From assembly GCA_018268395.1 (NCBI GenBank), contig JAFDWQ010000005.1:124001-188000 (forward strand): a stretch of 64,000 bases of DNA, given 5' to 3'. Positions 1-64,000 of the stretch are shown piece by piece. This DNA is from Armatimonadota bacterium (GTDB lineage Bacteria; Armatimonadota; Fimbriimonadia; Fimbriimonadales; Fimbriimonadaceae). Numbering within the stretch: position 1 is the first letter of the stretch; each line of letters opens with the position of its first letter. Under the pieces are notes generated by a model. That model saw only the letters and a list, made by a program, of their open reading frames with translations, was not told the DNA's origin and ran no database searches. Position numbers and translations under genes: made by a program.

Positions 1-1
1 C

Positions 2-1171
2 GAGTTGGAAGCGGCCCTCAATATGGCCGGTGCGAACCATCGGGCTTCGGTCGTCGGCATCGGAAGCGCGCGGACGGCCGCTGAAATCGAAGCGAAGACG
101 TCGGACGCCCGGATCGCCCAGGCGGAGTTTCAAGTCCGGCAAGCGGAGGCGGCGCTCGCCTCGGCCATCGCCCGTTACGATCTGGCCGTCTCGGGCACAC
201 GGAAACAGGAGGTCGCACAAAGCCGCATCGCGGTCGTGCAGGCCGAGTCCAGTCTCAAGCTGGCCAAAACCGAACTGGACCGGACGACGCGCCTTGTCGA
301 TGCCGGCGCCGTCGCCCGAAGAGACCTCGACATGGCCCAGAACCGATACGACCTGGCCAAAGGCCAGTACGAAGCCGCGCTACAGGCCGAAAACCTGGCC
401 CGCGAAGGCTCGCGGACTCAGGACGTCAAGGCTGCGGAGGAAGCGGTCAACCAGGCGCGGGCGGCCGTCAACGGGGCCAAGGCCGGCCTCGTGCAGGCCC
501 GAGCGGCAGCGCTTCAGACCCAAGTCAGGCGGAAGGACGTCGAAGTCGCCCGTGCCCAGGAGCGGCAGGCCGCGGCCGCCGTCGCATCGGCCCGAGTGAG
601 CCTTTCGTACGCGCAAGTCGTCGCGCCCTTCGACGGAAGGGTCGTCCAAAGGCTCGTCGACCCTGGGACGATGGCCGCCCCGGGTACGCCGCTCTTGGCC
701 GTCGAGGGCGGCGGTTTCCTCTTCGAGGCCGTTGTCCCGGAACGGACGGTCCGATCGCTGCCTCTCGGAACAGTGGCGATGGTCACGGTCGACGCTCTCG
801 ACCGCCCCGTCACGGGCCGTGTGGTCGAAACCGCGCCCCAAGGCGATGCTTCGACCCACACGTTCGTCGTCAAGTTCCTGCTCGAGGGTTCACCCGGGCT
901 CAAGTCCGGCATGTTCGCGAAAGCGGCCGTGCGGACAGGGTCGGCAAAGGGGATCGTCGTTCCATTGAAGGCGACGTGGCAGCGGGACGGGCTCCAGTTC
1001 GTCTATGTCGTGAACGACGAAGGCCGGGCCCGGTTGCGGCTCGTCACACTGGCGAGCGGTCCGGGACCGGAGGTCGAAGTCTTGACCGGGCTTGCCGAAG
1101 GTGACCGGATCATCGTGGGTGACCGGACAGGCATCGTCGACGGGGTCTCCGTCAAGGCTGACGGACGATGA
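2..1171 (+). CDS. RND efflux periplasmic adaptor (HlyD/AcrA family), 5' end cut off by window edge
   Basis: This is the membrane-fusion protein of a tripartite efflux pump, bridging the inner-membrane RND permease to an outer-membrane channel in the periplasm. The visible part begins inside a long Ala/Glu/Arg-rich alpha-hairpin (roughly residues 20-200), followed by a lipoyl half ([13 protein letters not shown]) and beta-barrel and membrane-proximal domains. The signal peptide and first lipoyl half are missing because the frame is already open at base 1, so the true start lies upstream. The TGA stop overlaps the ATG of the permease gene (ATGA), indicating translational coupling. The exported substrate cannot be read from the sequence. 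Confidence 0.9.
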
Positions 1172-4100
1172 AGACGGGCCTTGCGGGCCGGCTCGCGGCG
1201 ACGTTCGTCAACAGCAAATTGACGCCGCTGCTGATCCTCGCGTCGTTGTTGCTCGGACTGCTGGCCGTCGTTCGGACGCCCCGTGAAGAAGAGCCGCAGA
1301 TCGTCGTCCCCATGGCGGACGTGGTCGTCGACATGCCCGGTGCGACGGCTAAGGACGTCGAGCGGCGGGTGACGACCCCGATGGAGAAACTCGTCTGGGA
1401 GGTCCCCGGTGTGGAATACGTCTATTCGACGAGCAGTCCCGGGCGGGCCATGGTCGTCGTCCGCTTCTTGGTCGGCCAAGACCAGGAGAAAGCGTTCGTC
1501 CGGCTCAGGGAAAAACTCCAGAGCCACTACGACATCATTCCTCCCGGTGCGACTCAGCCCATCGTCAAGCCCCGTGCGATCGACGACGTCCCCGTTCTTG
1601 CCTTGACCTTGCACAGCAGGACGATCGGTCCTGCGGCGCTCCGAGAAATCGCACTGCGGGTCGAGGAGACGATAAAGAGCGTCCAAGACGTCAGCGAGAC
1701 GGCGGTGATCGGCGGCCTCAAGCGCGAACTGAAAGTCGAACTCGACAGGTCGCGGTTGGCCGGATTCGGGCTAGGCCCAGACGACGTCCTCCGATCGATC
1801 GGTACGGCCAACGTCCAGACCGATGCGGGCCGTTTCGCCGAGGGCAAGGACGTCGTCGCGGTCAAGGGCGGAGGGTTCTTCAAGACGGCCGACGACGTGC
1901 GTGACGTCATCGTCGGGGCCAGCGGCGGGCGGTCGGTCAAGGTCGGCGACGTCGCGACCGTCACGGACGGGCCCGAGGAGGCGCAAAGCTACGTCTTCTT
2001 CGGTTCGGGGCCTGCGTCGGAAGGCGACAAAGGCAAGAGCCTCGAACCGGCCGTGACCATCAGCGTCGCCAAGCGACAGGGCGTCAACGCGATCGACGTG
2101 GTCCATGGGGTGCTCGCGAAGGTCGAAACACTGAAAGGTTCGCTGATCCCGAGCGACGTCGCGGTCACGGTCACCAGGAACTACGGGGAGACGTCGGCCG
2201 AAAAGTCGAACGAACTCCTGATGCACATGGGGCTCGCCGTGGTCTCGGTCACGGTCCTCATCGCGATCGCGCTCGGCCGCAAGGAGTCGCTCGTCGTGCT
2301 GACCGCGATCCCGGTCACCTTGGCCCTGACGCTGCTGGTCTTCTACCTGTACGGATTCACGTTGAACAGGATCACGCTCTTCGCACTGATCTTTTCGATC
2401 GGGATCCTCGTGGACGACGCGATCGTGGTCGTCGAGAACATCGTCCGACACCTCCGGATGCCCGACGCTAAGGAGACCGGACTCATCAAGACGGCGATCC
2501 GGGCCGTGGACGAAGTCGGCAACCCGACGATCCTCGCGACCTTCGCCGTCATTGCCGCGATCCTGCCCATGGCGTTCGTCGGCGGGCTCATGGGCCCCTA
2601 TATGCGCCCGATCCCGATCGGCGCTTCGGCGGCGATGGTCTTCTCGCTCCTGATCGCGTTCATCGTGACGCCCTGGGCGGCGGTCCGCATCCTCAAGAAG
2701 GGCCACCAAGGGAAGTCTCACGACGAAGAGGGGCCGGAGGACGCCTTGACGAAGGCGTACCGCAGGATCATGACCCCGCTTCTCCGCTCGGCCAAGGTCC
2801 GGACGGTGTTCTTCGTCGCCATCGGACTGATGCTCCTCGGATCGTTCGCGCTGGTCGGAATGAAGGCGGTCACGGTCAAGATGTTGCCGTTCGACAATAA
2901 GAACGAGTTCCAGATCATCGTGGACATGCCGACGGGAACGTCGCTCGAGCAGACCGCGATGGTGGCGCAGGCTTTGGCCGACTACGGTTCGAAAGTGCCG
3001 GAAGTGACGGACTTCCAGATCTACGTGGGCTCGGCCAGTCCGTTCAACTTCAATGGCCTGGTCCGCCACTACTTCAACCGCAGCGCCAGCTACCAGGCCG
3101 ATATCCAGGTCAACCTTGTCGGCCGCGAGCACCGTAAAGCCCAGAGCCACGACATCGTAAAGCGGATCCGTGCCGACGTTTCGGCGATCGCGGGCCGCTA
3201 CGGAGCCAGGGTCAAGATCGCCGAAGTCCCCCCAGGGCCCCCGGTCCTTCAGACTCTGGTGGCCGAAGTCTATGGCCCGGACGAAGCCTCACGGCTCGAC
3301 ACGGCGCAGAAAGTCAAGAGGATCTTCGAGACGACCGAGGGCGTGGCCGACATCGACTGGTACATGGACGACGACCAGGCTACGGTCCGCTTTGCAGTGG
3401 ACCAGGAGAAAGCGGTCCTGTCCGGGGTCAGTCCGGAAACCGTGACGAGGGCCCTGACGACGGCCCTCACAGGGAGCCAGGTCGGTCTGCTGCACGACGA
3501 GTCCGCAAGGGAAGACGTGGCCGTCCGGGTCAGACTGTCGCGCACCGAGCGAAGCGGACTGGACCGGCTGGACCAGTTGACCGTCCGGAACGCGACTGGC
3601 TCCGCCGTACCCTTGAGCACGTTGGTCAAGGCGGCTCCGATCGCAACGGACAAGAGCATCTACCACAAAAACCTGTTGCCCGTGATCTATGTCGTCGGAG
3701 ACGTCGTCGGGAGGCAAGAGAGCCCGGTCTACGCGATCATGAAGATGAACCAGGCGCTGGAGAAGTTACGTCTCCCCGGCGGCTCGAAACTGGACGTCCT
3801 CACGACCCACTTGCCCGACGCCCCGGACAAGCAGGCGATGAAATGGGACGGCGAGTGGCACATCACGTATGAGGTCTTCCGAGACCTAGGAGTGGCGTTC
3901 GGCGCCGTCCTGATCCTGATCTACATCCTCGTCGTGGCGTGGTTCCAGGACTTCAAGACGCCGATCGTCATCATGGCTCCGATCCCCTTGACCTTGGTCG
4001 GCATCCTTCCGGGCCACGCACTCATGGGCGCGTTCTTCACAGCGACGTCGATGATCGGCTTTATCGCGGGGGCGGGCATCATTGTCCGGAACTCGATCAT

Positions 4101-4374
4101 CCTCGTGGATTTCATCGAACTCCGGCGCAGGCAGGGGTCGTCGCTCGAACAGGCGGTCATCGACGCCGGAGCCGTCCGGTTCCGGCCGATGCTGTTGACG
4201 GCCGCCGCCGTCATCGTCGGTTCGTTCGTCATCCTGTTCGATCCGATCTTCCAGGGCCTTGCGATCGCCCTCATGGCGGGAGAGATCGCATCGACGCTCC
4301 TTTCCCGGTTGGCCGTCCCGGTGCTGTACTTCCTGTCCGCCCGGGGTCGGGCCGAGAAACCTGCCGGGACCTGA
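1168..4374 (+). CDS. RND efflux permease (AcrB/CusA superfamily)
   Basis: The 1068-residue inner-membrane permease is a proton-driven pump that partners the adaptor immediately upstream. It has the family architecture: TM1 near residue 20, a large periplasmic porter domain, a TM2-TM6 block (about 350-520), a second porter domain and a C-terminal TM block (about 910-1060). The TM4 proton-relay motif [13 protein letters not shown] is intact with Asp416-Asp417, equivalent to the AcrB Asp pair. Start is the ATG of an ATGA overlap. The protein lacks a diagnostic heavy-metal Met relay that I can see, so HAE-type drug or solute export is a guess. No outer-membrane channel gene is visible here; it may lie upstream of the window. 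Confidence 0.95.
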
Positions 4375-4407
4375 ATCGCTTGACGAGGATCCTGCCTCTC
4401 CTAAGAC

Positions 4408-4752
4408 ATGCAAGGCGAATCAACCGACACGGGCGTCGTCGAACTGACCGCGGCCACCTTCAAGCAGGACGTCCTGGAGAACGAGACCCCCGTCCTGATC
4501 GACTTTTGGGCGGGATGGTGCGGCCCTTGCCGCGCGATGAAGCCCGTCCTCGCCGAAGCGGCCCGATCGTTGGCCGGTAAGGTCCGGGTCGCGACCGTCG
4601 ACGTGGACAAGGAACGTGTGCTCGCCGAAGCGTTCGGTATCCAAAGCATCCCCACGTGCGTCCTAATGAGGGGTTCGACGGTGTTGGGCTCCTACGTCGG
4701 GGTCGTCCCGGCCCAGTCGCTGGTCAACGATGTCCTGAAACGCGTCGCCTAA
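4408..4752 (+). CDS. trxA: thioredoxin
   Basis: A 114-residue cytoplasmic thioredoxin, a protein disulfide reductase normally recycled by thioredoxin reductase. The active site WCGPC is intact (Cys38, Cys41), and the cis-Pro segment SIPT is present. Length is standard for a single-domain thioredoxin, with about 10 extra N-terminal residues. It lies 33 bp after the RND permease stop and ends at a strong hairpin shared with the convergent ppdK gene, so it may be read from the efflux promoter. A role in ordinary redox homeostasis is the simplest reading. Confidence 0.93.
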   Translation: MQGESTDTGVVELTAATFKQDVLENETPVLIDFWAGWCGPCRAMKPVLAEAARSLAGKVRVATVDVDKERVLAEAFGIQSIPTCVLMRGSTVLGSYVGVVPAQSLVNDVLKRVA

Positions 4753-4770
4753 GCGTGACGCGAAACTCTC

Positions 4771-4814
4771 CGGCGACGGTGCCCGCGTCCTCAGGACGCG
4801 GGCACCGTTCGCCG
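4771..4814. terminator. bidirectional hairpin terminator between trxA and ppdK
   Basis: A perfect 15-bp inverted repeat (4777-4791 with 4793-4807) is extended outward by about 6 further pairs with a one-base bulge. It sits between two convergent genes, so it probably stops transcription from both sides. T-runs are short on both strands. Confidence 0.75.
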
Positions 4815-4835
4815 TTTGGAGCCGGAGAACAGGCC

Positions 4836-7535
4836 CTACTTGTCGATCGCGACCTTGACCTTTTCCCGCAGGACGGCCTGGGCCGCGGACAGTCGGGCGA
4901 TGGGGACGCGGAACGGCGAGCAGGACACGTAGTCCAGTCCGAGCGAATGGCAGAAGACGATCGACTCCGGATCGCCGCCGTGTTCGCCACAGATGCCGCA
5001 TTTGAGGTCGTTCCGCGCCGAGCGGCCTTCGTCGACGGCGAGGCGCATCAGACGGCCGACGCCGGTCTGGTCCAGGGTTTCGAACGGATTTGCGGCCAGG
5101 ATCTTCTGGTCGACGTACCGCCCCAGGAACTTGCCCTCGGCGTCGTCCCGCGAAAAGCCGAACGTCATCTGCGTCAGGTCGTTCGTGCCGAAGCTGAAGA
5201 ACTGGGCGTATTCCGCGATCTCGCCGGCGGTGAGAGCGGCTCGGGGGATCTCGATCATCGTGCCGAAGAGGTACGGGATGTCGACCCCCTGCTCTTGGAC
5301 GACCTTTTTCGCCTCCGATTCCAACAGCCCTTGGACGACCCGGAGCTCGTTGACGGTCGAGACCAACGGGATCATGATCTCGGGAAAGACCCGCTTGCCC
5401 GCCTTTATGAGCTTGGCCGCCGCTTGGAGGATCGCCCGCGTCTGCATGACCACGAGGCCCGGAAGAACGATCGACAGACGGACGCCACGTAGGCCCATCA
5501 TGGGGTTGGACTCGCGCATGGCTTCCACTTCCGCGAGGAGCTTCATCTTCTCGTCGTATTGCGCGCCTTGCGCGCCCGGTGTGGCGGCGCCGCCTTTGAC
5601 GCGGAGTTCGGTCGTCTCGCGCAAGAGCTCGTCGTGGGACGGAAGGAACTCATGGAGCGGCGGGTCGATCAGGCGCACCGTGACGGGCTTGCCTTCCATC
5701 GCTTCGAAAATGCCCTCGAAGTCCGCTTGCTGGACGACCAACAACCTGTCGAGACACTCCTGTCGGGTGGCCTCGTCCTTCGTGAGGATCAGTTCCTGGA
5801 CGATCGGGAGCCGCTCGGGCTCGAAGAACATGTGCTCCGTCCTGCAGAGCCCGATCCCTTCCGCGCCGAACTCGATCGCTTGATGGGCGTCACGGGGATT
5901 GTCGGCGTTCGTCCTGATCTTGAGCGTGCGGAACTCGTCGGCCCAAGTCATCAGGTCTCCGAAGGAACCGCTCACTTCAGGCGCGATGAGCCGAAGAGGG
6001 CCGAGGAACACGTCGCCCGTCGATCCGTCGAGCGTGATCGTTTCGCCTTCCCGGACGGTCCGTTCACCGATCTTCAAGGTCTTGGCGTGCGCGTCGACTT
6101 CGAGCTCTTCGGCCCCCGCGACGCACGGGATGCCGAAACCGCGGGCGACGACCGCAGCGTGCGAGGTCTTCCCCCCGCGAGCGGTCAGGACGCCTTGGGA
6201 GGCCATCATTCCGTGCACGTCGTCCGGGTTGGTCTCGTCCCGGACGAGGATGACTTTCTCACCTTGTCCGCCGTGGACGCCGAGTTCGGCGGCCGTGTCG
6301 GCGTCGAAGACGACTTTGCCGACGGCAGCGCCGGGCGAGGCGGCCAACCCCGAGGTCAAGCGCGTCGCTTCGGACTGAGACGCCGGGTCGATGCGGGGGT
6401 GGAGAAGCTGGTCCAGGTGCGACGCCGTAACGCGGTTGATCGCTTCCTCTTTCGAGATCAATCCCTCGCGGACCATCTCGACGGCGACGCGGACGGCCGC
6501 GGGGCCCGTGCGCTTTCCGCTTCGGCACTGGAGCATGAAGAGCTTGCCGTGCTCGATCGTGAACTCGATGTCCTGCATGTCGCGGTAGTGCGACTCTAAT
6601 CGGTCCATCGTTTCGATGAACTGCTTGTACACGGTCGGATCCTGCTTCTCCAGTTCGCTGATCGGCACCGGGGTCCGGACGCCGGCGACGACGTCTTCGC
6701 CTTGGGCGTTCATCAGGTACTCGCCGAAAACGGCCTTTTCGCCGTTGGAGGGGTCACGGCTGAACGCGACGCCCGTCCCGCAGTCGTCGCCCGCGTTCCC
6801 GTAGACCATCGACTGGACGTTGACGGCCGTACCGATTTCGTCAGGGATCTTCTCGGTCTTGCGGTAGAAGACGGCGCGGTCGTTGTGCCAGCTCTTGAAA
6901 ACGGCTTCGACGGAAAGGTCGAGCTGTTCCCACGGGTCGGTGGGGAAGTCGCGGCCCGCGTTGTCGTGGACGTGGGCAAGGAACAGGCCGGACACGTCTT
7001 CGAGGTGTTCCGCCGTGAGGTCCAAGTCGGACTTGGCTCCTACCTTGGCCTTGTACTGCGCAAAGATCTTTTCGTCGAAGCCGTGCTTGCTCAGCCCGAA
7101 CGCGACGTCCGAGAACATCATGATGAACCGGCGATAGCTGTCCCAGACGAAGCGGGGGTTGCCCGTCTCCCGGATCAGCGCTTCGATGGTCACCGGGTTC
7201 AAACCTAGGTTGAGGACGGTGTCCATCATGCCGGGCATGGAGAACTTGGCGCCCGATCGGACGGACACGAGGAGCGGCCGCTCCGAGCCCCCGAACGTCC
7301 GGCCCATCTGCTGTTCGACGTCGGCGACGGCGGCGCGCATCTCGGCCTCGAGCCCGCCCGGAAGCCGGCCCCCCTCGGCGTAGTATTCGCCGCAGACCTC
7401 GGTCGTGATGGTGAACCCGGGCGGGACGGGCAGACCGATGTTGGTCATTTCACAGAGGTTGGCCCCTTTGCCGCCGAGGAGGTCCCTCATGCCGGCATGG
7501 CCTTCCCGGAACAGGTAGACGCGCTTCTTGCTCAT
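4836..7535 (-). CDS. ppdK: pyruvate, phosphate dikinase
   Basis: This 899-residue cytoplasmic enzyme interconverts pyruvate, ATP and phosphate with PEP, AMP and pyrophosphate, and works in gluconeogenesis or PPi-linked glycolysis. The order is N-terminal ATP-grasp domain (GGKGANL near residue 22), the swivelling phosphohistidine domain with GGKTSHAAVVARG (His459), and the C-terminal PEP-utiliser TIM barrel with FGTNDLTQMTFG and KCGICGEHGG (catalytic Cys849). Length matches bacterial PPDK. The histidine-loop Lys replaces the usual Met of GGMTSHAAV, a minor variant. Start ATG at 7535 gives the normal N-terminus. It ends at the shared hairpin with trxA. Confidence 0.97.
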   Translation of the reverse strand: MSKKRVYLFREGHAGMRDLLGGKGANLCEMTNIGLPVPPGFTITTEVCGEYYAEGGRLPGGLEAEMRAAVADVEQQMGRTFGGSERPLLVSVRSGAKFSMPGMMDTVLNLGLNPVTIEALIRETGNPRFVWDSYRRFIMMFSDVAFGLSKHGFDEKIFAQYKAKVGAKSDLDLTAEHLEDVSGLFLAHVHDNAGRDFPTDPWEQLDLSVEAVFKSWHNDRAVFYRKTEKIPDEIGTAVNVQSMVYGNAGDDCGTGVAFSRDPSNGEKAVFGEYLMNAQGEDVVAGVRTPVPISELEKQDPTVYKQFIETMDRLESHYRDMQDIEFTIEHGKLFMLQCRSGKRTGPAAVRVAVEMVREGLISKEEAINRVTASHLDQLLHPRIDPASQSEATRLTSGLAASPGAAVGKVVFDADTAAELGVHGGQGEKVILVRDETNPDDVHGMMASQGVLTARGGKTSHAAVVARGFGIPCVAGAEELEVDAHAKTLKIGERTVREGETITLDGSTGDVFLGPLRLIAPEVSGSFGDLMTWADEFRTLKIRTNADNPRDAHQAIEFGAEGIGLCRTEHMFFEPERLPIVQELILTKDEATRQECLDRLLVVQQADFEGIFEAMEGKPVTVRLIDPPLHEFLPSHDELLRETTELRVKGGAATPGAQGAQYDEKMKLLAEVEAMRESNPMMGLRGVRLSIVLPGLVVMQTRAILQAAAKLIKAGKRVFPEIMIPLVSTVNELRVVQGLLESEAKKVVQEQGVDIPYLFGTMIEIPRAALTAGEIAEYAQFFSFGTNDLTQMTFGFSRDDAEGKFLGRYVDQKILAANPFETLDQTGVGRLMRLAVDEGRSARNDLKCGICGEHGGDPESIVFCHSLGLDYVSCSPFRVPIARLSAAQAVLREKVKVAIDK

Positions 7536-7775
7536 GGTCGTGGTTGGCGGCTCGGCGACCGGCCCGCGAATGGGAAAGAAGGTTCAACGGACTGGAACCG
7601 GCCTGGTGCGCGCAGCGACGTCGGTGCGCGAACCTGATGTTACCGGGCGCAAGGCCCCGGCCCGGGGTCTGGAGAGCCCGTCGCGGGCCCATTGGTCCGG
7701 AGTCCCGGCCGGACTCGCAACGAGCCTGAGGAATAGGCCATAATTGACGTCCCGCTCGCCGAGCAAGGCAAGACC

Positions 7776-8024
7776 ATGAAAACGGCCACGCATCCTGTCA
7801 ACCACCCCGTCCTCTTCGTGGACGGCGACCACGAGTGGCAGGGCATCTCGACGATGAAGACGAACGAGACCCGTACGATCGACGGGATCGATCACTTCGT
7901 GGTCCGCCTTGAGATCAGCGCCTTCACCCACCCGTTCTACACGGGCCAGAAGAGGATCGTCGACACGGCCGGCCGCGTCGAGAAGTTCATGCGCCGTTAC
8001 GGCAACCAGGACAAGAAGTCCTAA
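7776..8024 (+). CDS. rpmE: 50S ribosomal protein bL31 (zinc-free, type B-like)
   Basis: An 82-residue large-subunit protein recognised by the C-terminal bL31 signature HPFYTGQKRIVDTAGRVEKF and the N-terminal HP motif. The CxxC pairs of type A bL31 that bind zinc are absent (no Cys at all), so it is of the zinc-independent kind. That suggests a ribosome composition tolerant of low zinc, if no type A copy exists elsewhere. An AAGG purine stretch precedes the ATG, and a hairpin plus T-run follows at 8049-8084, so it is likely monocistronic. Confidence 0.9.
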   Translation: MKTATHPVNHPVLFVDGDHEWQGISTMKTNETRTIDGIDHFVVRLEISAFTHPFYTGQKRIVDTAGRVEKFMRRYGNQDKKS

Positions 8025-8048
8025 GTCCGGTCTTTTGATTCTCTGTCG

Positions 8049-8084
8049 CCGACGCCCGGTCTCGGCCCTGGCGTTCGGTTTTTT
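8049..8084 (+). terminator. rho-independent terminator of rpmE
   Basis: The arms CCGACGCC and GGCGTTCGG pair with one bulged T and are followed directly by six T residues. It lies 24 bp after the bL31 stop. Confidence 0.75.
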
Positions 8085-8149
8085 CGTCCATATCGCAAGT
8101 TCGGTTCGGTTCGCTGGACTCGGTCCGAAAGGCCGCCCATAATCGGGAT

Positions 8150-9439
8150 ATGGCACGTGACGAGGGCTATCGTGACCGTTCCGTCCTGATCCATGGCAAG
8201 TTCCGGAGCGAAAAGTGGGACTTTCAAGACCACATCCTTCCTCCCATTACGACGGCGGTGAGCTTCCGGCTCCGATCGGCCGAACGGGGTGCAGAAGGGT
8301 TCGTCCAGTTCGCTAACCCCGACGTCGACCGCAGGTCCGTCGCCCCGATCTACATCTATGACCGGTTGGACGAACCGTGCACGGGCCTGCTCGAAGAAAC
8401 CCTGGCCTTTAGCGAGAAGGGAGAGTGCGCGGTCTGCTTCGGGACCGGCATGGCCGCGATCGCCGCTTCGATCGGCATTCACGTTCAAGCTGGCGACCAC
8501 GTCGTCTTCCATCCTGCGCTCTATGGCTGCACCTACAGTCACGTGACCCGCTGGCTCGGCAAGTTCGGGGTCGAGAGCACGCCCGTCATGATGGGCGACC
8601 TGGACGCCTTGCGGGACTCGCTGCGGCCCGAGACCAAAGTGGTCCTGTTCGAGTCCCCGTGCAACCCGACGATGGAACTCATCGACCTCGGCGGGGTGGC
8701 CAAGGTCGTTGCCGAGGCCAATCTGAGCCGAGACCCCGGCAAGCGGGTCGTCTCGGTCATCGACAACACCTTTGCCTCGCCATATGCGCAGCGGCCGTTG
8801 TCCCACGGCATCGACTACGTCGTGCACTCCTTGACCAAGCACATCGGCGGGTTCGGCGCGACGATGGGCGGAGTGGTCGTCGGCCCGAAGTCCGCTGAAA
8901 CCGACCTCTTGCTCTACCGGAAAGACTTTGGCGGCTCGATCTCGCCCGACGCCGCCTGGCACATCCTTACGTACGGTGTCCCGACGCTCGCCCTCCGGAT
9001 GGAGCGCCAACAGCGGACCGCACAGCGGGTCGCCGAGTTCCTCGAACTGCACCCCAAGGTCGGCCGAGTCCACTATCCGGGCCTGGACAGCTTCCCACAG
9101 ATCGCCTTGGCCATGGAGCAGATGCGCGACATCGACGGCAACTTTGCCCCAGGGGCCATGATCTTCTTCGAGATGAAGGGGGACGCCGACGCGTCGTACC
9201 GTCGGGCGATGACGGTCTGCAACCACCTGGCTTCGGACTCTTTGGCCGTGACCCTTGCCGTTTCGCTCGGGCAGATCCGGACGCTCGTCGAGCACCCTGC
9301 TTCGATGACGCACTCGGCCATCCCGCCCGAAGAGCAGGTCAAGGCGGGCATCCGGCCGGGCGGCGTCAGGCTGAGCATCGGCCTCGAGGACGAACGCGAC
9401 ATCCTCTCGGACCTTGAGAAGGCGCTGGAAAAAGCCTAA
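8150..9439 (+). CDS. Cys/Met metabolism PLP-dependent enzyme (methionine/cystathionine gamma-lyase or O-acylhomoserine sulfhydrylase type)
   Basis: A 429-residue fold-type I PLP enzyme of sulfur amino acid metabolism. Visible motifs are the cofactor phosphate loop FGTGMAAI, the Asp of VIDNTFASP, and the Schiff-base lysine in SLTKHIGGFG (Lys230). The C-terminal SIGLED motif typical of the family is present. The N-terminus is longer than in E. coli MetB, as in O-acetylhomoserine enzymes. Exact reaction (gamma-elimination, gamma-replacement or transsulfuration) cannot be fixed from motifs alone. It converges on and overlaps by 4 bp the minus-strand gene that follows. Confidence 0.88.
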   Translation: MARDEGYRDRSVLIHGKFRSEKWDFQDHILPPITTAVSFRLRSAERGAEGFVQFANPDVDRRSVAPIYIYDRLDEPCTGLLEETLAFSEKGECAVCFGTGMAAIAASIGIHVQAGDHVVFHPALYGCTYSHVTRWLGKFGVESTPVMMGDLDALRDSLRPETKVVLFESPCNPTMELIDLGGVAKVVAEANLSRDPGKRVVSVIDNTFASPYAQRPLSHGIDYVVHSLTKHIGGFGATMGGVVVGPKSAETDLLLYRKDFGGSISPDAAWHILTYGVPTLALRMERQQRTAQRVAEFLELHPKVGRVHYPGLDSFPQIALAMEQMRDIDGNFAPGAMIFFEMKGDADASYRRAMTVCNHLASDSLAVTLAVSLGQIRTLVEHPASMTHSAIPPEEQVKAGIRPGGVRLSIGLEDERDILSDLEKALEKA

Positions 9440-10521
9440 CCGAGCCCGTCTTTGAGCTGTTCGAGGCGCTTTTCGTAGGCTTCGCGCTCCTTCTGACTGG
9501 ACGCGGGGTCCCGCTCGAGCGCCTCGCAGGCCCGCTCCATGAGTTCGAGCGCGTCCTTTTTGTGGCCCGTCCGGAGCTTGGCTTCAGCCATCGCGGACAG
9601 GACGGACGGGACGTCCTTCTTCTGGATCTGGAGGACGCGTTCGAGCGCCAGGTAAGCCGTTTCATAGTCCGGATCGGCGAAAGGGGTGTAACCCATCGCG
9701 ATCCCGGTCCCGATCTTCTGAAGGACGACGGCGTTGTCCTTTAACTCGCCGGTCACGGCGTTCTTGAAAAACTCCTTGGCCTTGGCCTCGTCGGCTTCGG
9801 CCAAGAGCTCGAACTTCATCAAAGGGACGAAGTCCTTGACCAAGGGGTCGAGGGAAGCGATCTCGTCGAGCCGGGCGAACGCGGCCTTCTGGTCGCCGGC
9901 CGCCAACGCCTTGCGGGCTTCGCCGTACAGTTCTTCGGTCTTTTTCCGACGCAGGATCAGTTCCTCGTGGAGCCGTCCCGCGTCTTCGGTCGTGAAGGTG
10001 CCCGCGAGCACCTTCGGGACGACTTGGTCAAGACCGGCCACTCCGGACTCGATCCAGGCAAGCTTCCCGTCGGGGCCCACGACGAAGACGGTCGGGATCG
10101 ACGTTTGCAGGGCGGCCTGGATCCAGCCCTGCAGGAGCGAGTCGGACGTGTCGTCGACACACACCCGGTAGTCCATGGCCTTGCCCTGGCCTACGACCCA
10201 GTCCTGGACGCGGCCGACGTATTCCGTGCTCTTCGGATCGGGGTCTCTGTCCCACACGTTGATGCCGATGAACGTCGCTTTGTCCTTGTAGCGGCCCGCG
10301 AGGGCGTTGAAGCCGGGCATGGCGTCGAGCGACGGTCCGGACCACGTGGACCAGAACTGAAGGACGTACGTCTTGCCTTTGGCGAACTCCTTGACCGCTT
10401 CGCCCTTGACCCATGTCCCTCCGGACAGCGCCGGAGCAGGGGATCCGACACCAAGGGGACCTGCATCCTGGCCGGACAAGCACAACAGTCCGACGGCGGC
10501 GGTCAGTCCGATCAAAGTCAT
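9436..10521 (-). CDS. exported thioredoxin-fold/TPR protein lacking the CxxC cysteines
   Basis: A 361-residue exported protein with a signal peptide at the N-terminus, a TlpA/ResA-like thioredoxin domain (about 25-165) and a helical TPR-like tail (about 175-360). The position of the redox motif reads WSTWSGPSLDAM, so both catalytic cysteines are serine (Ser61, Ser64). It cannot be a classical thiol-disulfide enzyme unless another Cys substitutes. I chose ATG 10521 because it places the signal peptide first; the open frame extends further upstream without family support. It lies 22 bp after uppS and may be co-transcribed. A binding or chaperone role in the periplasm is inference. Confidence 0.8.
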   Translation of the reverse strand: MTLIGLTAAVGLLCLSGQDAGPLGVGSPAPALSGGTWVKGEAVKEFAKGKTYVLQFWSTWSGPSLDAMPGFNALAGRYKDKATFIGINVWDRDPDPKSTEYVGRVQDWVVGQGKAMDYRVCVDDTSDSLLQGWIQAALQTSIPTVFVVGPDGKLAWIESGVAGLDQVVPKVLAGTFTTEDAGRLHEELILRRKKTEELYGEARKALAAGDQKAAFARLDEIASLDPLVKDFVPLMKFELLAEADEAKAKEFFKNAVTGELKDNAVVLQKIGTGIAMGYTPFADPDYETAYLALERVLQIQKKDVPSVLSAMAEAKLRTGHKKDALELMERACEALERDPASSQKEREAYEKRLEQLKDGLG

Positions 10522-10543
10522 GTTGGTTCTACGCCTGCTCCGC

Positions 10544-11332
10544 TCATACCGGTTCCGGGCCGTCGCCGAGCCCGCCGAATTTCCGGAATCGACGTTGGTA
10601 GGCTGAGACGGCGTCGAGCAGTTCTTCGGCACCGAACTCGGGCCAGGTGCGGTCGGTCACGAAAAGCTCCGTGTACGCCGACTGCCACATGAGGAAGTTC
10701 GACCACCTCATCTCGCCCGCCGTCCTGACCATGAGGTCTGGCTCGGGCACGTCCGGAACGTAGAGGTTGCCGGCGATCGCGGCCTCGTCGACGTCGTCAG
10801 GCCCGGCCCCGCTCGCGATCAGCTTCTTCACGGCGTCGACGATCTCCGCCCGGCCGCCATAGTTGATCGCTAGGGTGAACCCGATGCCGGTGTTCGTCTC
10901 CGTCGAGGTGACGAGCGACCGGAGGGCGCGCTGCAACGTCGCCGGGAGCTCGTCCAGTCGGCCCGAAACGTACACTCGGACGTTGTTCTCGATGAGCGAG
11001 CGGAGTTCCGTCTTCGCCGCGTCCTCGATGAGGCGCATCAGGCCGCCGACTTCCGATTCCGGCCTCCGCCAGTTCTCGGCGGAGAACCCGTAGACGGTCA
11101 GATAACGGATTCCGAGCTCGCTGGCCTGGAGGAGGACGTTCTTGAGCGTCCGATAGCCTTCCCGGTGCCCCAACAGGCGCATGAGCCCTTTCTTCTGAGC
11201 CCATCGACCGTTACCGTCCATGATCACGGCGACGTGCGCGGGGAGCCGGGACAAGTCGATGCCCCGTTCCTCGGCCCGTCGTCGGATATCGTGACCCTTC
11301 GCCTTGGCCGGGGATGCGCCGGTGCGCGCCAC
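10544..11332 (-). CDS. uppS: isoprenyl transferase (undecaprenyl diphosphate synthase)
   Basis: A 262-residue cis-prenyltransferase that elongates farnesyl diphosphate with isopentenyl units to make the C55 carrier of peptidoglycan and O-antigen synthesis. The signature MDGNGRWA (catalytic Asp39), the YGFSAENW box and the C-terminal DLMVRTAGEMRWSNFL segment are present. In most relatives the last segment reads RTSGE.R.SNF, so the Ala for Ser is a small change. The start is GTG at 11332, placed by a GGAG seven bases upstream that lies inside the end of frr; frr and uppS are one base apart. It is the last of a pyrH-frr-uppS run. Confidence 0.95.
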   Translation of the reverse strand: MARTGASPAKAKGHDIRRRAEERGIDLSRLPAHVAVIMDGNGRWAQKKGLMRLLGHREGYRTLKNVLLQASELGIRYLTVYGFSAENWRRPESEVGGLMRLIEDAAKTELRSLIENNVRVYVSGRLDELPATLQRALRSLVTSTETNTGIGFTLAINYGGRAEIVDAVKKLIASGAGPDDVDEAAIAGNLYVPDVPEPDLMVRTAGEMRWSNFLMWQSAYTELFVTDRTWPEFGAEELLDAVSAYQRRFRKFGGLGDGPEPV

Positions 11333-11333
11333 C

Positions 11334-11894
11334 TTAGATCTCCATCAACTCGGCGTCTTTCTTCTTCTGGACGTCGTGGACTTCGGCGACGTGCTTGTCG
11401 GTCATGTCCTGGATCTTCTTCTCGTGGGATTTCAGTTCGTCTTCGGAGATCTCTTTGTTCTTCTGCGCGGCCTGGAGATGATGGATCGCGTCGCGGCGGA
11501 CGTTCCGCACGGCCACGCAACCTTCTTCGGCCCTGTGGTGGACCTGTTTGATCAGTTCCTTGCGGCGCTCCTCCGTCATCGGGGGAAGGTTCAACCGGAT
11601 GTTCTGGCCGTCGTTGTTCGGCGTCAGCCCGAGGTCGCTCTTCAGGATCGCGCGTTCGATCGCGCCGAGCAGGTTCTTCTCGTAGGGCGTGATCAAGATT
11701 TGGCGCGCTTCCGGGATCGTGACGTTGGCGACCTGGCTGACCGGCGTCTCGACTCCGTAATAGTCGACGTGCACCGCCTCGAGGATGATCGGGTTGGCGC
11801 GTCCCGTCCGGATGCGCTGAAAATCGTGGGCCGTCACCTCGACGGCGTGCTTCATGCGTTGGTCTGCATCCTGCAGGATTTCTTGGACTGTCAT
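11334..11894 (-). CDS. frr: ribosome recycling factor
   Basis: A 186-residue cytoplasmic factor that, with EF-G, splits post-termination ribosomes. The sequence shows RRF domain I helices and the RTGRANP motif, with PYEKNLLGAIERAI and the NPNNDG-like TPNNDGQNIRLNLPP segment. Two ATGs six bases apart are possible. The first (11900) overlaps the pyrH stop as ATGA but is only one base from the AAGGAG. The second (11894) has the ideal seven-base spacing and was chosen. Translational coupling to pyrH is likely either way. Confidence 0.95.
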   Translation of the reverse strand: MTVQEILQDADQRMKHAVEVTAHDFQRIRTGRANPIILEAVHVDYYGVETPVSQVANVTIPEARQILITPYEKNLLGAIERAILKSDLGLTPNNDGQNIRLNLPPMTEERRKELIKQVHHRAEEGCVAVRNVRRDAIHHLQAAQKNKEISEDELKSHEKKIQDMTDKHVAEVHDVQKKKDAELMEI

Positions 11895-11896
11895 GG

Positions 11897-12610
11897 TCAT
11901 TCTCCTTCGACTAGCGTTCCGACCGGTTCCCCTTGGACCGCCCGGACCATGCTTCCTGGCTCGTGCAAGTCTAACACGATGACAGGGAGGTTGTGTTCCT
12001 GGCACAGGGCGAACGCCGTCTGGTCCATCACCGCGAGCCGCTTGCTCGTCGCTTCGCCATAACCCAGCGTGGCGTACTTGACCGCGTCGGCGTGCTTCTT
12101 CGGATCCTTGTCGTAGACGCCGTCGACCTTGGTCGCCTTGATGAGGCAGTCGGCCTGGATCTCCAGAGCGCGCTGGGCGGCGGCGGTGTCGGTCGAATAA
12201 TAGGGGTTGCCCGTGCCTGCGACGAAGATGACGATCCGGCCCTTCTCCAAGTGGCGCACGGCCCGTCGCATGATGAACGGCTCGCAGACCGCGCTGACGT
12301 TGATCGCGCTCAGGACGCGGCACGGGACTCCGAGCTTCTCGATGGCCGACTGAAGGGCGATCCCGTTCATGATCGTGCCGAGCATGCCCATCTGGTCGGC
12401 CGAGGTCCGATCGATCCCGCCTGTCTCGCTGAACACTTCGCCCCGGAAGAAGTTGCCTCCGCCGACGACGACCCCGACCTGTGTGCCGAGGGATTGGACG
12501 TCGATGATCTCCTTGGCCAAGTAGGTGAGCACGCTGGCGTCGAGGCCGAATCCGGCGCGCCCTGCCAAGGCCTCGCCGCTGACTTTAAGGACGACGCGCG
12601 AGTACGACAT
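11897..12610 (-). CDS. pyrH: uridylate kinase (UMP kinase)
   Basis: A 237-residue amino-acid-kinase-fold enzyme that phosphorylates UMP to UDP in pyrimidine synthesis, normally a hexamer regulated by GTP and UTP. Motifs LKVSGEAL, GGGNFFRG, DQMGMLGTIMN and the nucleotide-binding GTGNPYYSTDTAA and KATKVDGVYDKDP stretches are all intact. Length is standard. It follows the lipoprotein gene by 48 bp and overlaps or abuts frr, the usual gene order. Confidence 0.97.
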   Translation of the reverse strand: MSYSRVVLKVSGEALAGRAGFGLDASVLTYLAKEIIDVQSLGTQVGVVVGGGNFFRGEVFSETGGIDRTSADQMGMLGTIMNGIALQSAIEKLGVPCRVLSAINVSAVCEPFIMRRAVRHLEKGRIVIFVAGTGNPYYSTDTAAAQRALEIQADCLIKATKVDGVYDKDPKKHADAVKYATLGYGEATSKRLAVMDQTAFALCQEHNLPVIVLDLHEPGSMVRAVQGEPVGTLVEGE

Positions 12611-12658
12611 GCGCCTCTATTTTAACGCGTCGCCGCACCGGAATGGCGGGCTGGCGGG

Positions 12659-13150
12659 TCAACCGCCGTAAGGGTTTCCGCCGTACGGGTTGCTCCCGCC
12701 CGAAGGCACGTCGGACGGCGACGATCCGGGCGACGGGACCCCGCCTCCGGAAGGGCCCGCCCCGCCGGGCATCGACGACCCGCTTCCCGGCATCGGAGAC
12801 CCGTAAGGCGTCGTCGAAGGCGTGTTCGGCCCGCCACCGTTGTTGGCGTAACCCGTTCCTGGCGTGGTGTCCGGCGCACCGGGATAGAGGCGTTGAGGGC
12901 CGCCTTGGCCCAACGTCGCGTCCCTCGGCTGCATCAGCAGGCTCTTGTCGGTCGCCGCGTTCGGGTCGTCGCCGTAGGGCGTACCGGGAGGGAAGGGGTT
13001 CGAGGCCTTGGCCGCCTCGGACTTCGGCTGCTCCGGGTTCGGGGCGGGCCGGCGGCTTTCGTTGAGCGGGATCGGGACGGCAGGCCCCGTCGGTTCGCAG
13101 CCCCACAGGCACCCCACCGCCAAGATCAAGACGGCCGGTCGGCGGATCAT
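12659..13150 (-). CDS. Pro/Gly/Ser-rich putative lipoprotein
   Basis: A 163-residue protein that I do not recognise. It begins with a short hydrophobic signal ending in a lipobox-like LWGC, so it is probably lipidated at that Cys and anchored in a membrane. The rest is low-complexity and predicted disordered, rich in Pro, Gly, Ser and Asn, ending in two NPYGG repeats. It is inserted between tsf and pyrH, with the tsf terminator upstream, so it may have its own promoter or start a pyrH transcript. Expression of the frame is supported by the clear signal and by its fit between neighbours. Confidence 0.65.
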   Translation of the reverse strand: MIRRPAVLILAVGCLWGCEPTGPAVPIPLNESRRPAPNPEQPKSEAAKASNPFPPGTPYGDDPNAATDKSLLMQPRDATLGQGGPQRLYPGAPDTTPGTGYANNGGGPNTPSTTPYGSPMPGSGSSMPGGAGPSGGGVPSPGSSPSDVPSGGSNPYGGNPYGG

Positions 13151-13200
13151 AGTCTTCTAGACGGTCTCCGGACGCCAAGAGTGCCCGCGCCGCCCTCCGA

Positions 13201-13242
13201 AAAGAAAGGCGCCCTGCCGGACGTTCGGTCGGACAGGGCGCG
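13201..13242 (-). terminator. rho-independent terminator of rpsB-tsf
   Basis: On the minus strand GCGCCCTG and CAGGGCGC (13235-13242 with 13210-13217) form an 8-bp perfect stem with three further inner pairs. A CTTTCTTTT run follows at 13209-13201. It is 20 bp beyond the tsf stop. Confidence 0.85.
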
Positions 13243-13261
13243 GACAGAGGGACGCCAGGGT

Positions 13262-14101
13262 TCAGGACCCGACGGCGATCCGCTCGTACTGGAGGACCGT
13301 GATCGGCCCGCCGCCGACCTTGCCTTCTTCGGCGAGGTAGGCGGACACGGACTTCTTGGCGTCGGTGTACATCGGTTGTTCGAGCAACACCTGGGCCTGA
13401 TAGAACTCCTTGTTGACGCGGCCTTGGGCGGCCTTCTCGGCGATCTCGGCGGACTTGCCTTCGTTGATCGCGCGCTGCGTCTCGATCTCGATCTCCTTCG
13501 CGATGACGTCCTGCGGGACGTCTTCCTTCTTCAGAAAGCTCGGCGAGAACGCGACCGTCTGGATCGCGACCTGGAAGCCGGCGTCCTTGAGGTTGCTCGC
13601 GTTGCCGCTGACCTCGACCGCCGCCGCCTTCTTCGAGTCGTGGTGGTTGTAGACCGCGAACACCCCGCCCGTGCTTTTGAGCAGGACCGCCTTCTTGAGG
13701 ACGATGTTCTCGCGGATCACGGCCACGGCCTCTTCGAGGAGCTGCGACACGGGCTTGCCGTCGACCACCGTATCGGCGCCGGCCGATCCGGCCGCGAGCA
13801 TGCCGTTCGCAATCTGGTCGACGAGGGCCTTGAACGTGTCGTTCTTCGCCACGAAGTCCGTCTCGCTCTCGATGATGACGCCGACCGCAGTCTTGCCGTC
13901 TTCGGCCGCGACGAACTTGGCGATGCCTTCGCTCGTCGACCGGTCGGCGCGCTTGGCCGCGGCGGCCTGGCCCTTTTCGCGCAGGATCGCCTTCGCCTTG
14001 TCGAAGTCTCCGCCCGCTTCTTCCAAAGCGGCCTTACACTCCATCATCGGCGCGTCGGTCTCTTCGCGCAGTTTCTTGACGTCGGATGCACTGATGCTCA
14101 T
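13262..14101 (-). CDS. tsf: translation elongation factor Ts
   Basis: A 279-residue guanine-nucleotide exchange factor for EF-Tu. The N-terminal UBA-like helix with REETDAPMMECKAAL, the ALRE-type linker and the SETDFVAKND signature (TDFV contacts EF-Tu) are present, followed by the two core subdomains. It lies 9 bp downstream of rpsB in the near-universal rpsB-tsf pair and ends in a clear terminator. Confidence 0.97.
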   Translation of the reverse strand: MSISASDVKKLREETDAPMMECKAALEEAGGDFDKAKAILREKGQAAAAKRADRSTSEGIAKFVAAEDGKTAVGVIIESETDFVAKNDTFKALVDQIANGMLAAGSAGADTVVDGKPVSQLLEEAVAVIRENIVLKKAVLLKSTGGVFAVYNHHDSKKAAAVEVSGNASNLKDAGFQVAIQTVAFSPSFLKKEDVPQDVIAKEIEIETQRAINEGKSAEIAEKAAQGRVNKEFYQAQVLLEQPMYTDAKKSVSAYLAEEGKVGGGPITVLQYERIAVGS

Positions 14102-14110
14102 ATCGTTTCT

Positions 14111-15061
<951 letters not shown>

Positions 15062-15327
15062 ATGCGGTTTCCTGGGTTGTTCCTCCGGACTTGGCAGAGT
15101 TCCGCCCGATTCCCTGCTTCGAGAGACCCAGGGGCGCGCACAAGTCCGTGCGTATTGGCTTTCGCCGGGGTGGAGTGTACCTGGGCGGTGGGGCGGGGGT
15201 CGGGAACCAGGCGCCCACTCCCGACTCTCGTCTTACCGACCTTGGGGTCGCGCTCGTCCTGGTGGTCGAGCTCTTGCGAGACCGCTCACGAGGAGGGTCG
15301 GGCACCTGCGAGACCGGCAACCTGGCG

Positions 15328-15420
15328 GCGGGTGGCCTGACCATGGGTGACCGCCTCCAGGGTGGCCGGGGTGAACGGGATGGACCGTGCCCGTTGCACC
15401 CCGGTTCCGAAGGAACGTCT
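15328..15420 (+). repeat. dispersed repeat family B, copy B1
   Basis: The unit starts GGTGGCCTGACCATGGGTGA, continues through a stem CGGGGTG-AACGGG / CCCGTT-GCACCCCG with loop ATGGACCGTG, and ends in a small hairpin GTTCCGAAGGAAC. It is a direct repeat of copy B2 at 18003. The two copies enclose the caspase-like gene cassette. Confidence 0.8.
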
Positions 15421-15440
15421 TCTGGCGAGGTCCCGCGGAC

Positions 15441-15504
15441 AAGGACAGAAACGCTCGCTCGGTCCACGGGCCATGCCGAGGGCAGAAAGGAGCGTTTTGT
15501 CCTT
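15441..15504. repeat. imperfect inverted repeat / stem-loop
   Basis: Arms AAGGACAGAAACGCTC and GAGCGTTTTGTCCTT pair with one bulge, and an inner CTCGG/CCGAG pair extends the stem. It lies directly after repeat B1. It could be a structured RNA or a remnant of a mobile element; no T-run makes it a clear terminator. Confidence 0.5.
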
Positions 15505-15650
15505 GCCACCCTGTAAGGTTGTACTTCAAGCGGGTAGAGGCCCGGTGTTGGCGACTGTGACCAGGCCCATGGTCGAGCCCAGGATGGCCCATAGGGGAGC
15601 AGATCGACTCACTTTGATACCCTCAAGCGCAGGATAGCGCGGGTTGACGT

Positions 15651-16763
15651 CTAAGTGGTCGTGTTTCCTTGCCCATCCTTTACATCAGGTACTTTCGAGC
15701 GTCCCATCGGGTATATGAAAATGAAGGGCACGACCAAGAGGGCGATCAAGCCTGCGCCTCCAAGGACTTCCCAAGGAAATCCGTTGTCTCCGACGCCTGT
15801 GGTACTCGCGGCTGCAATCCGGGATTGTTGAGTCTCTGAATTCTGCTTTGTCCCAGTTGTGATGTACTCCAAGAGTGGTTCGCCAGTCTCAGCGTCAATT
15901 CCGTACTCACCTAAATCGGTCGAAAGAATAGCGGCAACCCTGGCCTCGTGCCTTTGAGCCACGTCTACCCCATGTGTCGAGAGCATTGCCTCTGTCCCTC
16001 CTGGTCTTACTTCGAACCTAATACTGTCTTTGACGTTGTTGTCACCCGGCCACGAATACTGATCTGCCCGCGTACTGTCGCCACGAGAGGAGTAGTACTG
16101 GCGACAAGCCTCGAAAGTTGCTCTAAACTTCTCGGCTGCTTGTTCGCTGGTCATTAGCTTAAGTGGAGGAACGAATCGCCAGAGAGTGGAAGCATTGGAG
16201 GACAGTACATTGCCTGAAACAACGTCCAGTGTTACTGATGCTGAATTAGCGAAGCCAGCGTAGCCTACGACTGTCTCAATGAACATGCATTGCCACCTAT
16301 CAGCCTTGTTCAGCCGATCTTTGGCCGCGCCTGGTTCATCTGCAATCTTTCTGATGCTCTGTTCCTGCCAGTCGATGTCATCGAGACCAGATGCCGCAAG
16401 GAGCTGTCGTGCCCTTTTCCAAGCATCGGCGTCGCTCTTGATAACCCTTAGTTCACCTGCCAACCTTACTTTGAGCTTCTCGCCTGCCGTGACGTCAGAA
16501 AAGCCAACTAGATCCCCCGACTCCGAATTGATCGCCATGATGAACGAACTGTCCGCAGGCATTGCGCTCCATAGTGGCGGATCGCCTTTAACTCGCTGGA
16601 CACTCCGCATTTGAAGGTCGTCACTCTTGTAAGGTAGATCGAGGCTCTTGACATACGACGCAACTAACGCCTTCGCCGCAGCCTCGTCATATTTCTGTTG
16701 AGACTGGGCGCTTACCGACAGGAAGAGTGTAACAGTGACGGAGCAGATGGCTGCGTGCTTCAT
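15651..16763 (-). CDS. secreted, C-terminally membrane-anchored protein with PepSY-like repeats
   Basis: A 370-residue protein not assignable to a named family. A signal peptide covers about residues 1-20 and a single C-terminal TM (about 330-352) is followed by basic residues, so the bulk is extracytoplasmic. Three beta-hairpin units end in a D/S-x-x-(S/T)G turn (INSESGDLVGF, LDVVSGNVLSS, IDAETGEPLLEY), reminiscent of PepSY/FTP propeptide domains that inhibit or chaperone peptidases. It overlaps the preceding caspase-like gene by 4 bp (ATGA), so the two are translated together. Base composition is clearly richer in A+T than neighbours. The PepSY link is inference from pattern only. Confidence 0.75.
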   Translation of the reverse strand: MKHAAICSVTVTLFLSVSAQSQQKYDEAAAKALVASYVKSLDLPYKSDDLQMRSVQRVKGDPPLWSAMPADSSFIMAINSESGDLVGFSDVTAGEKLKVRLAGELRVIKSDADAWKRARQLLAASGLDDIDWQEQSIRKIADEPGAAKDRLNKADRWQCMFIETVVGYAGFANSASVTLDVVSGNVLSSNASTLWRFVPPLKLMTSEQAAEKFRATFEACRQYYSSRGDSTRADQYSWPGDNNVKDSIRFEVRPGGTEAMLSTHGVDVAQRHEARVAAILSTDLGEYGIDAETGEPLLEYITTGTKQNSETQQSRIAAASTTGVGDNGFPWEVLGGAGLIALLVVPFIFIYPMGRSKVPDVKDGQGNTTT

Positions 16764-17875
16764 AGTGGTCTATACCATTGTCCAGGAGTGATTAGATAGT
16801 GAGTGTGCGTGTAAACTCTCTTGATGCGCGTGTACTCATCACCGAAGATCGGGCAATCTGAGGAAGTTGAGGCAAGATGGCTTGTACTACCGACATGGAC
16901 AGGATCGGCTGTCTCAGAGTTCAATGTTAAGAACGTGTCGCGCGAAATTTGCACGGTCTTTCCAACGACAAGGAAACGAAAGAGCCATGAGACCCTGTTT
17001 TCTGCCTCGCGCAGGTATACGACGTCGCCCCAACCTATCATAGCTTGGTCAACTATGTCCGCTGAATATGCATCGTAGTATGGATACAATACGGTCTGAA
17101 AGTCTGAAGCGGAACCGCTGTTGCAGAAGTCCATTAGGGCAAAAGCCACGTAGGGATTATCAGTACTGTTTAGTGGTGGATACCCCGACCCGTTGCGGAG
17201 AGTGCGAACATTCTGATAGTCTTGTTCGCCGGAAACAGGCAGGGCATACATGCGCTCAATTACGGGTATTAGATTGTTGGTCTGATGCGCGGCACTGTTG
17301 CCATGGGTCGCCACGTAGTAAATCCCAGGATTGCTCATGCTGTCCGTGATGTCCAGACAAGCCCAACCGTATGAGGTGGTCGTTAAGAACCCGTAGTTGT
17401 GCCCAGTCAGCTGTGTGACTAATTCGGTCACGCCGTCTCCGCCGTTGTACTGAAGGAAGTCGTGTCGACCAAAGCCGACACAGCGGTTCTTGACTTCGAC
17501 GAAGTTTATGTCTTGAGCGATATCCCCCCATTGGTTTTTGCCCTTCATTTTGACTTCGACAATTGAACCGTTCGCAAAGTGGGTGCTGTCGAACATGATT
17601 TCAAGAACGATCTCAGGGACGTACTGCCCTTGATTGGGGTGAACCCAGTGGTGAACCAATTCCCCGTTCAAGTAGAGCCACGCTTCAACAATCTGTTCGG
17701 GATTCTCGTCCCGCCATACTTTCCCTGAGGCCCTTGCCTTGGTACCAGAAAAGTAGTGCGGCATGGAGTCGCCAGGAACTGGGACGGACGCCTGAATGGC
17801 TTGTGCCCAGACAAAGGTCATGGCAAGAAGTACTGCCGCACTTGACCTCCTAATGTTTTCAACCCATCGAACCAT
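16760..17875 (-). CDS. secreted caspase-like (C25/CHAT/DUF6345-type) putative cysteine peptidase
   Basis: A 371-residue exported protein with a signal peptide (about 1-30). An N-terminal beta-rich part (35-130) is followed by a region with caspase-fold hallmarks: a hydrophobic strand ending in YYVATHG (His191), a second strand ending in ALMDFCNSG (Cys251), then IGWGDVVYL before a helix, as in clan CD peptidases and DUF6345 proteins. His and Cys are 60 residues apart, consistent with a catalytic dyad. It is the first gene of a two-gene unit and overlaps the PepSY-like partner. The coding sequence is visibly AT-rich and lies between direct copies of repeat B, suggesting acquisition. No similarity search supports the fold, so function is provisional. 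Confidence 0.7.
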   Translation of the reverse strand: MVRWVENIRRSSAAVLLAMTFVWAQAIQASVPVPGDSMPHYFSGTKARASGKVWRDENPEQIVEAWLYLNGELVHHWVHPNQGQYVPEIVLEIMFDSTHFANGSIVEVKMKGKNQWGDIAQDINFVEVKNRCVGFGRHDFLQYNGGDGVTELVTQLTGHNYGFLTTTSYGWACLDITDSMSNPGIYYVATHGNSAAHQTNNLIPVIERMYALPVSGEQDYQNVRTLRNGSGYPPLNSTDNPYVAFALMDFCNSGSASDFQTVLYPYYDAYSADIVDQAMIGWGDVVYLREAENRVSWLFRFLVVGKTVQISRDTFLTLNSETADPVHVGSTSHLASTSSDCPIFGDEYTRIKRVYTHTHYLITPGQWYRPL

Positions 17876-17913
17876 GCCTTAATATATACCACAAGATTGC
17901 TAGGGTAAAGTCG

Positions 17914-18000
17914 CTGCCTCCAGACTCCGGACACAACCTCATTCCGCACACCGCCGATCCGTGCCTGGAGGCTTCGTCCGCACCGGCTCACAACGCGCGG
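17914..18000 (+). repeat. dispersed repeat family A, copy A1
   Basis: Begins CTGCCTCCAGACTCCGGACA and ends GGAGGCTTCGTCCGCACCGG plus CTCACAACGCGCGG. The internal arms CCTCCAG and CTGGAGG form the stem that defines the family. This copy is the most diverged in the loop. Confidence 0.75.
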
Positions 18001-18002
18001 AC

Positions 18003-18092
18003 GGGTGGCCTGACCATGGGTGACCTCCCGAAGGGTGGCCGGGCTGAAACGGGATGGTCCGTGCCCGTTTGCAGCCCGGTTCCGAAGGAACT
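18003..18092 (+). repeat. dispersed repeat family B, copy B2
   Basis: Same order as B1. Its main stem is CGGGCTG-AAACGGG / CCCGTTT-GCAGCCCG with loop ATGGTCCGTG, followed by the conserved GTTCCGAAGGAAC hairpin. Relative to B1, the G-C pair is flipped to C-G and an extra A is matched by an extra T. Confidence 0.8.
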
Positions 18093-18192
18093 TGCCTCCG
18101 TCCCTGGATCTGCGCGGTAGGGACTCGCAGCCACATGCATGGTTCTACCAGGGGTTGGTGCAGCGGACGTCATGTTAGGGCGCTTTTCTTTT

Positions 18193-18270
18193 GCTGCCTC
18201 CAGACTCCGGACACCACCTCAGACCGCACGCCGCCGAACCAGTCTGGAGGCTTCGTCCGCACCGGCTCAC
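18193..18270 (+). repeat. dispersed repeat family A, copy A2
   Basis: Nearly identical to A4 and to the inverted copy at 50601. The terminal arms CCTCCAGACT and AGTCTGGAGG enclose a 34-base GC-rich loop. Confidence 0.8.
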
Positions 18271-18272
18271 GA

Positions 18273-18340
18273 CGGGTGGCCTGACCATGGGTGACCTCCT
18301 CCCGGGTGGCAGGGGTGGAACGGACCTTCAAGAGCCTGGG
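18273..18340 (+). repeat. dispersed repeat family B, degenerate copy B3
   Basis: The head GGTGGCCTGACCATGGGTGA is perfect but the stem part has decayed (GGTGGCAGGGGTGGAACGGA). It follows A2 directly, so A and B occur here as a composite. Confidence 0.6.
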
Positions 18341-18403
18341 CTGTCCGCAGGGGACCCGTTCCGAGTCCAAACCGGCGGGTTTCTTGCCTCGCTCCAGGTT
18401 ATG

Positions 18404-18491
18404 GCTGCCTCCAGACTCCGGACACCACCTCACACCGCACGCCGCCGGACCTCGTCTGGAGGCTTCGTATGCACCGACTCACAACGCGCGG
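18404..18491 (+). repeat. dispersed repeat family A, copy A3
   Basis: Same order as A2, ending in CTCACAACGCGCGG like A1. Arms CCTCCAGAC and GTCTGGAGG are kept. Confidence 0.8.
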
Positions 18492-18505
18492 TTTCACGGG
18501 CCTGT

Positions 18506-18587
18506 TGCTGCCTCCAGACTCCGGACACCACCTCAGACCGCACGCCGCCGAACCCTAGTCTGGAGGCTTCCTCCGCACCGACTCCAA
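18506..18587 (+). repeat. dispersed repeat family A, copy A4
   Basis: Fourth direct copy. It is truncated at the 3' side after CTTCCTCCGCACCGACTC. Confidence 0.8.
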
Positions 18588-18696
18588 GTCTAGACACGCC
18601 GTCGTGAGGAAAACGTCGGCATCCGGGCCACCCCGGTTCTGATCGTGCCGTCTCCTGGCCAAGCAGGGGGAGGATTACCGCCGAAGCCGTCCGTCA

Positions 18697-18758
18697 AGCC
18701 TCCAGACGAGGTCGGCTTCTCGTCGACAACCCGAGAACTTTGGCGTCTGGAGGCAGCA
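18697..18758 (-). repeat. partial inverted copy of repeat A arms
   Basis: AGCCTCCAGAC at the left and GTCTGGAGGCAGCA at the right match repeat A read on the minus strand, but the loop sequence is unrelated. Conservation of the arms with a different loop suggests the stem is the functional part. Confidence 0.55.
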
Positions 18759-18964
18759 CGAAGTCGATCACGGTCCTCGGCACGGTTGCCGGCAACATCC
18801 AGGCGGGTACACGGTTGGTGAAGGCACGGGTGCGCGTCTCTGTGAACGGGCCTGCCGCCCTCGTGGGACGTGACTAGGCTGTGAACGACCGCGGTGCGAT
18901 CAATACCAAGCCTGGTTATCCTGTCGGTGGCGACTGCTCATGGCGCTGCTAAGATCATAAGACT

Positions 18965-20839
18965 TTGGGAGTCGTGCACAATCTCGTTCGGTCAGGGCCA
19001 CCGGAAGCCTTGGCTGCGTTCTTGAAGGCGAATCCCAAGGCGAGCAACGAACTCGACGAGGACGGTCGCCCGCCGCTTCACCACGTGCTTAAGGACGAGG
19101 AGCCCTCTCCTGAAATCGTGCGCCTGCTGCTCGAAGCCGGGGCCGATCCTCTGTTCGTCTACGTTGACAAGTTCCCTGAGCCTCCGGAAGGGCTTGACCT
19201 CGATTCGATCCTTTCCGACGAGCTCGACCTCGACCTTCCGAGCGAAATGATTTCGGGTTCATACGAGATCCGCGAGCCGCTGTTCGAGCTGGCGATTCTT
19301 CAAGGCGACTTCGACACTGTCCGACTATTCGTCGAGCACGGGGCCGACGTCCATGCCGCCAATTCCAGTGGTTACTCTTCCCTGTTGAGCGCCGTCTATG
19401 GAAGGAAAGAGAATCTGCCGCTGATCGAGTACCTCATCGGCCTTGGCGTCGATCTGATGCAGCCGAGCCAATACGGTGAAAGGCCCCTGACCGCTTCGGC
19501 GAAAAACGGCAAGTACTCTTATGTAAAAGCGCTCGTCGAGGCCGGTGCACACGAGGGTGTGCTCCAGTGGACGCCGCTCATCCGGTCGGTTGCGATCGGT
19601 TCGATCGAGGACGTGGAACGTGAGCTGACCCGAGGTCCGGATCTCGAAGCACGCGACGCGTCGGGGCACACGGCCATGGATGTCGCCATTTTGAAGGGCG
19701 ACATCGATGCGGCCATGCTGCTCCGTTCCTCCGGAGCGGCATTCTCAGCCACAAACGGGCGTCAAAATTCCGCAGTCTGCCTTGCCGTCCTCTCGGGAAG
19801 CACCGGCCTCGTCCAATGGTTGGTCGCCGAAGGTTGCCCGGTCGATAGCGTGGATAGAACGGGAGACACGGCGCTCGTCGTGGCCGTACATTCGGGTGAC
19901 GCGGCGATGATCCGGACGTTGCTCGACCTAGGCGCCGACCCGAACTTCAGCATGGACTATTCTAGCGTCTTCGATGGGCTCGTAGACAAGGAGAGCATCA
20001 TTAGTCTTCTGAGCGCCGGTGCCGATCCGACCCACCTGCGGTCTGACAATATTAGGGCCGTCTTAGGTTTCGGGCGAGCAGAGTTCGACAGTTTGGACTC
20101 TGTGACGGTCGCGGAGTACCGAGCGGCCAAGGACCCTCGCGAAGGGAGGTCGAACCCAGAGGACATGACCGGGCCGTTCAAGGTCGCAATGGTCAAATCG
20201 GGCTTTGACGCCTACGGCGCGCGTCAGCGCTTCAATGATCCTTCGAAATATGTTTGCCCGGTTCCTGGCTCGCGAGGCACTCCCGTCTGGTGCGCGGCCC
20301 GGTTTGGGCAGTCCATGACCATCCTTCCAGACGGTCGTGTGGTCTTGATCGCAGGCGAGCACGAGGACTGGTACGACCCAGATTTCTGCATCTACAACGA
20401 CGTTATCGTCGGCTGGCCGGACGGGGAGCTCCGCATCTACGGCTATCCGTTTTCGGTCTTTCCTCCGACGGACTTCCATACGGCCACTCTATTAGAGAGC
20501 TCTATCGCCATCATTGGCGGTCTGGGCTGTCTCGGGGAGAGGCAGGGAGACACGCCGGTCCTGAAACTGTCTACAAATGACTTCCGGATGGAGCCCGTGG
20601 CCACGAGCGGCCCATCACCCGGTCGGGTCTTCAAACACCGCGCAGAGTTGAGCGACGGCAAGATCAAAGTGTGGGGAGGGCAGGTCGTTAGGTTCATTGG
20701 CGGCAAAGAGGAGCACGTCCAGAATACGGCCGTCCATCTCTTGGATCTCGCAACAATGACATGGACAGCGGTCGAAGTCGGCGGGTGGCCAGACCTTGGT
20801 GACCTCCAGATGGGTGGCGGATGGCCTGACCATGCGTGA
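18965..20839 (+). CDS. ankyrin-repeat protein with C-terminal kelch-like region
   Basis: A 624-residue protein. Residues about 5-360 contain roughly ten ankyrin-type units, recognised by repeated LLEAGADP, VKALVEAGAH and LLDLGADPNF helices. From about 430 the sequence looks like a beta-propeller (TILPDGRVVLIAGE, HTATLLESSIAIIGG, AELSDGKIKVWGG), a kelch/galactose-oxidase pattern. No signal peptide is visible, so it is probably a cytoplasmic protein-interaction platform. Start is uncertain: TTG 18965 or GTG 18974. The last about 18 residues (GWPDLGDLQMGGGWPDHA) are encoded by family B repeat sequence, so the original C-terminus may have been replaced. It has no operon partner. Confidence 0.8.
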   Translation: MGVVHNLVRSGPPEALAAFLKANPKASNELDEDGRPPLHHVLKDEEPSPEIVRLLLEAGADPLFVYVDKFPEPPEGLDLDSILSDELDLDLPSEMISGSYEIREPLFELAILQGDFDTVRLFVEHGADVHAANSSGYSSLLSAVYGRKENLPLIEYLIGLGVDLMQPSQYGERPLTASAKNGKYSYVKALVEAGAHEGVLQWTPLIRSVAIGSIEDVERELTRGPDLEARDASGHTAMDVAILKGDIDAAMLLRSSGAAFSATNGRQNSAVCLAVLSGSTGLVQWLVAEGCPVDSVDRTGDTALVVAVHSGDAAMIRTLLDLGADPNFSMDYSSVFDGLVDKESIISLLSAGADPTHLRSDNIRAVLGFGRAEFDSLDSVTVAEYRAAKDPREGRSNPEDMTGPFKVAMVKSGFDAYGARQRFNDPSKYVCPVPGSRGTPVWCAARFGQSMTILPDGRVVLIAGEHEDWYDPDFCIYNDVIVGWPDGELRIYGYPFSVFPPTDFHTATLLESSIAIIGGLGCLGERQGDTPVLKLSTNDFRMEPVATSGPSPGRVFKHRAELSDGKIKVWGGQVVRFIGGKEEHVQNTAVHLLDLATMTWTAVEVGGWPDLGDLQMGGGWPDHA

Positions 20840-20905
20840 CCTCTCGCAGGGGTAGCCGGGCTGAAACGGGATGGTCCGTGCCCGTTCGCACCCCTGTCCG
20901 TCACA
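20781..20905 (+). repeat. dispersed repeat family B, copy B4 (with doubled head)
   Basis: Two head units (GGGTGGCCAGACC and GGATGGCCTGACCATG) precede the stem CGGGCTGAAACGGG and loop ATGGTCCGTG. The right arm is decayed. The head overlaps the 3' end of the ankyrin gene and supplies its stop codon. Confidence 0.7.
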
Positions 20906-21258
20906 CGGACCCTTAAAGCCTGGCCGTCATGGGTGCATTCGCGCTGTCGCGAGCCTCTCTTCGACTCCAAAAGGGCCGTTCCCGTGCCCCGTCCTAGGTT
21001 CCTTCGTACGCCACCCTCTGTGCTCGACACGTGCTCGACACGTGCTCGGAACGTGCTCGGAACGGCCGTGTCGAGCACGTGTCGAGCACATCCGGAGCAC
21101 ACGTCGAGCACAGACAGAAGCTACAGACGGCGCGTGGGCCGACCCAAGACGGCCGCGTCAAGAGTGGCCGTAACAAGGTGCCACGACCCTCCAGGCGGAC
21201 AAAGCGACGGGACCAGGGGAAGGCGCTCGGCCGGCCCCTGGATCCCTCGGTCAGACGC
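20840..21258. other. convergent intergenic region with repeat B4 and an 11-bp array
   Basis: Nothing in these 419 bases looks like a gene. The region separates the 3' ends of the ankyrin gene and the DUF4349 gene, so promoters are not expected. It contains most of B4 and the palindromic array at 21020-21111. Confidence 0.65.
21020..21111. repeat. palindromic 4+4 array of 11-bp units
   Basis: Four direct units (GTGCTCGACAC twice, GTGCTCGGAAC twice) are followed by a 4-base GGCC centre and four units in the opposite sense (GTGTCGAGCAC twice, ATCCGGAGCAC, ACGTCGAGCAC). Every unit is exactly 11 bp, about one DNA turn. The whole can fold into a hairpin of about 44 pairs with some mismatches, or serve as an iterated protein-binding site. 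Confidence 0.85.
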
Positions 21259-22662
21259 TCACTTACCGGCCCGCTTGCGCGCCCACCAGACGATGCCGGC
21301 GATCGGCAGCCAGACCGGGGCCATGAAGACCAGGTAGATCACGCCGACGCCGATGAACCGGCCGAAAAAGCCGAGCAGGTCGCCCGCGCCCTTCGTCGTC
21401 TGGCCGAACCAGTCGTTCGGAGTCGATTCGTCGAGTTGGCCGGACTGCGTCAATGTCAGCGAGACGCGGCTCATGTCGGCGAGGCCTTCGAGCGCCTTCG
21501 TCTGGGCTTTCAGACCCGAGATGTCCTGGCGGACGCTGCTCAAGCGGCGGCGGATCTCCAGCCGGATGTCCGACTGCCGGGCCCGTTCCAACTCCTTGAT
21601 CAGGTTCTGCTCTTCGTCGGCGAGGGCGGTGATGCGTCCCTTGCCGTCGGCGATCGAGGCCGTCACGTCCTGGCCCGTCACGTTCTCATGGTCGACCGTC
21701 CCGAGCCTCCGGAGCGTGTCGAGCATGGCCACGAAGCTCTTTTCCGGCACCTCGAACTGCATCGTGGCGGTCGAGGTGTCCTGGCGGCCGTCGTAACGGG
21801 TGTCGCCGACGAAACCGTTCATCGCATTGACCTGGCGTTCGACCTCGGCCACCGACTTGCGGACGTCCTTCACTTTGACGCCCATGTCGGCGTTGCGGAC
21901 GACCTTGCGCGCCGTCTCGACCCCTCCCAGGCCTTGGCGCGGCGTGACGGGCTGGGCGGACGTCGCGGGCGCCTTGTCGCCGGCTGACTGCCTGAACTGC
22001 TCGCTGCCGGCCGCCCGGCCGCGCGCCACCCTCTTCTTGGCCAGCTCGACGGGAGACTCGGTCTTCATCTTGCCCGCGACGACGCCGTCGCCGAACTGCG
22101 TGCCGTTCGAGGTCTCGCTTTCGGAGGGGACCGGAGCCCCGCCGCCACCGCCGACCGCGATGTCCGCGCCTTTCTCGGCCTGCGGACGCTGCGGATCGGC
22201 GAAACCTTCGGTCAATTCCGTCCTCCGTTCCTTGTCCGTCGCACGGTCGGCGTCGGCCTGCGGCAAGGGGGCCGCCGTCGGGCTGGCCGTCTCCACGGCG
22301 CTCTTGGCCGCGCCTGCGGCGAATTCCGCCTTCGCTGCGTCGTTGGCCCCCGCGAACGGCACGCCGGGCAACAGCTTGGAGCCGACGAGCCCGATCAGGA
22401 ACAGGCCGGCCACGCCGGACGCCGCATAGGCGCCCCACTTCCACATCGTCGGCCGCGACCGGACCACACGGTCCACGGCCTTGTCAGCCCCGCTCGCTTG
22501 CGGCTCGCGGGACGCGTCTTGGATCTCACCACTGAGGATTTTCATGAACAGGACCTCGTCGCGAAGCGCAGGATCTTGGTCGATGGCGGCTTGGACTTCG
22601 GCCGCACGCTCAGGGGACAGTTCGCCGTCAAGGAAAGCCTTCAGGTCGTCACGGATGCTCAT
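21259..22662 (-). CDS. DUF4349 membrane protein with anti-sigma-like N-terminus
   Basis: A 467-residue protein. Residues 1-50 resemble the cytoplasmic helix of anti-sigma factors (FLDGELSPERAAEVQAAIDQ), followed by TM1 (about 75-95), a long Ala/Pro-rich linker, and a DUF4349 domain (about 250-420) with the typical coiled coil and VGDTRYDG/TMQFEVPEKSFVAMLD motifs, then a C-terminal TM pair region (about 425-460). It lies 49 bp after the ECF sigma gene, which fits a membrane anti-sigma partner that senses the envelope. No zinc CxxC is present. The regulatory role is inferred from context. Confidence 0.8.
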   Translation of the reverse strand: MSIRDDLKAFLDGELSPERAAEVQAAIDQDPALRDEVLFMKILSGEIQDASREPQASGADKAVDRVVRSRPTMWKWGAYAASGVAGLFLIGLVGSKLLPGVPFAGANDAAKAEFAAGAAKSAVETASPTAAPLPQADADRATDKERRTELTEGFADPQRPQAEKGADIAVGGGGGAPVPSESETSNGTQFGDGVVAGKMKTESPVELAKKRVARGRAAGSEQFRQSAGDKAPATSAQPVTPRQGLGGVETARKVVRNADMGVKVKDVRKSVAEVERQVNAMNGFVGDTRYDGRQDTSTATMQFEVPEKSFVAMLDTLRRLGTVDHENVTGQDVTASIADGKGRITALADEEQNLIKELERARQSDIRLEIRRRLSSVRQDISGLKAQTKALEGLADMSRVSLTLTQSGQLDESTPNDWFGQTTKGAGDLLGFFGRFIGVGVIYLVFMAPVWLPIAGIVWWARKRAGK

Positions 22663-22711
22663 GGCTGGACTCCTGAAAAGGACAGATATGCCCTGTCAAA
22701 CCTTAACGCTT

Positions 22712-23212
22712 CTACCCGCACAAGTGCCTCCTCATGTGTTGGAACGCATGGTGCAGGCGGCTCTTGACGGTGCCTTCGGGCACGCCGACGATTTCGGCGA
22801 TCTCGGCGTAGCGCAGGCCTTCGACCTCGTGCAACAGGACGACCTCGCGGTGCTCCTCGCTCAGCCGTTGAAGGGCTTGACGGAGGGCTTCCCGGTCGAT
22901 CGGGGTCTGGGCCGAGGTGTCGGGCGCCTCCAGCCATGCGGCCAGGGGCAAGGGGTCGAGCCTGCGTTTGCGGGCCATGGTCCGGCAATGGTTGTGCGCG
23001 ATGCCGAGAAGCCACGTCTCGAACGTGGACTTTCCTTGATAGCGCTTGAGGGACCGTTGCATGGTCACGAACGTCTCCTGAGCGGCGTCCTGGCCCAGGT
23101 CGTCGCCGAGCCGCCGGGCGCAGAAACGGAACACCCGGGAATAGTGCTCGCGCACCAGGCTTCCCAGAGCGTCGCGGTCTCCATGCCTCGCTTGCTCGAT
23201 CCGACCGTCCAT
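22712..23212 (-). CDS. RNA polymerase ECF-type sigma factor
   Basis: A 166-residue sigma-70 family factor with only regions 2 and 4. Region 2 shows the DAAQETFVTMQRSL and STFETWLLGIAHNHCRTMARK segments, and region 4 the helix-turn-helix LRYAEIAEIVGVPEGTVKSRL. It directs RNA polymerase to a specific promoter set, probably including its own. Start ATG 23212 gives the usual N-terminus; the open frame upstream is an artefact. The downstream DUF4349 gene is its likely regulator. Confidence 0.93.
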   Translation of the reverse strand: MDGRIEQARHGDRDALGSLVREHYSRVFRFCARRLGDDLGQDAAQETFVTMQRSLKRYQGKSTFETWLLGIAHNHCRTMARKRRLDPLPLAAWLEAPDTSAQTPIDREALRQALQRLSEEHREVVLLHEVEGLRYAEIAEIVGVPEGTVKSRLHHAFQHMRRHLCG

Positions 23213-23268
23213 TACGGTTCGCTCGTGTCCTGAGTGTCGGGACGGGCGGAGTCCGTTCAACGGTCCCG

Positions 23269-24201
23269 CTAAAAATCTTGCGGGACGAGGGCGATGCGCT
23301 TGCGGACGGCCAAGTCTCGGGCTTGGGACACGGTCAACCGGACAGAAAGGAACAGGAGCAAGGCGACCGCGGCCGCGCTCAGGAAGTTGGAGACGGAGAG
23401 GGCCTCGTCCGGGCCGAACGAGAACCGGACCGAGAACAGCAGGACGAGGTCGATCACGGTCATGAAGATCCCCGCGACCAGCCCTTCCAACCGGAGCGGG
23501 CCGAGCTGCCGCAGGGAAGGGTGCAGGTGGAGCGGGGGAAGGCGCGTCTCCAAAGAGCCGTGGGGCCGTTCCTTGAGCCAGAGAGCCACGGCCTTGTCCA
23601 GGGCGCCTGTGCGTCGGCGTGCGGAATGGTCTTCGAACGGGTCGATGTACTTGTAACGCAGGACGAGGCCGGTCTCGGACTCGATCGGGATCCATCGGGG
23701 CGGGCGGCCCTCGTCGATGTTGGGCCGCCTTTTCCTGGGCCACTCTTGCACCGGGGGCACGTCCTCCGCGTTGACGCGGAACACGGTCTGGAGGCCCTTG
23801 AAGAAGAGCGTGCCGTCGCTCAGCCAGAGGAACCCTTCGTCGTAGCCCGTCACGACCCCGTCCTGTGCGATCTCGAGCATGACCGGACAGGCAGCGGTCT
23901 CCGGCACCTTGGTGCTGAGCCGCTTGAGGCCGGTGCCGATGTCGATGCGGTTGGACAGCCGGTAGTAGAGGAACCCGAGCGCGGCTTGGGCCGACACCAT
24001 GATGAGGAAGACCTCGAGGTGCTGGGTGAACGACGTCTCCGGGTTCTGGAAGTTGTGGGCGAAGACGAAGTACCAGAGGACGCCGAAGATGAGGAACGCC
24101 CAGGCGAAAAACCGGAGCCAGGCCGTCTCGAGGGACGACTCTTCGATCCGCTCTAAGGCGTTCGACGGGATGCGCCACGTGGCTGTCGGTTTTGCGACCA
24201 T
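23269..24201 (-). CDS. membrane protein of unknown function
   Basis: A 310-residue protein I do not recognise. It has two N-terminal TM segments (about residues 25-75), a soluble middle part (about 80-225) with a beta-rich stretch around EIAQDGVVTGYDEGFLWLSD, and two C-terminal TMs (about 235-295), suggesting an inner-membrane protein with a cytoplasmic centre. The start is uncertain: ATG 24201 is used here, while a GTG at 24240 would add 13 residues. It lies 56 bp upstream of the sigma gene on the same strand. Confidence 0.7.
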   Translation of the reverse strand: MVAKPTATWRIPSNALERIEESSLETAWLRFFAWAFLIFGVLWYFVFAHNFQNPETSFTQHLEVFLIMVSAQAALGFLYYRLSNRIDIGTGLKRLSTKVPETAACPVMLEIAQDGVVTGYDEGFLWLSDGTLFFKGLQTVFRVNAEDVPPVQEWPRKRRPNIDEGRPPRWIPIESETGLVLRYKYIDPFEDHSARRRTGALDKAVALWLKERPHGSLETRLPPLHLHPSLRQLGPLRLEGLVAGIFMTVIDLVLLFSVRFSFGPDEALSVSNFLSAAAVALLLFLSVRLTVSQARDLAVRKRIALVPQDF

Positions 24202-24272
24202 GTCTTCGGTTTCGGACTCAAGCCCGCTGATCGACCCCACCTGTCCAGTCTACAGGCATTTTCGGCCGGCCG

Positions 24273-25610
24273 TTAGACAAGTCCGACGAGCAGTCCGGCC
24301 GTCTCCTCGACGGCCTCGCCGAAAATCCTACACGCGTCCAGCGCCTTGTCCCGGGAAATCACCAACGGCGGTTCGATGCGGATGACGCGCGGGTTGTTGA
24401 GCGTATAGGCGGCGACCATGCCGCGCTTGACCATCTGCGCGATCACGAGTTCGCCGACCTCGTCGATCGAGAACTCCACGCCGATCAAGAGCCCTCGACC
24501 ACGGACTTCGGCGATGAGGTCGTGCTTGGCTTGGAGCTCCCGAAGGGCGGCGGTCATGAGCGCGCCGGTCTCGGCAGCCTTCGCGACGAGGCCCTCTTCC
24601 TCAAGGACCTCGAGGGCCGCGAGTCCCGCCGCGCAGGCCAATTGGTTGCCGCCGAAGGTGGACGTGTGCACCAGCGGGTTGCGGCCGAAGACGCGTTCCC
24701 AGACGTCGGCGGTGCCCATTGTCGCGCCGATGGGGACGACCCCTCCGCCGAGCGCCTTGGCAAGGGTCATGAGGTCGGGCTTGACGGCGTCGTGGTCGCA
24801 ACCCCAAAGGTGTCCTGTCCGGCCGAGGCCCGTCTGGACCTCGTCGACGATCAGGAGCGCGCCGTGCATGTCGCAGGCCGCGCGCAGTTCGCGGAGGTAG
24901 CCGTCCGGCGGGACGCGCACGCCGCCCTCGCCTTGGACGGGCTCGACGATCATGCAAGCGGTGTCGCCGTCGATGGCATCCGTCGCGGCCTTGGCGTCGC
25001 CATAAGGAACGAACACGGCGCCGGGCACGAGCGGCTCGAACGGCTTGCGGAACTTGTCCCGGCCGGTGACGCTGAGCGCGCCCATCGTCTTACCGTGGTA
25101 ACTGCCGACGGTGGAGACCATCTTCTGGCGCCCGGTCGCGAGCTTGGCGAACTTGAGCGCGGCCTCGACCGCCTCCGCGCCGCTGTTGCTGAAGAAGGTG
25201 AATTCGAGCCCTTCAGGGGCCAGGCCCGCGAGCCGTTCGGCGAGCTCGCCTTGGACGGGGTTGAAGAAGGTCTTGCCGCTCATCGGCATGGCGTCGAGCT
25301 GGCGCTTGACCGCTTCGACGACCTTCGGGTGCCGGTGGCCGAGGGTAAAGACCCCATAGCCGCCGAGGCAGTCGATGTACTCCTTGCCGTCCTGGTCCCA
25401 GACGGCGGACCCTTCGCCGCGCACTTCGACCCCGAACCCCGCGAAGCTCATGAGCTTGGCGAGCCCGGGGTTCACGTGCTCGGCATAGCGTCGGAGTGTG
25501 GCTTCGGTGAGCGCCTCGGCATCCATGCGGAGATTGTAGTTGGCCGTCTTGGTGCGGCGGTAGGCAGAGGGGAAGTCGGTCGAGGGGACGAGCGGTGCTT
25601 TTCTCTTCAT
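24273..25610 (-). CDS. class III aminotransferase (putrescine/ornithine/acetylornithine type)
   Basis: A 445-residue fold-type I PLP enzyme transferring the terminal amino group of an omega-amino acid or diamine. Visible are the cofactor phosphate site SNSGAEAVEAALK, YHGKTMGALS, the Asp of IVDEVQTGLGRTG and the Schiff-base lysine in LMTLAKALGGG (Lys285). The N-terminal NPGLAKLMSFAGFG segment resembles putrescine aminotransferases, but the substrate is not settled. ATG 25610 is the start; upstream open frame is made of the MITE-like element that begins 6 bp away, so this element may have replaced or now carries the promoter. Confidence 0.9.
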   Translation of the reverse strand: MKRKAPLVPSTDFPSAYRRTKTANYNLRMDAEALTEATLRRYAEHVNPGLAKLMSFAGFGVEVRGEGSAVWDQDGKEYIDCLGGYGVFTLGHRHPKVVEAVKRQLDAMPMSGKTFFNPVQGELAERLAGLAPEGLEFTFFSNSGAEAVEAALKFAKLATGRQKMVSTVGSYHGKTMGALSVTGRDKFRKPFEPLVPGAVFVPYGDAKAATDAIDGDTACMIVEPVQGEGGVRVPPDGYLRELRAACDMHGALLIVDEVQTGLGRTGHLWGCDHDAVKPDLMTLAKALGGGVVPIGATMGTADVWERVFGRNPLVHTSTFGGNQLACAAGLAALEVLEEEGLVAKAAETGALMTAALRELQAKHDLIAEVRGRGLLIGVEFSIDEVGELVIAQMVKRGMVAAYTLNNPRVIRIEPPLVISRDKALDACRIFGEAVEETAGLLVGLV

Positions 25611-25615
25611 AAGCG

Positions 25616-25799
25616 CCCCCTCCGTCCCGCCGGAGCGGTCCACCTCCCCCGATGCCGCGCACGATCATCGCGGAATCAGGGGAGGACCCGCAATCCCGAC
25701 ATTGGGGCCTTGATAGCCCACGCGGTTGGACAGGGCGTCCGGCCACCTGGTTCCTCCCCTGATCGGCGATGGTTCGTGCGCCTATCGGGGAAGGGCACT
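25616..25799 (+). mobile_element. MITE-like element, copy C1 (right end truncated)
   Basis: The left arm begins CCCCCTCCGTCCCGCCGGAG and includes ACCTCCCCCGATGC and ATCAGGGGAGGACC. The right arm TCCTCCCCTGATCGGCGATG through GTGCGCCTATCGGGG pairs with it, but the outer right terminus is missing. The central part differs from copy C2. Confidence 0.7.
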
Positions 25800-25898
25800 A
25801 TGACTCTTGCACATTGGTCTCGAGAGCGGGAGTCTTGAGTGCTCATCCTGACTTCTGTCTCAGAAGAAGCGAGGCTAGCCATCGTGTAATCTCAAATC

Positions 25899-26090
25899 GT
25901 GACGGCCTACCAGCGGTGGCAGAGAGCGAGGCGGATGCTCCTGAGTGTGTGGGTCGTGGCGGCCGTGCTGGCGACCGCTGCTTAGGGCGTACTCCACGTT
26001 CGATTCGCCGTGTCGACGGTAGCGCTCTTAGGCTGCCTCGGCAGTCTTTTCTTCATCGTCTTTGCGCCTAAGACTGATCCCGAAAGATAG
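25899..26090 (+). pseudogene. small two-TM membrane protein gene broken by an in-frame TAG
   Basis: A GTG-initiated 63-codon frame codes for two hydrophobic segments (LLSVWVVAAVLATAA and STVALLGCLGSLFFIVFA) and ends KTDPER. A TAG at 25983-25985 (codon 29) interrupts it between the two segments. The frame is otherwise continuous, so I read it as a recently broken gene. Suppression or two separate peptides cannot be excluded. Confidence 0.4.
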
Positions 26091-26135
26091 CCCGCGTGCT
26101 TCAGCCACGTCTTGACCTACTGGGAAGGGCTGTTA

Positions 26136-26376
26136 CCCCCTCCGTCCCGCCGGAGCGGTCCACCTCCCCCGATGCTGCGCACGATCATCGCGGAATCAGG
26201 GGAGGACCTGTGCCGATTACCTCGTGCTTCCGGCAACAGAGCCTTGAGCACGCCGCCGTACCGCTTCCGATGTGATTACTGACTTGCGTCCACAGGGTCC
26301 TCCCCTGATCGGCGATGGTTCGTGCGCCTAACGGGGGAGGTGGATCCCGGATGTCCGTGCCGGGAGACGGAGGGGG
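26136..26376 (+). mobile_element. MITE-like element, copy C2 (complete)
   Basis: This 241-bp unit has outer termini CCCCCTCCGTC and GACGGAGGGGG and long imperfect inverted repeats of about 75 bp, including CCACCTCCCCCG/CGGGGGAGGTGG and ATCAGGGGAGGACC/GGTCCTCCCCTGAT. It encodes nothing. A target-site duplication is not obvious (flanks TGTTA and TCGCG). Structure fits a non-autonomous transposable element or a long hairpin RNA. Confidence 0.75.
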
Positions 26377-26383
26377 TCGCGTA

Positions 26384-26437
26384 CATTCGACGGTCAGTGC
26401 CGCCGACTTCGCGTTCCGGAACCGCCAAACCACGCTG
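26384..26437 (-). repeat. duplicate fragment of the capA 3' end
   Basis: These 54 bases match 26747-26800, the last codons of the capA-like gene, with about five differences. The duplicate begins 7 bp after MITE-like copy C2. Confidence 0.75.
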
Positions 26438-26529
26438 CTAGAGAGCGCTTAAGACCGATCCCCAACGATAGCCCGAGTGACCAGCGGGTCGATCGAGATA
26501 GCACGGGAACGGCATGATAGAATGCAGTC

Positions 26530-26709
26530 GTGCCGCTGACACCCATGTCGAGGTTCGAGTTTTGGCTCGTGGTCGCGACCTTTGCTGCGGCATTGACCGT
26601 GGGAAAGGTCTTCGGGCCGGCTGCAGGGTTCGGTGTGATCTTGTCCGGATCGCTCGTCAATGTCATCGTCCGCTTGTCGTCCCAGAGATCCGGCGGGACG
26701 AACCGTTAG
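26530..26709 (+). CDS. small two-TM membrane protein
   Basis: A 59-residue frame starting at GTG 26530 (or ATG 26545) has two hydrophobic segments (FWLVVATFAAALTVG and GFGVILSGSLVNVIV) and a basic tail. It is preceded by a second copy of the tail of the broken small gene, so the two small frames may be paralogues in a tandem duplication. No function can be given. Confidence 0.4.
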   Translation: MPLTPMSRFEFWLVVATFAAALTVGKVFGPAAGFGVILSGSLVNVIVRLSSQRSGGTNR

Positions 26710-26745
26710 GCCGCCTCTCGGTGATCGGAGTGTGCGGGGTCTTGT

Positions 26746-27804
26746 TCATTCGACGGTCAGGGCCGCCGACTTCGAGTTCCGGAACCGCCTGACCACGGTG
26801 TCACAAAGCCCTCGGAACGCCTTGATCCCCGACGCACGCCGAGACGCGGCCACAGGCTTCACCGCCCCGCCGCTGATCGCGCACGGCAGCATTTCGGCCT
26901 TCTGGAACGTGCGACCTTCGAAAGTCAACCGGAATATCCCGGTCGATCCGCCCAATGGCGACACGAGGTTTCCGAGCGAATAAAAGACCGGACGCCCGGC
27001 GTAGAGCTCGGCCCCTTGGAGCACGTGGGGATGTGCGCCAAGTACGCAGTCGGCTCCTGCCTCGATCCACTTGCGGCCGAGTTGGACCTGATAAGCGTTG
27101 GGAACAGTCTTGCGCTCGGTCCCCCAGTGCGACCAGACCACGACGACGTCCGCCTCCTTGCGCGCAGACGACACGGCCGCTTTCAGTCTCCGCGAGAGCG
27201 CCTGCGCTTCGGTTGGACGGGCCGCGCCCTTCCGACCCTTGCCCACGGGGTCGAGCGCTACCGGCAGTCCGGCCAGCGTGGCGACGCCCGGGGACGAAGC
27301 CGTCGCCGGAGTGCACTTCCAAAGGGCGCCCGGAGTCTGGAACGCGTGGAACGACAAGAAGGCGACCTTGAGGCCGTTCTTGAGCTTGACGACGCGGTGT
27401 TCCACGGCCTGGGCGGCATCCTTGCCCGCTCCGCACCAGGCGATCTTCTGACGGTCGAGGGCGGCGGTCATCTGGGCCAACCCACGAGGGCCGTAGTCCA
27501 TCGCATGGTTGTTGCCCAGCGACACGAGGTCGAACCCAGCCGCCGCCAAGTGCGGCGCGTGGCGCGGATCGGCCTTGAGGACGAACTGGGTCTTGGCCTT
27601 GAGTTCTGCCGCCGACTTCCGAGCCGTCGGCGTCCGGGAGTCCGTCAGCGGGATCTCGAGGTTGGCGGTCGCGAGGTCGGCCTGGCGGAACCATGGGGCG
27701 ACGCCCGTGAAGACGGCTGAAGAGGGAACGACGGCGTTGAGCATGACGTCGCCTCCGACGACCATCGTCCAGGTCTGACCCGAAAGCGCCAAAGAAAGCA
27801 GCAC
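26746..27804 (-). CDS. CapA-family (PGA_cap) metallophosphatase-fold protein
   Basis: A 352-residue protein of the CapA/PgsA family, whose members assist poly-gamma-glutamate capsule synthesis; many orphan members have unknown roles. Motifs of the calcineurin-like fold are present: GGDVMLNAV, NLEIPL, LGNNHAMDYG, WSHWGTE, GAHPHVLQG and FYSLGNLV. A short hydrophobic N-terminus (LLSLALSGQ) may be a signal peptide. No capB/capC partners are nearby, so capsule synthesis is not supported by context. The gene diverges from the histidine kinase at 27894. Its last 54 bases are duplicated 363 bp downstream. Confidence 0.85.
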   Translation of the reverse strand: MLLSLALSGQTWTMVVGGDVMLNAVVPSSAVFTGVAPWFRQADLATANLEIPLTDSRTPTARKSAAELKAKTQFVLKADPRHAPHLAAAGFDLVSLGNNHAMDYGPRGLAQMTAALDRQKIAWCGAGKDAAQAVEHRVVKLKNGLKVAFLSFHAFQTPGALWKCTPATASSPGVATLAGLPVALDPVGKGRKGAARPTEAQALSRRLKAAVSSARKEADVVVVWSHWGTERKTVPNAYQVQLGRKWIEAGADCVLGAHPHVLQGAELYAGRPVFYSLGNLVSPLGGSTGIFRLTFEGRTFQKAEMLPCAISGGAVKPVAASRRASGIKAFRGLCDTVVRRFRNSKSAALTVE

Positions 27805-27893
27805 GTTGAGTCAGACGGACCGACGGCCCCCGACGCCGCCCAAAAGGCATTCTGCACTTTGAGATCAAGGTACAACTCGGGGAACGCCCGCCG

Positions 27894-30089
27894 ATGGAAC
27901 CGACCGACCCGAAGTCGAGCCTGAGATCCGTTTTCGCCGCCGTCGCCGCCCTCCTTGTCGTCTGCTTCATCGCCGTGTTCTTGGCTGGCGGTCTCGCCCT
28001 TGCATCGGCTGAAGAGGGGACCGCCCACTCCCGCACGTCCCGGTTGTTGGAGGTCGTCCTCTCGCGGATGAGGGACATGGAAACGGGACAGCGCGGGTAT
28101 CTGATCACGGGTGAGGCCGGCTATCTGCAGCCTTATCGCGAGGCGTCGTCCGCTCTCGCGGCCAGTATCGAGGACTTTAAGGCGACGGCCGAAAAGACGG
28201 GCGTACCGGCCGCGGACGTGGACAAGTTGACCGGATTGATTTCGGCCAAGCGCGCCGAGCTCCTCGACACCGTCGAAACCCATGACCGCGAGGGTCGGGA
28301 CGCCGCCGTCCGGAGGGTCCAGTCCGGAAAGGGCAAGGCTCTCATGGACGAGATCCGGGCCGTCGTGCAGACCCTGCAGGCGCAGCAACAACGGTTGATG
28401 GACAAGAACGCCGTCGACCTGGCCCGGCTCACCGTCTTCCGTACCGTAGCGTTCGGGGTCGTGACGGCCTTGAGCCTCGTGGCGCTCGCTTCGGCCTACC
28501 GTCGGATCGGCCGTGAAACGGCACGGCGGTATGAGGCGGCGAAGGAAACGGTCCTCCAGAAGAACCTGCTCGAAGTCACCTTGGCGAGCATCGGCGACGG
28601 AGTCATCGTGACCGATACCGCTGGCCGCGTGACGTTCCTGAACGCCGTCGCGAACGACTTGACGGGATGGGGACAGGAAGCCGTCGGGCGACCGTGCGCG
28701 GAAGTCTTCGACATCGTCAATGAGGAAACCAGGCTGCCCGTCGAAAGCCCGGTCGACAAAGTCATCCGGTCAGGCGTCGTCGTCGGTCTGGCTAACCACA
28801 CCGTCCTCATCAAGAAAGACAAGTCTGAACTCCCGATCGACGACAGTGGGGCACCGATCAAAGACGCCGACGACGTGTTCCACGGCGTCGTCCTCGTGTT
28901 CCGGGACTTCAGCGAGCACAAACGCGCGCAGAAGGAGCTCAAGGCGGCGAAGGACCACGCGGACATCGCGAGCCTTGCGAAAGACCGCTTCATCGCCTCC
29001 TTGTCGCACGAGTTGCGGACGCCTTTGACACCGGTCATAGCGCTTCTGTCCTCGTGGCAGTCCGATCCGACGTTCCCAGAGTCTCGCCGCGGCGACGTCG
29101 ACCTGATCCGGCGGAGCCTCGACCTCGAATCCCGCCTCATCGACGACTTGCTCGACCTTTCCAAAATCATCCAAGGCAAGCTTTCGATCGCCTTCGAGCC
29201 GACCGATCTCCACCAAGTCTTGACGTGGACGCTTGAACTGTGCACCACGGAAGCCGAGCAGCGGGGCGTCGCTTTACGTCCGGCGCTGCTGGCCCGGTCG
29301 ACCTCCGTGCAAGGGGACCAGGCCCGCCTGCACCAAGTGTTCTGGAACATCGTCCGGAACGCCGTCAAGTTCAGCGAGCCCGGCGCCGAAGTCCGCATCG
29401 AGACGCGGGACTTGGACGGGGGCCAGATCGAGATCACGGTCAGCGACGACGGTTTCGGCATGGACGTCGAGACGCTCGACAACCTGTTCGAGCCGTTCCA
29501 ACAAGGTGCAGGAGCAAGCCGGTTCGGTGGCCTCGGTCTCGGACTCTCGATCTCGAAGGGACTCGTCCTGGCACACGGAGGCGAGATCTTCGGATCGAGC
29601 GACGGTCCAGGCAAGGGGTCGAAGATCAAGGTCGTCTTTCCGGTCCGATCGGCGACGACTTTCGAACACGCCCCCGGCGGCGTCGTCGATTCCGCGACGG
29701 AGGTCAAGCCCTTGCGTGTCCTCCTCGTCGAAGACCACGTCGACACCGCAACGATCGTCGCCAGACTCTTCGAGGAGAGCGGGTACCGGATCAGCGTCGC
29801 TCACGACGTCGCCGGGGCGATCACCATGGTCGAAGGGTCTGGTCCTTTCGACGTCATGATCAGCGACGTCGGCCTTCCCGACGGGACCGGATACGACCTT
29901 CTGGCCAGAATCCGGTCGTCTGAAGCGGGACAGGGGACGCTCCGGGCCGTGGCCCTGACAGGCTACGGTATGGACGAAGACGTCCGTCGGTGCCGAGAGG
30001 CCGGGTTTGACGAGCACCTCACAAAGCCGGTGGACTTCACTAGGCTCCTCAAGACCGTCGTGCGGTTGGGGAGCGGGGAAGCCGACTAG
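27894..30089 (+). CDS. hybrid sensor histidine kinase (CHASE3-PAS-HisKA-HATPase-REC)
   Basis: A 731-residue inner-membrane sensor. TM1 (about 14-38) and TM2 (about 185-203) flank an extracytoplasmic CHASE3 domain with the diagnostic METGQRGYLITGE. A PAS domain (about 220-345) precedes the dimerisation helix with SHELRTPLTP (phospho-acceptor His372), an HATPase with DDGFGMD and GGLGLGLSI boxes, and a C-terminal receiver (LLVEDH, DVMISDVGLPDG, phospho-acceptor Asp658, C-terminal KPVDF). Signal is therefore relayed internally from His372 to Asp658 and on to an unseen phosphotransfer partner. No response regulator adjoins it; it converges with the DUF1501 gene, overlapping it by 4 bp. Confidence 0.95.
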   Translation: MEPTDPKSSLRSVFAAVAALLVVCFIAVFLAGGLALASAEEGTAHSRTSRLLEVVLSRMRDMETGQRGYLITGEAGYLQPYREASSALAASIEDFKATAEKTGVPAADVDKLTGLISAKRAELLDTVETHDREGRDAAVRRVQSGKGKALMDEIRAVVQTLQAQQQRLMDKNAVDLARLTVFRTVAFGVVTALSLVALASAYRRIGRETARRYEAAKETVLQKNLLEVTLASIGDGVIVTDTAGRVTFLNAVANDLTGWGQEAVGRPCAEVFDIVNEETRLPVESPVDKVIRSGVVVGLANHTVLIKKDKSELPIDDSGAPIKDADDVFHGVVLVFRDFSEHKRAQKELKAAKDHADIASLAKDRFIASLSHELRTPLTPVIALLSSWQSDPTFPESRRGDVDLIRRSLDLESRLIDDLLDLSKIIQGKLSIAFEPTDLHQVLTWTLELCTTEAEQRGVALRPALLARSTSVQGDQARLHQVFWNIVRNAVKFSEPGAEVRIETRDLDGGQIEITVSDDGFGMDVETLDNLFEPFQQGAGASRFGGLGLGLSISKGLVLAHGGEIFGSSDGPGKGSKIKVVFPVRSATTFEHAPGGVVDSATEVKPLRVLLVEDHVDTATIVARLFEESGYRISVAHDVAGAITMVEGSGPFDVMISDVGLPDGTGYDLLARIRSSEAGQGTLRAVALTGYGMDEDVRRCREAGFDEHLTKPVDFTRLLKTVVRLGSGEAD

Positions 30090-31543
30090 CGGACCAGACC
30101 CTCAACGACCTCCCCATGGACGTCGGTCAACCGGAAGTCCCGACCCTGGTAGCGGTAGGTCAGACGTTTGTGGTCGATCCCGAGTTGATGCAGGAGTGTC
30201 GCTTGAAGGTCGTGGACGTGGACGGGATCTTTGGTGACGCTGTAACAGAAATCGTCGGTCTCGCCGTATACGGTGCCGCCCTTGAACCCGCCGCCTGCGA
30301 TCCAAAGGCTGTAGGCGTCACCGAAGTGGTCGCGACCATGGGCGTCTTTGCGGTTGATGTCGCCTTGCACGAAGACGGTCCGCCCGAACTCTCCGCACCA
30401 CAGGACGATCGTGTCCTCGAGCAGGCCTCTTTCCTTGAGGTCTTTGACAAGGGCGGCCGAAGGTCGGTCGGTGTCGCGGCACTGGACGGCGAGCTGCGTC
30501 GCCAGGTTCTGGTGCTGGTCCCAACCCGAATGCATCAGTTGGACGAACCGGACGCCGCGCTCCACGAGCCGCCGGGCAAGGAGGCAGTTGCGCGCATAGG
30601 AGCCAGGACGATGGACGTCGGGCCCATAGGCTTCGAGCACCGACGCGGGTTCCTTGCTGATGTCGAGAAGTTCGGGGACGCTGGTCTGCATGCGGAACGC
30701 CATTTCGTACTGGGCGATCCGGGCCTCGGTCTCGGGGTCGCCAAAGTCCTCGTGCCGTTTCCGGTCGAGCTCACCGATGTCGTCCAAGAGCCCGCGACGG
30801 AGCTCGGGCGACATCCCCGGCGGGTTGGAGAGGTAGAGGACGGGCTGCCCTTCGCTCCGGAAGCGCACTCCCTGGTATTGGGACGGGATGAAGCCGCTCC
30901 CCCAGTAGTAGTCGTAGAACAACTGGCCGCACGTCTTGTCCTGGTCGGACGAGGTCATGACGATGAACGAAGGCAGGTCGTCCGTCATCGTGCCTAGCCC
31001 ATAGGACGCCCAGGCGCCGAAACTGGGTCTGCCGGGAATTTGGCTTCCCGTCAAGAACAACGTGACTCCGGGGGCGTGGTTCACGGCTTCGGTGTGCATC
31101 GATCGGACGAGACAGAGGTCGTCGGCTATCGAACCGATGTTCGGGAGCAGCGAGCTGAGCCACGTGCCCGATCGGCCATATTGCTGGAACGGCTCGATCG
31201 CCGGGAGGACCGGGAACTGCTTTTGTCCGCTCGTCATCGTCGAGAGGCGTTTGCCGGCGCGTACGGACTCGGGCAACTCTTCGAGCCGGTGGCGTTCCAG
31301 GCCCGGCTTGTAGTCGAACAGGTCGACCTGGGAGGGCGCGCCGCCTTGCCAAAGGACGATGACGCGTTTGGCCTTTGCCGGAAAGTGTGGGACGCCAGGT
31401 CGTCCACCGTGCCGCCCACCGTCCTGGGCGAAGGCCTGTTCGGACAACATCGCGGTCAAGGCGAGCGAACCGAGACCCGTCGCGGTCTTCCCGAAGAACT
31501 GCCGACGGGTCAGGCGGAGGTCGCGTTCGAATCGCAGGTTCAT
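30086..31543 (-). CDS. DUF1501 sulfatase-like exported protein
   Basis: A 485-residue protein of the DUF1501 family, which has an alkaline-phosphatase/sulfatase-like fold and is common in planctomycetes. A twin-arginine signal (TRRQFFGKTA) heads the protein, so it is probably exported folded by the Tat system, whose tatA occurs at 42.4 kb. Motifs include VLWQGGAPSQVDLFD, WDQHQNL, GEFGRTV and GRDHFGDAYSLWIAGGG. ATG 31543 overlaps the stop of the PSCyt1 gene, so the two are translationally coupled. In planctomycetes these pairs are tied to polysaccharide utilisation, though the biochemical activity is unproven. Confidence 0.93.
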   Translation of the reverse strand: MNLRFERDLRLTRRQFFGKTATGLGSLALTAMLSEQAFAQDGGRHGGRPGVPHFPAKAKRVIVLWQGGAPSQVDLFDYKPGLERHRLEELPESVRAGKRLSTMTSGQKQFPVLPAIEPFQQYGRSGTWLSSLLPNIGSIADDLCLVRSMHTEAVNHAPGVTLFLTGSQIPGRPSFGAWASYGLGTMTDDLPSFIVMTSSDQDKTCGQLFYDYYWGSGFIPSQYQGVRFRSEGQPVLYLSNPPGMSPELRRGLLDDIGELDRKRHEDFGDPETEARIAQYEMAFRMQTSVPELLDISKEPASVLEAYGPDVHRPGSYARNCLLARRLVERGVRFVQLMHSGWDQHQNLATQLAVQCRDTDRPSAALVKDLKERGLLEDTIVLWCGEFGRTVFVQGDINRKDAHGRDHFGDAYSLWIAGGGFKGGTVYGETDDFCYSVTKDPVHVHDLQATLLHQLGIDHKRLTYRYQGRDFRLTDVHGEVVEGLVR

Positions 31544-31545
31544 GG

Positions 31546-34500
31546 TCACTCCCGGGTCAGGGCTTCGTCGAGGTTGAAAACGGCGTGGCAGACGGACGCA
31601 TAAGCGGCGGCCTCGATGGGATCGAGCTTCGGGTCGCGAGGCGAATCTCCCTGTGACAAGTATGCGACCGCCTCGTCGGGATGCGCCCGAAAGCGCTCTT
31701 GCGAACGTGTCAGCCCGCGCTCCAGGACGTCCAGTTCGTCCGACCTCGGGATCCGTGAGCAAACCCTCCGGAACGCGTCGGCGAGCCGCTGGCGGGGCGA
31801 CTTTGAGGCTTTCATCACCCGTTCGGCGAGCACGCGGCCCGCTTCGACCCACGTGACGTCGTTCAAAGTCGTCAAGGCGTGCATCGGAGTCGACGTCACG
31901 GTGTTCCGGACCGTGCACGCCTGGCGCGACGAGGCGTCGAACATGTTCCCAGGGGCGGCTGTCCTTCGCCAAAAGGTGTAAAGGCTGCGCCGATAGAGGT
32001 CGCGGCCGTGCGATTGCGGATACGTGAAATCGCGCTCTTTCGTGATCGCGAGCCCGTCCCAAATGTCTTTCGGCTGGTAGGGATAGACGGGCTTGCCGCC
32101 GGTCCTCAGGTCGAGGAGGCCGCTGGCGGCCAGAGCGGTGTCGCGGATGAAGAACGACGGCAGGCGGAACCGGGCACCCCGCGCCAACAAGCGGTTGGAC
32201 GGGTCCTTCGCTAGCAGCTCGGGAGTCTGGCGCGACGACTGGCGGTACGTCGCGCTCGTCACGATCGTCCGCACCAGTTTCTTCACGCTCCAGCCCGATT
32301 CGCGGAACTCGACCGCGAGCCAGTCCAGCAACTCGGGATGGCTAGGCGGCTCACCTTGGACCCCGAAGTTCTCCGACGTCTTGACGAGCCCCGCACCGAA
32401 GAACGTCTGCCAGATCCGATTCACTTGGACACGCGCCGTCAAGGGGTTTTCGGCGCTGACGATCCAGCGAGCGAGGCCGAGCCGGTTCGCCGGTAAGTCG
32501 GCAGAAGATCGAGGCAGGGCGTCCGGCGTCCCGCAGGTCACGGCCTCGAGAGGCGACTCGTAGTTCCCTCGCGAGTAGACGTGGGTCTCTCGCGGCATCG
32601 CGTCGGACATCACCATCACACGGGGCGTCGCCGATCGGACGGCTTCGAGCCGCGCCGCTGCCGATTCAGCCAGGGCCTTGGCCGCGCGCAGCCTGGGCGG
32701 CGGTTCGAGGGTCAGGAACGTCTCCCGGGCCTGCTTCCTCCGTTGAACGTCTCGGCCCTCGGCCAGGGATCCGGCGATGCTGTCCGGTGCGGAAGTCCGA
32801 TGGGCTTGGAACACGAAACCGCCGATGCCTCCTCCGTTCAAGATCTTGAGAAGGAGGTCGTTACGTCCTCTTCTTACGTCTACAATGGCGCGCTCTTGGT
32901 CAGGGGCCGCGCCACGGGTGGTCTTGACGGCCACGACAGGCCGACCGTTCCACCAGGCCTTCACCGCGTCGTCGCTTCCGAACGATAGCAAGACCTTCCG
33001 AGCGTCGGGCGAATCGAACCGACGGCGGAAGTAGAACGCGGTGTTCTCGCCTTCGAGAGGGTGGACGGTGCCGTCGATAACGTCCGACCGTTCCGTCCCT
33101 TGGAGGGAAGCGTCGGTCTCTGGGCTGAAAGCGCGGTCGTAAGCTTGATCGAACGAGTCGGCTTTGAAACGGCCAAGATCGATCCAGGCGCCAGGGACGA
33201 GCGGTCGAGTCTTGGCCTTCCGCTCGTCGCGGGCCGTCCGGTCGAGCCAGGCGTCGAACGCTCGGTCAAGCGAGGGATCCGACTGCACGGCTTTCAGCGC
33301 GTCGGCGGCCTTGGTCGCGGCCGCCTCGGCGTCCTGCAACGTCTTCAATTGTGCCGCGTCACCGGCGTAGATCCAAGGATCGGCGATCCGGTACTGGCCC
33401 GATCCCGCCGGGACACCCGTTTCCGGGACGTTGTTGAAGTACGCCATCAGCCGATAGAAGTCCTTCTGACTGACCGGGTCGTACTTGTGGTCGTGGCACC
33501 GGGCACAGGCCATGGTCAAACCGAGGAACGTCGTCGACGTCACGTCCACCCGGTCGAAGAGGACGACGTTCCGCTGTTCTTCCGGGATCGCGCCGCCCTC
33601 GCCGTTCAACATGTGGTTCCGGTTGAAGGCGGTGGCGACCCGTTGGCCGACCGTCGGCTTGGGGAAGAGGTCGCCGGCGATCTGTTCCATAGCGAACCTG
33701 TCGAACGGCATGTCGTCGTTGTAGGCCTGGACCACCCAGTCGCGCCAAACGTACTGGAAGGTGTCGCCGTCCTGCTGGAACCCGTTGCTGTCGGCATAGC
33801 GGGCCGCGTCGAGCCATGGGAGGGCCATGCGCTCACCGTAACGGGGGCTCTTCAGGAGCCGGTCGACGACTGTCTCGTAAGCCCTGTCCGACGGATCGGC
33901 GAGGAACGCGTCGACCTCCGTCAACGTCGGCGGAAGGCCCGTCAGGTCGAGCGTCAGGCGGCGGATCAACGTCGTCTTCTCGGCTTGCGGAGAGGGGCTA
34001 AGACCCTCTCGCTCCAGACGGTCCAGGACGAACGCGTCGACCGGATTACGGACCCATGCCCTGTTCCGCGTCAGGGGGACCGGTGGCCGGACGGGGGCGA
34101 CGTACGACCAGGGTTTGGTGGAGGCCCCGCTCGGAGCCTTCGCGCCCGCCGCGATCCACTCGACGACCGCTCGGACCTTCTCGTCGCTGAGGGGGGCGAA
34201 ACCCATGGGCATGCGCTCCATGCCGCCTTGACCGAGGATCCGTTGGACGAGGAGGCTTTCGGAAGGCTTGCCGGGCTTGACGGCCGGGCCGCTGTCGCCA
34301 CCTTTCATCAAGCGTTCAAAGCTCCCAAGGTCGAGCCCTCCCGATGGCCCGTCGCTCGAATGGCACGAGACGCAGTGCGCTTTGAGGACGGGCTGGACGT
34401 CCCGGCCGAAGTCTGGCCCGTCGCTGGGCGGACCGGGGGGCTCGGCCGCGCCGCGCAGGAGGAGGCCTGCCAGGAAGACGCCGGCGGCGGCCGCCCGGAC

Positions 34501-34671
34501 AAGTGCCGTCGCGGTCGGGTGTGCGGAACTCAGAACACGACGATACCTGCCGAGCCTGCTGTCCGCGATACGGGAGCCGAACCGTCGACCGAACGGTCGA
34601 CCCGCAAAAACTCGGGCCGATTGTGCCCGGGAACCCTGTAAGAACGACCGGCCCGCACCGATGATACACAC
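31546..34671 (-). CDS. PSCyt1-DUF1549-DUF1553 (PSD1) cytochrome-type surface protein
   Basis: A 1041-residue exported protein. The N-terminal cytochrome-like domain carries the heme motif CVSCH (Cys100, Cys103, His104), followed by PSCyt2/DUF1549 (NPVDAFVLDRLEREG, RRLTLDLTGLPP, DAARYADSNGFQQD, MACARCHDHKYDP) and a C-terminal DUF1553 domain (NRIWQTFFGAGLVKTSENFG, HPELLDWLA). A signal-like segment (VRAAAAGVFLAGLLL) begins near residue 58, so the first about 45 residues may not be translated. GTG 34671 has GAGG six bases upstream and is used here, but the start is uncertain. It forms an operon with the DUF1501 gene. Confidence 0.93.
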   Translation of the reverse strand: MCIIGAGRSFLQGSRAQSARVFAGRPFGRRFGSRIADSRLGRYRRVLSSAHPTATALVRAAAAGVFLAGLLLRGAAEPPGPPSDGPDFGRDVQPVLKAHCVSCHSSDGPSGGLDLGSFERLMKGGDSGPAVKPGKPSESLLVQRILGQGGMERMPMGFAPLSDEKVRAVVEWIAAGAKAPSGASTKPWSYVAPVRPPVPLTRNRAWVRNPVDAFVLDRLEREGLSPSPQAEKTTLIRRLTLDLTGLPPTLTEVDAFLADPSDRAYETVVDRLLKSPRYGERMALPWLDAARYADSNGFQQDGDTFQYVWRDWVVQAYNDDMPFDRFAMEQIAGDLFPKPTVGQRVATAFNRNHMLNGEGGAIPEEQRNVVLFDRVDVTSTTFLGLTMACARCHDHKYDPVSQKDFYRLMAYFNNVPETGVPAGSGQYRIADPWIYAGDAAQLKTLQDAEAAATKAADALKAVQSDPSLDRAFDAWLDRTARDERKAKTRPLVPGAWIDLGRFKADSFDQAYDRAFSPETDASLQGTERSDVIDGTVHPLEGENTAFYFRRRFDSPDARKVLLSFGSDDAVKAWWNGRPVVAVKTTRGAAPDQERAIVDVRRGRNDLLLKILNGGGIGGFVFQAHRTSAPDSIAGSLAEGRDVQRRKQARETFLTLEPPPRLRAAKALAESAAARLEAVRSATPRVMVMSDAMPRETHVYSRGNYESPLEAVTCGTPDALPRSSADLPANRLGLARWIVSAENPLTARVQVNRIWQTFFGAGLVKTSENFGVQGEPPSHPELLDWLAVEFRESGWSVKKLVRTIVTSATYRQSSRQTPELLAKDPSNRLLARGARFRLPSFFIRDTALAASGLLDLRTGGKPVYPYQPKDIWDGLAITKERDFTYPQSHGRDLYRRSLYTFWRRTAAPGNMFDASSRQACTVRNTVTSTPMHALTTLNDVTWVEAGRVLAERVMKASKSPRQRLADAFRRVCSRIPRSDELDVLERGLTRSQERFRAHPDEAVAYLSQGDSPRDPKLDPIEAAAYASVCHAVFNLDEALTRE

Positions 34672-34748
34672 GGGCCCTCACAGGCCTCGGCGTCCAAGGA
34701 CCGGACGTCGGACGGTGCGAACGGAGGCGCGGCAAGGAGACATTGACC

Positions 34749-35126
34749 GTGCGACCATTGGACGGCCTTTTCGGCCCAAAAAGCAGGAACCTGGAGCGTG
34801 CGCTCGGCCGCACGGCCCAGCGGCACGCCCTCTTGACGGAGAACCTGGCGAACGTCAACGTCCCCGGGTACCGCCGAAAGGACGTCGATTTCGGCATCGA
34901 ACTCGAAAAGGCCACGGACGCTCAAGGCGGACTGGAACGGGTGAGGGCGAAGCTCGGGGCCCGGCCGTCGACGGCCGGCGGGGAAGTCCGTATCGACGGT
35001 AACGGCGTCGACTTGGAAAAGGAAGTCGCCGGCATCGGCGAGTCCGAACTGCGCTACGAACTCTTGACCGAGATCACGGGGAACTACTTCAGCGGGCTTC
35101 GGAACGTGATCCGGGAAGGTAGATGA
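34749..35126 (+). CDS. flgB: flagellar basal-body rod protein FlgB
   Basis: A 125-residue proximal rod component, exported by the flagellar type III system and assembled on the MS ring. The N-terminal helix has the rod motif LLTENLANVNVPGYRRKD and the C-terminal helix the matching ELRYELLTEITGNYFSGL. GTG 34749 was chosen over TTG 34743 because AAGGAG lies nine bases upstream of it and only three from the TTG. This is the first gene of the flagellar operon. Its promoter must lie in the short gap shared with the divergent PSCyt1 gene. Confidence 0.93.
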   Translation: MRPLDGLFGPKSRNLERALGRTAQRHALLTENLANVNVPGYRRKDVDFGIELEKATDAQGGLERVRAKLGARPSTAGGEVRIDGNGVDLEKEVAGIGESELRYELLTEITGNYFSGLRNVIREGR

Positions 35127-35515
35127 TGAACATCAATTCCGCACTCCGCTCGAGCTCTAGGGGGATGACGGCCGAGCGCTTCCGCATGGACGTGATCGCG
35201 TCCAACATCGCCAACGCGAACAGCGTCAAGACCAACGGCCAAGACCCGTACCGAAGGCGCGTCGTCGAGTTGACGACGACCGAGGACGGTGTCGAAGTCA
35301 CGAAGATCGGGGAGGACGCGAGCGCGTTCCGCCGTGTCTACGAACCGGGCAACCCGGCCGCCGACGCGGACGATATGGTGACGTACAGCAACGTCGACCC
35401 ACTGAAAGAGATGGTCGACATGATGTCCGCGACCCGCGCCTATGAGGCGAACATTGCAGCCTTCAACAGTGCCAAGGGCATGGAAAAAGCCGCTTTGAGC
35501 ATCGGCAAGGTCTAA
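35123..35515 (+). CDS. flgC: flagellar basal-body rod protein FlgC
   Basis: A 130-residue proximal rod protein. The motif DVIASNIANANSVKTNGQDPYRR is typical of FlgC, as is the C-terminal DMMSATRAYEANIAAFNSAK. It overlaps flgB by 4 bp (ATGA) and is followed 15 bp later by fliE. The three proteins build the rod base and the rod-to-MS-ring junction. Confidence 0.95.
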   Translation: MMNINSALRSSSRGMTAERFRMDVIASNIANANSVKTNGQDPYRRRVVELTTTEDGVEVTKIGEDASAFRRVYEPGNPAADADDMVTYSNVDPLKEMVDMMSATRAYEANIAAFNSAKGMEKAALSIGKV

Positions 35516-35530
35516 GAGTAGGGAACGGAC

Positions 35531-35821
35531 ATGAGGATCGACGGCGCCGCGAGCGCGGCAAAGAGCATAGCGAACCCACTGAACGGTCAGAAGGCGTCGG
35601 GCGACGACTTCGGCCAGATGTTGATGGACGCCATTAAGGACGTGAACGAAGTGCAGCAGAAATCTGAGGCGCTTCAGAACGACCTGATGGCGGGTCGACC
35701 GGTGGAGACCGCGAACCTGATGATCGCTATGCAACAAGCTTCGACGGCCATGAACCTGACCTTACAGGTCCGGAACAAGCTGCTCGAGGCCTATCAAGAG
35801 ATCAGCAGGATGAACGTGTGA
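35531..35821 (+). CDS. fliE: flagellar hook-basal body protein FliE
   Basis: A 96-residue adaptor linking rod to MS ring. It has the small all-helical pattern of FliE with the conserved C-terminal MIAMQQASTAMNLTLQVRNK and LLEAYQEISRMNV. ATG 35531 follows a GGGAACGG purine stretch. A 126-base gap follows, the only real gap in this operon. Confidence 0.94.
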   Translation: MRIDGAASAAKSIANPLNGQKASGDDFGQMLMDAIKDVNEVQQKSEALQNDLMAGRPVETANLMIAMQQASTAMNLTLQVRNKLLEAYQEISRMNV

Positions 35822-35947
35822 CCGTAGAGGTCTGAGAACGCGAACGGTATCGAGAGTCTGCGACGTACCGCCCTCTTGGTGCCGTCAGCACTCAATGGCC
35901 TTTCGTGAGTCCGTCTCCCTGGCGACCCGTGTTCGGTTTGAACCGCC
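35822..35947 (+). other. 126-base gap inside the flagellar operon before fliF
   Basis: All other flagellar genes here abut or overlap. The gap shows no open frame and no good ribosome-binding site before fliF. It may hold a second promoter or a leader; I see no sigma-54 or sigma-28 consensus that I would defend. Confidence 0.4.
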
Positions 35948-37633
35948 ATGGGCGCATTGTTGAATCGTATTAAGGACTGGTGGCAAGGCGCTGACCGTAC
36001 GCAGAAGTTGGTCAGCGTCTTCGGATCGTTGTTCCTCCTCGCATTGCTGGGAATGACGGGCTACTTCGCGAGCAAGCCGAAGATGCAGCCCGTCTATGCC
36101 GGCCTGAACCCCGCCGACCAGGGCATGGTCGTCGAGGAGCTCCGGAAGCGCGGCATCCCCGTCGAGATCGGGCCTTCGGGCGCGGTCCTCGTCCCGAGCA
36201 CCCGCGTCGACGAAGTCCCGATGGTCCTCGCGACGGCAGGAAAGATGCCCTCGAGCGGGGACAAGGGCTCAGCCTGGCTCGACAACATGAACTGGCTCGG
36301 GACACCGGCCCAAGAACGCGAGCGGATCAAAGCGGGCAAGGAGAGCGAACTCGCCCGATCGATCATGACCCTCGAAGGCATCGAATCGGCGATCGTCCAC
36401 ATCAACTTTGGGAAGGACAGCGAGTTCATGGACGAAAAGGTCGCCCCGACCGCCGTCGTGAACATCAAGGAGTCCGGGCGCGGCGCGGTGAGACCGGAGC
36501 AGGCCAAGGCCATCGCACGGCTCATCCAGAACTCGGTACCCGGGCTGGGGCCGGAAGGCGTCAGCGTCATCAATTCGGCCGGCAGGCTCGTCTACGACGG
36601 ACAAGAACAGAACTCCACGGAAGGCCTCGCTAACAAGAAGCTCGAGACCGAGACCGCAGAAGCCAAGCACCGCGAAGCCGATCTCCAACGCCGGCTCGAC
36701 GTCGCGTTCGGTCCTGGCAACACCGTCGCGATGGTGCAGCTCGAACTCAACATGGACGCGGTGAGCCAGGACAAGACCGAACGGCTCCTTGGGGACAAGA
36801 AGGTCACGGGCGAATCTACGGAAACGCTCAACGATGCGAACGCCTCGGGCGCGGTCGGAGGAGCCACGGGCATCGACCCGAACACGCCCGGTGCACCCGC
36901 CACGGCGACAGGGCCGAACGGCAAGGTCGCGTACCAGAGCAGTACGAAAAGTATGGACTACCCGTCGACCGAAACGCACACGTCGACGAAGAAGGCCGCC
37001 GGTGAACTCGTCTCGATGACCGTCAGTGTCATCGCGAACAAGACGAAGGACAAGGACCCGACCGCCCAGATCCAGGCGGTCCTGGACGACTATCTCGGCG
37101 CGAAGAAGGGACAGCCCGGGTTCATCGCTTCCGTCCAAGCCGTCGAGTTCGACACATCGGCCCAAGCCGCCGAGAAGAAGGCCGCGGCTGCGGCAGCGGG
37201 CCAGGCACAGATGCAGCAGATCGTTTCGATGATGCCGATCGTCGCGTTGATGATCGTCGGGTTCATGGTCGCCAAAGCCATCGGCAAGATCCCGGGTCGG
37301 ACCTTGACGATGGCCTTGCCGAACGGAGGCACGATGAACGTTCCGATGCCGGCCGTCGGGGCGGGCGAACAGGTCCCGGCGATGGAATCGGCAGCCCAGG
37401 GCGTCCTCCCCGAGCGGATGTTCACGAGCGTACAGCAGCTCGCCCAAACGGAACCGGAACTGGCCGAAGCCCTGAGCGCGATGGGCATCGACCACATCGA
37501 CGACACCGTCGACGTCGAGGCGATCCGACAACGCATCGACCTCCCTCTTGAGCAGATCAAGAAGATGGCCCGCCAGAAGCCGCAGGCCGTAGCGATGTTA
37601 CTGAAGAGTTGGCTGATGGAGGAACGGCGTTGA
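35948..37633 (+). CDS. fliF: flagellar MS-ring protein FliF
   Basis: A 561-residue protein forming the membrane ring on which the flagellum and export gate assemble. It has an N-terminal TM (about 20-42), ring-building motifs (YAGLNPADQGMVVEELRKRGI, LARSIMTLEGIESAIVHINFG), a variable periplasmic region and a C-terminal TM (about 425-445) followed by the cytoplasmic FliG-binding tail (EQIKKMARQKPQAVAMLLKSWLMEE). Its stop overlaps the TTG start of fliG. Confidence 0.96.
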   Translation: MGALLNRIKDWWQGADRTQKLVSVFGSLFLLALLGMTGYFASKPKMQPVYAGLNPADQGMVVEELRKRGIPVEIGPSGAVLVPSTRVDEVPMVLATAGKMPSSGDKGSAWLDNMNWLGTPAQERERIKAGKESELARSIMTLEGIESAIVHINFGKDSEFMDEKVAPTAVVNIKESGRGAVRPEQAKAIARLIQNSVPGLGPEGVSVINSAGRLVYDGQEQNSTEGLANKKLETETAEAKHREADLQRRLDVAFGPGNTVAMVQLELNMDAVSQDKTERLLGDKKVTGESTETLNDANASGAVGGATGIDPNTPGAPATATGPNGKVAYQSSTKSMDYPSTETHTSTKKAAGELVSMTVSVIANKTKDKDPTAQIQAVLDDYLGAKKGQPGFIASVQAVEFDTSAQAAEKKAAAAAAGQAQMQQIVSMMPIVALMIVGFMVAKAIGKIPGRTLTMALPNGGTMNVPMPAVGAGEQVPAMESAAQGVLPERMFTSVQQLAQTEPELAEALSAMGIDHIDDTVDVEAIRQRIDLPLEQIKKMARQKPQAVAMLLKSWLMEERR

Positions 37634-38643
37634 GACGGGCTGCGTCCGCCGAACTGAACACCCGCCAAAAGGCGGCGATCATCATGGCCGTCCTCGGGCC
37701 CGAGGCTGCGGCCGAGGTCCTCAAGCATTTGACCGAAGACCAGGTCGAAGCCATCTCGCTCGAGATGGCCCGGCTGGAGAAGGTCAGTCCCGACATCAGG
37801 TCCAACGTCGTCAGGGAGTTCCACGACATGGCCCAGGCGCAGGACTTCATCGCCGAAGGCGGCGTCGACAACGCCCGCAAGATCTTGGAGAAGGCGTTCG
37901 GCGAAGAGAACGCCGACCTGATGATCCGCAAGGTCGTCAACGCCATGCAGATCGTCCCGTTCGAGTTCCTCAAACGGACGGACCCGAACCAGCTTCTGAG
38001 CTTCATCCAAGACGAGCACCCGCAGACGATCGCCCTGATCCTGGCGTACATGCCGATCAACCAGGCCGGCATGATCCTGACCAAGCTCCCTCAAGAGCTT
38101 CGTGGGGAGGTCGCTGAGCGCATCGCCGTCATGGAGCAGGCATCGCCCGAGGTCATCCGCCGGGTCGAGGCGGTCCTGGAAAAGAAGATGTCCAACGTCA
38201 TCTCGCAAGAGATGAGCAAGGCGGGCGGCCCTAAGGTGCTCGTCGACCTCCTGAACCGCGTCGACCGCCAGACCGAGCGCGTCATCCTCGACTCCTTGAG
38301 CGAGAACAACCCCGAGATGGCCGACACGGTCAAGAACATGATGTTCGTCTTCGAAGACATCGTGCAGCTCGACGACCGCGCCGTCCAATCCATCCTCAAG
38401 GAAGTCGACGTCAAAGAGCTCGCTACGGCCCTCAAGGGCGTGAGCCAGGAAGTCCAGGAGAAGGTGTTCGGCAACATGTCCGAACGCGCCATGAACATGC
38501 TCAAGGAAGACATGGAGTTCATGGGCCCGGTCAAGCTGCGGACGGTCGAAGAGTCGCAACAGAAGATCGTCGCGATCATCCGGCGCCTCGAAGAGTCCGG
38601 CGAGATCAGTATCGGACGCGGAGAGGAGGACGTCCTTGTCTAG
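37630..38643 (+). CDS. fliG: flagellar motor switch protein FliG
   Basis: A 337-residue C-ring protein that couples stator force to rotation. FliG-N, middle (DEHPQTIALILAYM) and C domains are complete, with the charged torque helix near ILKEVDVKELATALKGVS and the NMSERAMNMLKEDMEFMGPV segment. The start is TTG 37630, which forms a TTGA overlap with the fliF stop and has GGAGG seven bases upstream; an upstream in-frame TTG at 37609 would add residues not in the family. Coupling with fliF supports equal expression of ring partners. Confidence 0.96.
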   Translation: MRRAASAELNTRQKAAIIMAVLGPEAAAEVLKHLTEDQVEAISLEMARLEKVSPDIRSNVVREFHDMAQAQDFIAEGGVDNARKILEKAFGEENADLMIRKVVNAMQIVPFEFLKRTDPNQLLSFIQDEHPQTIALILAYMPINQAGMILTKLPQELRGEVAERIAVMEQASPEVIRRVEAVLEKKMSNVISQEMSKAGGPKVLVDLLNRVDRQTERVILDSLSENNPEMADTVKNMMFVFEDIVQLDDRAVQSILKEVDVKELATALKGVSQEVQEKVFGNMSERAMNMLKEDMEFMGPVKLRTVEESQQKIVAIIRRLEESGEISIGRGEEDVLV

Positions 38644-39310
38644 ACGGGTCGTCTTCGGCGGGTCGGGGGCTTCCGGTTTTACCGAGACGTTGTCCACGAT
38701 CGAAGACGACGTCCTGGTCTCGGGCCGTCGGAGCGGTTCGGCCCGTTTGCAGGCGAACGCCCAAGCGATCTTCGACAAAGCCCGGGAGTCCGGCCTTGCC
38801 GAGGGCCGGGAGGCCGGACGCCAGCTCGGTTTCGAAGAGGGCTATGTCGAAGGGACGGAACGGGCCGGCGCCGATTTCGAGCGGGAGCATTCGGCCAGGT
38901 TGCTCGAGTTCTCCGAAGCCCTGGAGGGAGTCGTCGAACACGTCCGGAAGGCCGTGGAAGGGTGGTACGCGGCCGCGGAATCGTCGTTGCAGACGCTCGC
39001 CGTCGAGATCGCCCGCAGGGCCATTGCGCAGGAACTCGGACAGTCGCGGGAGAGCGTGCTGGACATCACGCGCCAGGCCCTTGCCGAAATCCGGCACGGA
39101 ACGTCCGTCCGTATCCGGCTGAACCCGGTCGACTGCAGCATCTTGGAGTCGCGCCGTATGGACGTCTTAGGTGCGGCCGCGAACGTCGACGGCCTTGAAG
39201 TCGTCGCCGATCCGTCCGTCCTCGCCGGGTGTGTGATCGAAACGACGGGCGGGACGATCGATGCGACCGTCGAGGGCTACCTCGACCGGGTGGAAAGGGA
39301 GGCGGCTTGA
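38636..39310 (+). CDS. fliH: flagellar assembly protein FliH
   Basis: A 224-residue regulator that holds the FliI ATPase inactive and brings it to the export gate. The central part is an Ala/Glu/Arg-rich helix with GxxxG-like glycine repeats (EGREAGRQLGFEEGYVEG), as in FliH, and the C-terminal domain (LAVEIARRAIAQEL, VRIRLNPVD) is the FliI-binding VATPase-E-like fold. TTG 38636 has GGAGG upstream and overlaps fliG by 8 bp. Confidence 0.88.
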   Translation: MSRRVVFGGSGASGFTETLSTIEDDVLVSGRRSGSARLQANAQAIFDKARESGLAEGREAGRQLGFEEGYVEGTERAGADFEREHSARLLEFSEALEGVVEHVRKAVEGWYAAAESSLQTLAVEIARRAIAQELGQSRESVLDITRQALAEIRHGTSVRIRLNPVDCSILESRRMDVLGAAANVDGLEVVADPSVLAGCVIETTGGTIDATVEGYLDRVEREAA

Positions 39311-40632
39311 AGGTCGCGTTCGAGAGGACGCGGTCGGCGGTCGAACGGACGACCCGGTTCGAAGTGCTCGGTCGCGTCTCCCAAGTCGTCGGCCTGGTCG
39401 TCGAATCAGACGGCCCATCGGCAAAGATCGGGGACCTCTGCTTCATCGAACCGGACAAAGAGGCCGGACCGGTCGCTTGCGAAGTCGTGGGCTTCCGCGG
39501 CGAGAGGGTCCTCCTGATGCCGCTCGGGGAAATGACGGGCGTACGGAGCGGCAGCCTGGTCCGGTCGACCGGAGACTGTCTCCGCGTCCCGGTCGGACGA
39601 GGGTTGCTCGGCAGGGTCTTGGACGGACTCGGTCGACCGATGGACGGCCTCGGGCCGCTCGAGAGCGAGACGTCTTATCCGAACATCGCCTCGCCGCCTA
39701 ACGCCTTGGAGAGGCAGATGATCTCGACGCCGTTCCTGACGGGCGTGCGCGCGATCGACGGTCTGAACACTGTGGGCGTCGGCCAGCGGGTCGGCATCTT
39801 CGCCGGATCGGGCGTCGGGAAGAGCACCTTGCTCGGCATGATCGCCCGGCACGGCGACGCGGACGTCAACGTGATCGCGCTCGTCGGAGAACGCGGCCGT
39901 GAGGTCCGCGAGTTCTTGGCCAATGATTTGGGCCACGAAGGTCAGCGTAAGAGCGTCGTCGTCTGCGCGACCAGCGACGAGCCTGCGCTCGTCCGCATCA
40001 AAGCCAGCCTGACCGCGACGGCGATCGCAGAGTTCTACCGGGACCAGGGCCTCAACGTGATGTTGATGATGGACTCGGTCACGCGGTTCGCGATGGCGCA
40101 AAGGGAAGTCGGCCTGGCCGTCGGCGAACCACCCAGCACAAAGGGCTATACCCCCAGCGTCTTCGCGCTCTTACCGAGGCTCATGGAGCGCGCCGGATGT
40201 GGAAGGACGGGTGCGATCACAGCGTTCTATACGGTCCTTGTCGACGGCGACGATACGAACGAGCCGATCGCCGACGCGTCCAGGTCGATCTTGGACGGCC
40301 ACCTGGTGCTCGACCGCAAACTGACGAGCCGGGGCCACTATCCGCCGATCAGCATCCTTCAAAGCCTGAGCAGGGTCATGCCGATGGTCACGGCCCCTGA
40401 GCACGTCCGGACGGCGAACGCCTTCCGGGAGCTGGCCGCGGCCTACGCCGACGTCGAAGACCTCGTGAGCGTCGGCGCATACAAGCCCGGGTCCCAGCCG
40501 CTGTCGGACAAAGCGATCGCCGTCTGGCCCCAGTTGACCGCCTTCTTGAAGCAGGACCGCGACGAAGCGAGCGCGTTCCCCGACACACGGCACCGAATGG
40601 AGGAGATCGTCAATGGCACAGTTCCGGTTTAG
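39307..40632 (+). CDS. fliI: flagellum-specific ATPase FliI
   Basis: A 441-residue ATPase of the type III export apparatus, related to the F1 beta subunit. Walker A GSGVGKST (residues 167-174) and Walker B LMMDSVTRFA are present, with the family boxes ERGREVREFL and GEPPSTKGYTPSVFALLPRL. TTG 39307 overlaps the fliH stop (TTGA) and removes an unsupported upstream extension. Length and domains match FliI. Confidence 0.96.
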   Translation: MKVAFERTRSAVERTTRFEVLGRVSQVVGLVVESDGPSAKIGDLCFIEPDKEAGPVACEVVGFRGERVLLMPLGEMTGVRSGSLVRSTGDCLRVPVGRGLLGRVLDGLGRPMDGLGPLESETSYPNIASPPNALERQMISTPFLTGVRAIDGLNTVGVGQRVGIFAGSGVGKSTLLGMIARHGDADVNVIALVGERGREVREFLANDLGHEGQRKSVVVCATSDEPALVRIKASLTATAIAEFYRDQGLNVMLMMDSVTRFAMAQREVGLAVGEPPSTKGYTPSVFALLPRLMERAGCGRTGAITAFYTVLVDGDDTNEPIADASRSILDGHLVLDRKLTSRGHYPPISILQSLSRVMPMVTAPEHVRTANAFRELAAAYADVEDLVSVGAYKPGSQPLSDKAIAVWPQLTAFLKQDRDEASAFPDTRHRMEEIVNGTVPV

Positions 40633-41032
40633 GTTCGAAAAGCTGCTCGAATATAGGACGTTACAGGAGAAGTGGGCTCAAGACGCCCACGTCGAAGCCA
40701 TGGCCCGACAACGCGAATGCGAGCAAGAGATCGAGGCGTTGGTCCGACGGCGACAGGAAGCCATGACGGCGGGGACGTGCGGCCTCGAAGGCCGGTTGGC
40801 CCTCGACGGCTACCTGAACAGGCTGAGCGACGAGGCCGACGAGTTCCGTGCCGTCCTCGGTGTCTTGGAATCCGACGTCGAAAAGGCGCGAAACGAGTGG
40901 CTGAAGGCCAGGCAGGACAAACAGGCGATGGAAAAGCTCCGCGAGTCCGACCTCGCCGAATGGCAATTGGAGGAGAACCGTCGAGAGCAAGCAGAGCTCG
41001 ACGAATGGGCCGTGATGCGGAGGGCGTCGTGA
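40613..41032 (+). CDS. fliJ: flagellar export protein FliJ
   Basis: A 139-residue coiled-coil chaperone that sits in the FliI ring. It begins with the FliJ-typical FRFRFEKLLEYRTLQEK and continues as a charged helical hairpin throughout. It overlaps fliI by 20 bp. Sequence conservation of FliJ is low, so position supports the call more than motifs do. Confidence 0.88.
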   Translation: MAQFRFRFEKLLEYRTLQEKWAQDAHVEAMARQRECEQEIEALVRRRQEAMTAGTCGLEGRLALDGYLNRLSDEADEFRAVLGVLESDVEKARNEWLKARQDKQAMEKLRESDLAEWQLEENRREQAELDEWAVMRRAS

Positions 41033-41646
41033 CGATCGGTCCGAAGGGCTACGAAGCGACTCAACAACGGGTCAGCGAACTGCTCGCAAAAGTCCGGTCG
41101 ATGAGGCAGGAACCAGTGGCGCCACGCCCCAGCCCGGTCCCGTCCCCGATCTCGGGCCGGATCGGAGGAGGCACGGGAGGCGGATCGTGGGACACCGACG
41201 GCGGCTTCGCACCGTTCGATCCGATGAGCGGAGGGACGTCGCTGGGCCGTTCGGACGAGAAGTACTCGGGTCTGCTCGAAGGGGCGGCCCGGCAAGCTGG
41301 GATCGACCCCTTGTTGCTCCGCTCCCTGGTCCAAGCCGAGAGCGATTTCGACCCGAAAGAGGTCTCGACCGCGGGCGCGATCGGCCTGACCCAGCTCATG
41401 CCTCAGACCGCCCGGCAACTCGGCGTGACCGATCCGTACGATCCGGCCCAGAACCTTCTCGGCGGCGCCCGCTACCTTGCGAGCATGCTCAAAGAGTTCG
41501 GAGGCGACGAAAGACTGGCGCTCGCCGCGTACAATGCCGGCCCCGGGGCGGTCAAACGGTTCGGTGGGATCCCGCCCTATTCCGAAACACAGAACTACGT
41601 CCGCAAAGTCATGGCGCAGGTCGAGGCGCTTAGAGGTCGACGCTGA
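41029..41646 (+). CDS. lytic transglycosylase (SLT domain) of the flagellar operon
   Basis: A 205-residue protein with a disordered Pro/Gly-rich N-terminal part (about 20-75) and a C-terminal SLT domain. The catalytic Glu104 lies in VQAESDFDP, followed by AGAIGLTQLMPQTA and LAAYNAGPGAVKRFGG. It should cleave peptidoglycan to let the rod pass, like FlgJ-associated muramidases. GTG 41029 overlaps the fliJ stop and has GGAGGG upstream. No signal peptide is visible, so it may be exported through the flagellar machine. Confidence 0.88.
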   Translation: MTIGPKGYEATQQRVSELLAKVRSMRQEPVAPRPSPVPSPISGRIGGGTGGGSWDTDGGFAPFDPMSGGTSLGRSDEKYSGLLEGAARQAGIDPLLLRSLVQAESDFDPKEVSTAGAIGLTQLMPQTARQLGVTDPYDPAQNLLGGARYLASMLKEFGGDERLALAAYNAGPGAVKRFGGIPPYSETQNYVRKVMAQVEALRGRR

Positions 41647-42137
41647 TGGCCAAAGGTGGGAAAAAGGGCGGCAAGAAGCTCTTGCTCCTCGTGTTGCCGG
41701 TGATCGTCCTCGGTGGCGGCTTCGTCGGACTGGCGGTGACAGGGATCGTCAAAGTTCCCGGTCTGACGCCGAAGAAACCTCAGGTCAAGCCGATGTACGG
41801 TGAGACGGCCAAGAAAGACGAAGCTCCCAAGAAGGAGCCTGAAAAGCCGAAGGCGAAGCCGGACGACAAACCTGCGGTCGCTGCGGCCCCGCCTCCGAAA
41901 ATCGACGCCGAGGCGGGCGCGAAGAAGGTCGGTCAACTTTGGAACGGCGTCCCGACGCCCCAACTCGTCGAGATCGTGAAGTCGTACAAAGACGACGAAC
42001 TGGCCAAAGTCCTTGTCTTGATGGATCCCGAGAAAGTCGCGGAACTCTTAGCGGCCGTCGACGCCAAGCGCTCCGCCAAGCTCAGCAAAGAGCTTCAGAA
42101 AGTCGCTTCGATCGTCAAGGACGAGAAGGAGTCCTGA
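41646..42137 (+). CDS. MotE-like flagellar/membrane protein
   Basis: A 163-residue protein with a basic N-terminus, one TM (about 11-34), a Lys/Pro-rich linker and a C-terminal MgtE-N/FliG-like fold (LWNGVPTPQLVEIVKSYKDD, VLVLMDPEKVAELLAAVD). This layout matches MotE, the periplasmic chaperone for MotC found in epsilonproteobacteria and other phyla. It overlaps the transglycosylase stop by one base (TGATG). It is the last gene of the operon, and its role as stator or motor chaperone is inferred. Confidence 0.8.
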   Translation: MAKGGKKGGKKLLLLVLPVIVLGGGFVGLAVTGIVKVPGLTPKKPQVKPMYGETAKKDEAPKKEPEKPKAKPDDKPAVAAAPPPKIDAEAGAKKVGQLWNGVPTPQLVEIVKSYKDDELAKVLVLMDPEKVAELLAAVDAKRSAKLSKELQKVASIVKDEKES

Positions 42138-42138
42138 T

Positions 42139-42402
42139 TCAGGCGCCTTCGGAACGAGGTTCGTCGCGGCGGGATTCGTCCCGACGGGCCGGCTCGTCGT
42201 CGTTCAGGCTCTGACGCATCTTGTCTTTGCCTTCCTTGATGCCTTCTTGGAACTCGCTCACGCTACGTCCGACTCCACGGGCGAGTTGCGGGATCTTAGC
42301 GCCGCCGAAGAGCAACAGGATCACCAAGAGCACGATCAGCCACTCTTGCCCCGCGAAGATCGACGCCTGCGCGTCCAAGATCCAAGTCAATTGTCCGATC
42401 AT
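42139..42402 (-). CDS. tatA: Sec-independent protein translocase TatA/TatE family protein
   Basis: An 87-residue pore-forming subunit of the Tat system that exports folded proteins. It has one N-terminal TM (about residues 18-36), the hinge FGGAKIPQLARGVG and an amphipathic helix (RSVSEFQEGIKEG), then an acidic/basic tail. The DUF1501 protein at 30-31.5 kb carries a Tat signal and is a candidate client. tatC is not in the window. It converges with the flagellar operon with only one base between. Confidence 0.93.
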   Translation of the reverse strand: MIGQLTWILDAQASIFAGQEWLIVLLVILLLFGGAKIPQLARGVGRSVSEFQEGIKEGKDKMRQSLNDDEPARRDESRRDEPRSEGA

Positions 42403-42461
42403 GGTTACCTCTGATTATACGTCGCTCGCGGGCAGGTCGTCGCCCATCTGGGGACCTCGCG

Positions 42462-43199
42462 TCATTGATCCGCGCCTTCTCCACCTTTGTCGGTCGATCC
42501 TGACGAGCCTTTATCCGTCCCTTTGCCGGGTGTCAAGGCATCGTCCGGACTGAATTCGAACGAACTTGACGATGACGAGGACGTTTCCATGGGGTCTTTC
42601 GAGCCTTCGATGTAGAAAATGATCCAGTCCCGCTGTTCGTCCATGAACTTCGGCCGCTTGGCTTTCGGCTGTTCGAAGTACTTCATGTGGACGTTCTGGC
42701 CCGTCGTCTGGGTCTCGAAGAACATCACCGTCTTCGTCGGCTCTTTGAACGATGCGACGGGCTTGTCCGCGATCTCGGAGTTGTAAGCGATGCCGGTCTT
42801 GACCCCGTCGGACTCGCATTCGAGAGGCTCGCCGGCCGCGGGCGGCCCCATCATCTGCCGAAGCTGCTTCGAATCGAGTTCTTTGTCGATCTTGGCCACA
42901 AGCCGCTCGTAGTACGGCTTGATGTCGTCCTGCCACGTCTCGGCTTTCGGGAACTTACCGCCGTGCTCCTTCGCATAGGCCAGGGTCGCGTCGTGCGCGG
43001 TCTTGAACATGACGGCGCACCGCAACGTCGCCGTGCCCTGGTTGAACACGTTCTTGAAGAAGAACGCTCCGACGGCGCACGCGACGACGCAGAGCAACAG
43101 CACCATGACGACCGCGATCAGGCACGCCTTGTTCGCCGAACTCGTGGCAGGGGCTTGTGGCGGCGCGGGCGCTTGAAACGGGGGCGGGGTGGCGGCCAT
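42462..43199 (-). CDS. single-TM protein of unknown function, Ser/Asp-rich tail
   Basis: A 245-residue protein I do not recognise. A Pro/Ala-rich N-terminus precedes one TM (about 25-50), then an extracytoplasmic domain (about 60-200) with FKTAHDATLAYAKEHGGKFP and a conserved-looking TVMFFETQTTG stretch, which recalls type II pseudopilin-like/DUF1559 proteins. The end is a run of Ser followed by Gly/Lys/Asp. ATG 43199 is used here; a TTG 30 bases upstream would add 10 residues. It diverges from selA. Confidence 0.7.
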   Translation of the reverse strand: MAATPPPFQAPAPPQAPATSSANKACLIAVVMVLLLCVVACAVGAFFFKNVFNQGTATLRCAVMFKTAHDATLAYAKEHGGKFPKAETWQDDIKPYYERLVAKIDKELDSKQLRQMMGPPAAGEPLECESDGVKTGIAYNSEIADKPVASFKEPTKTVMFFETQTTGQNVHMKYFEQPKAKRPKFMDEQRDWIIFYIEGSKDPMETSSSSSSSFEFSPDDALTPGKGTDKGSSGSTDKGGEGADQ

Positions 43200-43247
43200 G
43201 TTCCGTACGATCTTACTTGAGTCTGCCAAACTCGGTTGCAGGGTCGC

Positions 43248-44588
43248 ATGGACATCACTTCACGGAGGCACTTGCCGAACGTCGACGCGCTCGCCGCCAG
43301 GCTGGAAGCGCGGGGTGTCCCGGCCCGAGTCCGGATCCGCGCAGCCCAAGAAGCGGTCGCACGGTCCAGGTTGACCCTGGCCGAAGGGAAGGCCCTGACG
43401 TTCAGCGAGCTTGTCGACTTGGCGGAATCCTTATGCGACCGCTTCGAGCGCGCAAGCGGACAGCCCGCCGTGAACATGTCGGGGACCGTGCTTCACACAG
43501 GACTCGGACGGGCCCGGTTCGACCGTGGCTCCGTCGACGCTGTCCGAGAAGCGGCCGAATCCCACGTGTTGCTCGAACTGGACTGGGAGCACGGGGGCCG
43601 CGGTGACCGGCTCGAGAGCGTCCGAAGACGGCTCGTCGCGCTGACGGGCGCCGAAGACGCCTTCGTCGTCAACAATTGCGCCGCCGCGGTCCTGTTGGCC
43701 CTCAGGACGCACTGTGCCGGGCGGGACGTCTTGCTGTCGCACGGACAGATGGTCGAGATCGGGGGATCGTTCCGAATGCCGGACGTCGTCCTGGAATCCG
43801 GGTGCCGCCTCGTCGGGCTGGGTTGCACGAACAAGACCCGACTGAGCGATTACGAGCGAGCGTGGTCGGACGAGACCGCGGCGGTCCTCCGGTGCCACCC
43901 TTCCAACTTTCGGATCGTAGGCTTCACCGAGGAGCCTTCGGCGCGGGACCTGGCCGCCTGGGCCCATGGTCGGGGCGCGATCTTGATCGACGACGTCGGG
44001 CACGGATGTCTCGTCGATACGACCGGATTCGGCCTTCCCAAAGAGCGGACGTTGCGCGAAGCGGTCGCGGACGGCGCCGACCTCGTCCTCTCCAGCGGCG
44101 ACAAGCTCCTGGGCGGCCCGCAGGCCGGTCTCGTCCTCGGCACCCGGGCGTGCGTCGAAGCGATGACCCGGCACCCTCTGGCCCGCGCGCTCCGGGTCGA
44201 CAAGTTGACTTTGGCGGCCCTGTCCCATGTCCTCGAAACCTACGAGGAGGGAAGGGCGCAGACCTTGCCGACCTGGCGCGCGGCTGCCAAAGGCCTCTCG
44301 ACGGTCAAGCGCGAAGCGCAAGCCCTTGCGCGCGCCTACCCGGGCCCGGCCGTCGTCGAGCCAGGAGAAACGGAGATGGGCGGCGGCTCGATGCCGGGCT
44401 ACGGTATCAAGACCTGGAGGGTCGGACTACACTCCCCTTCTCCAGACGTCCTCCTGACCCGGTTGCGGCAGTCCCGACCGTCCGTGATCGGGCGGATCGA
44501 GAAGGGCCTGGTCTGGCTGGACCCGAGGACGGCAGAATCGGACGAAGTGAAGACCGTCTGTGCGATCTTGAAGGGGCTGACGACGTGA
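43248..44588 (+). CDS. selA: L-seryl-tRNA(Sec) selenium transferase
   Basis: A 446-residue PLP enzyme that turns seryl-tRNA(Sec) into selenocysteyl-tRNA(Sec) using selenophosphate. The N-terminal RRHLPNVDALAARLEARG domain binds the tRNA, and the core shows VNMSGTVLHTGLGRA, NNCAAAVLLALRTH and SGDKLLGGPQAG with Schiff-base Lys286. Two variants are notable: LIDDVGHG instead of the usual DLGSG, and Cys in NNCAAA instead of Asn. ATG 43248 matches the family start. The TGA stop overlaps the GTG of the HD-GYP gene. No selB, selC or selD is in the window, so an alternative SelA-like role remains possible. Confidence 0.85.
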   Translation: MDITSRRHLPNVDALAARLEARGVPARVRIRAAQEAVARSRLTLAEGKALTFSELVDLAESLCDRFERASGQPAVNMSGTVLHTGLGRARFDRGSVDAVREAAESHVLLELDWEHGGRGDRLESVRRRLVALTGAEDAFVVNNCAAAVLLALRTHCAGRDVLLSHGQMVEIGGSFRMPDVVLESGCRLVGLGCTNKTRLSDYERAWSDETAAVLRCHPSNFRIVGFTEEPSARDLAAWAHGRGAILIDDVGHGCLVDTTGFGLPKERTLREAVADGADLVLSSGDKLLGGPQAGLVLGTRACVEAMTRHPLARALRVDKLTLAALSHVLETYEEGRAQTLPTWRAAAKGLSTVKREAQALARAYPGPAVVEPGETEMGGGSMPGYGIKTWRVGLHSPSPDVLLTRLRQSRPSVIGRIEKGLVWLDPRTAESDEVKTVCAILKGLTT

Positions 44589-45196
44589 CGACGGACGACA
44601 GGGGCGTCGTCGACCTCTACGATTCGTTCAACGACACCGTCCGCGCGCTCGTCCAGGCCCTCGACCTCCACGAACCAGGCGAGGGGGGGCACTCCGAACG
44701 GGTGTCGGTCTATGCCACGGCGATGGGGCAGGAACTCGGCATGACGTTCGACGACCTGCTCGACCTTCGAAGGGCGGCCGCCCTCCACGATATCGGCAAG
44801 ATCTCCGTGAGTCAAGCCACCCTCCGCAAGTTGGGAGATCTTGAAGAGGGCGAACTCGAAGAACTCCGTTCCCACGCTCTGATGGCCTTGAAGATCGTCG
44901 GATCGTTCGAATGGCTGAGACCGACCGTCCCCATGATCCAACACCACCACGAACGGTGGGACGGGTCCGGTTATCCGGACGGGCTGGCAGGGGAAGACAT
45001 TCCCCTCGGCGCCCGGATCATCGGTGTCGCCGAGGCGTTCGACGTCCTGGTCACGGGGTCGCCATGGAGGCGGCACGTCACGGACCCCGAAGCGCTCGAG
45101 GAACTTCAACGGTGCTCCGGCGCACAGTTCGACCCTCAGGTCGTCGACGCGCTCGTGAAAGTCCAGCCCTTGATCCAGCCCGTCGGCCGAAGCTAA
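44585..45196 (+). CDS. HD-GYP/HD domain phosphohydrolase
   Basis: A 203-residue cytoplasmic protein with an HD-GYP-type domain over most of its length. The metal-binding motif AALHDIGKISV and the downstream HHERWDGSGYPDGL (a GYP motif) are present, as is the first His in GEGGHSERVS. HD-GYP proteins degrade cyclic di-GMP or related dinucleotides. No sensor domain is attached. GTG 44585 overlaps the selA stop, an unexpected partner; this may reflect only compact packing. Confidence 0.88.
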   Translation: MTTDDRGVVDLYDSFNDTVRALVQALDLHEPGEGGHSERVSVYATAMGQELGMTFDDLLDLRRAAALHDIGKISVSQATLRKLGDLEEGELEELRSHALMALKIVGSFEWLRPTVPMIQHHHERWDGSGYPDGLAGEDIPLGARIIGVAEAFDVLVTGSPWRRHVTDPEALEELQRCSGAQFDPQVVDALVKVQPLIQPVGRS

Positions 45197-46311
45197 CCCG
45201 CCTTCTCGGCGAGCAGTTCTTTGACCTTCGTCTCCGTGTCCCGGTCGGCGTCGACGTACCGTAGGACGCCTTTGCGGTCGATCAGGAACCACGTCGGGAA
45301 CGCGTTGACGCCCCACGACAGTGCGAACGGGCTCGACCAGCCGCCGCCCTCGAAGACGTGGTTGAAGTCCAGCTTGTAGTCGTGGACGAAGTCGAGGAAC
45401 TTCTGCTTGTCGTCCTCGTCGTCCATCCCCACGCTCATGACGGCGAGTCCTTCGTGCTCGTGCCGGAACCAGATCTTCTTGACCTCTCGAGCTTGGGTCT
45501 TGCAAGGTTCCAACCGTGAGTTCCAGAAGAAAAGCAGCAGCACCTTGCCCACGTAGTCCTTCTCGCTCAAGTCCTTGTCGTCTTTCGCGTTCTTGAGCGC
45601 GAACGAGAACGGTTGGCCGATCTGTTCGAACCTGTGGGCCTTGCCTTTGTAGAAACCGATGCTCGGATGGTCCGGATAGCTCGTGAGCAGTCGTCCATAG
45701 AGCGCGCGCGACGAGACAGGGTCTTTGCCCGCTTCCGCAAGGATGTCGTAGAGCTTGGCCCCACGGACGTCTTGAGGGTACTGCTCGGTGAACTCCTCGG
45801 CAAGGCGCATGCCTGTCAAGATCATGTCCCGGCGTTCGCGGTCGTCGGACGGTGCCTTGACGCTGTCGAGGAAGATCAACCGGTTCCAGACCACGTTCAT
45901 CCGGTAGTACGCGCGCCAATAGTGGCCCATCGTCACGACCCATTCCGGTGGTCGGTTGACGAGCAGGCTGTCGATCGCGAGGACGGCCTTAGGCACCCGG
46001 GCGTCCGTGCAAGGGACGGTGCCGCCGCCCAGGTTCTGGTACCACTCGTCCATGAGGGGCCGGGCCCGCTCGTGGTCGGGATAGTTCTTGACGAACTCCC
46101 AGATGTACTCGTTCCGCTTCTCCAGGTAGCGGAGGAACCCGATCAGCCACTTGTAGCGGAACTCGCCGTCGCTCTTGTCTTCTGTGTACGCCGGCGGCTT
46201 GTAAGCGTCGATCCGACCGAGCATGGCCTCGGCAGAGTTGACCTTTTCGTCCTGTCCGGACAGCCCGAGCGGCGCGACCGCAAGGGCGAAGAGCACTGCG
46301 GCGAACGGCAT
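45193..46311 (-). CDS. exported thioredoxin-fold protein with half of the CxxC motif
   Basis: A 372-residue exported protein with a signal peptide (MPFAAVLFALAVAPLGLS), a helical N-terminal half (about 30-225) and a C-terminal TlpA-like domain (about 230-370). At the redox site the sequence is FFWNSRLEPCKTQ: only the second cysteine (Cys270) remains, so a monothiol or non-catalytic role is more likely than disulfide reduction. It resembles the serine-substituted protein at 9.4-10.5 kb in general layout but with the domains in reverse order. ATG 46311 was chosen because it starts the signal peptide. Confidence 0.8.
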   Translation of the reverse strand: MPFAAVLFALAVAPLGLSGQDEKVNSAEAMLGRIDAYKPPAYTEDKSDGEFRYKWLIGFLRYLEKRNEYIWEFVKNYPDHERARPLMDEWYQNLGGGTVPCTDARVPKAVLAIDSLLVNRPPEWVVTMGHYWRAYYRMNVVWNRLIFLDSVKAPSDDRERRDMILTGMRLAEEFTEQYPQDVRGAKLYDILAEAGKDPVSSRALYGRLLTSYPDHPSIGFYKGKAHRFEQIGQPFSFALKNAKDDKDLSEKDYVGKVLLLFFWNSRLEPCKTQAREVKKIWFRHEHEGLAVMSVGMDDEDDKQKFLDFVHDYKLDFNHVFEGGGWSSPFALSWGVNAFPTWFLIDRKGVLRYVDADRDTETKVKELLAEKAG

Positions 46312-46435
46312 GTGGGTGTAGACGGACGGCCCGTCTCCGACGTTTCGGGTTTCGGCCCTCGAAAGCTTCACAGCCGGCGTCGGCCGACGTCCGGCACCCG
46401 GGCCCCGCACGGCCGGACTTGGTAACCTCGCCCGC

Positions 46436-47935
46436 ATGAGCAGCCTCGCCGCCTTGAAGTCCCGACTCGCCGACGTGAACGCGCTGAACGCCGCGATCGC
46501 GATGATGGACTGGGACCAGCAGACGTACATGCCGCACGGAGCGGGCAACGCTCGGGCGCAGCACAGCAGCATCCTCAGCCGCATGGCGCACGAGACGTTC
46601 ACGGCGGACGAGACCCGAGCGCTCCTCGACAAGGCGGTCGCAGAAGGAGGCGACGAGGACGAGACCGCAATGATGCGCGTGGTGCGCCGCGACCTCGACC
46701 TCGCCACGAAGATCCCGTCGAGCCTCGTCGAAGAAAAGTCGAAACTGGCGGCGTTGGGCCACGAGGCCTGGGTCAAAGCCCGCGCGAACAACGATTTCGC
46801 CTCGTTCGCGCCGCACCTGGAAAGGCTCTTCGACATCTGCCGGAAAGAGGCCGAGTGCCTGGGCTATACCGACCACGTCTACGACGCCCTGACCGACCTC
46901 TACGAAGAGGGCGCGACCAAGGCGAAGTGGGACGCGATGTTCGGCGCGGTCCGTCAGCCGCTCGTCGACCTCGTCCGACGCATCCAAGAGAGGGGCGCCC
47001 AGCCGGACGACGCGTTCCTGTACGGGAAATGGGACGTCAAGGCGCAGTCCGAGTTCACGGAAATGCTGGCGAAAGCGGTCGGGTTCGACTTCGACCGCGG
47101 ACGCCAGGACACCGCCGCCCACCCGTTTTGCGGAGGATGGTCGGTCAACGACGTCCGGTTGACGACGCGCTACAAGGACTATCTCGCCTCCGCGATTTTC
47201 GGCACGCTCCATGAAGCCGGACACGGCATGTACGAGCAAGGCTCGCCGCAAGCGTGGGACATGACCCCGCTCGCCGGAGGCGTCTCGCTCGGGGTCCACG
47301 AAAGCCAAAGCCGCACGTGGGAGAACATCGTCGGACGTTCGCGCGCGTTCTGGTCGAAGTTCCTGCCCGACCTGAAAGCGAAGTTCCCGTCGCTGCCAGA
47401 CGTCGACTTGGAGACGTTCTACCGGGCCGTGAACAAAGTCCAGCCGTCGCTCATCCGCGTCGAAGCTGACGAGGTCACCTACAACCTCCACATCATGGTC
47501 CGCTATGAGGTCGAGTGCGCGATCCTCACGGGTGCGCTCGCCGTCCGCGACCTTCCCGACTTCTGGAACAGCAAGTACGAGGAATACCTCGGCGTCACGC
47601 CTCCGGACGACGCGCGGGGTTGCCTCCAGGACGTCCACTGGAGTGCAGGTTCGGTCGGCTACTTCCCAACGTACTCGATGGGGAACCTCCTCAGCTACCA
47701 GATCTGGGAGAAACTCGCCGCCGACCTCGGCGACGTCGACGCTTTGATGTCGAAGGGCGAGTTCGCGCCCGTCTTAGAGTGGCTCCAGAAGAAGGTTTAC
47801 CGGGCGGGACGCAAGTTCCGTCCTGCCGAGCTGATGGAGTCGGTCACGGGCCGGGCCCTCGACCCGCAGCCGTACCTCAAAGGCATCACCGCGAAGTACG
47901 AAGCGATCTACGGACTCGAACCCGCCCTGGCCTGA
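46436..47935 (+). CDS. M32 family thermostable carboxypeptidase 1
   Basis: A 499-residue cytoplasmic zinc carboxypeptidase (Taq carboxypeptidase family) with broad specificity for C-terminal residues. The active site HEAGH lies at residues 259-263 (TLHEAGHGMYEQG), and the downstream Glu is in GVHESQSRTWEN. Other family boxes (MDWDQQTYMPHGA, HPFCGG-like AHPFCGGWSVNDVR and VHWSAGSVGYFPTYSMGN) are present. Length is standard. Confidence 0.96.
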   Translation: MSSLAALKSRLADVNALNAAIAMMDWDQQTYMPHGAGNARAQHSSILSRMAHETFTADETRALLDKAVAEGGDEDETAMMRVVRRDLDLATKIPSSLVEEKSKLAALGHEAWVKARANNDFASFAPHLERLFDICRKEAECLGYTDHVYDALTDLYEEGATKAKWDAMFGAVRQPLVDLVRRIQERGAQPDDAFLYGKWDVKAQSEFTEMLAKAVGFDFDRGRQDTAAHPFCGGWSVNDVRLTTRYKDYLASAIFGTLHEAGHGMYEQGSPQAWDMTPLAGGVSLGVHESQSRTWENIVGRSRAFWSKFLPDLKAKFPSLPDVDLETFYRAVNKVQPSLIRVEADEVTYNLHIMVRYEVECAILTGALAVRDLPDFWNSKYEEYLGVTPPDDARGCLQDVHWSAGSVGYFPTYSMGNLLSYQIWEKLAADLGDVDALMSKGEFAPVLEWLQKKVYRAGRKFRPAELMESVTGRALDPQPYLKGITAKYEAIYGLEPALA

Positions 47936-47941
47936 CGCGCG

Positions 47942-48439
47942 TCACTCTTCGAAGTCGTCGCGTTCGGCGTCGAGGTCGTTCGGCTCGGCGTACATCGGCG
48001 GCAACATCGAGTCCAACCGGTCGCGACGGAGTTCCGGCTCGCGTCGCGGCCGTTCGGCTTCGTCCTCGTCGTCGACGTCGTCGAGCGGGCCGGTCTCTCG
48101 TTGCAAGAGCCGGTCGAGCGCTCCGCCCGCATCGTGGTCGCGCGAGCCCATGACCCCGGCTTCCGTCAGCCCGTGCAGGCCGAGCCCTTCCTCGTCACCC
48201 AGGCCGAGGCCGCCGTTCTCTTGGGTCGGGCCGGCTTGTCCGTTGTCTTCCCGGTCTTCCGGGCTCAGGGGCGCTTGCCAGCGGTCGCCCGCCACGCCGA
48301 GTTCCTCCGGTTCGACCCCCTCGATGGGGCTTAACCAATTGGAGGCCATGTCTTTCGGTGCGTCTTCCATGTCGTCGTCGTCGTCTTCGATCGGGGTCGG
48401 GTCGTCCCAGACGTCCGCAGGCCGTTCCATGCTGTCCAA
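47942..48439 (-). CDS. acidic low-complexity protein of unknown function
   Basis: A 165-residue protein with no recognised domain, very rich in Asp, Glu, Pro and Gly, and predicted disordered throughout. TTG 48439 is supported by AGGAGG seven bases upstream; an ATG three codons later is 16 bases from it. It has no signal peptide or TM. It follows the cupin gene by 65 bp and may share its transcript. The good ribosome-binding site is the main evidence that it is a gene. Confidence 0.6.
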   Translation of the reverse strand: MDSMERPADVWDDPTPIEDDDDDMEDAPKDMASNWLSPIEGVEPEELGVAGDRWQAPLSPEDREDNGQAGPTQENGGLGLGDEEGLGLHGLTEAGVMGSRDHDAGGALDRLLQRETGPLDDVDDEDEAERPRREPELRRDRLDSMLPPMYAEPNDLDAERDDFEE

Positions 48440-48504
48440 AGTGTCTCCTCCTGCGTCTTTCTACGTCCGTGGACGACGGGTGTGGCGTCGTTCTTGGAGG
48501 GCTT

Positions 48505-49050
48505 TCAGTAGGCCGGAGGAGAATAGACGTTGAGCGTACGGAGCGGGGATGGGCCCGTGTTCCGGATCTGGTGGTCTTCGCCCGCGCGGATGAGAACGGT
48601 GTCCCCTTGGGCCAAGACCACGGTCTCGCCCGAAACGACCGCCTCGCCCGTCCCAGCGGTGACGGTCAGGACTTGGTCCGAACCAGGATGCTCCGTTCCG
48701 TAAGCGCCGGAGTCTTGCCCAGGAAGGACGGTCATGACCGCGACCTGGCACGTCTCTCCCGTCGCGAGGACGGTGAAAGCGTCGTTCCTCGTCCGCAGGT
48801 CCAGACCGCTCAGCCGACGGGGCGCGGGCGGCACGTCGTCCATGGCTTGCTGCAAGTCCTGACGGGCGTCAGGGTCGGAACCTTGACGGCCCTGATGGAG
48901 CGTCTGCCAAGGCGTCCCCGTGTCCGGGAGCGCGCCGGTGAGCGGGTCGACCGCCGCCAGCTCGGGCCGGAACCCTTCATAGAGGCTGCGCTCGTCTTCA
49001 CCGAAAACGGCGTCCTGCGGGAAGGTCCGGGTCGTCGAAGTCTTGTCCAT
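48505..49050 (-). CDS. cupin-domain protein
   Basis: A 181-residue protein with an N-terminal helical or disordered part and a C-terminal single cupin barrel (about 95-178). The two cupin motifs appear as GAYGTEHPGSDQVLTVTAG and LIRAGEDHQIRNTG, giving likely metal ligands His, Glu and His. Cupins cover many enzymes and binding proteins, so the substrate is unknown. A GAGGGG precedes ATG 49050. It lies 35 bp after the ABC permease on the same strand. Confidence 0.82.
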   Translation of the reverse strand: MDKTSTTRTFPQDAVFGEDERSLYEGFRPELAAVDPLTGALPDTGTPWQTLHQGRQGSDPDARQDLQQAMDDVPPAPRRLSGLDLRTRNDAFTVLATGETCQVAVMTVLPGQDSGAYGTEHPGSDQVLTVTAGTGEAVVSGETVVLAQGDTVLIRAGEDHQIRNTGPSPLRTLNVYSPPAY

Positions 49051-49085
49051 TGCCCCTCACGACGCCGCGACGTGCAAGAAACGCG

Positions 49086-50108
49086 TTAGAGCCGTTCCTT
49101 TTCCCGCCTGCCCGTCAACCGCTCGACGCTCACAGCGAGGATGACCGCCGACCCGATGATCACCCACTCGTACTTCGAGTCCCAATGGAGCGTGACGACG
49201 CCCTGCCGGAACAGCATGATCAAGAGCGCGCCGAGAGCGGCGCCGAACGCCGTCCCCCGGCCACCGAGCAGGCTGACCCCGCCGACGACCGCCGCCGCGA
49301 TCGCATAGAGCTCGTAACCTTGACCGTCCGAACAAGACGCCGAACCGTAGTACGACGCACCGAGGAAGGCGGCCAGCCCGGCGCAGAGCCCGCACAGCGC
49401 GTGCGCCCCGACAATGACGCGCGGAACGCGGATTCCGGAGAGTCCGGCGGCTTCTCGGTTGCCCCCCGTCGCATAGAGGTCGCGCCCGGCGACGGTCCGT
49501 GAGAGGTAGACGCCGACGATGACGACCGTCGCGACCATGACGAGCAGCGGGACCGGGTGCAGGTCCTTCCGGAGCCAGAGACTGGACTTGACGGCACCGA
49601 CGACCGCGTCCGGCATCAGGACGCTCTCCGCCTTGCTGGTCGTGAACGCCAGCCCGCGATAGATCCACATCGTGCCGAGGGTCACGACGAACGGATGGAC
49701 TCCGAGGTTGGTGACGAGGACGCCGTTGACCAGGCCGCACACGAGTCCGATCGCGAGGCAAAGGACCAAAGCGGCGGCGACCGCCGCCCCAGGAGGCCAG
49801 CCCGGCGCGCCCAGCGTGCGGAGGGCCATCGCCGTCCAGACCCCGCTGAGCGCATAGGTGGAGCCGACGCTCAGGTCGATCCCGCCCGTGACGATGACAA
49901 GGCCGATCCCTACGGCCAGGACGGCGAAGAAGCTCGTGTCGGTCAGGGTCTGGAAGACCGTCCCCGCGTTAAGGAAACCGTTGACCGTGCGCCCGGTCAT
50001 CCGGTCGACGTGGGAGCCGGCCAGGGCCGTCACCGCGACCGTGACGGCGAGGATGACGCCGACGAGCCCGGCCTGGGGAAAGCGCGCGCCGACCTTCGCG
50101 AGACCCAT
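49086..50108 (-). CDS. ABC transporter permease (RbsC/sugar type)
   Basis: A 340-residue inner-membrane permease of the carbohydrate-uptake CUT2 family with about 9-10 TMs. The diagnostic GGIDLSVGSTYALSG motif and the LVCGLVNGVLVTNLGVHPFVVTLGT segment are clear. No ATPase or substrate-binding protein gene lies next to it: downstream is the cupin, and upstream is repeat sequence. ATG 50108 starts the protein as MGLAKVGARF, matching the family; the open frame upstream is not supported. The substrate is unknown. It may be a remnant of a larger cluster cut by the accessory island upstream. Confidence 0.9.
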   Translation of the reverse strand: MGLAKVGARFPQAGLVGVILAVTVAVTALAGSHVDRMTGRTVNGFLNAGTVFQTLTDTSFFAVLAVGIGLVIVTGGIDLSVGSTYALSGVWTAMALRTLGAPGWPPGAAVAAALVLCLAIGLVCGLVNGVLVTNLGVHPFVVTLGTMWIYRGLAFTTSKAESVLMPDAVVGAVKSSLWLRKDLHPVPLLVMVATVVIVGVYLSRTVAGRDLYATGGNREAAGLSGIRVPRVIVGAHALCGLCAGLAAFLGASYYGSASCSDGQGYELYAIAAAVVGGVSLLGGRGTAFGAALGALLIMLFRQGVVTLHWDSKYEWVIIGSAVILAVSVERLTGRREKERL

Positions 50109-50150
50109 CGTTGGCCCGGCAGGATACCGGTCGGCCCGCGGAACTTCGTC

Positions 50151-50660
50151 GTGAGCGAGGGCAAAGCTCCTCTTCGGGACGGACAAAGAGCAGCTCTGGA
50201 AAGGAAGAACGATGCTTCAGAAAGGAAAAAAGAAGCTTCAGAAAGCAAAAAAGGTTCTTCAGGAATGAATAAAGAAGCTTCAAAAATGAAAAAAGGTTCT
50301 TCAGGAATGAAAAAAGAAGCTTCAGGAATGAAAAAAGGTCCTTCAGGAATGAAAAAGGAAGCTTCAAAAATGAAAAAAGGTTCTTCAGGAATGAAAGAGG
50401 GTGGTTCAGAAGAGGAGAAAGGTGCTCTAGATAGGAACGATCGCCTCTCAAACCGCGCCGCTCAGGTTCAAACGATGTGCCGGCAGGTGGTTTTCGGCCG
50501 GGTGGCCCGGTCTGGCAACGGCGTCCACGCCTCATCACGCCGGACACGAGACCGTTGCAGACCGGGTCAAGGACGCCGCATTAGACGGGCCGGTGAAGCC
50601 GCGCGTTGTGAGTCGGTGCGGACGAAGCCTCCAGACTCGGTTCGGCGGCGTGCGGTGTGA
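50151..50660 (+). CDS. possible heptad-repeat small protein
   Basis: A 169-residue open frame beginning at GTG 50151. Residues about 21-90 consist of ten seven-residue units such as ASKMKKG and SSGMKKE, strongly basic and helix-forming. The rest of the frame (about 110-169) is encoded by the 26-bp direct repeat and repeat A, which argues that only the array part is original. No clear ribosome-binding site is present. It may simply be an open frame across a minisatellite. Confidence 0.25.
   Translation: MSEGKAPLRDGQRAALERKNDASERKKEASESKKGSSGMNKEASKMKKGSSGMKKEASGMKKGPSGMKKEASKMKKGSSGMKEGGSEEEKGALDRNDRLSNRAAQVQTMCRQVVFGRVARSGNGVHASSRRTRDRCRPGQGRRIRRAGEAARCESVRTKPPDSVRRRAV
50212..50422. repeat. 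21-bp tandem array (ten units)
   Basis: Units such as TCTTCAGGAATGAAAAAAGAA and GCTTCAAAAATGAAAAAAGG alternate, giving a 42-bp higher-order pattern. The period is exactly seven codons and about two DNA turns. The array is far richer in A than its surroundings. Confidence 0.9.
50505..50530 (+). repeat. 26-bp direct repeat, left copy
   Basis: Sequence starts GCCCGGTCTGGCAACGG and ends GTCCACGC. It matches 52427-52452 with one C/T difference. The pair encloses the two membrane genes at 50.8-52.2 kb. Confidence 0.8.
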
Positions 50661-50687
50661 GGTGGTGTCCGGAGTCTGGAGGCAGCA
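50601..50687 (-). repeat. dispersed repeat family A, inverted copy A5
   Basis: On the minus strand this is a full-length family A unit, with CCTCCAGACT/AGTCTGGAGG-type arms and the conserved end GACTCACAACGCGC. It lies 32 kb from the other copies, showing that the family is dispersed in the genome. Confidence 0.8.
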
Positions 50688-50790
50688 AATGGAGACGGAC
50701 ACTGAGATCCCCATTCACCTGTGCCACCAGGCGGTCGGTCACCTGAGTCCTGCCACACGCCGCCGAAAGGAACTGTCACAGAGTCCCCTG

Positions 50791-51756
50791 TCACCGACGG
50801 AGCCGGAAGACGGTCTTGATGTTGTTCCGACCATCCAGATCCAGCACGACCCCGACGACACCCAAGGGGCAGAGGCCAACACCGTGGGGTTTTCCGTCGA
50901 TCGTGCCGACGTACAGGAATACCCACCAGCCTTCTGTCATCACGAAGTCCCCCACCTCAACTTTGGCGCGAGGTCCGAGATCCTCGGCGGCACGGCTAAA
51001 GTCGGCCACGTCGACGCCGGGCTTCGCCAGCGGATAGTCACTTCTTGCCAGGACATGCGCAAAGAAGCCCCGCGGAACGAACTCGTCGGCCGACCTGTCG
51101 GGATGAGGCTTCCACCGGATCTGACGTTCCTGTGCGTCGTAAATCAGGTTGCAGGCCGTCAGCAGCCGCCTGTCGACGTTCGCCGCGTTTAGCGCCGCCA
51201 ACGCCTGTTGGCGATGAACGGGCGACAGATCCAGGTCGGCAGTGGTCTCAAGGACCCATCGATTGGCACCATCGTTGTTATCGTCATTGATCCCGCTCAG
51301 GCGACCCCAGACGTCTGCTGCATCCTTCACGAGCGCTTTCGCCTCGTCACCGGTTATGTCTCGCTTGTTGGAGAACCGGGAAAGGACGGTACCCACCTGA
51401 TTCAGGTCTTGCCTAGCTAGGAGATTGAAGGCCTCTGCCGTGCGGCCGAACTGCTCGGCCTTGTACTTCGACCAAGAAGCTCTGCGGTCCCAGTCTTCGA
51501 GTTGCAATTGTAGCGCCCGAAGCTTCTGCCTTGACTCCTCAAGCTGCTGCTTCGACGCCTTAAGTTGGTCTTGTGTCTGATGAAGGTGGGAGATAGCTTG
51601 CTCAGCTTGTCGGCCGATGAAGGCGAACGATCCGAGAGCAGTCGCAATGGCCATTACCAAGAGTGTGCCAAACCCAAGTGCCACAATGGATTGGGCCCGT
51701 TGACGCCTTTCTTGTCTCGCGACAACTTCCTCTACCACAGAATTCTTCTCGTCCAT
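50791..51756 (-). CDS. single-TM coiled-coil protein of unknown function
   Basis: A 321-residue protein with no recognised family. A charged N-terminus precedes one TM (about 25-48), then a coiled coil (about 55-100, HLHQTQDQLKASKQQLEE) and a C-terminal globular part (about 105-321) with SYSK-free, beta-rich stretches such as KVEVGDFVMTEGWWVFLYVG. The orientation suggests that the C-terminal part is outside the cytoplasm. It follows the 129-residue gene by 18 bp. Base composition is more AT-rich than neighbours. ATG 51756 is chosen; a GTG two codons earlier is possible. Confidence 0.75.
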   Translation of the reverse strand: MDEKNSVVEEVVARQERRQRAQSIVALGFGTLLVMAIATALGSFAFIGRQAEQAISHLHQTQDQLKASKQQLEESRQKLRALQLQLEDWDRRASWSKYKAEQFGRTAEAFNLLARQDLNQVGTVLSRFSNKRDITGDEAKALVKDAADVWGRLSGINDDNNDGANRWVLETTADLDLSPVHRQQALAALNAANVDRRLLTACNLIYDAQERQIRWKPHPDRSADEFVPRGFFAHVLARSDYPLAKPGVDVADFSRAAEDLGPRAKVEVGDFVMTEGWWVFLYVGTIDGKPHGVGLCPLGVVGVVLDLDGRNNIKTVFRLRR

Positions 51757-51774
51757 GATCACTGCTTCCTAGAC

Positions 51775-52164
51775 CTATTTGCCTCCGCGGCCCATCGACA
51801 TCAACGGTTTCCAGGAACCTGCCCCGTCCAGGCCGTCCATGTCTTTCAACGCCTTTTCGTTGAGCCCGGCCAGAACCTTGGCGGGCATGTTCGGAATCTG
51901 AGAGATCTGATCTCGGTAGTCCAGGATCTTCCGGACGTGCCTGATGATCAGGGGAGCCAAGTAACAGAAAGGAACCACTGAGATCGAAAAGGTGCCGAGG
52001 TTGAAAGCTGCGAGGATCGGGCCTAATTTCGGGCTGACTTGCATTGCCGAAACGGTGCTAGAGGCGACCAGGATAACGAGCACTGCCGCCTTCTCATAGG
52101 CGGCGCGCCGATGCCTCCGCATCGCCAAGTTGAACAAAAGACCCTTTTCCTCTTCCGTCGCCAT
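51775..52164 (-). CDS. two-TM membrane protein of unknown function
   Basis: A 129-residue protein with a basic N-terminal helix (RRHRRAAYEKA), two TM segments (about 25-45 and 55-75) and a C-terminal amphipathic helix. I find no family. It is the first gene of a two-gene unit with the coiled-coil protein, and both lie between 26-bp direct repeats. The pair is therefore likely to work together in the membrane and may have been acquired as a block. Confidence 0.7.
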   Translation of the reverse strand: MATEEEKGLLFNLAMRRHRRAAYEKAAVLVILVASSTVSAMQVSPKLGPILAAFNLGTFSISVVPFCYLAPLIIRHVRKILDYRDQISQIPNMPAKVLAGLNEKALKDMDGLDGAGSWKPLMSMGRGGK

Positions 52165-52653
52165 CTGCGCGCCGGTGGAATTCTAGCATAGCCAAATGTA
52201 GCCGCTGGCGCGCGAAGAAAGGATCGGGCGGAACTGCAGTGCTGCTCCAATCCTTGCTGAGCTTCTAAGGGAACCCTCGCGTTGTCGATGTGTGGGTGCC
52301 TCATACGTTTCAGGTGCTTTGCTTGGCGTGAACCTGCGTCCCTTGCTATCTGAAGATCCCCAAGATCCTCCGATTGGAGTCTAAGCACCGTGTAAGCCTC
52401 TTGCTTAGTTTACAAAGCAACACGTTGCCCGGTCTGGCAACGGTGTCCACGCACCAGTCCTTCCTTTCAATGACCGTTGAAAACTAGGTCGGAGTGCTCG
52501 AGACCTCCCCTCAGCGGGCGGCGAGGGCGGCCTGAGCCTCGCGGCGTGACCGTCCGACCCCTTCCGCTTCTTTGTCCGACGAGGAGAAGGGGAAGGGGTC
52601 TTGAGCTTTCCGGCCGCGCAGAGGGACGAACCGACGGTCGAAAGTCGGCCAAG
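52165..52653. other. 489-base region upstream of the M28 peptidase gene
   Basis: No gene is supported. It contains the divergent promoters of the membrane pair and the peptidase, the right 26-bp direct repeat, and a possible H-type pseudoknot at 52381-52414. The part from 52500 on is an open frame in phase with the peptidase but lacks family sequence. Confidence 0.5.
52427..52452 (+). repeat. 26-bp direct repeat, right copy
   Basis: Matches 50505-50530 at 25 of 26 positions. It marks the right border of the AT-richer membrane-gene island. Confidence 0.8.
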
Positions 52654-54483
52654 ATGTTCCGAATGACTTCGCGCCGTGCCCTCCTTGTCGTCGTCGCGGG
52701 CTTGAGCCTGCCCGTTTGGGCCCAATATCCGGGGGCGGCGCCTGTCCCCTCCCCGTGGAAGACCGGGTTCGAGTCGATCCAGGAGCGCGACGCCCGCTCC
52801 ATCCTAGGCTTCTTGGCCGGACCGGACTTTCTCGGTCGGAACGCCCTGACGGCCGACTTCCAGTTGGCGGCGGGGGCGTGCGCGCAGATGTTCCGCGAGA
52901 TGGGCGCTTTGCCTGCAGGCGAGAACGGTTCGTATTTCCAGCGGTTGACGCTCGAAACGACGACGGCGGTGCCCGAACAGACCGGGCTGTCCAGTGCGGA
53001 CGGAAAGTGGAGCGTCCCTTATGGCGTCGACTTCCAGACCGGAGCGTTCGATTCCGGGTCCCGCCGTTTCCGGCTGGCCTTTGTCAGCGGTCCGGCCTCG
53101 GGAGGGGCGTCCGGACTGGATTGGGCTCAAGTGCGCGGCGCGATGATCGTCCTGTCGCCGACCGCGTCCCGGAACCCTGAGATCCGGGACAAGACGGCGA
53201 ACGCCGTGCTCGGACTCGGAGCGTTGGGGGTCCTGACCCCTCGTGCCGGACGGGCCGACGCCAGGAACTCGGCCCAACACGTGCCCGGCGCGGAAGACCC
53301 GCGGCGCGGACCGCTCCCCGGCTTCCTGCTGTCGCCCAAATCGGCGGCCGAGCTGGCCCAACGGTCCGGTGCGAAGGGCTACCTCCAAGAGGAGCAAGGT
53401 TCGGCGGCCATCGAGCTCTCGGAAGAACTCGAAGTCAAGGTCGCGGTCACCAAGACAGGACAAGACACGGTGAACGTCGTCGCGAAAGTGCCCGGTTCGG
53501 ATCCGAAATTAAAGGGCGAATGCGTCCTGGTGGGTGCCCACCTCGACCACATGGGCGTGAGCAGCGACGGCGTCCGTTATGGGGCCGACGACAACGCGTC
53601 CGGATCGACGGCCGCCCTCCTCCTCACGCGCGCCTTGTTGAAGAACCCGGTCAAGCCGAAGCGCACCGTCGTGGTCGCGCTGTGGTCGATGGAGGAGCGC
53701 GGGACGTGGGGTTCGCTGAACTACTCCGAGAAGCCGCACATGCCCATCAAGGACACGGTCGCCTACGTGAACATGGACATGGTCGGACGGAACGAGAACT
53801 CGGGGCCTGACATCCCGGAATTCAACACGCGGGCGGTCTACCCCGGGATCGTCAACCTGAACTCTCCGGACTTCGAACGGATCCTGGTCGACGCGAACCG
53901 GTACGTCGGACTCGACCTGCGCCAAGACAAGGAAGACCGCACGGAACGCAGCGACACGCGCAACTTCGTTTTCCGCGGCGTCCCGACGGTCAAAGTCTTC
54001 ACGGGCGAGCACGAGGACTACCACCGGACGGGCGACACGCCCGACAAAGTGAACTACGCCAAGGCCCTTAACGTGACGAAATGGATCTACCTGACCGTCC
54101 AGCGGCTCGCTTCCGATGCGGCGCGGCCGAAGTTCGAGCGGCACCCGTTCGTGGCGCCCAAGGACGTCCGCGTCTCCGGTTACGCGACGTTGGCGGAGGG
54201 GTCGTTCCCGGCCGGCTCGGTGCTGCGCGTGACGGTCGAGGACACGGCGAGGGCGGACGCGAAGGCCACGGTCCTTGCCAAGTCCGAACATCCGGCGGTG
54301 GGGAACCGGGTGCCGTTCCAGGCGCTCGTGCCTCGAAGTTCGCTGACGGCGGAGACCAGGGCCGTCGTACGGCTGCAAGTGTTCGACAAAGGCCAACTCG
54401 TGGCGACCACGGACACGGCGGACTCCTTGCCGCCAGCCGGCTGGCCACGGGCGAAGACGATCGCTTTGAAGCGCGTCCCTTAA
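52654..54483 (+). CDS. M28 family zinc peptidase fused to a YbaY/YscW-like C-terminal domain
   Basis: A 609-residue exported peptidase. It has a signal peptide (RRALLVVVAGLSLPVWAQ), a PA-like insert region (about 90-210), and an M28 domain (about 265-480) with zinc ligands in GAHLDHMG, GADDNASG, SMEERGTWG, NMDMVGRN and YHRTGDTPD. The C-terminal 110 residues (VSGYATLAEGSFPAGSVLRV, PFQALVPRSSL, LVATTDTAD) match the pattern of YbaY/YscW lipoprotein domains, which bind or pilot membrane proteins. ATG 52654 is the start; a second ATG lies three codons later. The substrate is unknown. Confidence 0.9.
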   Translation: MFRMTSRRALLVVVAGLSLPVWAQYPGAAPVPSPWKTGFESIQERDARSILGFLAGPDFLGRNALTADFQLAAGACAQMFREMGALPAGENGSYFQRLTLETTTAVPEQTGLSSADGKWSVPYGVDFQTGAFDSGSRRFRLAFVSGPASGGASGLDWAQVRGAMIVLSPTASRNPEIRDKTANAVLGLGALGVLTPRAGRADARNSAQHVPGAEDPRRGPLPGFLLSPKSAAELAQRSGAKGYLQEEQGSAAIELSEELEVKVAVTKTGQDTVNVVAKVPGSDPKLKGECVLVGAHLDHMGVSSDGVRYGADDNASGSTAALLLTRALLKNPVKPKRTVVVALWSMEERGTWGSLNYSEKPHMPIKDTVAYVNMDMVGRNENSGPDIPEFNTRAVYPGIVNLNSPDFERILVDANRYVGLDLRQDKEDRTERSDTRNFVFRGVPTVKVFTGEHEDYHRTGDTPDKVNYAKALNVTKWIYLTVQRLASDAARPKFERHPFVAPKDVRVSGYATLAEGSFPAGSVLRVTVEDTARADAKATVLAKSEHPAVGNRVPFQALVPRSSLTAETRAVVRLQVFDKGQLVATTDTADSLPPAGWPRAKTIALKRVP

Positions 54484-54521
54484 TGGTTTCCTAAAAGGTA
54501 TCTTTAACTTTGGAGCCGTCA

Positions 54522-54971
54522 ATGAGAACGATCGTGAAAGTGGCCGCCTTCGTGCTGGCCGCAACGTTGCCATTCACCGCACACGCCCAGGACGCGGAGG
54601 GCATCGCGAAAAGGGTCTACGCCAAGTTCGCAAGGCTCATGGAGCGAGGCGACGTGACTGGCATGTCAGCCCTATTGGCGCCGGACTACTACGCCGTGGG
54701 GCTTGATGGCAAGACCGTCACGAAGGCCGACACCGTCGCGATGATGAAGCAGATGTGTCCGACCTTCCGCGACGTCGACGCCAAGTTCATCGTCACGGAG
54801 GCTTACCGATCCGGGAACGAGATTACGGCCTGGGTGACCATGGACGTGAAGGCCAAGGTCAAAACGGACGGGAAGTGGCAGCCGAGGGCGATGAAGATGA
54901 GGTTCGTCGAGACGATGGCCTTGCGCGACGGCAAGTGGCTGTTCGTGCAGACCCACTCGCTCGACGAATGA
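54522..54971 (+). CDS. exported NTF2-like (DUF4440/SnoaL) protein
   Basis: A 149-residue protein with a signal peptide ending near AHAQD and a small alpha+beta domain. The pattern MERGDVTGMSALLAPDYYAV followed by beta strands and RDGKWLFVQTHSLDE is typical of DUF4440/SnoaL-like proteins, which have a cone-shaped ligand pocket. The ligand is unknown. GGAG seven bases upstream of ATG 54522 fixes the start; an in-frame ATG or GTG further upstream is unsupported. It is 38 bp after the peptidase and may share its transcript. Confidence 0.82.
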   Translation: MRTIVKVAAFVLAATLPFTAHAQDAEGIAKRVYAKFARLMERGDVTGMSALLAPDYYAVGLDGKTVTKADTVAMMKQMCPTFRDVDAKFIVTEAYRSGNEITAWVTMDVKAKVKTDGKWQPRAMKMRFVETMALRDGKWLFVQTHSLDE

Positions 54972-54974
54972 CCG

Positions 54975-56003
54975 TCACGGGACGGTTTTCAGCGTCTCGT
55001 CGAAACCTCGCGGGACGAAAAGCCGTTCGTACGAGCCGATCGCGAAGCGGTCGGTCATGCCGCTGACGTAGTCGACCGCGCCTTGCACGCCGAGGTAACC
55101 GTCCGGCAACATCCCGTCCTCGACGTAGTACGAGAACAGGGCCTGGACCACCCCCTGTGCCTTCAACGTATCGGGATTGACGGTCGGATAGCGAAGGTAC
55201 ACGTGGTCGTAGAGCCACTCCTTCAAGGCGTTCATCGCCGACAGCATCCGGGGCGAGAGGGCGATGGCGGGCTGGTCGAGGCTGTGTTCGACCACGTCCG
55301 CGACCATCGCTCCGACGCGGCGTCCGTGCGTCGCCCCGATCGACGTGAACTCGTCCGGGATCGAACGGACGATCCCGCTGCGTAAGGCGTCGTCGAGGTC
55401 GTGGTTGAGGTACGCGATCCGGTCCGAAATCCGGACGACGGCCGCTTCGAGCGTGCTCGTCGGTTCGCCGTCGTGGGAGCTGAGGTCGGCCCGGCCCTTG
55501 CTGTGGCCTCCGATCCCGGACTTGACCTCTTCCGTCAAGTTCAGACCCGTGAGCACTTCGAGGACGCGGAGGCTTTGTTCGTAGTGACGGAAGCGGGCGT
55601 CGTCGCCGACCGACCGTTTCAGCGCACGGTCGAGGGCTTCCTCGCCCGCGTGGCCAAAGGGCGTGTGGCCCGTGTCGTGCCCCAAGGCGATGGCTTCGAT
55701 CAGGTCTTCGTTCAGCCGCAGCGCGCGGCCGATCGTCCGGGCGACCTGCGCGACTTCCAACGTGTGCGTCAACCGCGTGCGGTAATGGTCGCCGACGGGC
55801 GCGATGAAGACCTGCGTCTTGTACTTCAGCCGCCGGAACGGTTTGGAGTGCAGGATCCGGTCGCGGTCCCGCATATAGCAGGTGCGTAAGGGATCCGGCT
55901 CTTCGGGCTTTGTCCGGCCCGCGCCCGCCGCCGAGCGTTGGGCGTATCGGGACAAGGATTCGTCTTCGCGCCGTTCGATCGCCTTACGGACACCGTCTTC
56001 CAT
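54975..56003 (-). CDS. dgt: dGTPase-like HD-domain deoxynucleotide triphosphohydrolase
   Basis: A 342-residue cytoplasmic HD protein of the deoxyguanosinetriphosphate triphosphohydrolase-like family, which removes triphosphate from dNTPs. Motifs FRRLKYKTQVF, RTRLTHTLEVAQ, ALGHDTGHTPFGHAGE (HD) and RISDRIAYLNHDLDDA are all intact. Length is that of the short dgt type 2 group. It lies 35 bp from the LptA/D-like gene on the same strand and converges with the NTF2-like gene. Confidence 0.94.
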   Translation of the reverse strand: MEDGVRKAIERREDESLSRYAQRSAAGAGRTKPEEPDPLRTCYMRDRDRILHSKPFRRLKYKTQVFIAPVGDHYRTRLTHTLEVAQVARTIGRALRLNEDLIEAIALGHDTGHTPFGHAGEEALDRALKRSVGDDARFRHYEQSLRVLEVLTGLNLTEEVKSGIGGHSKGRADLSSHDGEPTSTLEAAVVRISDRIAYLNHDLDDALRSGIVRSIPDEFTSIGATHGRRVGAMVADVVEHSLDQPAIALSPRMLSAMNALKEWLYDHVYLRYPTVNPDTLKAQGVVQALFSYYVEDGMLPDGYLGVQGAVDYVSGMTDRFAIGSYERLFVPRGFDETLKTVP

Positions 56004-56038
56004 CCGAAGGTTGAGACGGGGCCGGAGAGGGGAAGTCG

Positions 56039-57574
56039 TCAGGGACCCGGTTTGCGGGCCGTGCCGCGCTGCTGGTTCCGTCGCATCAGCCGGTCGCGAA
56101 GATTGTCGATCCGGAATCGGATGCCGATACGGGTCTCGCTCGGGAACTGTCGGTACGCGATGAAGGGCTCGAACTCCTTGGCGACCAACGCGATCTCGTA
56201 TTCACGGTCGTACCACTTGTGCAGGTCGACGTCGTACTTCGCGAGATAGCGGAACGTGTAGGGTCCCGACTTGAAGTCCATGCGGGCGTGGAGCGCGCGG
56301 TCGGAGACGAGCGGATCGAAGGGGAACGGTGCGTTGCCGGCGTCGCCGCCCATGACATAGGCCGCGCCGAAGCTGAGCGCCGGGCTCGGCCGGTAGACCA
56401 CGCCCGCCTCGGCCCTGGCCCATCCGTAGACGCCGTCTTTCGACGCCGATCCGAACGCGTCCAACCGGACGTGCGTGCCCAGGTTCTTCGCCAAGGTCTT
56501 CGGCGGTGCCAAGAGCGATCCTTGGAGGGTCGCCCGTTCCTTCCAAGGGCTCTCGCCGTTCAGTCGCAGGCTTTGAAGACGGACCGATCCGATCGCGCCC
56601 ATTCCCATGAGCGGCCCGCCCGTTTCAGCGACGAGGTCGATCCGTTTGCTCACGTTCTCCGAATCCGCCGGCCGGGCCTGGGTGGACTGGTTCCAGAACG
56701 ATCCCACCGCGAACGACCGACGGGGGTCGCGAAGGTCGGACTGTTCGTCGTCGGGAGTCCGGACGTCGACGGAATCGAACCACCCGTTCGAAGCGCGCTC
56801 GCCCAGGTCGCCGCTGGGAGAGATCAAAGTCGTCGCGTCTTGGGACAGAGGGCTGAACGCGTACTGAAGACCGAAGCCAGGTTCGCGACGGGGAAAGGTC
56901 TCCCAGAACGTGCTGAACACGCCGTGCGACCCGACGGGCACGCCGCCCGCCCAGGAAATGCCGAACCCTTTGTCCCGTCGGTTCGCGAAACTGGGAAGTC
57001 CGAAACCCTTGATGCGGCGATTCAAGGAGAACGCCAAGCGCGGGACCGGTCCAAGTTTCGTGCCGGCGACGAGAAGGTAGACGTTGCGGGCGACGCCTCC
57101 GCCGCCGGGAGTGATCGAAACGGACTCGGCGAGGAAGGCGACCGGGCTCTTCCCGCTTTCCGAGAGCGAACCCCGGGCGTTGAAGATCTCCCACTTGCCC
57201 GGGCGCACGGACATTCGCTGGGCTTTGATGTTGACGTTGTCCGCCGTCAGTTCGACGTCGTCGGCTTCTCCCGTCTTCGCCTCCCAGTTGAACGTGATGC
57301 GGGAGCAGACGACCCGGCCTTCGGGGTCGGTGAGAAGGACGTTGCCACGGGCCGTGCCTTCGGACTTGCCCGGATCGAGACGGAGCTCGTCGCAACGGAC
57401 GCTCGTCGGATCGTAGGTGGCGGTCACGTCGCCGCTGAGGACGGTTTCGCCCGTGACCGGGTCGTATTCGCCCTCGAGGAAGCTCAGTTTGAGCGTTCCC
57501 CGTACCGTGTGTTGAACCTGGGGGAGGGCTTGGGCCGGGACCAGGATCGGCGGAAGGAAGTGTCCCGGAACCAT
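56039..57574 (-). CDS. LptA/LptD-like outer-membrane assembly protein
   Basis: A 511-residue exported protein. Residues about 30-150 form an OstA/LptA-like beta-jellyroll (GTARGNVLLTDPEGRVVCSR, DDVELTADNVNIKAQRM), and the rest is a long series of amphipathic strands with many Gly/Arg/Ser, as in the LptD beta-barrel. It could help move lipid or LPS to the outer membrane. It is shorter than LptD of proteobacteria and lacks the four conserved Cys, so it may be a lineage-specific version. No LptC, LptB or LPS genes are nearby. Start at ATG 57574. Confidence 0.8.
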   Translation of the reverse strand: MVPGHFLPPILVPAQALPQVQHTVRGTLKLSFLEGEYDPVTGETVLSGDVTATYDPTSVRCDELRLDPGKSEGTARGNVLLTDPEGRVVCSRITFNWEAKTGEADDVELTADNVNIKAQRMSVRPGKWEIFNARGSLSESGKSPVAFLAESVSITPGGGGVARNVYLLVAGTKLGPVPRLAFSLNRRIKGFGLPSFANRRDKGFGISWAGGVPVGSHGVFSTFWETFPRREPGFGLQYAFSPLSQDATTLISPSGDLGERASNGWFDSVDVRTPDDEQSDLRDPRRSFAVGSFWNQSTQARPADSENVSKRIDLVAETGGPLMGMGAIGSVRLQSLRLNGESPWKERATLQGSLLAPPKTLAKNLGTHVRLDAFGSASKDGVYGWARAEAGVVYRPSPALSFGAAYVMGGDAGNAPFPFDPLVSDRALHARMDFKSGPYTFRYLAKYDVDLHKWYDREYEIALVAKEFEPFIAYRQFPSETRIGIRFRIDNLRDRLMRRNQQRGTARKPGP

Positions 57575-57651
57575 TGACAGGATCTCAGTCTACTCAACGA
57601 ACTTAACGTTTCAGGGGCGCGTCATATGTCATACTGGTGGGATACGGTCCT

Positions 57652-58215
57652 ATGGCGGAGTCTCAAGTTTTCGGTCAAGTCGACGCTGGTCTCCTTAGCG
57701 AAGACTCTTATTGGGTCGCCCGATGCCGCCGCGGCGACGAAAGCGCGATGACGGCCTTGGTCTCCAAGCACCGACAGCGTTTGGTCCGGGTCGCCACGAA
57801 CATCCTCCGCGACAAGCACGAAGCCGAGGACATCTCGCAAGACGCCTTCGTCAAGTCCTTCCGCGAGATCAAGAGCCTGCGCGACGACCGCGCCTTCGCC
57901 AGCTACATCTATCGCATCTGCGTCCGACTCTGCATGGACCGGCTCCGGTCACGGCGCGTCGAGCCCGGCATCGTCGAGCGGTCGACTCCGTCCGAAGCGC
58001 CCGGCATCGAAACCCGCCTCGTGGTCGAGATCGTGCTCTCCAAACTCTCCCCCGACCTCCGCGCCACCCTCGTCCTGCGCGAAATGGAACAGCTCAGCTA
58101 CGAAGAACTGGCCGAAGCCATGCACGTCCCGCTCGGGACGGTGCGCTCACGGCTCCACACCGCACGCGAAAAGTTCCGCGCCGCCTGGCTGGAGGCGATG
58201 CAGGAGACCGCCTGA
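57652..58215 (+). CDS. RNA polymerase ECF-type sigma factor
   Basis: A 187-residue sigma-70 family factor. Region 2 (DISQDAFVKSFREIKSLRDD, ASYIYRICVRLCMDRLRSR) and region 4 (LSYEELAEAMHVPLGTVRSRL) are complete. A GTG at 57637 could also start the protein; ATG 57652 is preferred because it gives a normal N-terminus. It is the first of three genes on one transcript: sigma factor, small membrane protein and large membrane protein. This order suggests a sigma/anti-sigma module. Confidence 0.93.
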   Translation: MAESQVFGQVDAGLLSEDSYWVARCRRGDESAMTALVSKHRQRLVRVATNILRDKHEAEDISQDAFVKSFREIKSLRDDRAFASYIYRICVRLCMDRLRSRRVEPGIVERSTPSEAPGIETRLVVEIVLSKLSPDLRATLVLREMEQLSYEELAEAMHVPLGTVRSRLHTAREKFRAAWLEAMQETA

Positions 58216-58219
58216 CGTG

Positions 58220-58528
58220 ATGGACGACCAGAGCCTTTCCGGCCTTCTGCGCGAAGCCTCGCTCGATACCGAAGCGGGCGACGCGTTCGTCGGTCAGACC
58301 CTCCGAAGGGTCAAACTCGACCGAGGGGCAAGGTCGTTGCGGTTCTGGCTTCCGGCCATCGTCGGCGCCGCGGTCGCAGGCCTCGCCGCCCTCTCCGCCG
58401 TCGAGATGCTGTACTTCATGCCGGAACAGAGGCCGGTCGACGTCCGAGGGCAAGAAGCGAAGACCGCCCCCAACGATCCGAGCCTGCAAGACTTCATCGA
58501 TCCCGGAACGCGCGCCACGGCGAGATGA
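58220..58528 (+). CDS. small one-TM protein, probable anti-sigma factor
   Basis: A 102-residue protein with a cytoplasmic N-terminal helix (SLSGLLREASLDTEAGDAFVG), one TM (about 43-65) and a short outer tail. It follows the sigma gene by 4 bp and overlaps the next gene by 4 bp (ATGA), the usual layout for a membrane anti-sigma factor. No zinc or other anti-sigma motif is visible, so the role rests on context. GTG 58217 is an alternative start. Confidence 0.7.
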   Translation: MDDQSLSGLLREASLDTEAGDAFVGQTLRRVKLDRGARSLRFWLPAIVGAAVAGLAALSAVEMLYFMPEQRPVDVRGQEAKTAPNDPSLQDFIDPGTRATAR

Positions 58529-60072
58529 GCGCGACCTGGAGGGCCCTGGCCGGAGCCGTCCTCGGCGCCCTGCTCGTCCTCGCCCTTCACCCCCGGTCCC
58601 GACCCTATCTCTTTGCCGGCGTCCTCCGGCGGGGCGACGCCGAACTGCAAGTCGTCCGTAACGCCGTCGCCCAGGTCCAAGGCGACGGGGCCAGGCCGTT
58701 GCGGCTCACCGAAGCCGGACTCTGGATGGAGCGCGGGGCCGCCGCCTCCGAACGCAGCGACACCAACCGCCTGCTCCTCCTCTCCGAGATCGCCGACCAA
58801 GGCGCCCGCGCCGAACCCGACAACGCCTTCTGGCGACAGATGAAGTCCATCTTCCTCTACGACCTCGCCAAGCGCGACGGACGGCCCGTCGACAGCAGCC
58901 TCCGGGAGTGGCAGCGAGCGGCCGGATCGCGACGGTGGGACGACCATCAGAGCGAACGGCTCCGACAGCTCGTCGACACCCTCGCCCTGAAAGACGGCGC
59001 CGACTTCGCCTGGCACTACGCCCTCGCCGCGTCGCTCCGTAGCCCGACCGCGGCCGAACGGACCGTCCTCCACAGCCGCGCCATGCTCGTCAACGCGCGC
59101 GAACCCAAAGAGGCCCGAGCCGACGACGTCCGCAACGGTTCGCTCATCCGTTCCGGGGCACGGTCCCTCGCCGGAGCCTACTGCGGCGTCCAGATCACCC
59201 GGTTCGCCGCCATCGGCTCGGTCGTCGGCATGGAGAGCCCGCGCACCGTCGAAGAGGCGAAGGGAGCGTTCCTCGATCTCTTCGTCGACCGCCCCGACGT
59301 CCAAAGGGAGATGGCGTCCCAGATCGCCCTCAACGAAGCCTGGGCCGCGCTCGTCCCCAGCCGCGACGATGCGGCCGGTTCGACGGGCGCGTTGATGCGC
59401 GGCGCCGCGACGACCGTCAACCTTCCCGGGATCCTGCTCATGGTCGGCCTTGGAGGACTCGTCACCGCCCTCGCCGCCCACCTCGTCGAAAGGAAGCCGG
59501 GGCTCGTCCGGTTCCTCAACACCGATTGGGCGCTCTTCACCGGTGCCGCCGTCGCGATGCTGACCTACATCGTCACCGGCCTCGTCGTCGTCGCGCTATG
59601 GAGCTTCGTCGCCATCGTCGCCTTCCGCATCCACCCCTACCGCTTCCGACCGGGCGACCCCAGGGGCCTCGGCGTCGTCTTCGGCGGCACGATCGCGTTC
59701 CTCGCCGTCTTCGTGACTTTGGCGCTGGCGTCCTACCTCGTCTATACGTCCGTGCCCGGAACCCTGCTTGGTCAGGCAGCGTCGATCCCCAGCGTCGACG
59801 GCCCGGCCGGACGTCAACCGCTCTATCTGGCCATGCTCGGCCTAAGCCTGGTGGTCGTCGCCGCCCCGGCCTGGGGGTTCTTCTACATGTTCCCAGCGAC
59901 GAAGGTCTTGCCGATCGCGGTCAAGACGTTCGGTTCGGTCGTCGCGGTCGGATGCCTAGGGCTGGCCGTCCTCGCGACCCCGCTCTGCATCGTGGTGGAC
60001 AAAGGCCTGGCCCAAGGGCTCTCCCAGATCTTGGAGAACGAGCCGAGCTACCACCTGGCCCAGCCGCAATAG
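58525..60072 (+). CDS. large membrane protein of unknown function linked to an ECF sigma factor
   Basis: A 515-residue protein I do not recognise. One N-terminal TM (about 5-22) precedes a large helical domain (about 35-290, TPR-like spacing, GLWMERGAAASERSD, DNAFWRQMKSIFLYDL), followed by five or six TMs (about 295-500). The helical domain probably lies outside the cytoplasm. ATG 58525 overlaps the anti-sigma gene, so all three are made together; it may act as the sensor or as a main target of the sigma factor. Confidence 0.75.
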   Translation: MSATWRALAGAVLGALLVLALHPRSRPYLFAGVLRRGDAELQVVRNAVAQVQGDGARPLRLTEAGLWMERGAAASERSDTNRLLLLSEIADQGARAEPDNAFWRQMKSIFLYDLAKRDGRPVDSSLREWQRAAGSRRWDDHQSERLRQLVDTLALKDGADFAWHYALAASLRSPTAAERTVLHSRAMLVNAREPKEARADDVRNGSLIRSGARSLAGAYCGVQITRFAAIGSVVGMESPRTVEEAKGAFLDLFVDRPDVQREMASQIALNEAWAALVPSRDDAAGSTGALMRGAATTVNLPGILLMVGLGGLVTALAAHLVERKPGLVRFLNTDWALFTGAAVAMLTYIVTGLVVVALWSFVAIVAFRIHPYRFRPGDPRGLGVVFGGTIAFLAVFVTLALASYLVYTSVPGTLLGQAASIPSVDGPAGRQPLYLAMLGLSLVVVAAPAWGFFYMFPATKVLPIAVKTFGSVVAVGCLGLAVLATPLCIVVDKGLAQGLSQILENEPSYHLAQPQ

Positions 60073-60136
60073 GGATCCGGAGTCACGACCTCGTCTGCAG
60101 CGCCGCTGGACCCCTTGAGGAAAGTAACCTTGGCAA

Positions 60137-60559
60137 GTGCATCGGCTCGAGGCCTTCTTCTTAAGCGATTGCGTCGTAAAGGTCGCCCGTGACTGCACGC
60201 TGTTGTTGGTGCAATGCGGCAGATCGCACCGAGAAGCTCTCGACCGGCGCGACCGCATGGTGCAGGCGGTGATGGGTATCGACGGTTCGATCGGCCACGT
60301 AGCCTCAATGGATCTGGGCGAAGCCTTAGACATCGAAGGGGTGAAGGCTGTGATCGCAGCGCTCGGTGTCGGGATCTACCTTGAGGCGGAACCTGCCGGC
60401 TTCGACTTGTCCAGGCTACGCTATGGACACATCGCCATCGAAGTCGAAGACAGTCCGCTGGGTCGAGAGGTCGAAGGACAAGTTCTGGAGTTGTTCGACA
60501 CGCTGTTCCGCCCGATCCGGGAGTCCGGCCTTCTCAGCTCAAGCTTGGTCGGATCATGA
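60137..60559 (+). CDS. hypothetical protein
   Basis: A 140-residue open frame from GTG 60137 with no recognised family, signal peptide or TM. The sequence is alpha/beta-like (DRMVQAVMGIDGSIGHVASM, GVKAVIAALGVGIYLEAEP), and its amino-acid usage looks like that of a real protein. The ribosome-binding site is poor (a GAGGAAAG about 16 bases upstream). It stands alone between the sigma operon and a repeat ORF. Confidence 0.5.
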   Translation: MHRLEAFFLSDCVVKVARDCTLLLVQCGRSHREALDRRDRMVQAVMGIDGSIGHVASMDLGEALDIEGVKAVIAALGVGIYLEAEPAGFDLSRLRYGHIAIEVEDSPLGREVEGQVLELFDTLFRPIRESGLLSSSLVGS

Positions 60560-60753
60560 GGCGCTGCGCCCCGGACCGCTTCAGCCGAATTCGAACCGGA
60601 CCCTAAGGAGCGATTGCGGGCCGACGTCCCAAGGGCTCCACGCGAGAAAGGGGGGGGCCGCAGACTCTCCTCGTCTGGAACGGACGTCCGTGCCGCGAAG
60701 ACGAGGAAGGGATCGGGAATGGAGGTCCACGCGCTGGGGACGGTCGGACAGCT
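60560..60753. other. 194-base intergenic region
   Basis: I see no gene, repeat or clear promoter here. A run of nine G (60650-60658) is the only oddity. Confidence 0.4.
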
Positions 60754-61008
60754 ATGGGCGGTCATCGTGCCCTGATCGACCGGACTCCCGCACTTCGAGA
60801 CTGCGCCTCCCGTAGGGTTCTCCTCGTCCAGGACCTCAAAACCGTGCTTCAGGACCCTTTATTCGTGCCTCAGGACCCCAAAACCGTGCTTCAGGACCCT
60901 TTATTCGTGCTTCAGGACCTCAAAACCGTGCTTCAGGACCTTAAGACCGTGGTCCAGGACCTCAAAACTGTGGTCCAGGACCCCAAAACTGTGGTCCAGA
61001 GCAAATAA
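60754..61008 (+). CDS. small heptad-repeat protein
   Basis: An 84-residue open frame from ATG 60754. From residue 22 it consists of eight to nine seven-residue units of the form VQDLKTV or LQDPLFV, and the stop TAA comes right at the end of the array. Several unit differences are silent or conservative (AAA/AAG, ACC/ACT, CTC/CCC), which fits translation. The heptad spacing suggests a coiled coil or beta-solenoid. There is no good ribosome-binding site, so it may be a minisatellite rather than a gene. Confidence 0.4.
   Translation: MGGHRALIDRTPALRDCASRRVLLVQDLKTVLQDPLFVPQDPKTVLQDPLFVLQDLKTVLQDLKTVVQDLKTVVQDPKTVVQSK
60823..61003. repeat. 21-bp tandem array (eight to nine units)
   Basis: Units such as CTTCAGGACCTCAAAACCGT and CTTCAGGACCCTTTATTCGT repeat every 21 bases. 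The core CTTCAGGA is shared with the array at 50212-50422. Confidence 0.9.
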
Positions 61009-61105
61009 GTCAGGCCTCAAAGCTCGCTGGTCGTGGCTCAAACCGCGCCTTGATCGACGGTTTGAACCTGGACAACGAGAGCTGGACGTCCTGTACACTG
61101 AAGAA

Positions 61106-62611
61106 ATGTTTCGAGCTGCTGCGTTGGCCGCTATGGGACTTGGGAGTCCCGTTGCTCACGGTTCTATTGCCTTCACTCTAACGGAGCTCCGCTATGAGCA
61201 CTCCCTGCCTTCTGGTGGATCGGACGCCAAGGCCATCAACGACCGCGGGTACGCTGCAGGCGAAGCGACCTTTCCCAGTGGGCTTCAGTTCCCTCGGATA
61301 TGGCGGCCCGACGGGACGTCTTACGGTGTCGACATGCCTCCGATGCGGGAAGGCACGATCGCGGCGATCAACGGTCATGGGGACGTGTGCGGGACGTTCG
61401 ACCCAAGCGATGACGAGATCCATGCGTTCTGCACCCAAAGCGGCACGTTCGTGGACATGGGGCTCTTGGAAGGCTTCTATCAGTCATCTGCGGCCACGGG
61501 CCTGAACGACAGCGGCACGGTTTGCGGATGGGCGAGGGACGCCTGGGCCGTCAGTCATGCGTTCACCTGGAAGGACAACGTCTTCCTCGACTTGCACGCC
61601 TGGGATGATCAGTATTCCACGACCAACGCGTATTCCATCAACAACGACGGCGCGGTCGCGGGAACGGGTCGAGCGCTACCCTACTATGATTACGCGCTCC
61701 TATGGACCGCCGGAGAGGCGATCCGCCTTCCCAGCTTGCCGACGGACTTCGTAATGGACATGGCCCTCGGGATCAACCGCGATAGTTGGGCCACGGGAGA
61801 GTCCTGGATCGGTTCGGGTTCCCGCGCGGTCCTTTGGCGCGGAGGAGAGGCTATCTCCCTCGGCGTCCCCGCCGGCTACAGCAGTACGACGGGCTGGGAC
61901 GTCAACGACCTGGGCCAGGTGGCGCTCCTTGCCGGCGGCAACGGCAAATACGACTCGCCCTTCCTCTGGTGCGAGCGCAAAGGCCTCTACGACCTGCGCG
62001 CGCTCGCGGGCGGCATGCCGGGCTGGAGCCAGGTCCGCCCCTTCGGCATGAACAACAAGGGCCAGGTCGTCGGGCAGGGCATCTTCGAATACCAGCCGGG
62101 CAAGACGCGCTGGACCGCCTTTAAGCTGACCCCGGTCGACGCCACGGTCGCACCGGGCACGGCGACGGTGCTGCTCGGCAAGAAAGCGGCGGGGGACGCA
62201 TCGAGCCTGGCCGCCCTCGACGGCGACGCGCTCAAGGTCTGCAGGTTCCTCGTGCCGAACCAGGACGCGGCCCCCGTCACGGTCCAGCTCGACGGGACGC
62301 TGCCGTCCTTCCCCATGAACCTCTGGCTCTCGGTGACGGCGCGGAGCGCGAACGCCGGCGCCTACACGCTGCGGCTCGACTTTTGGGACCGGGACGCGCT
62401 CGCCTATGACCCCCGCGACCTTTCGACGGGCACGCTCGGCACGGGCTTCGCCTTACAGGAGTGCGTGGCCAAGGGCGACCTGGCGCGGTACGTCGGCCCG
62501 TTCGGGGAGGTGCGGTCCAGGGTCCGGGTCTCGACGGTCGGCCCCGCCGCATCGGCCGGTTGGTGCGCCGAGTTCGACCAGGCCGTCTGGCACGCCGTTC
62601 CGGAAGAGTGA
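61106..62611 (+). CDS. secreted HAF-repeat protein
   Basis: A 501-residue exported protein with a short signal peptide (AALAAMGLGSPVAHGS). Residues about 35-345 contain six or seven HAF-type repeats (extracellular repeat family, TIGR02913-like): AINDRGYAAGEA, GLNDSGTVCGWA, SINNDGAVAGTG, GINRDSWATGES, GMNNKGQVVGQG, each followed by a strand ending in W. The C-terminal 150 residues form a beta-rich domain (TATVLLGKKAAGDASSL, LWLSVTARSANAGAYTLRLD). The repeats probably build a propeller. Function of the family is unknown. Confidence 0.85.
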   Translation: MFRAAALAAMGLGSPVAHGSIAFTLTELRYEHSLPSGGSDAKAINDRGYAAGEATFPSGLQFPRIWRPDGTSYGVDMPPMREGTIAAINGHGDVCGTFDPSDDEIHAFCTQSGTFVDMGLLEGFYQSSAATGLNDSGTVCGWARDAWAVSHAFTWKDNVFLDLHAWDDQYSTTNAYSINNDGAVAGTGRALPYYDYALLWTAGEAIRLPSLPTDFVMDMALGINRDSWATGESWIGSGSRAVLWRGGEAISLGVPAGYSSTTGWDVNDLGQVALLAGGNGKYDSPFLWCERKGLYDLRALAGGMPGWSQVRPFGMNNKGQVVGQGIFEYQPGKTRWTAFKLTPVDATVAPGTATVLLGKKAAGDASSLAALDGDALKVCRFLVPNQDAAPVTVQLDGTLPSFPMNLWLSVTARSANAGAYTLRLDFWDRDALAYDPRDLSTGTLGTGFALQECVAKGDLARYVGPFGEVRSRVRVSTVGPAASAGWCAEFDQAVWHAVPEE

Positions 62612-62719
62612 CCGCGAAGAAATTGCAGGGAAAGGTGGCCTTTGCCCTTTTGTCCATGGCCAGACGTGCCGATCTCCCTATTGAGGAAGGAGCGGTCCGA
62701 CGCTCTTGGACGAACAACG

Positions 62720-63364
62720 ATGGCAAGCAACGATTTCCAGGGAAAAAGCGATTCTTCGCTCAGTCAAACGGCTCACCAAGCCGCGACAGTGATCCAGGCT
62801 AACCTTGCCGCATATGGCGTCAGTTTGCCGCAGATCACGTCGGTCACGTTAGCCGTTAACGCCCTTGACGCGGACGTGACCGAGGTCACGGCTAAGACGG
62901 CCGCGCTCAAGGCCGCTTACGAGGGCAAGCGCGCCGACCGGGCGAACCTCATCAACGTACTCAGCGTCGTCGGGGCTGTGATCTACAACAACCCGAACGT
63001 CACCGACGAGATGATCGCGGCGGCAGGTTTCGCCGTCCATGACACGGGCGGGACCCCGGTCGTGCCGCAACAGCCGCTCGACCTCTTGGCGGCCCCGTTC
63101 GCGGACGGCTCCGTCAATCTGAAGTGGAAGCGGAACGGGAACCCGACGGGCGTCTCGTTCCTCGTCGAGTCCCGCGGCGCGACGGGCGGATGGGACTTCG
63201 TCACGAGCACGAACAAGGCGCGGACCACGGTCAACGGCTTTGCGCCGGGTGTGACGACGTGGTTCAGAGTGACGGCGACGAAGAACGACCTGACGTCGCT
63301 CCCTTCCAACGAGGCACCGATCTATGCCTCTGGCGGCGAAGGCGCCCTGAGCCTGGCGGCCTAG
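62720..63364 (+). CDS. fibronectin type III domain protein
   Basis: A 214-residue protein with an N-terminal helical part (about 10-115) and a C-terminal FN3-like domain (about 120-205: PLDLLAAPFADGSVNLKWKR, FLVESRGATGGWDFV, TTWFRVTATKNDLTSLPSNE). No signal peptide is visible from ATG 62720; the open frame extends 26 codons upstream but without a better start. The N-terminal part resembles phage-structural or spore-coat-like helical caps only weakly, and I give no function. Confidence 0.7.
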   Translation: MASNDFQGKSDSSLSQTAHQAATVIQANLAAYGVSLPQITSVTLAVNALDADVTEVTAKTAALKAAYEGKRADRANLINVLSVVGAVIYNNPNVTDEMIAAAGFAVHDTGGTPVVPQQPLDLLAAPFADGSVNLKWKRNGNPTGVSFLVESRGATGGWDFVTSTNKARTTVNGFAPGVTTWFRVTATKNDLTSLPSNEAPIYASGGEGALSLAA

Positions 63365-63407
63365 GGGGGACCGGGGGGTCGCGGACCGGGTAGGCACGGC
63401 CAGGCCA

Positions 63408-63441
63408 CCTACTCCTACCCCTACCCCTGACCCCCGAACCC
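63408..63441 (-). promoter_or_regulatory. possible G-quadruplex motif upstream of trkA
   Basis: The minus strand reads GGG-TTC-GGGGG-TCA-GGGG-TA-GGGG-TA-GG, meeting the four-G-run rule with loops of two to three bases. It lies 45-78 bases before the trkA start. Confidence 0.4.
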
Positions 63442-63485
63442 TGAACCCTTGGCCCGGTCCGCTGGTATCCTGCCCGTCGGTCTTC

Positions 63486-63944
63486 ATGAACGTTTTGATA
63501 TTGGGGTGCGGCCGGAGCGGGGCGATGCTGGCTTTGCACCTTTCCGCCGACGGCCATAACGTCACCCTTGTCGAGAGGGACCCCGAGGCGCTCCGCCGCT
63601 TGGGCACCAGCTATCCGTGCCGGATCGTGGTCGGAGACGGTTTGGACGAAGACGTGCTCCTGAAGGCGGGCGTCGCCGAAGCCGACGCGTTCATGGCGAT
63701 GACGCGGGGGGACAACACGAACCTGATGGCCGCACAGATCGTCCAGCGCAAGTATAAGGTCGCACGGATCGCGGTCAAGGTGGCCGATCCGATGCGGGCG
63801 GAGGCGTACCGAAAGTTGGGGCTGTTCTGCATCAACGCGAGCGCCCTCATCGCGGGGATGTGCCGCGACTTCCTCTCCGAGAACGATTACAAGTCGATCG
63901 ACCAGTACAACGTCATGATCACGCCGCCGACGGGGGGGAACTGA
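63486..63944 (+). CDS. TrkA-N (RCK) potassium-uptake regulatory protein
   Basis: A 152-residue NAD-binding protein of the Trk/Ktr system, a cytoplasmic gate for potassium channels. The Rossmann motif ILGCGRSGAMLA, an acidic residue ending strand 2 (LVERD) and GDGLDEDVLLKAGVAEAD are present. It contains one TrkA-N domain and no TrkA-C domain. The next gene starts one base before its end (TGATG) with another Rossmann motif, so the two may form a heteromeric regulator or a split TrkA. Confidence 0.88.
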   Translation: MNVLILGCGRSGAMLALHLSADGHNVTLVERDPEALRRLGTSYPCRIVVGDGLDEDVLLKAGVAEADAFMAMTRGDNTNLMAAQIVQRKYKVARIAVKVADPMRAEAYRKLGLFCINASALIAGMCRDFLSENDYKSIDQYNVMITPPTGGN

Positions 63945-64000
63945 TGTACCTAGTCTTGGTCGGAGGCGGCAACGTCGGGATGCAACTGGCCAAGCGGCTG
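63944..64000 (+). CDS. second TrkA-N type protein, 3' part beyond the window
   Basis: Only 19 codons are visible, starting MYLVLVGGGNVGMQLAKRL. The GGGNVG motif is the nucleotide loop of a TrkA-N domain. It overlaps the previous trkA-like gene by one base, and so is co-translated with it. Confidence 0.75.
   Translation, partial: MYLVLVGGGNVGMQLAKRL

Follow-up and report, generated by a model that had tools for sequence, protein, structure and literature searches.

PepSY/FTP domains are known as the propeptides of metallopeptidases, and in the thermolysin-type M4/M36 enzymes these propeptides both inhibit and fold their peptidase. Secreted cysteine peptidases with a dedicated, linked inhibitor gene are represented by the streptopain-Spi and staphopain-staphostatin pairs, and the gingipains provide an example of an Ig-like domain next to a catalytic domain. 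Clan CD and the His/Cys dyad of its families are the subject of a review (PMC4357240). A hydrolase and a PepSY protein also come together in SleB, the spore cortex lytic enzyme of Bacillus, and YpeB, a system that is known from spore formers and is not known as a mobile unit. The two are encoded in one conserved operon, with the membrane-anchored YpeB thought to hold SleB inactive (PMC13393411).

Here, we describe a pair of overlapping genes, A and B, in a 64,000-nucleotide stretch of DNA from a Fimbriimonadaceae genome of the phylum Armatimonadota (hereafter, the window). Like SleB-YpeB, the pair joins a hydrolase (predicted) to a PepSY partner in one operon, and the best fold match of B is the C-terminal domain of YpeB; however, SleB is a peptidoglycan lytic enzyme, whereas A is predicted to be peptidase-like. 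The one transmembrane segment of YpeB is N-terminal, and that of the window B is C-terminal. With the gingipains and Peptidase_C25, A shares predicted export, His and Cys residues at equivalent profile positions, a terminal GDP-type motif, and the presence of an Ig-like domain, but it falls below Pfam C25 detection, its Ig-like domain is N-terminal, and the putative inhibitor is carried on another chain. CHAT (PF12770) is the best profile match of the A C-terminal domain, yet the CHAT proteins of these genomes are mostly long and score well with PF12770, whereas A scores nothing and is predicted to be exported. The likeness of B to the M4/M36 propeptides lies in its fold; those propeptides sit within the same chain as a metallopeptidase, whereas B is separate and paired with the cysteine-peptidase-like A. 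The streptopain and staphopain pairs, in turn, differ in having clan CA peptidases and cytoplasmic inhibitors of unrelated folds. With a putative peptidase and a linked gene for a proposed dedicated restrainer, as in known pairs of a hydrolase or peptidase and its restrainer, the A-B pair would be of a known kind but of new make-up.

Layout and composition of the locus

The features of the locus and its two products are as follows.

15651..16763, minus strand: gene B, encoding a predicted exported 370-aa triple PepSY/FTP-type protein (ORF, structure model, fold matches)
16760..17875, minus strand: gene A, encoding a predicted exported 371-aa protein (ORF, motifs, profile comparison)
16760..16763, minus strand: ATGA, shared by the stop of A and the start of B (sequence)
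15325..15416, plus strand: dispersed, hairpin-forming repeat of ~95 bp, copy downstream of B (repeat search)
17997..18091, plus strand: second ~95-bp repeat copy, upstream of A, in direct orientation and 89% identical (repeat search)
Protein A, ~residues 25-131: Ig-like domain, behind a signal peptide (structure model, fold searches)
Protein A, ~residues 132-371: putative clan CD-like (CHAT/C25-type) cysteine peptidase domain (His191, Cys251, terminal GD at 345-346)
Protein B, ~residues 331-350: predicted C-terminal membrane anchor (hydrophobic segment, basic residues after)

The original prediction, made from the letters alone, had described a low-GC cassette of two overlapping genes. Rereading the sequence confirmed both ORFs on the minus strand and their ATGA overlap, which makes translational coupling of A and B likely. 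GC content is 51-53% over 16-18 kb, where the pair lies, compared with 60-69% in the kilobases around it in this ~64% GC DNA, and the low-GC cassette was confirmed. All three motifs noted in A (YYVATHG with His191, DFCNSG with Cys251, and IGWGDVV) were found, as were the three turn motifs claimed in B, which read NSESG, VVSG, and DAETG. Pfam matches of the window genes place the pair upstream of rpsB-tsf-pyrH. The window is collinear with two congeneric genomes to ~15205, beyond which they differ.

Neither window protein is recognized by NCBIfam or Pfam. Annotation would therefore label both genes of the family hypothetical across Armatimonadota, a poorly studied phylum. PDB sequence searches returned nothing meaningful, and neither A, B, nor any of three homologues matched a PADLOC anti-phage model. 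A Pfam match of B to HCV_NS4b (E 0.12) was rejected as chance.

Protein B and the PepSY/FTP fold

The structure model of B reached a pLDDT of ~90 over most of residues 25-300 and contains three PepSY/FTP-type repeats. Its best structural match is the C-terminal domain of YpeB (Z 13.2, 210 residues, rmsd 6.9), and structure comparison also aligned it with the fungalysin propeptide (Z 9.0, 162 residues, rmsd 3.8) and with vibriolysin propeptides (Z 6.5). The Pfam PepSY model (PF03413) is matched by 9 of 25 B homologues, at best with 2.9e-6; the window B itself has no PepSY match in Pfam. Judged by its modeled fold, B belongs to the PepSY/FTP superfamily, as its description as PepSY-like had anticipated.

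The membrane anchor proposed for B holds for the window protein, in which a C-terminal hydrophobic segment is followed by basic residues, but it is not general. In a simple hydropathy count over 86 full-length B homologues, a C-terminal hydrophobic segment was seen in 26 and an N-terminal one in 73, and C-terminal membrane tethering is predicted in some members only.

The matches to fungalysin and vibriolysin propeptides are also what one would expect if B were mainly a foldase for A, that is, a trans-acting propeptide or steric chaperone comparable to an M4 propeptide made as a separate protein, with inhibition secondary. The bearing of gene pairing and gene loss on this alternative is taken up below.

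Protein A and clan CD peptidases

AlphaFold modeling of A from six sequences gave a pLDDT of 49.6, with low confidence in the C-terminal half and a usable model of the Ig-like domain alone. Fold searches with this model returned Ig-like folds and, given that only this part was usable, were uninformative on the peptidase domain. Because modeling had failed in the C-terminal half, we turned to profile comparison, in which a profile of this domain was aligned by hhalign with CHAT, C25, and C14 profiles built from Armatimonadota genomes, with reversed profiles as controls. CHAT was the best match (probability 94%, E 1.2e-7), followed by Peptidase_C25 (89%, E 2.4e-6); Peptidase_C14 reached a probability of 7% and the reversed controls 0.1%. 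In these alignments, the THG of A falls on the catalytic His of CHAT and C25, its Cys on the catalytic Cys, and its final GD on the terminal GD(P). The clan CD assignment of the original prediction is supported by these positions; within the clan, A stands nearer to CHAT and gingipains than to true caspases (C14), which we rejected as the nearest family.

A profile search found A homologues, ~22-38% identical to the window protein, in 38 of 291 Armatimonadota genomes, with a patchy distribution and often in multiple copies; the named relatives matched by the profile are MAGs of Fimbriimonadaceae, the window's own family. Seven residues (His191, Cys251, Asp346, Tyr355, Trp367, Asn130, and Ser97) are invariant across 34 aligned homologues. 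In a wider set of 55 homologues, the His191 column was kept in 53 of 54 and the Cys251 column in 53 of 53 (intact copies, or rows with a letter there), and Asp346 and Tyr355 were conserved in all 55. Taken together, the profile alignments and these columns are good evidence that the C-terminal domain is homologous to clan CD, with its dyad intact and His preceding Cys after hydrophobic strands. The profile comparison also speaks for a caspase-hemoglobinase alpha/beta/alpha fold of this half, which is therefore predicted.

On its conserved residues, A is clan CD peptidase-like, and it lies outside Pfam C25 and CHAT as these models stand. The window protein has no Pfam match at E up to 10. Peptidase_C25 (PF01364) is absent from the Pfam matches of 22 A homologues at E up to 1, and the CHAT cut-off is not reached, with one of the 22 matching PF12770 at E 0.091 only and the window A scoring nothing. 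Since its likeness to peptidases is visible by profile comparison only and Pfam is blind to it, A could be read as a non-catalytic clan CD-like adhesin or sensor, with B a PepSY signaling protein that has a role of its own and shares only the operon. Yet few columns of this divergent, phylum-wide family are as well conserved as His and Cys, and a dead enzyme would be unlikely to keep both; we regard this reading as improbable.

A Pfam scan of A homologues detected no delivery domain; in the window protein, the signal peptide is followed by the Ig-like and then the peptidase-like domain. A C-terminal hydrophobic segment was found in no A homologue by the simple hydropathy count.

A and B occur together

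The original prediction had suggested a search for the same gene order in other genomes. The A-B order is conserved, and in nearly all loci the gene directly downstream of A is B. Every intact A gene examined that has room on its contig has a PepSY-type neighbor, downstream in all but two, L171 and L192, where it is upstream. An apparent class of intact A genes without B (eight genes, and two more with a weak B match) was rejected when a divergent PepSY-type neighbor was found. Read by eye, these ten genes without a recognized or complete B all adjoin an open PepSY-type gene, except in the second unit of L158, where the neighbor is split by an apparent frameshift. At the genome level, 32 genomes have both genes, 6 have A only at the threshold used, and 20 have B only (Fisher p 5e-23), and B thus accompanies A across genomes as well as within loci. 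One genome (G027) carries tandem A-B arrays, with four pairs on each of two contigs and one or two of the A genes damaged. When the same pairs are compared, B is more divergent than A.

The conservation of His and Cys, the presence of A homologues in these 38 genomes, and the co-occurrence of A and B make the observation more than chance. Near-universal pairing, together with the ATGA coupling in the window, would also suit a foldase and its client.

The pair recurs across Armatimonadota. Beyond the phylum, our searches covered plasmids, phages, IMG/VR, and two GTDB pattern scans, and the range may be wider; no relatives were found in plasmids, phages, or IMG/VR. In the literature, we found no paper linking PepSY with a cysteine peptidase or with a CHAT domain.

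Movement of the pair

Two copies of the ~95-bp repeat, which has at least 41 matches across the window genome, bracket the A-B unit of the window. Direct repeats bracket the unit at 9 of 72 loci, as well as one L123 unit, and their orientation is always direct. One unit of the genome G020 lies between copies of a 264-bp repeat; in the related genome G044, the repeat is single and the unit is absent from that site. In another genome (G035), A and B lie between two exact copies of the 41-bp end of a tRNA-Arg gene, and that genome has no further copies. At 73 of 86 loci, the unit has a lower GC content than the flanking DNA. The presence/absence difference between G020 and G044, the direct repeats, and the tRNA-Arg duplication support movement of the A-B pair between genomes as a unit, in line with the earlier proposal that it was acquired as one.

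No recombinase of their own was found in the window and G035 units. The window genome has sub-threshold tyrosine recombinases only and no integron integrase above the cut-off, for which reason we rejected the idea of an integron gene cassette there. An integron integrase above the curated cut-off is present in two related Fimbriimonadaceae genomes, at L298 (G020) and L299 (G044). Beyond the tRNA-Arg repeat of G035 (L306 2651-7045, contig C1) lies a second B-like gene, with no integrase in between.

A is lost and B is kept

Loci were sorted by a simple script: A and B are both intact in 40, B is short in 4, A is broken with B open in 19 + 2, and 24 B genes have no A. The reverse case, an intact A with a frameshifted B, was seen once. 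This makes ~21 loci with A broken and B open against 1 (sign test 1e-5). In distant lineages, some of the partial A matches (L186, for example) may reflect divergence and not decay; restricted to close lineages, the count is ~16 against 1. Sequencing frameshifts would be expected to strike A and B alike. On the B tree, which has many long tip branches and weak deep nodes, the broken-A label needs 15 changes, and at least 10 when only well-supported branches are counted, which indicates that the cases of A loss are separate events.

The B genes left behind are under purifying selection. For two interspecies pairs of A-less B genes, dN/dS is 0.25 and 0.16, and B is thus selected without a linked A. 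Such selection could reflect a function of B that is unrelated to A. A foldase, however, would be expected to decay with or after its client, whereas B keeps its reading frame, under purifying selection, both at loci and in whole genomes that lack A. The outliving of A by B fits an inhibitor or immunity protein and fits a pure foldase less well, and we therefore consider a mainly chaperoning B unlikely.

G044 was set aside as a clean case of A lost and B kept, as its B is apparently without its first codons. At this site (L151 3530-6032), an unrelated transposase-like sequence abuts B where A and the first codons of B are missing relative to G020.

Proposed function

An exported peptidase with an exported inhibitor is the most economical account of A-B. 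Building on the observed gene pair, the B fold, the profile relationship of A, and the conservation, mobility, and lopsided decay described above, we lean somewhat toward a mobile pair in which an exported clan CD peptidase, A, is accompanied by a PepSY inhibitor, B, that protects the producer. A would leave the cytoplasm via its signal peptide and act as a CHAT/C25-like cysteine peptidase, with the His191/Cys251 dyad behind the Ig-like domain. B, also exported, would bind and restrain A outside the cytoplasm, inhibiting it in trans and so protecting the producing cell. Where B has outlived A, it may also guard against the peptidases of other cells, as orphan immunity. The occurrence of PepSY domains in proteins that inhibit nothing counts against an inhibitor. 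If B does restrain A, the reach of PepSY/FTP domains would extend beyond metallopeptidases to a cysteine peptidase of a different clan, on which they would act in trans.

A special case of this inhibitor reading is a toxin-immunity module, in which A attacks surface or periplasmic proteins of competitors, B protects against it, and A-less B genes serve as orphan immunity. Several observations would fit this: tandem A-B arrays as in G027, units that are present in one genome and absent from another and that move whole, recurrent loss of A from loci that retain B, selection on A-less B, the greater divergence of B between the same pairs, an adjacent partner in all intact units examined, and the kept orphan partner genes. 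Among polymorphic toxin systems, poly-immunity loci and a surplus of immunity genes are known (PMC3482391), and type VI effector loci can carry orphan immunity genes (PMC5361080). On the other hand, neither a delivery system nor a toxin leader domain was found for A, whose peptidase-like domain is preceded by a signal peptide and an Ig-like domain alone, and PepSY is absent from the portions consulted of the polymorphic toxin survey (PMC3482391). We therefore regard a toxin-immunity module as possible but doubtful. Tentative, too, is the phylum-wide picture that it would suggest, of mobile, exported caspase-like toxins with PepSY-fold immunity across Armatimonadota, their units traded at tRNA ends and repeats and orphan PepSY genes kept as protection. 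If this special case is true, the known means of bacterial competition would come to include an exported peptidase of clan CD and an immunity protein with a PepSY fold, and A-less B genes, which are many, could be tested directly as orphan immunity genes.

Other features of the window

Further copies of the ~95-bp repeat lie at window positions 18268-18323 and 20812-20905, and clusters of this repeat often bracket one or two genes, as with A-B and with an ankyrin/Kelch gene. The latter (18965-20839) encodes a 624-aa ankyrin-repeat and Kelch-like protein, is placed between two of the dispersed copies, and runs into the repeat at its end. A distinct family, an 88-nt intergenic repeat (GCTGCCTCCAGACTCCGGACAC...), is present in four copies at 17913-18594. 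Finally, a long inverted repeat at 21017-21114 has 49-nt arms and no spacer and is built of GTGCTCGACAC-like unit repeats.
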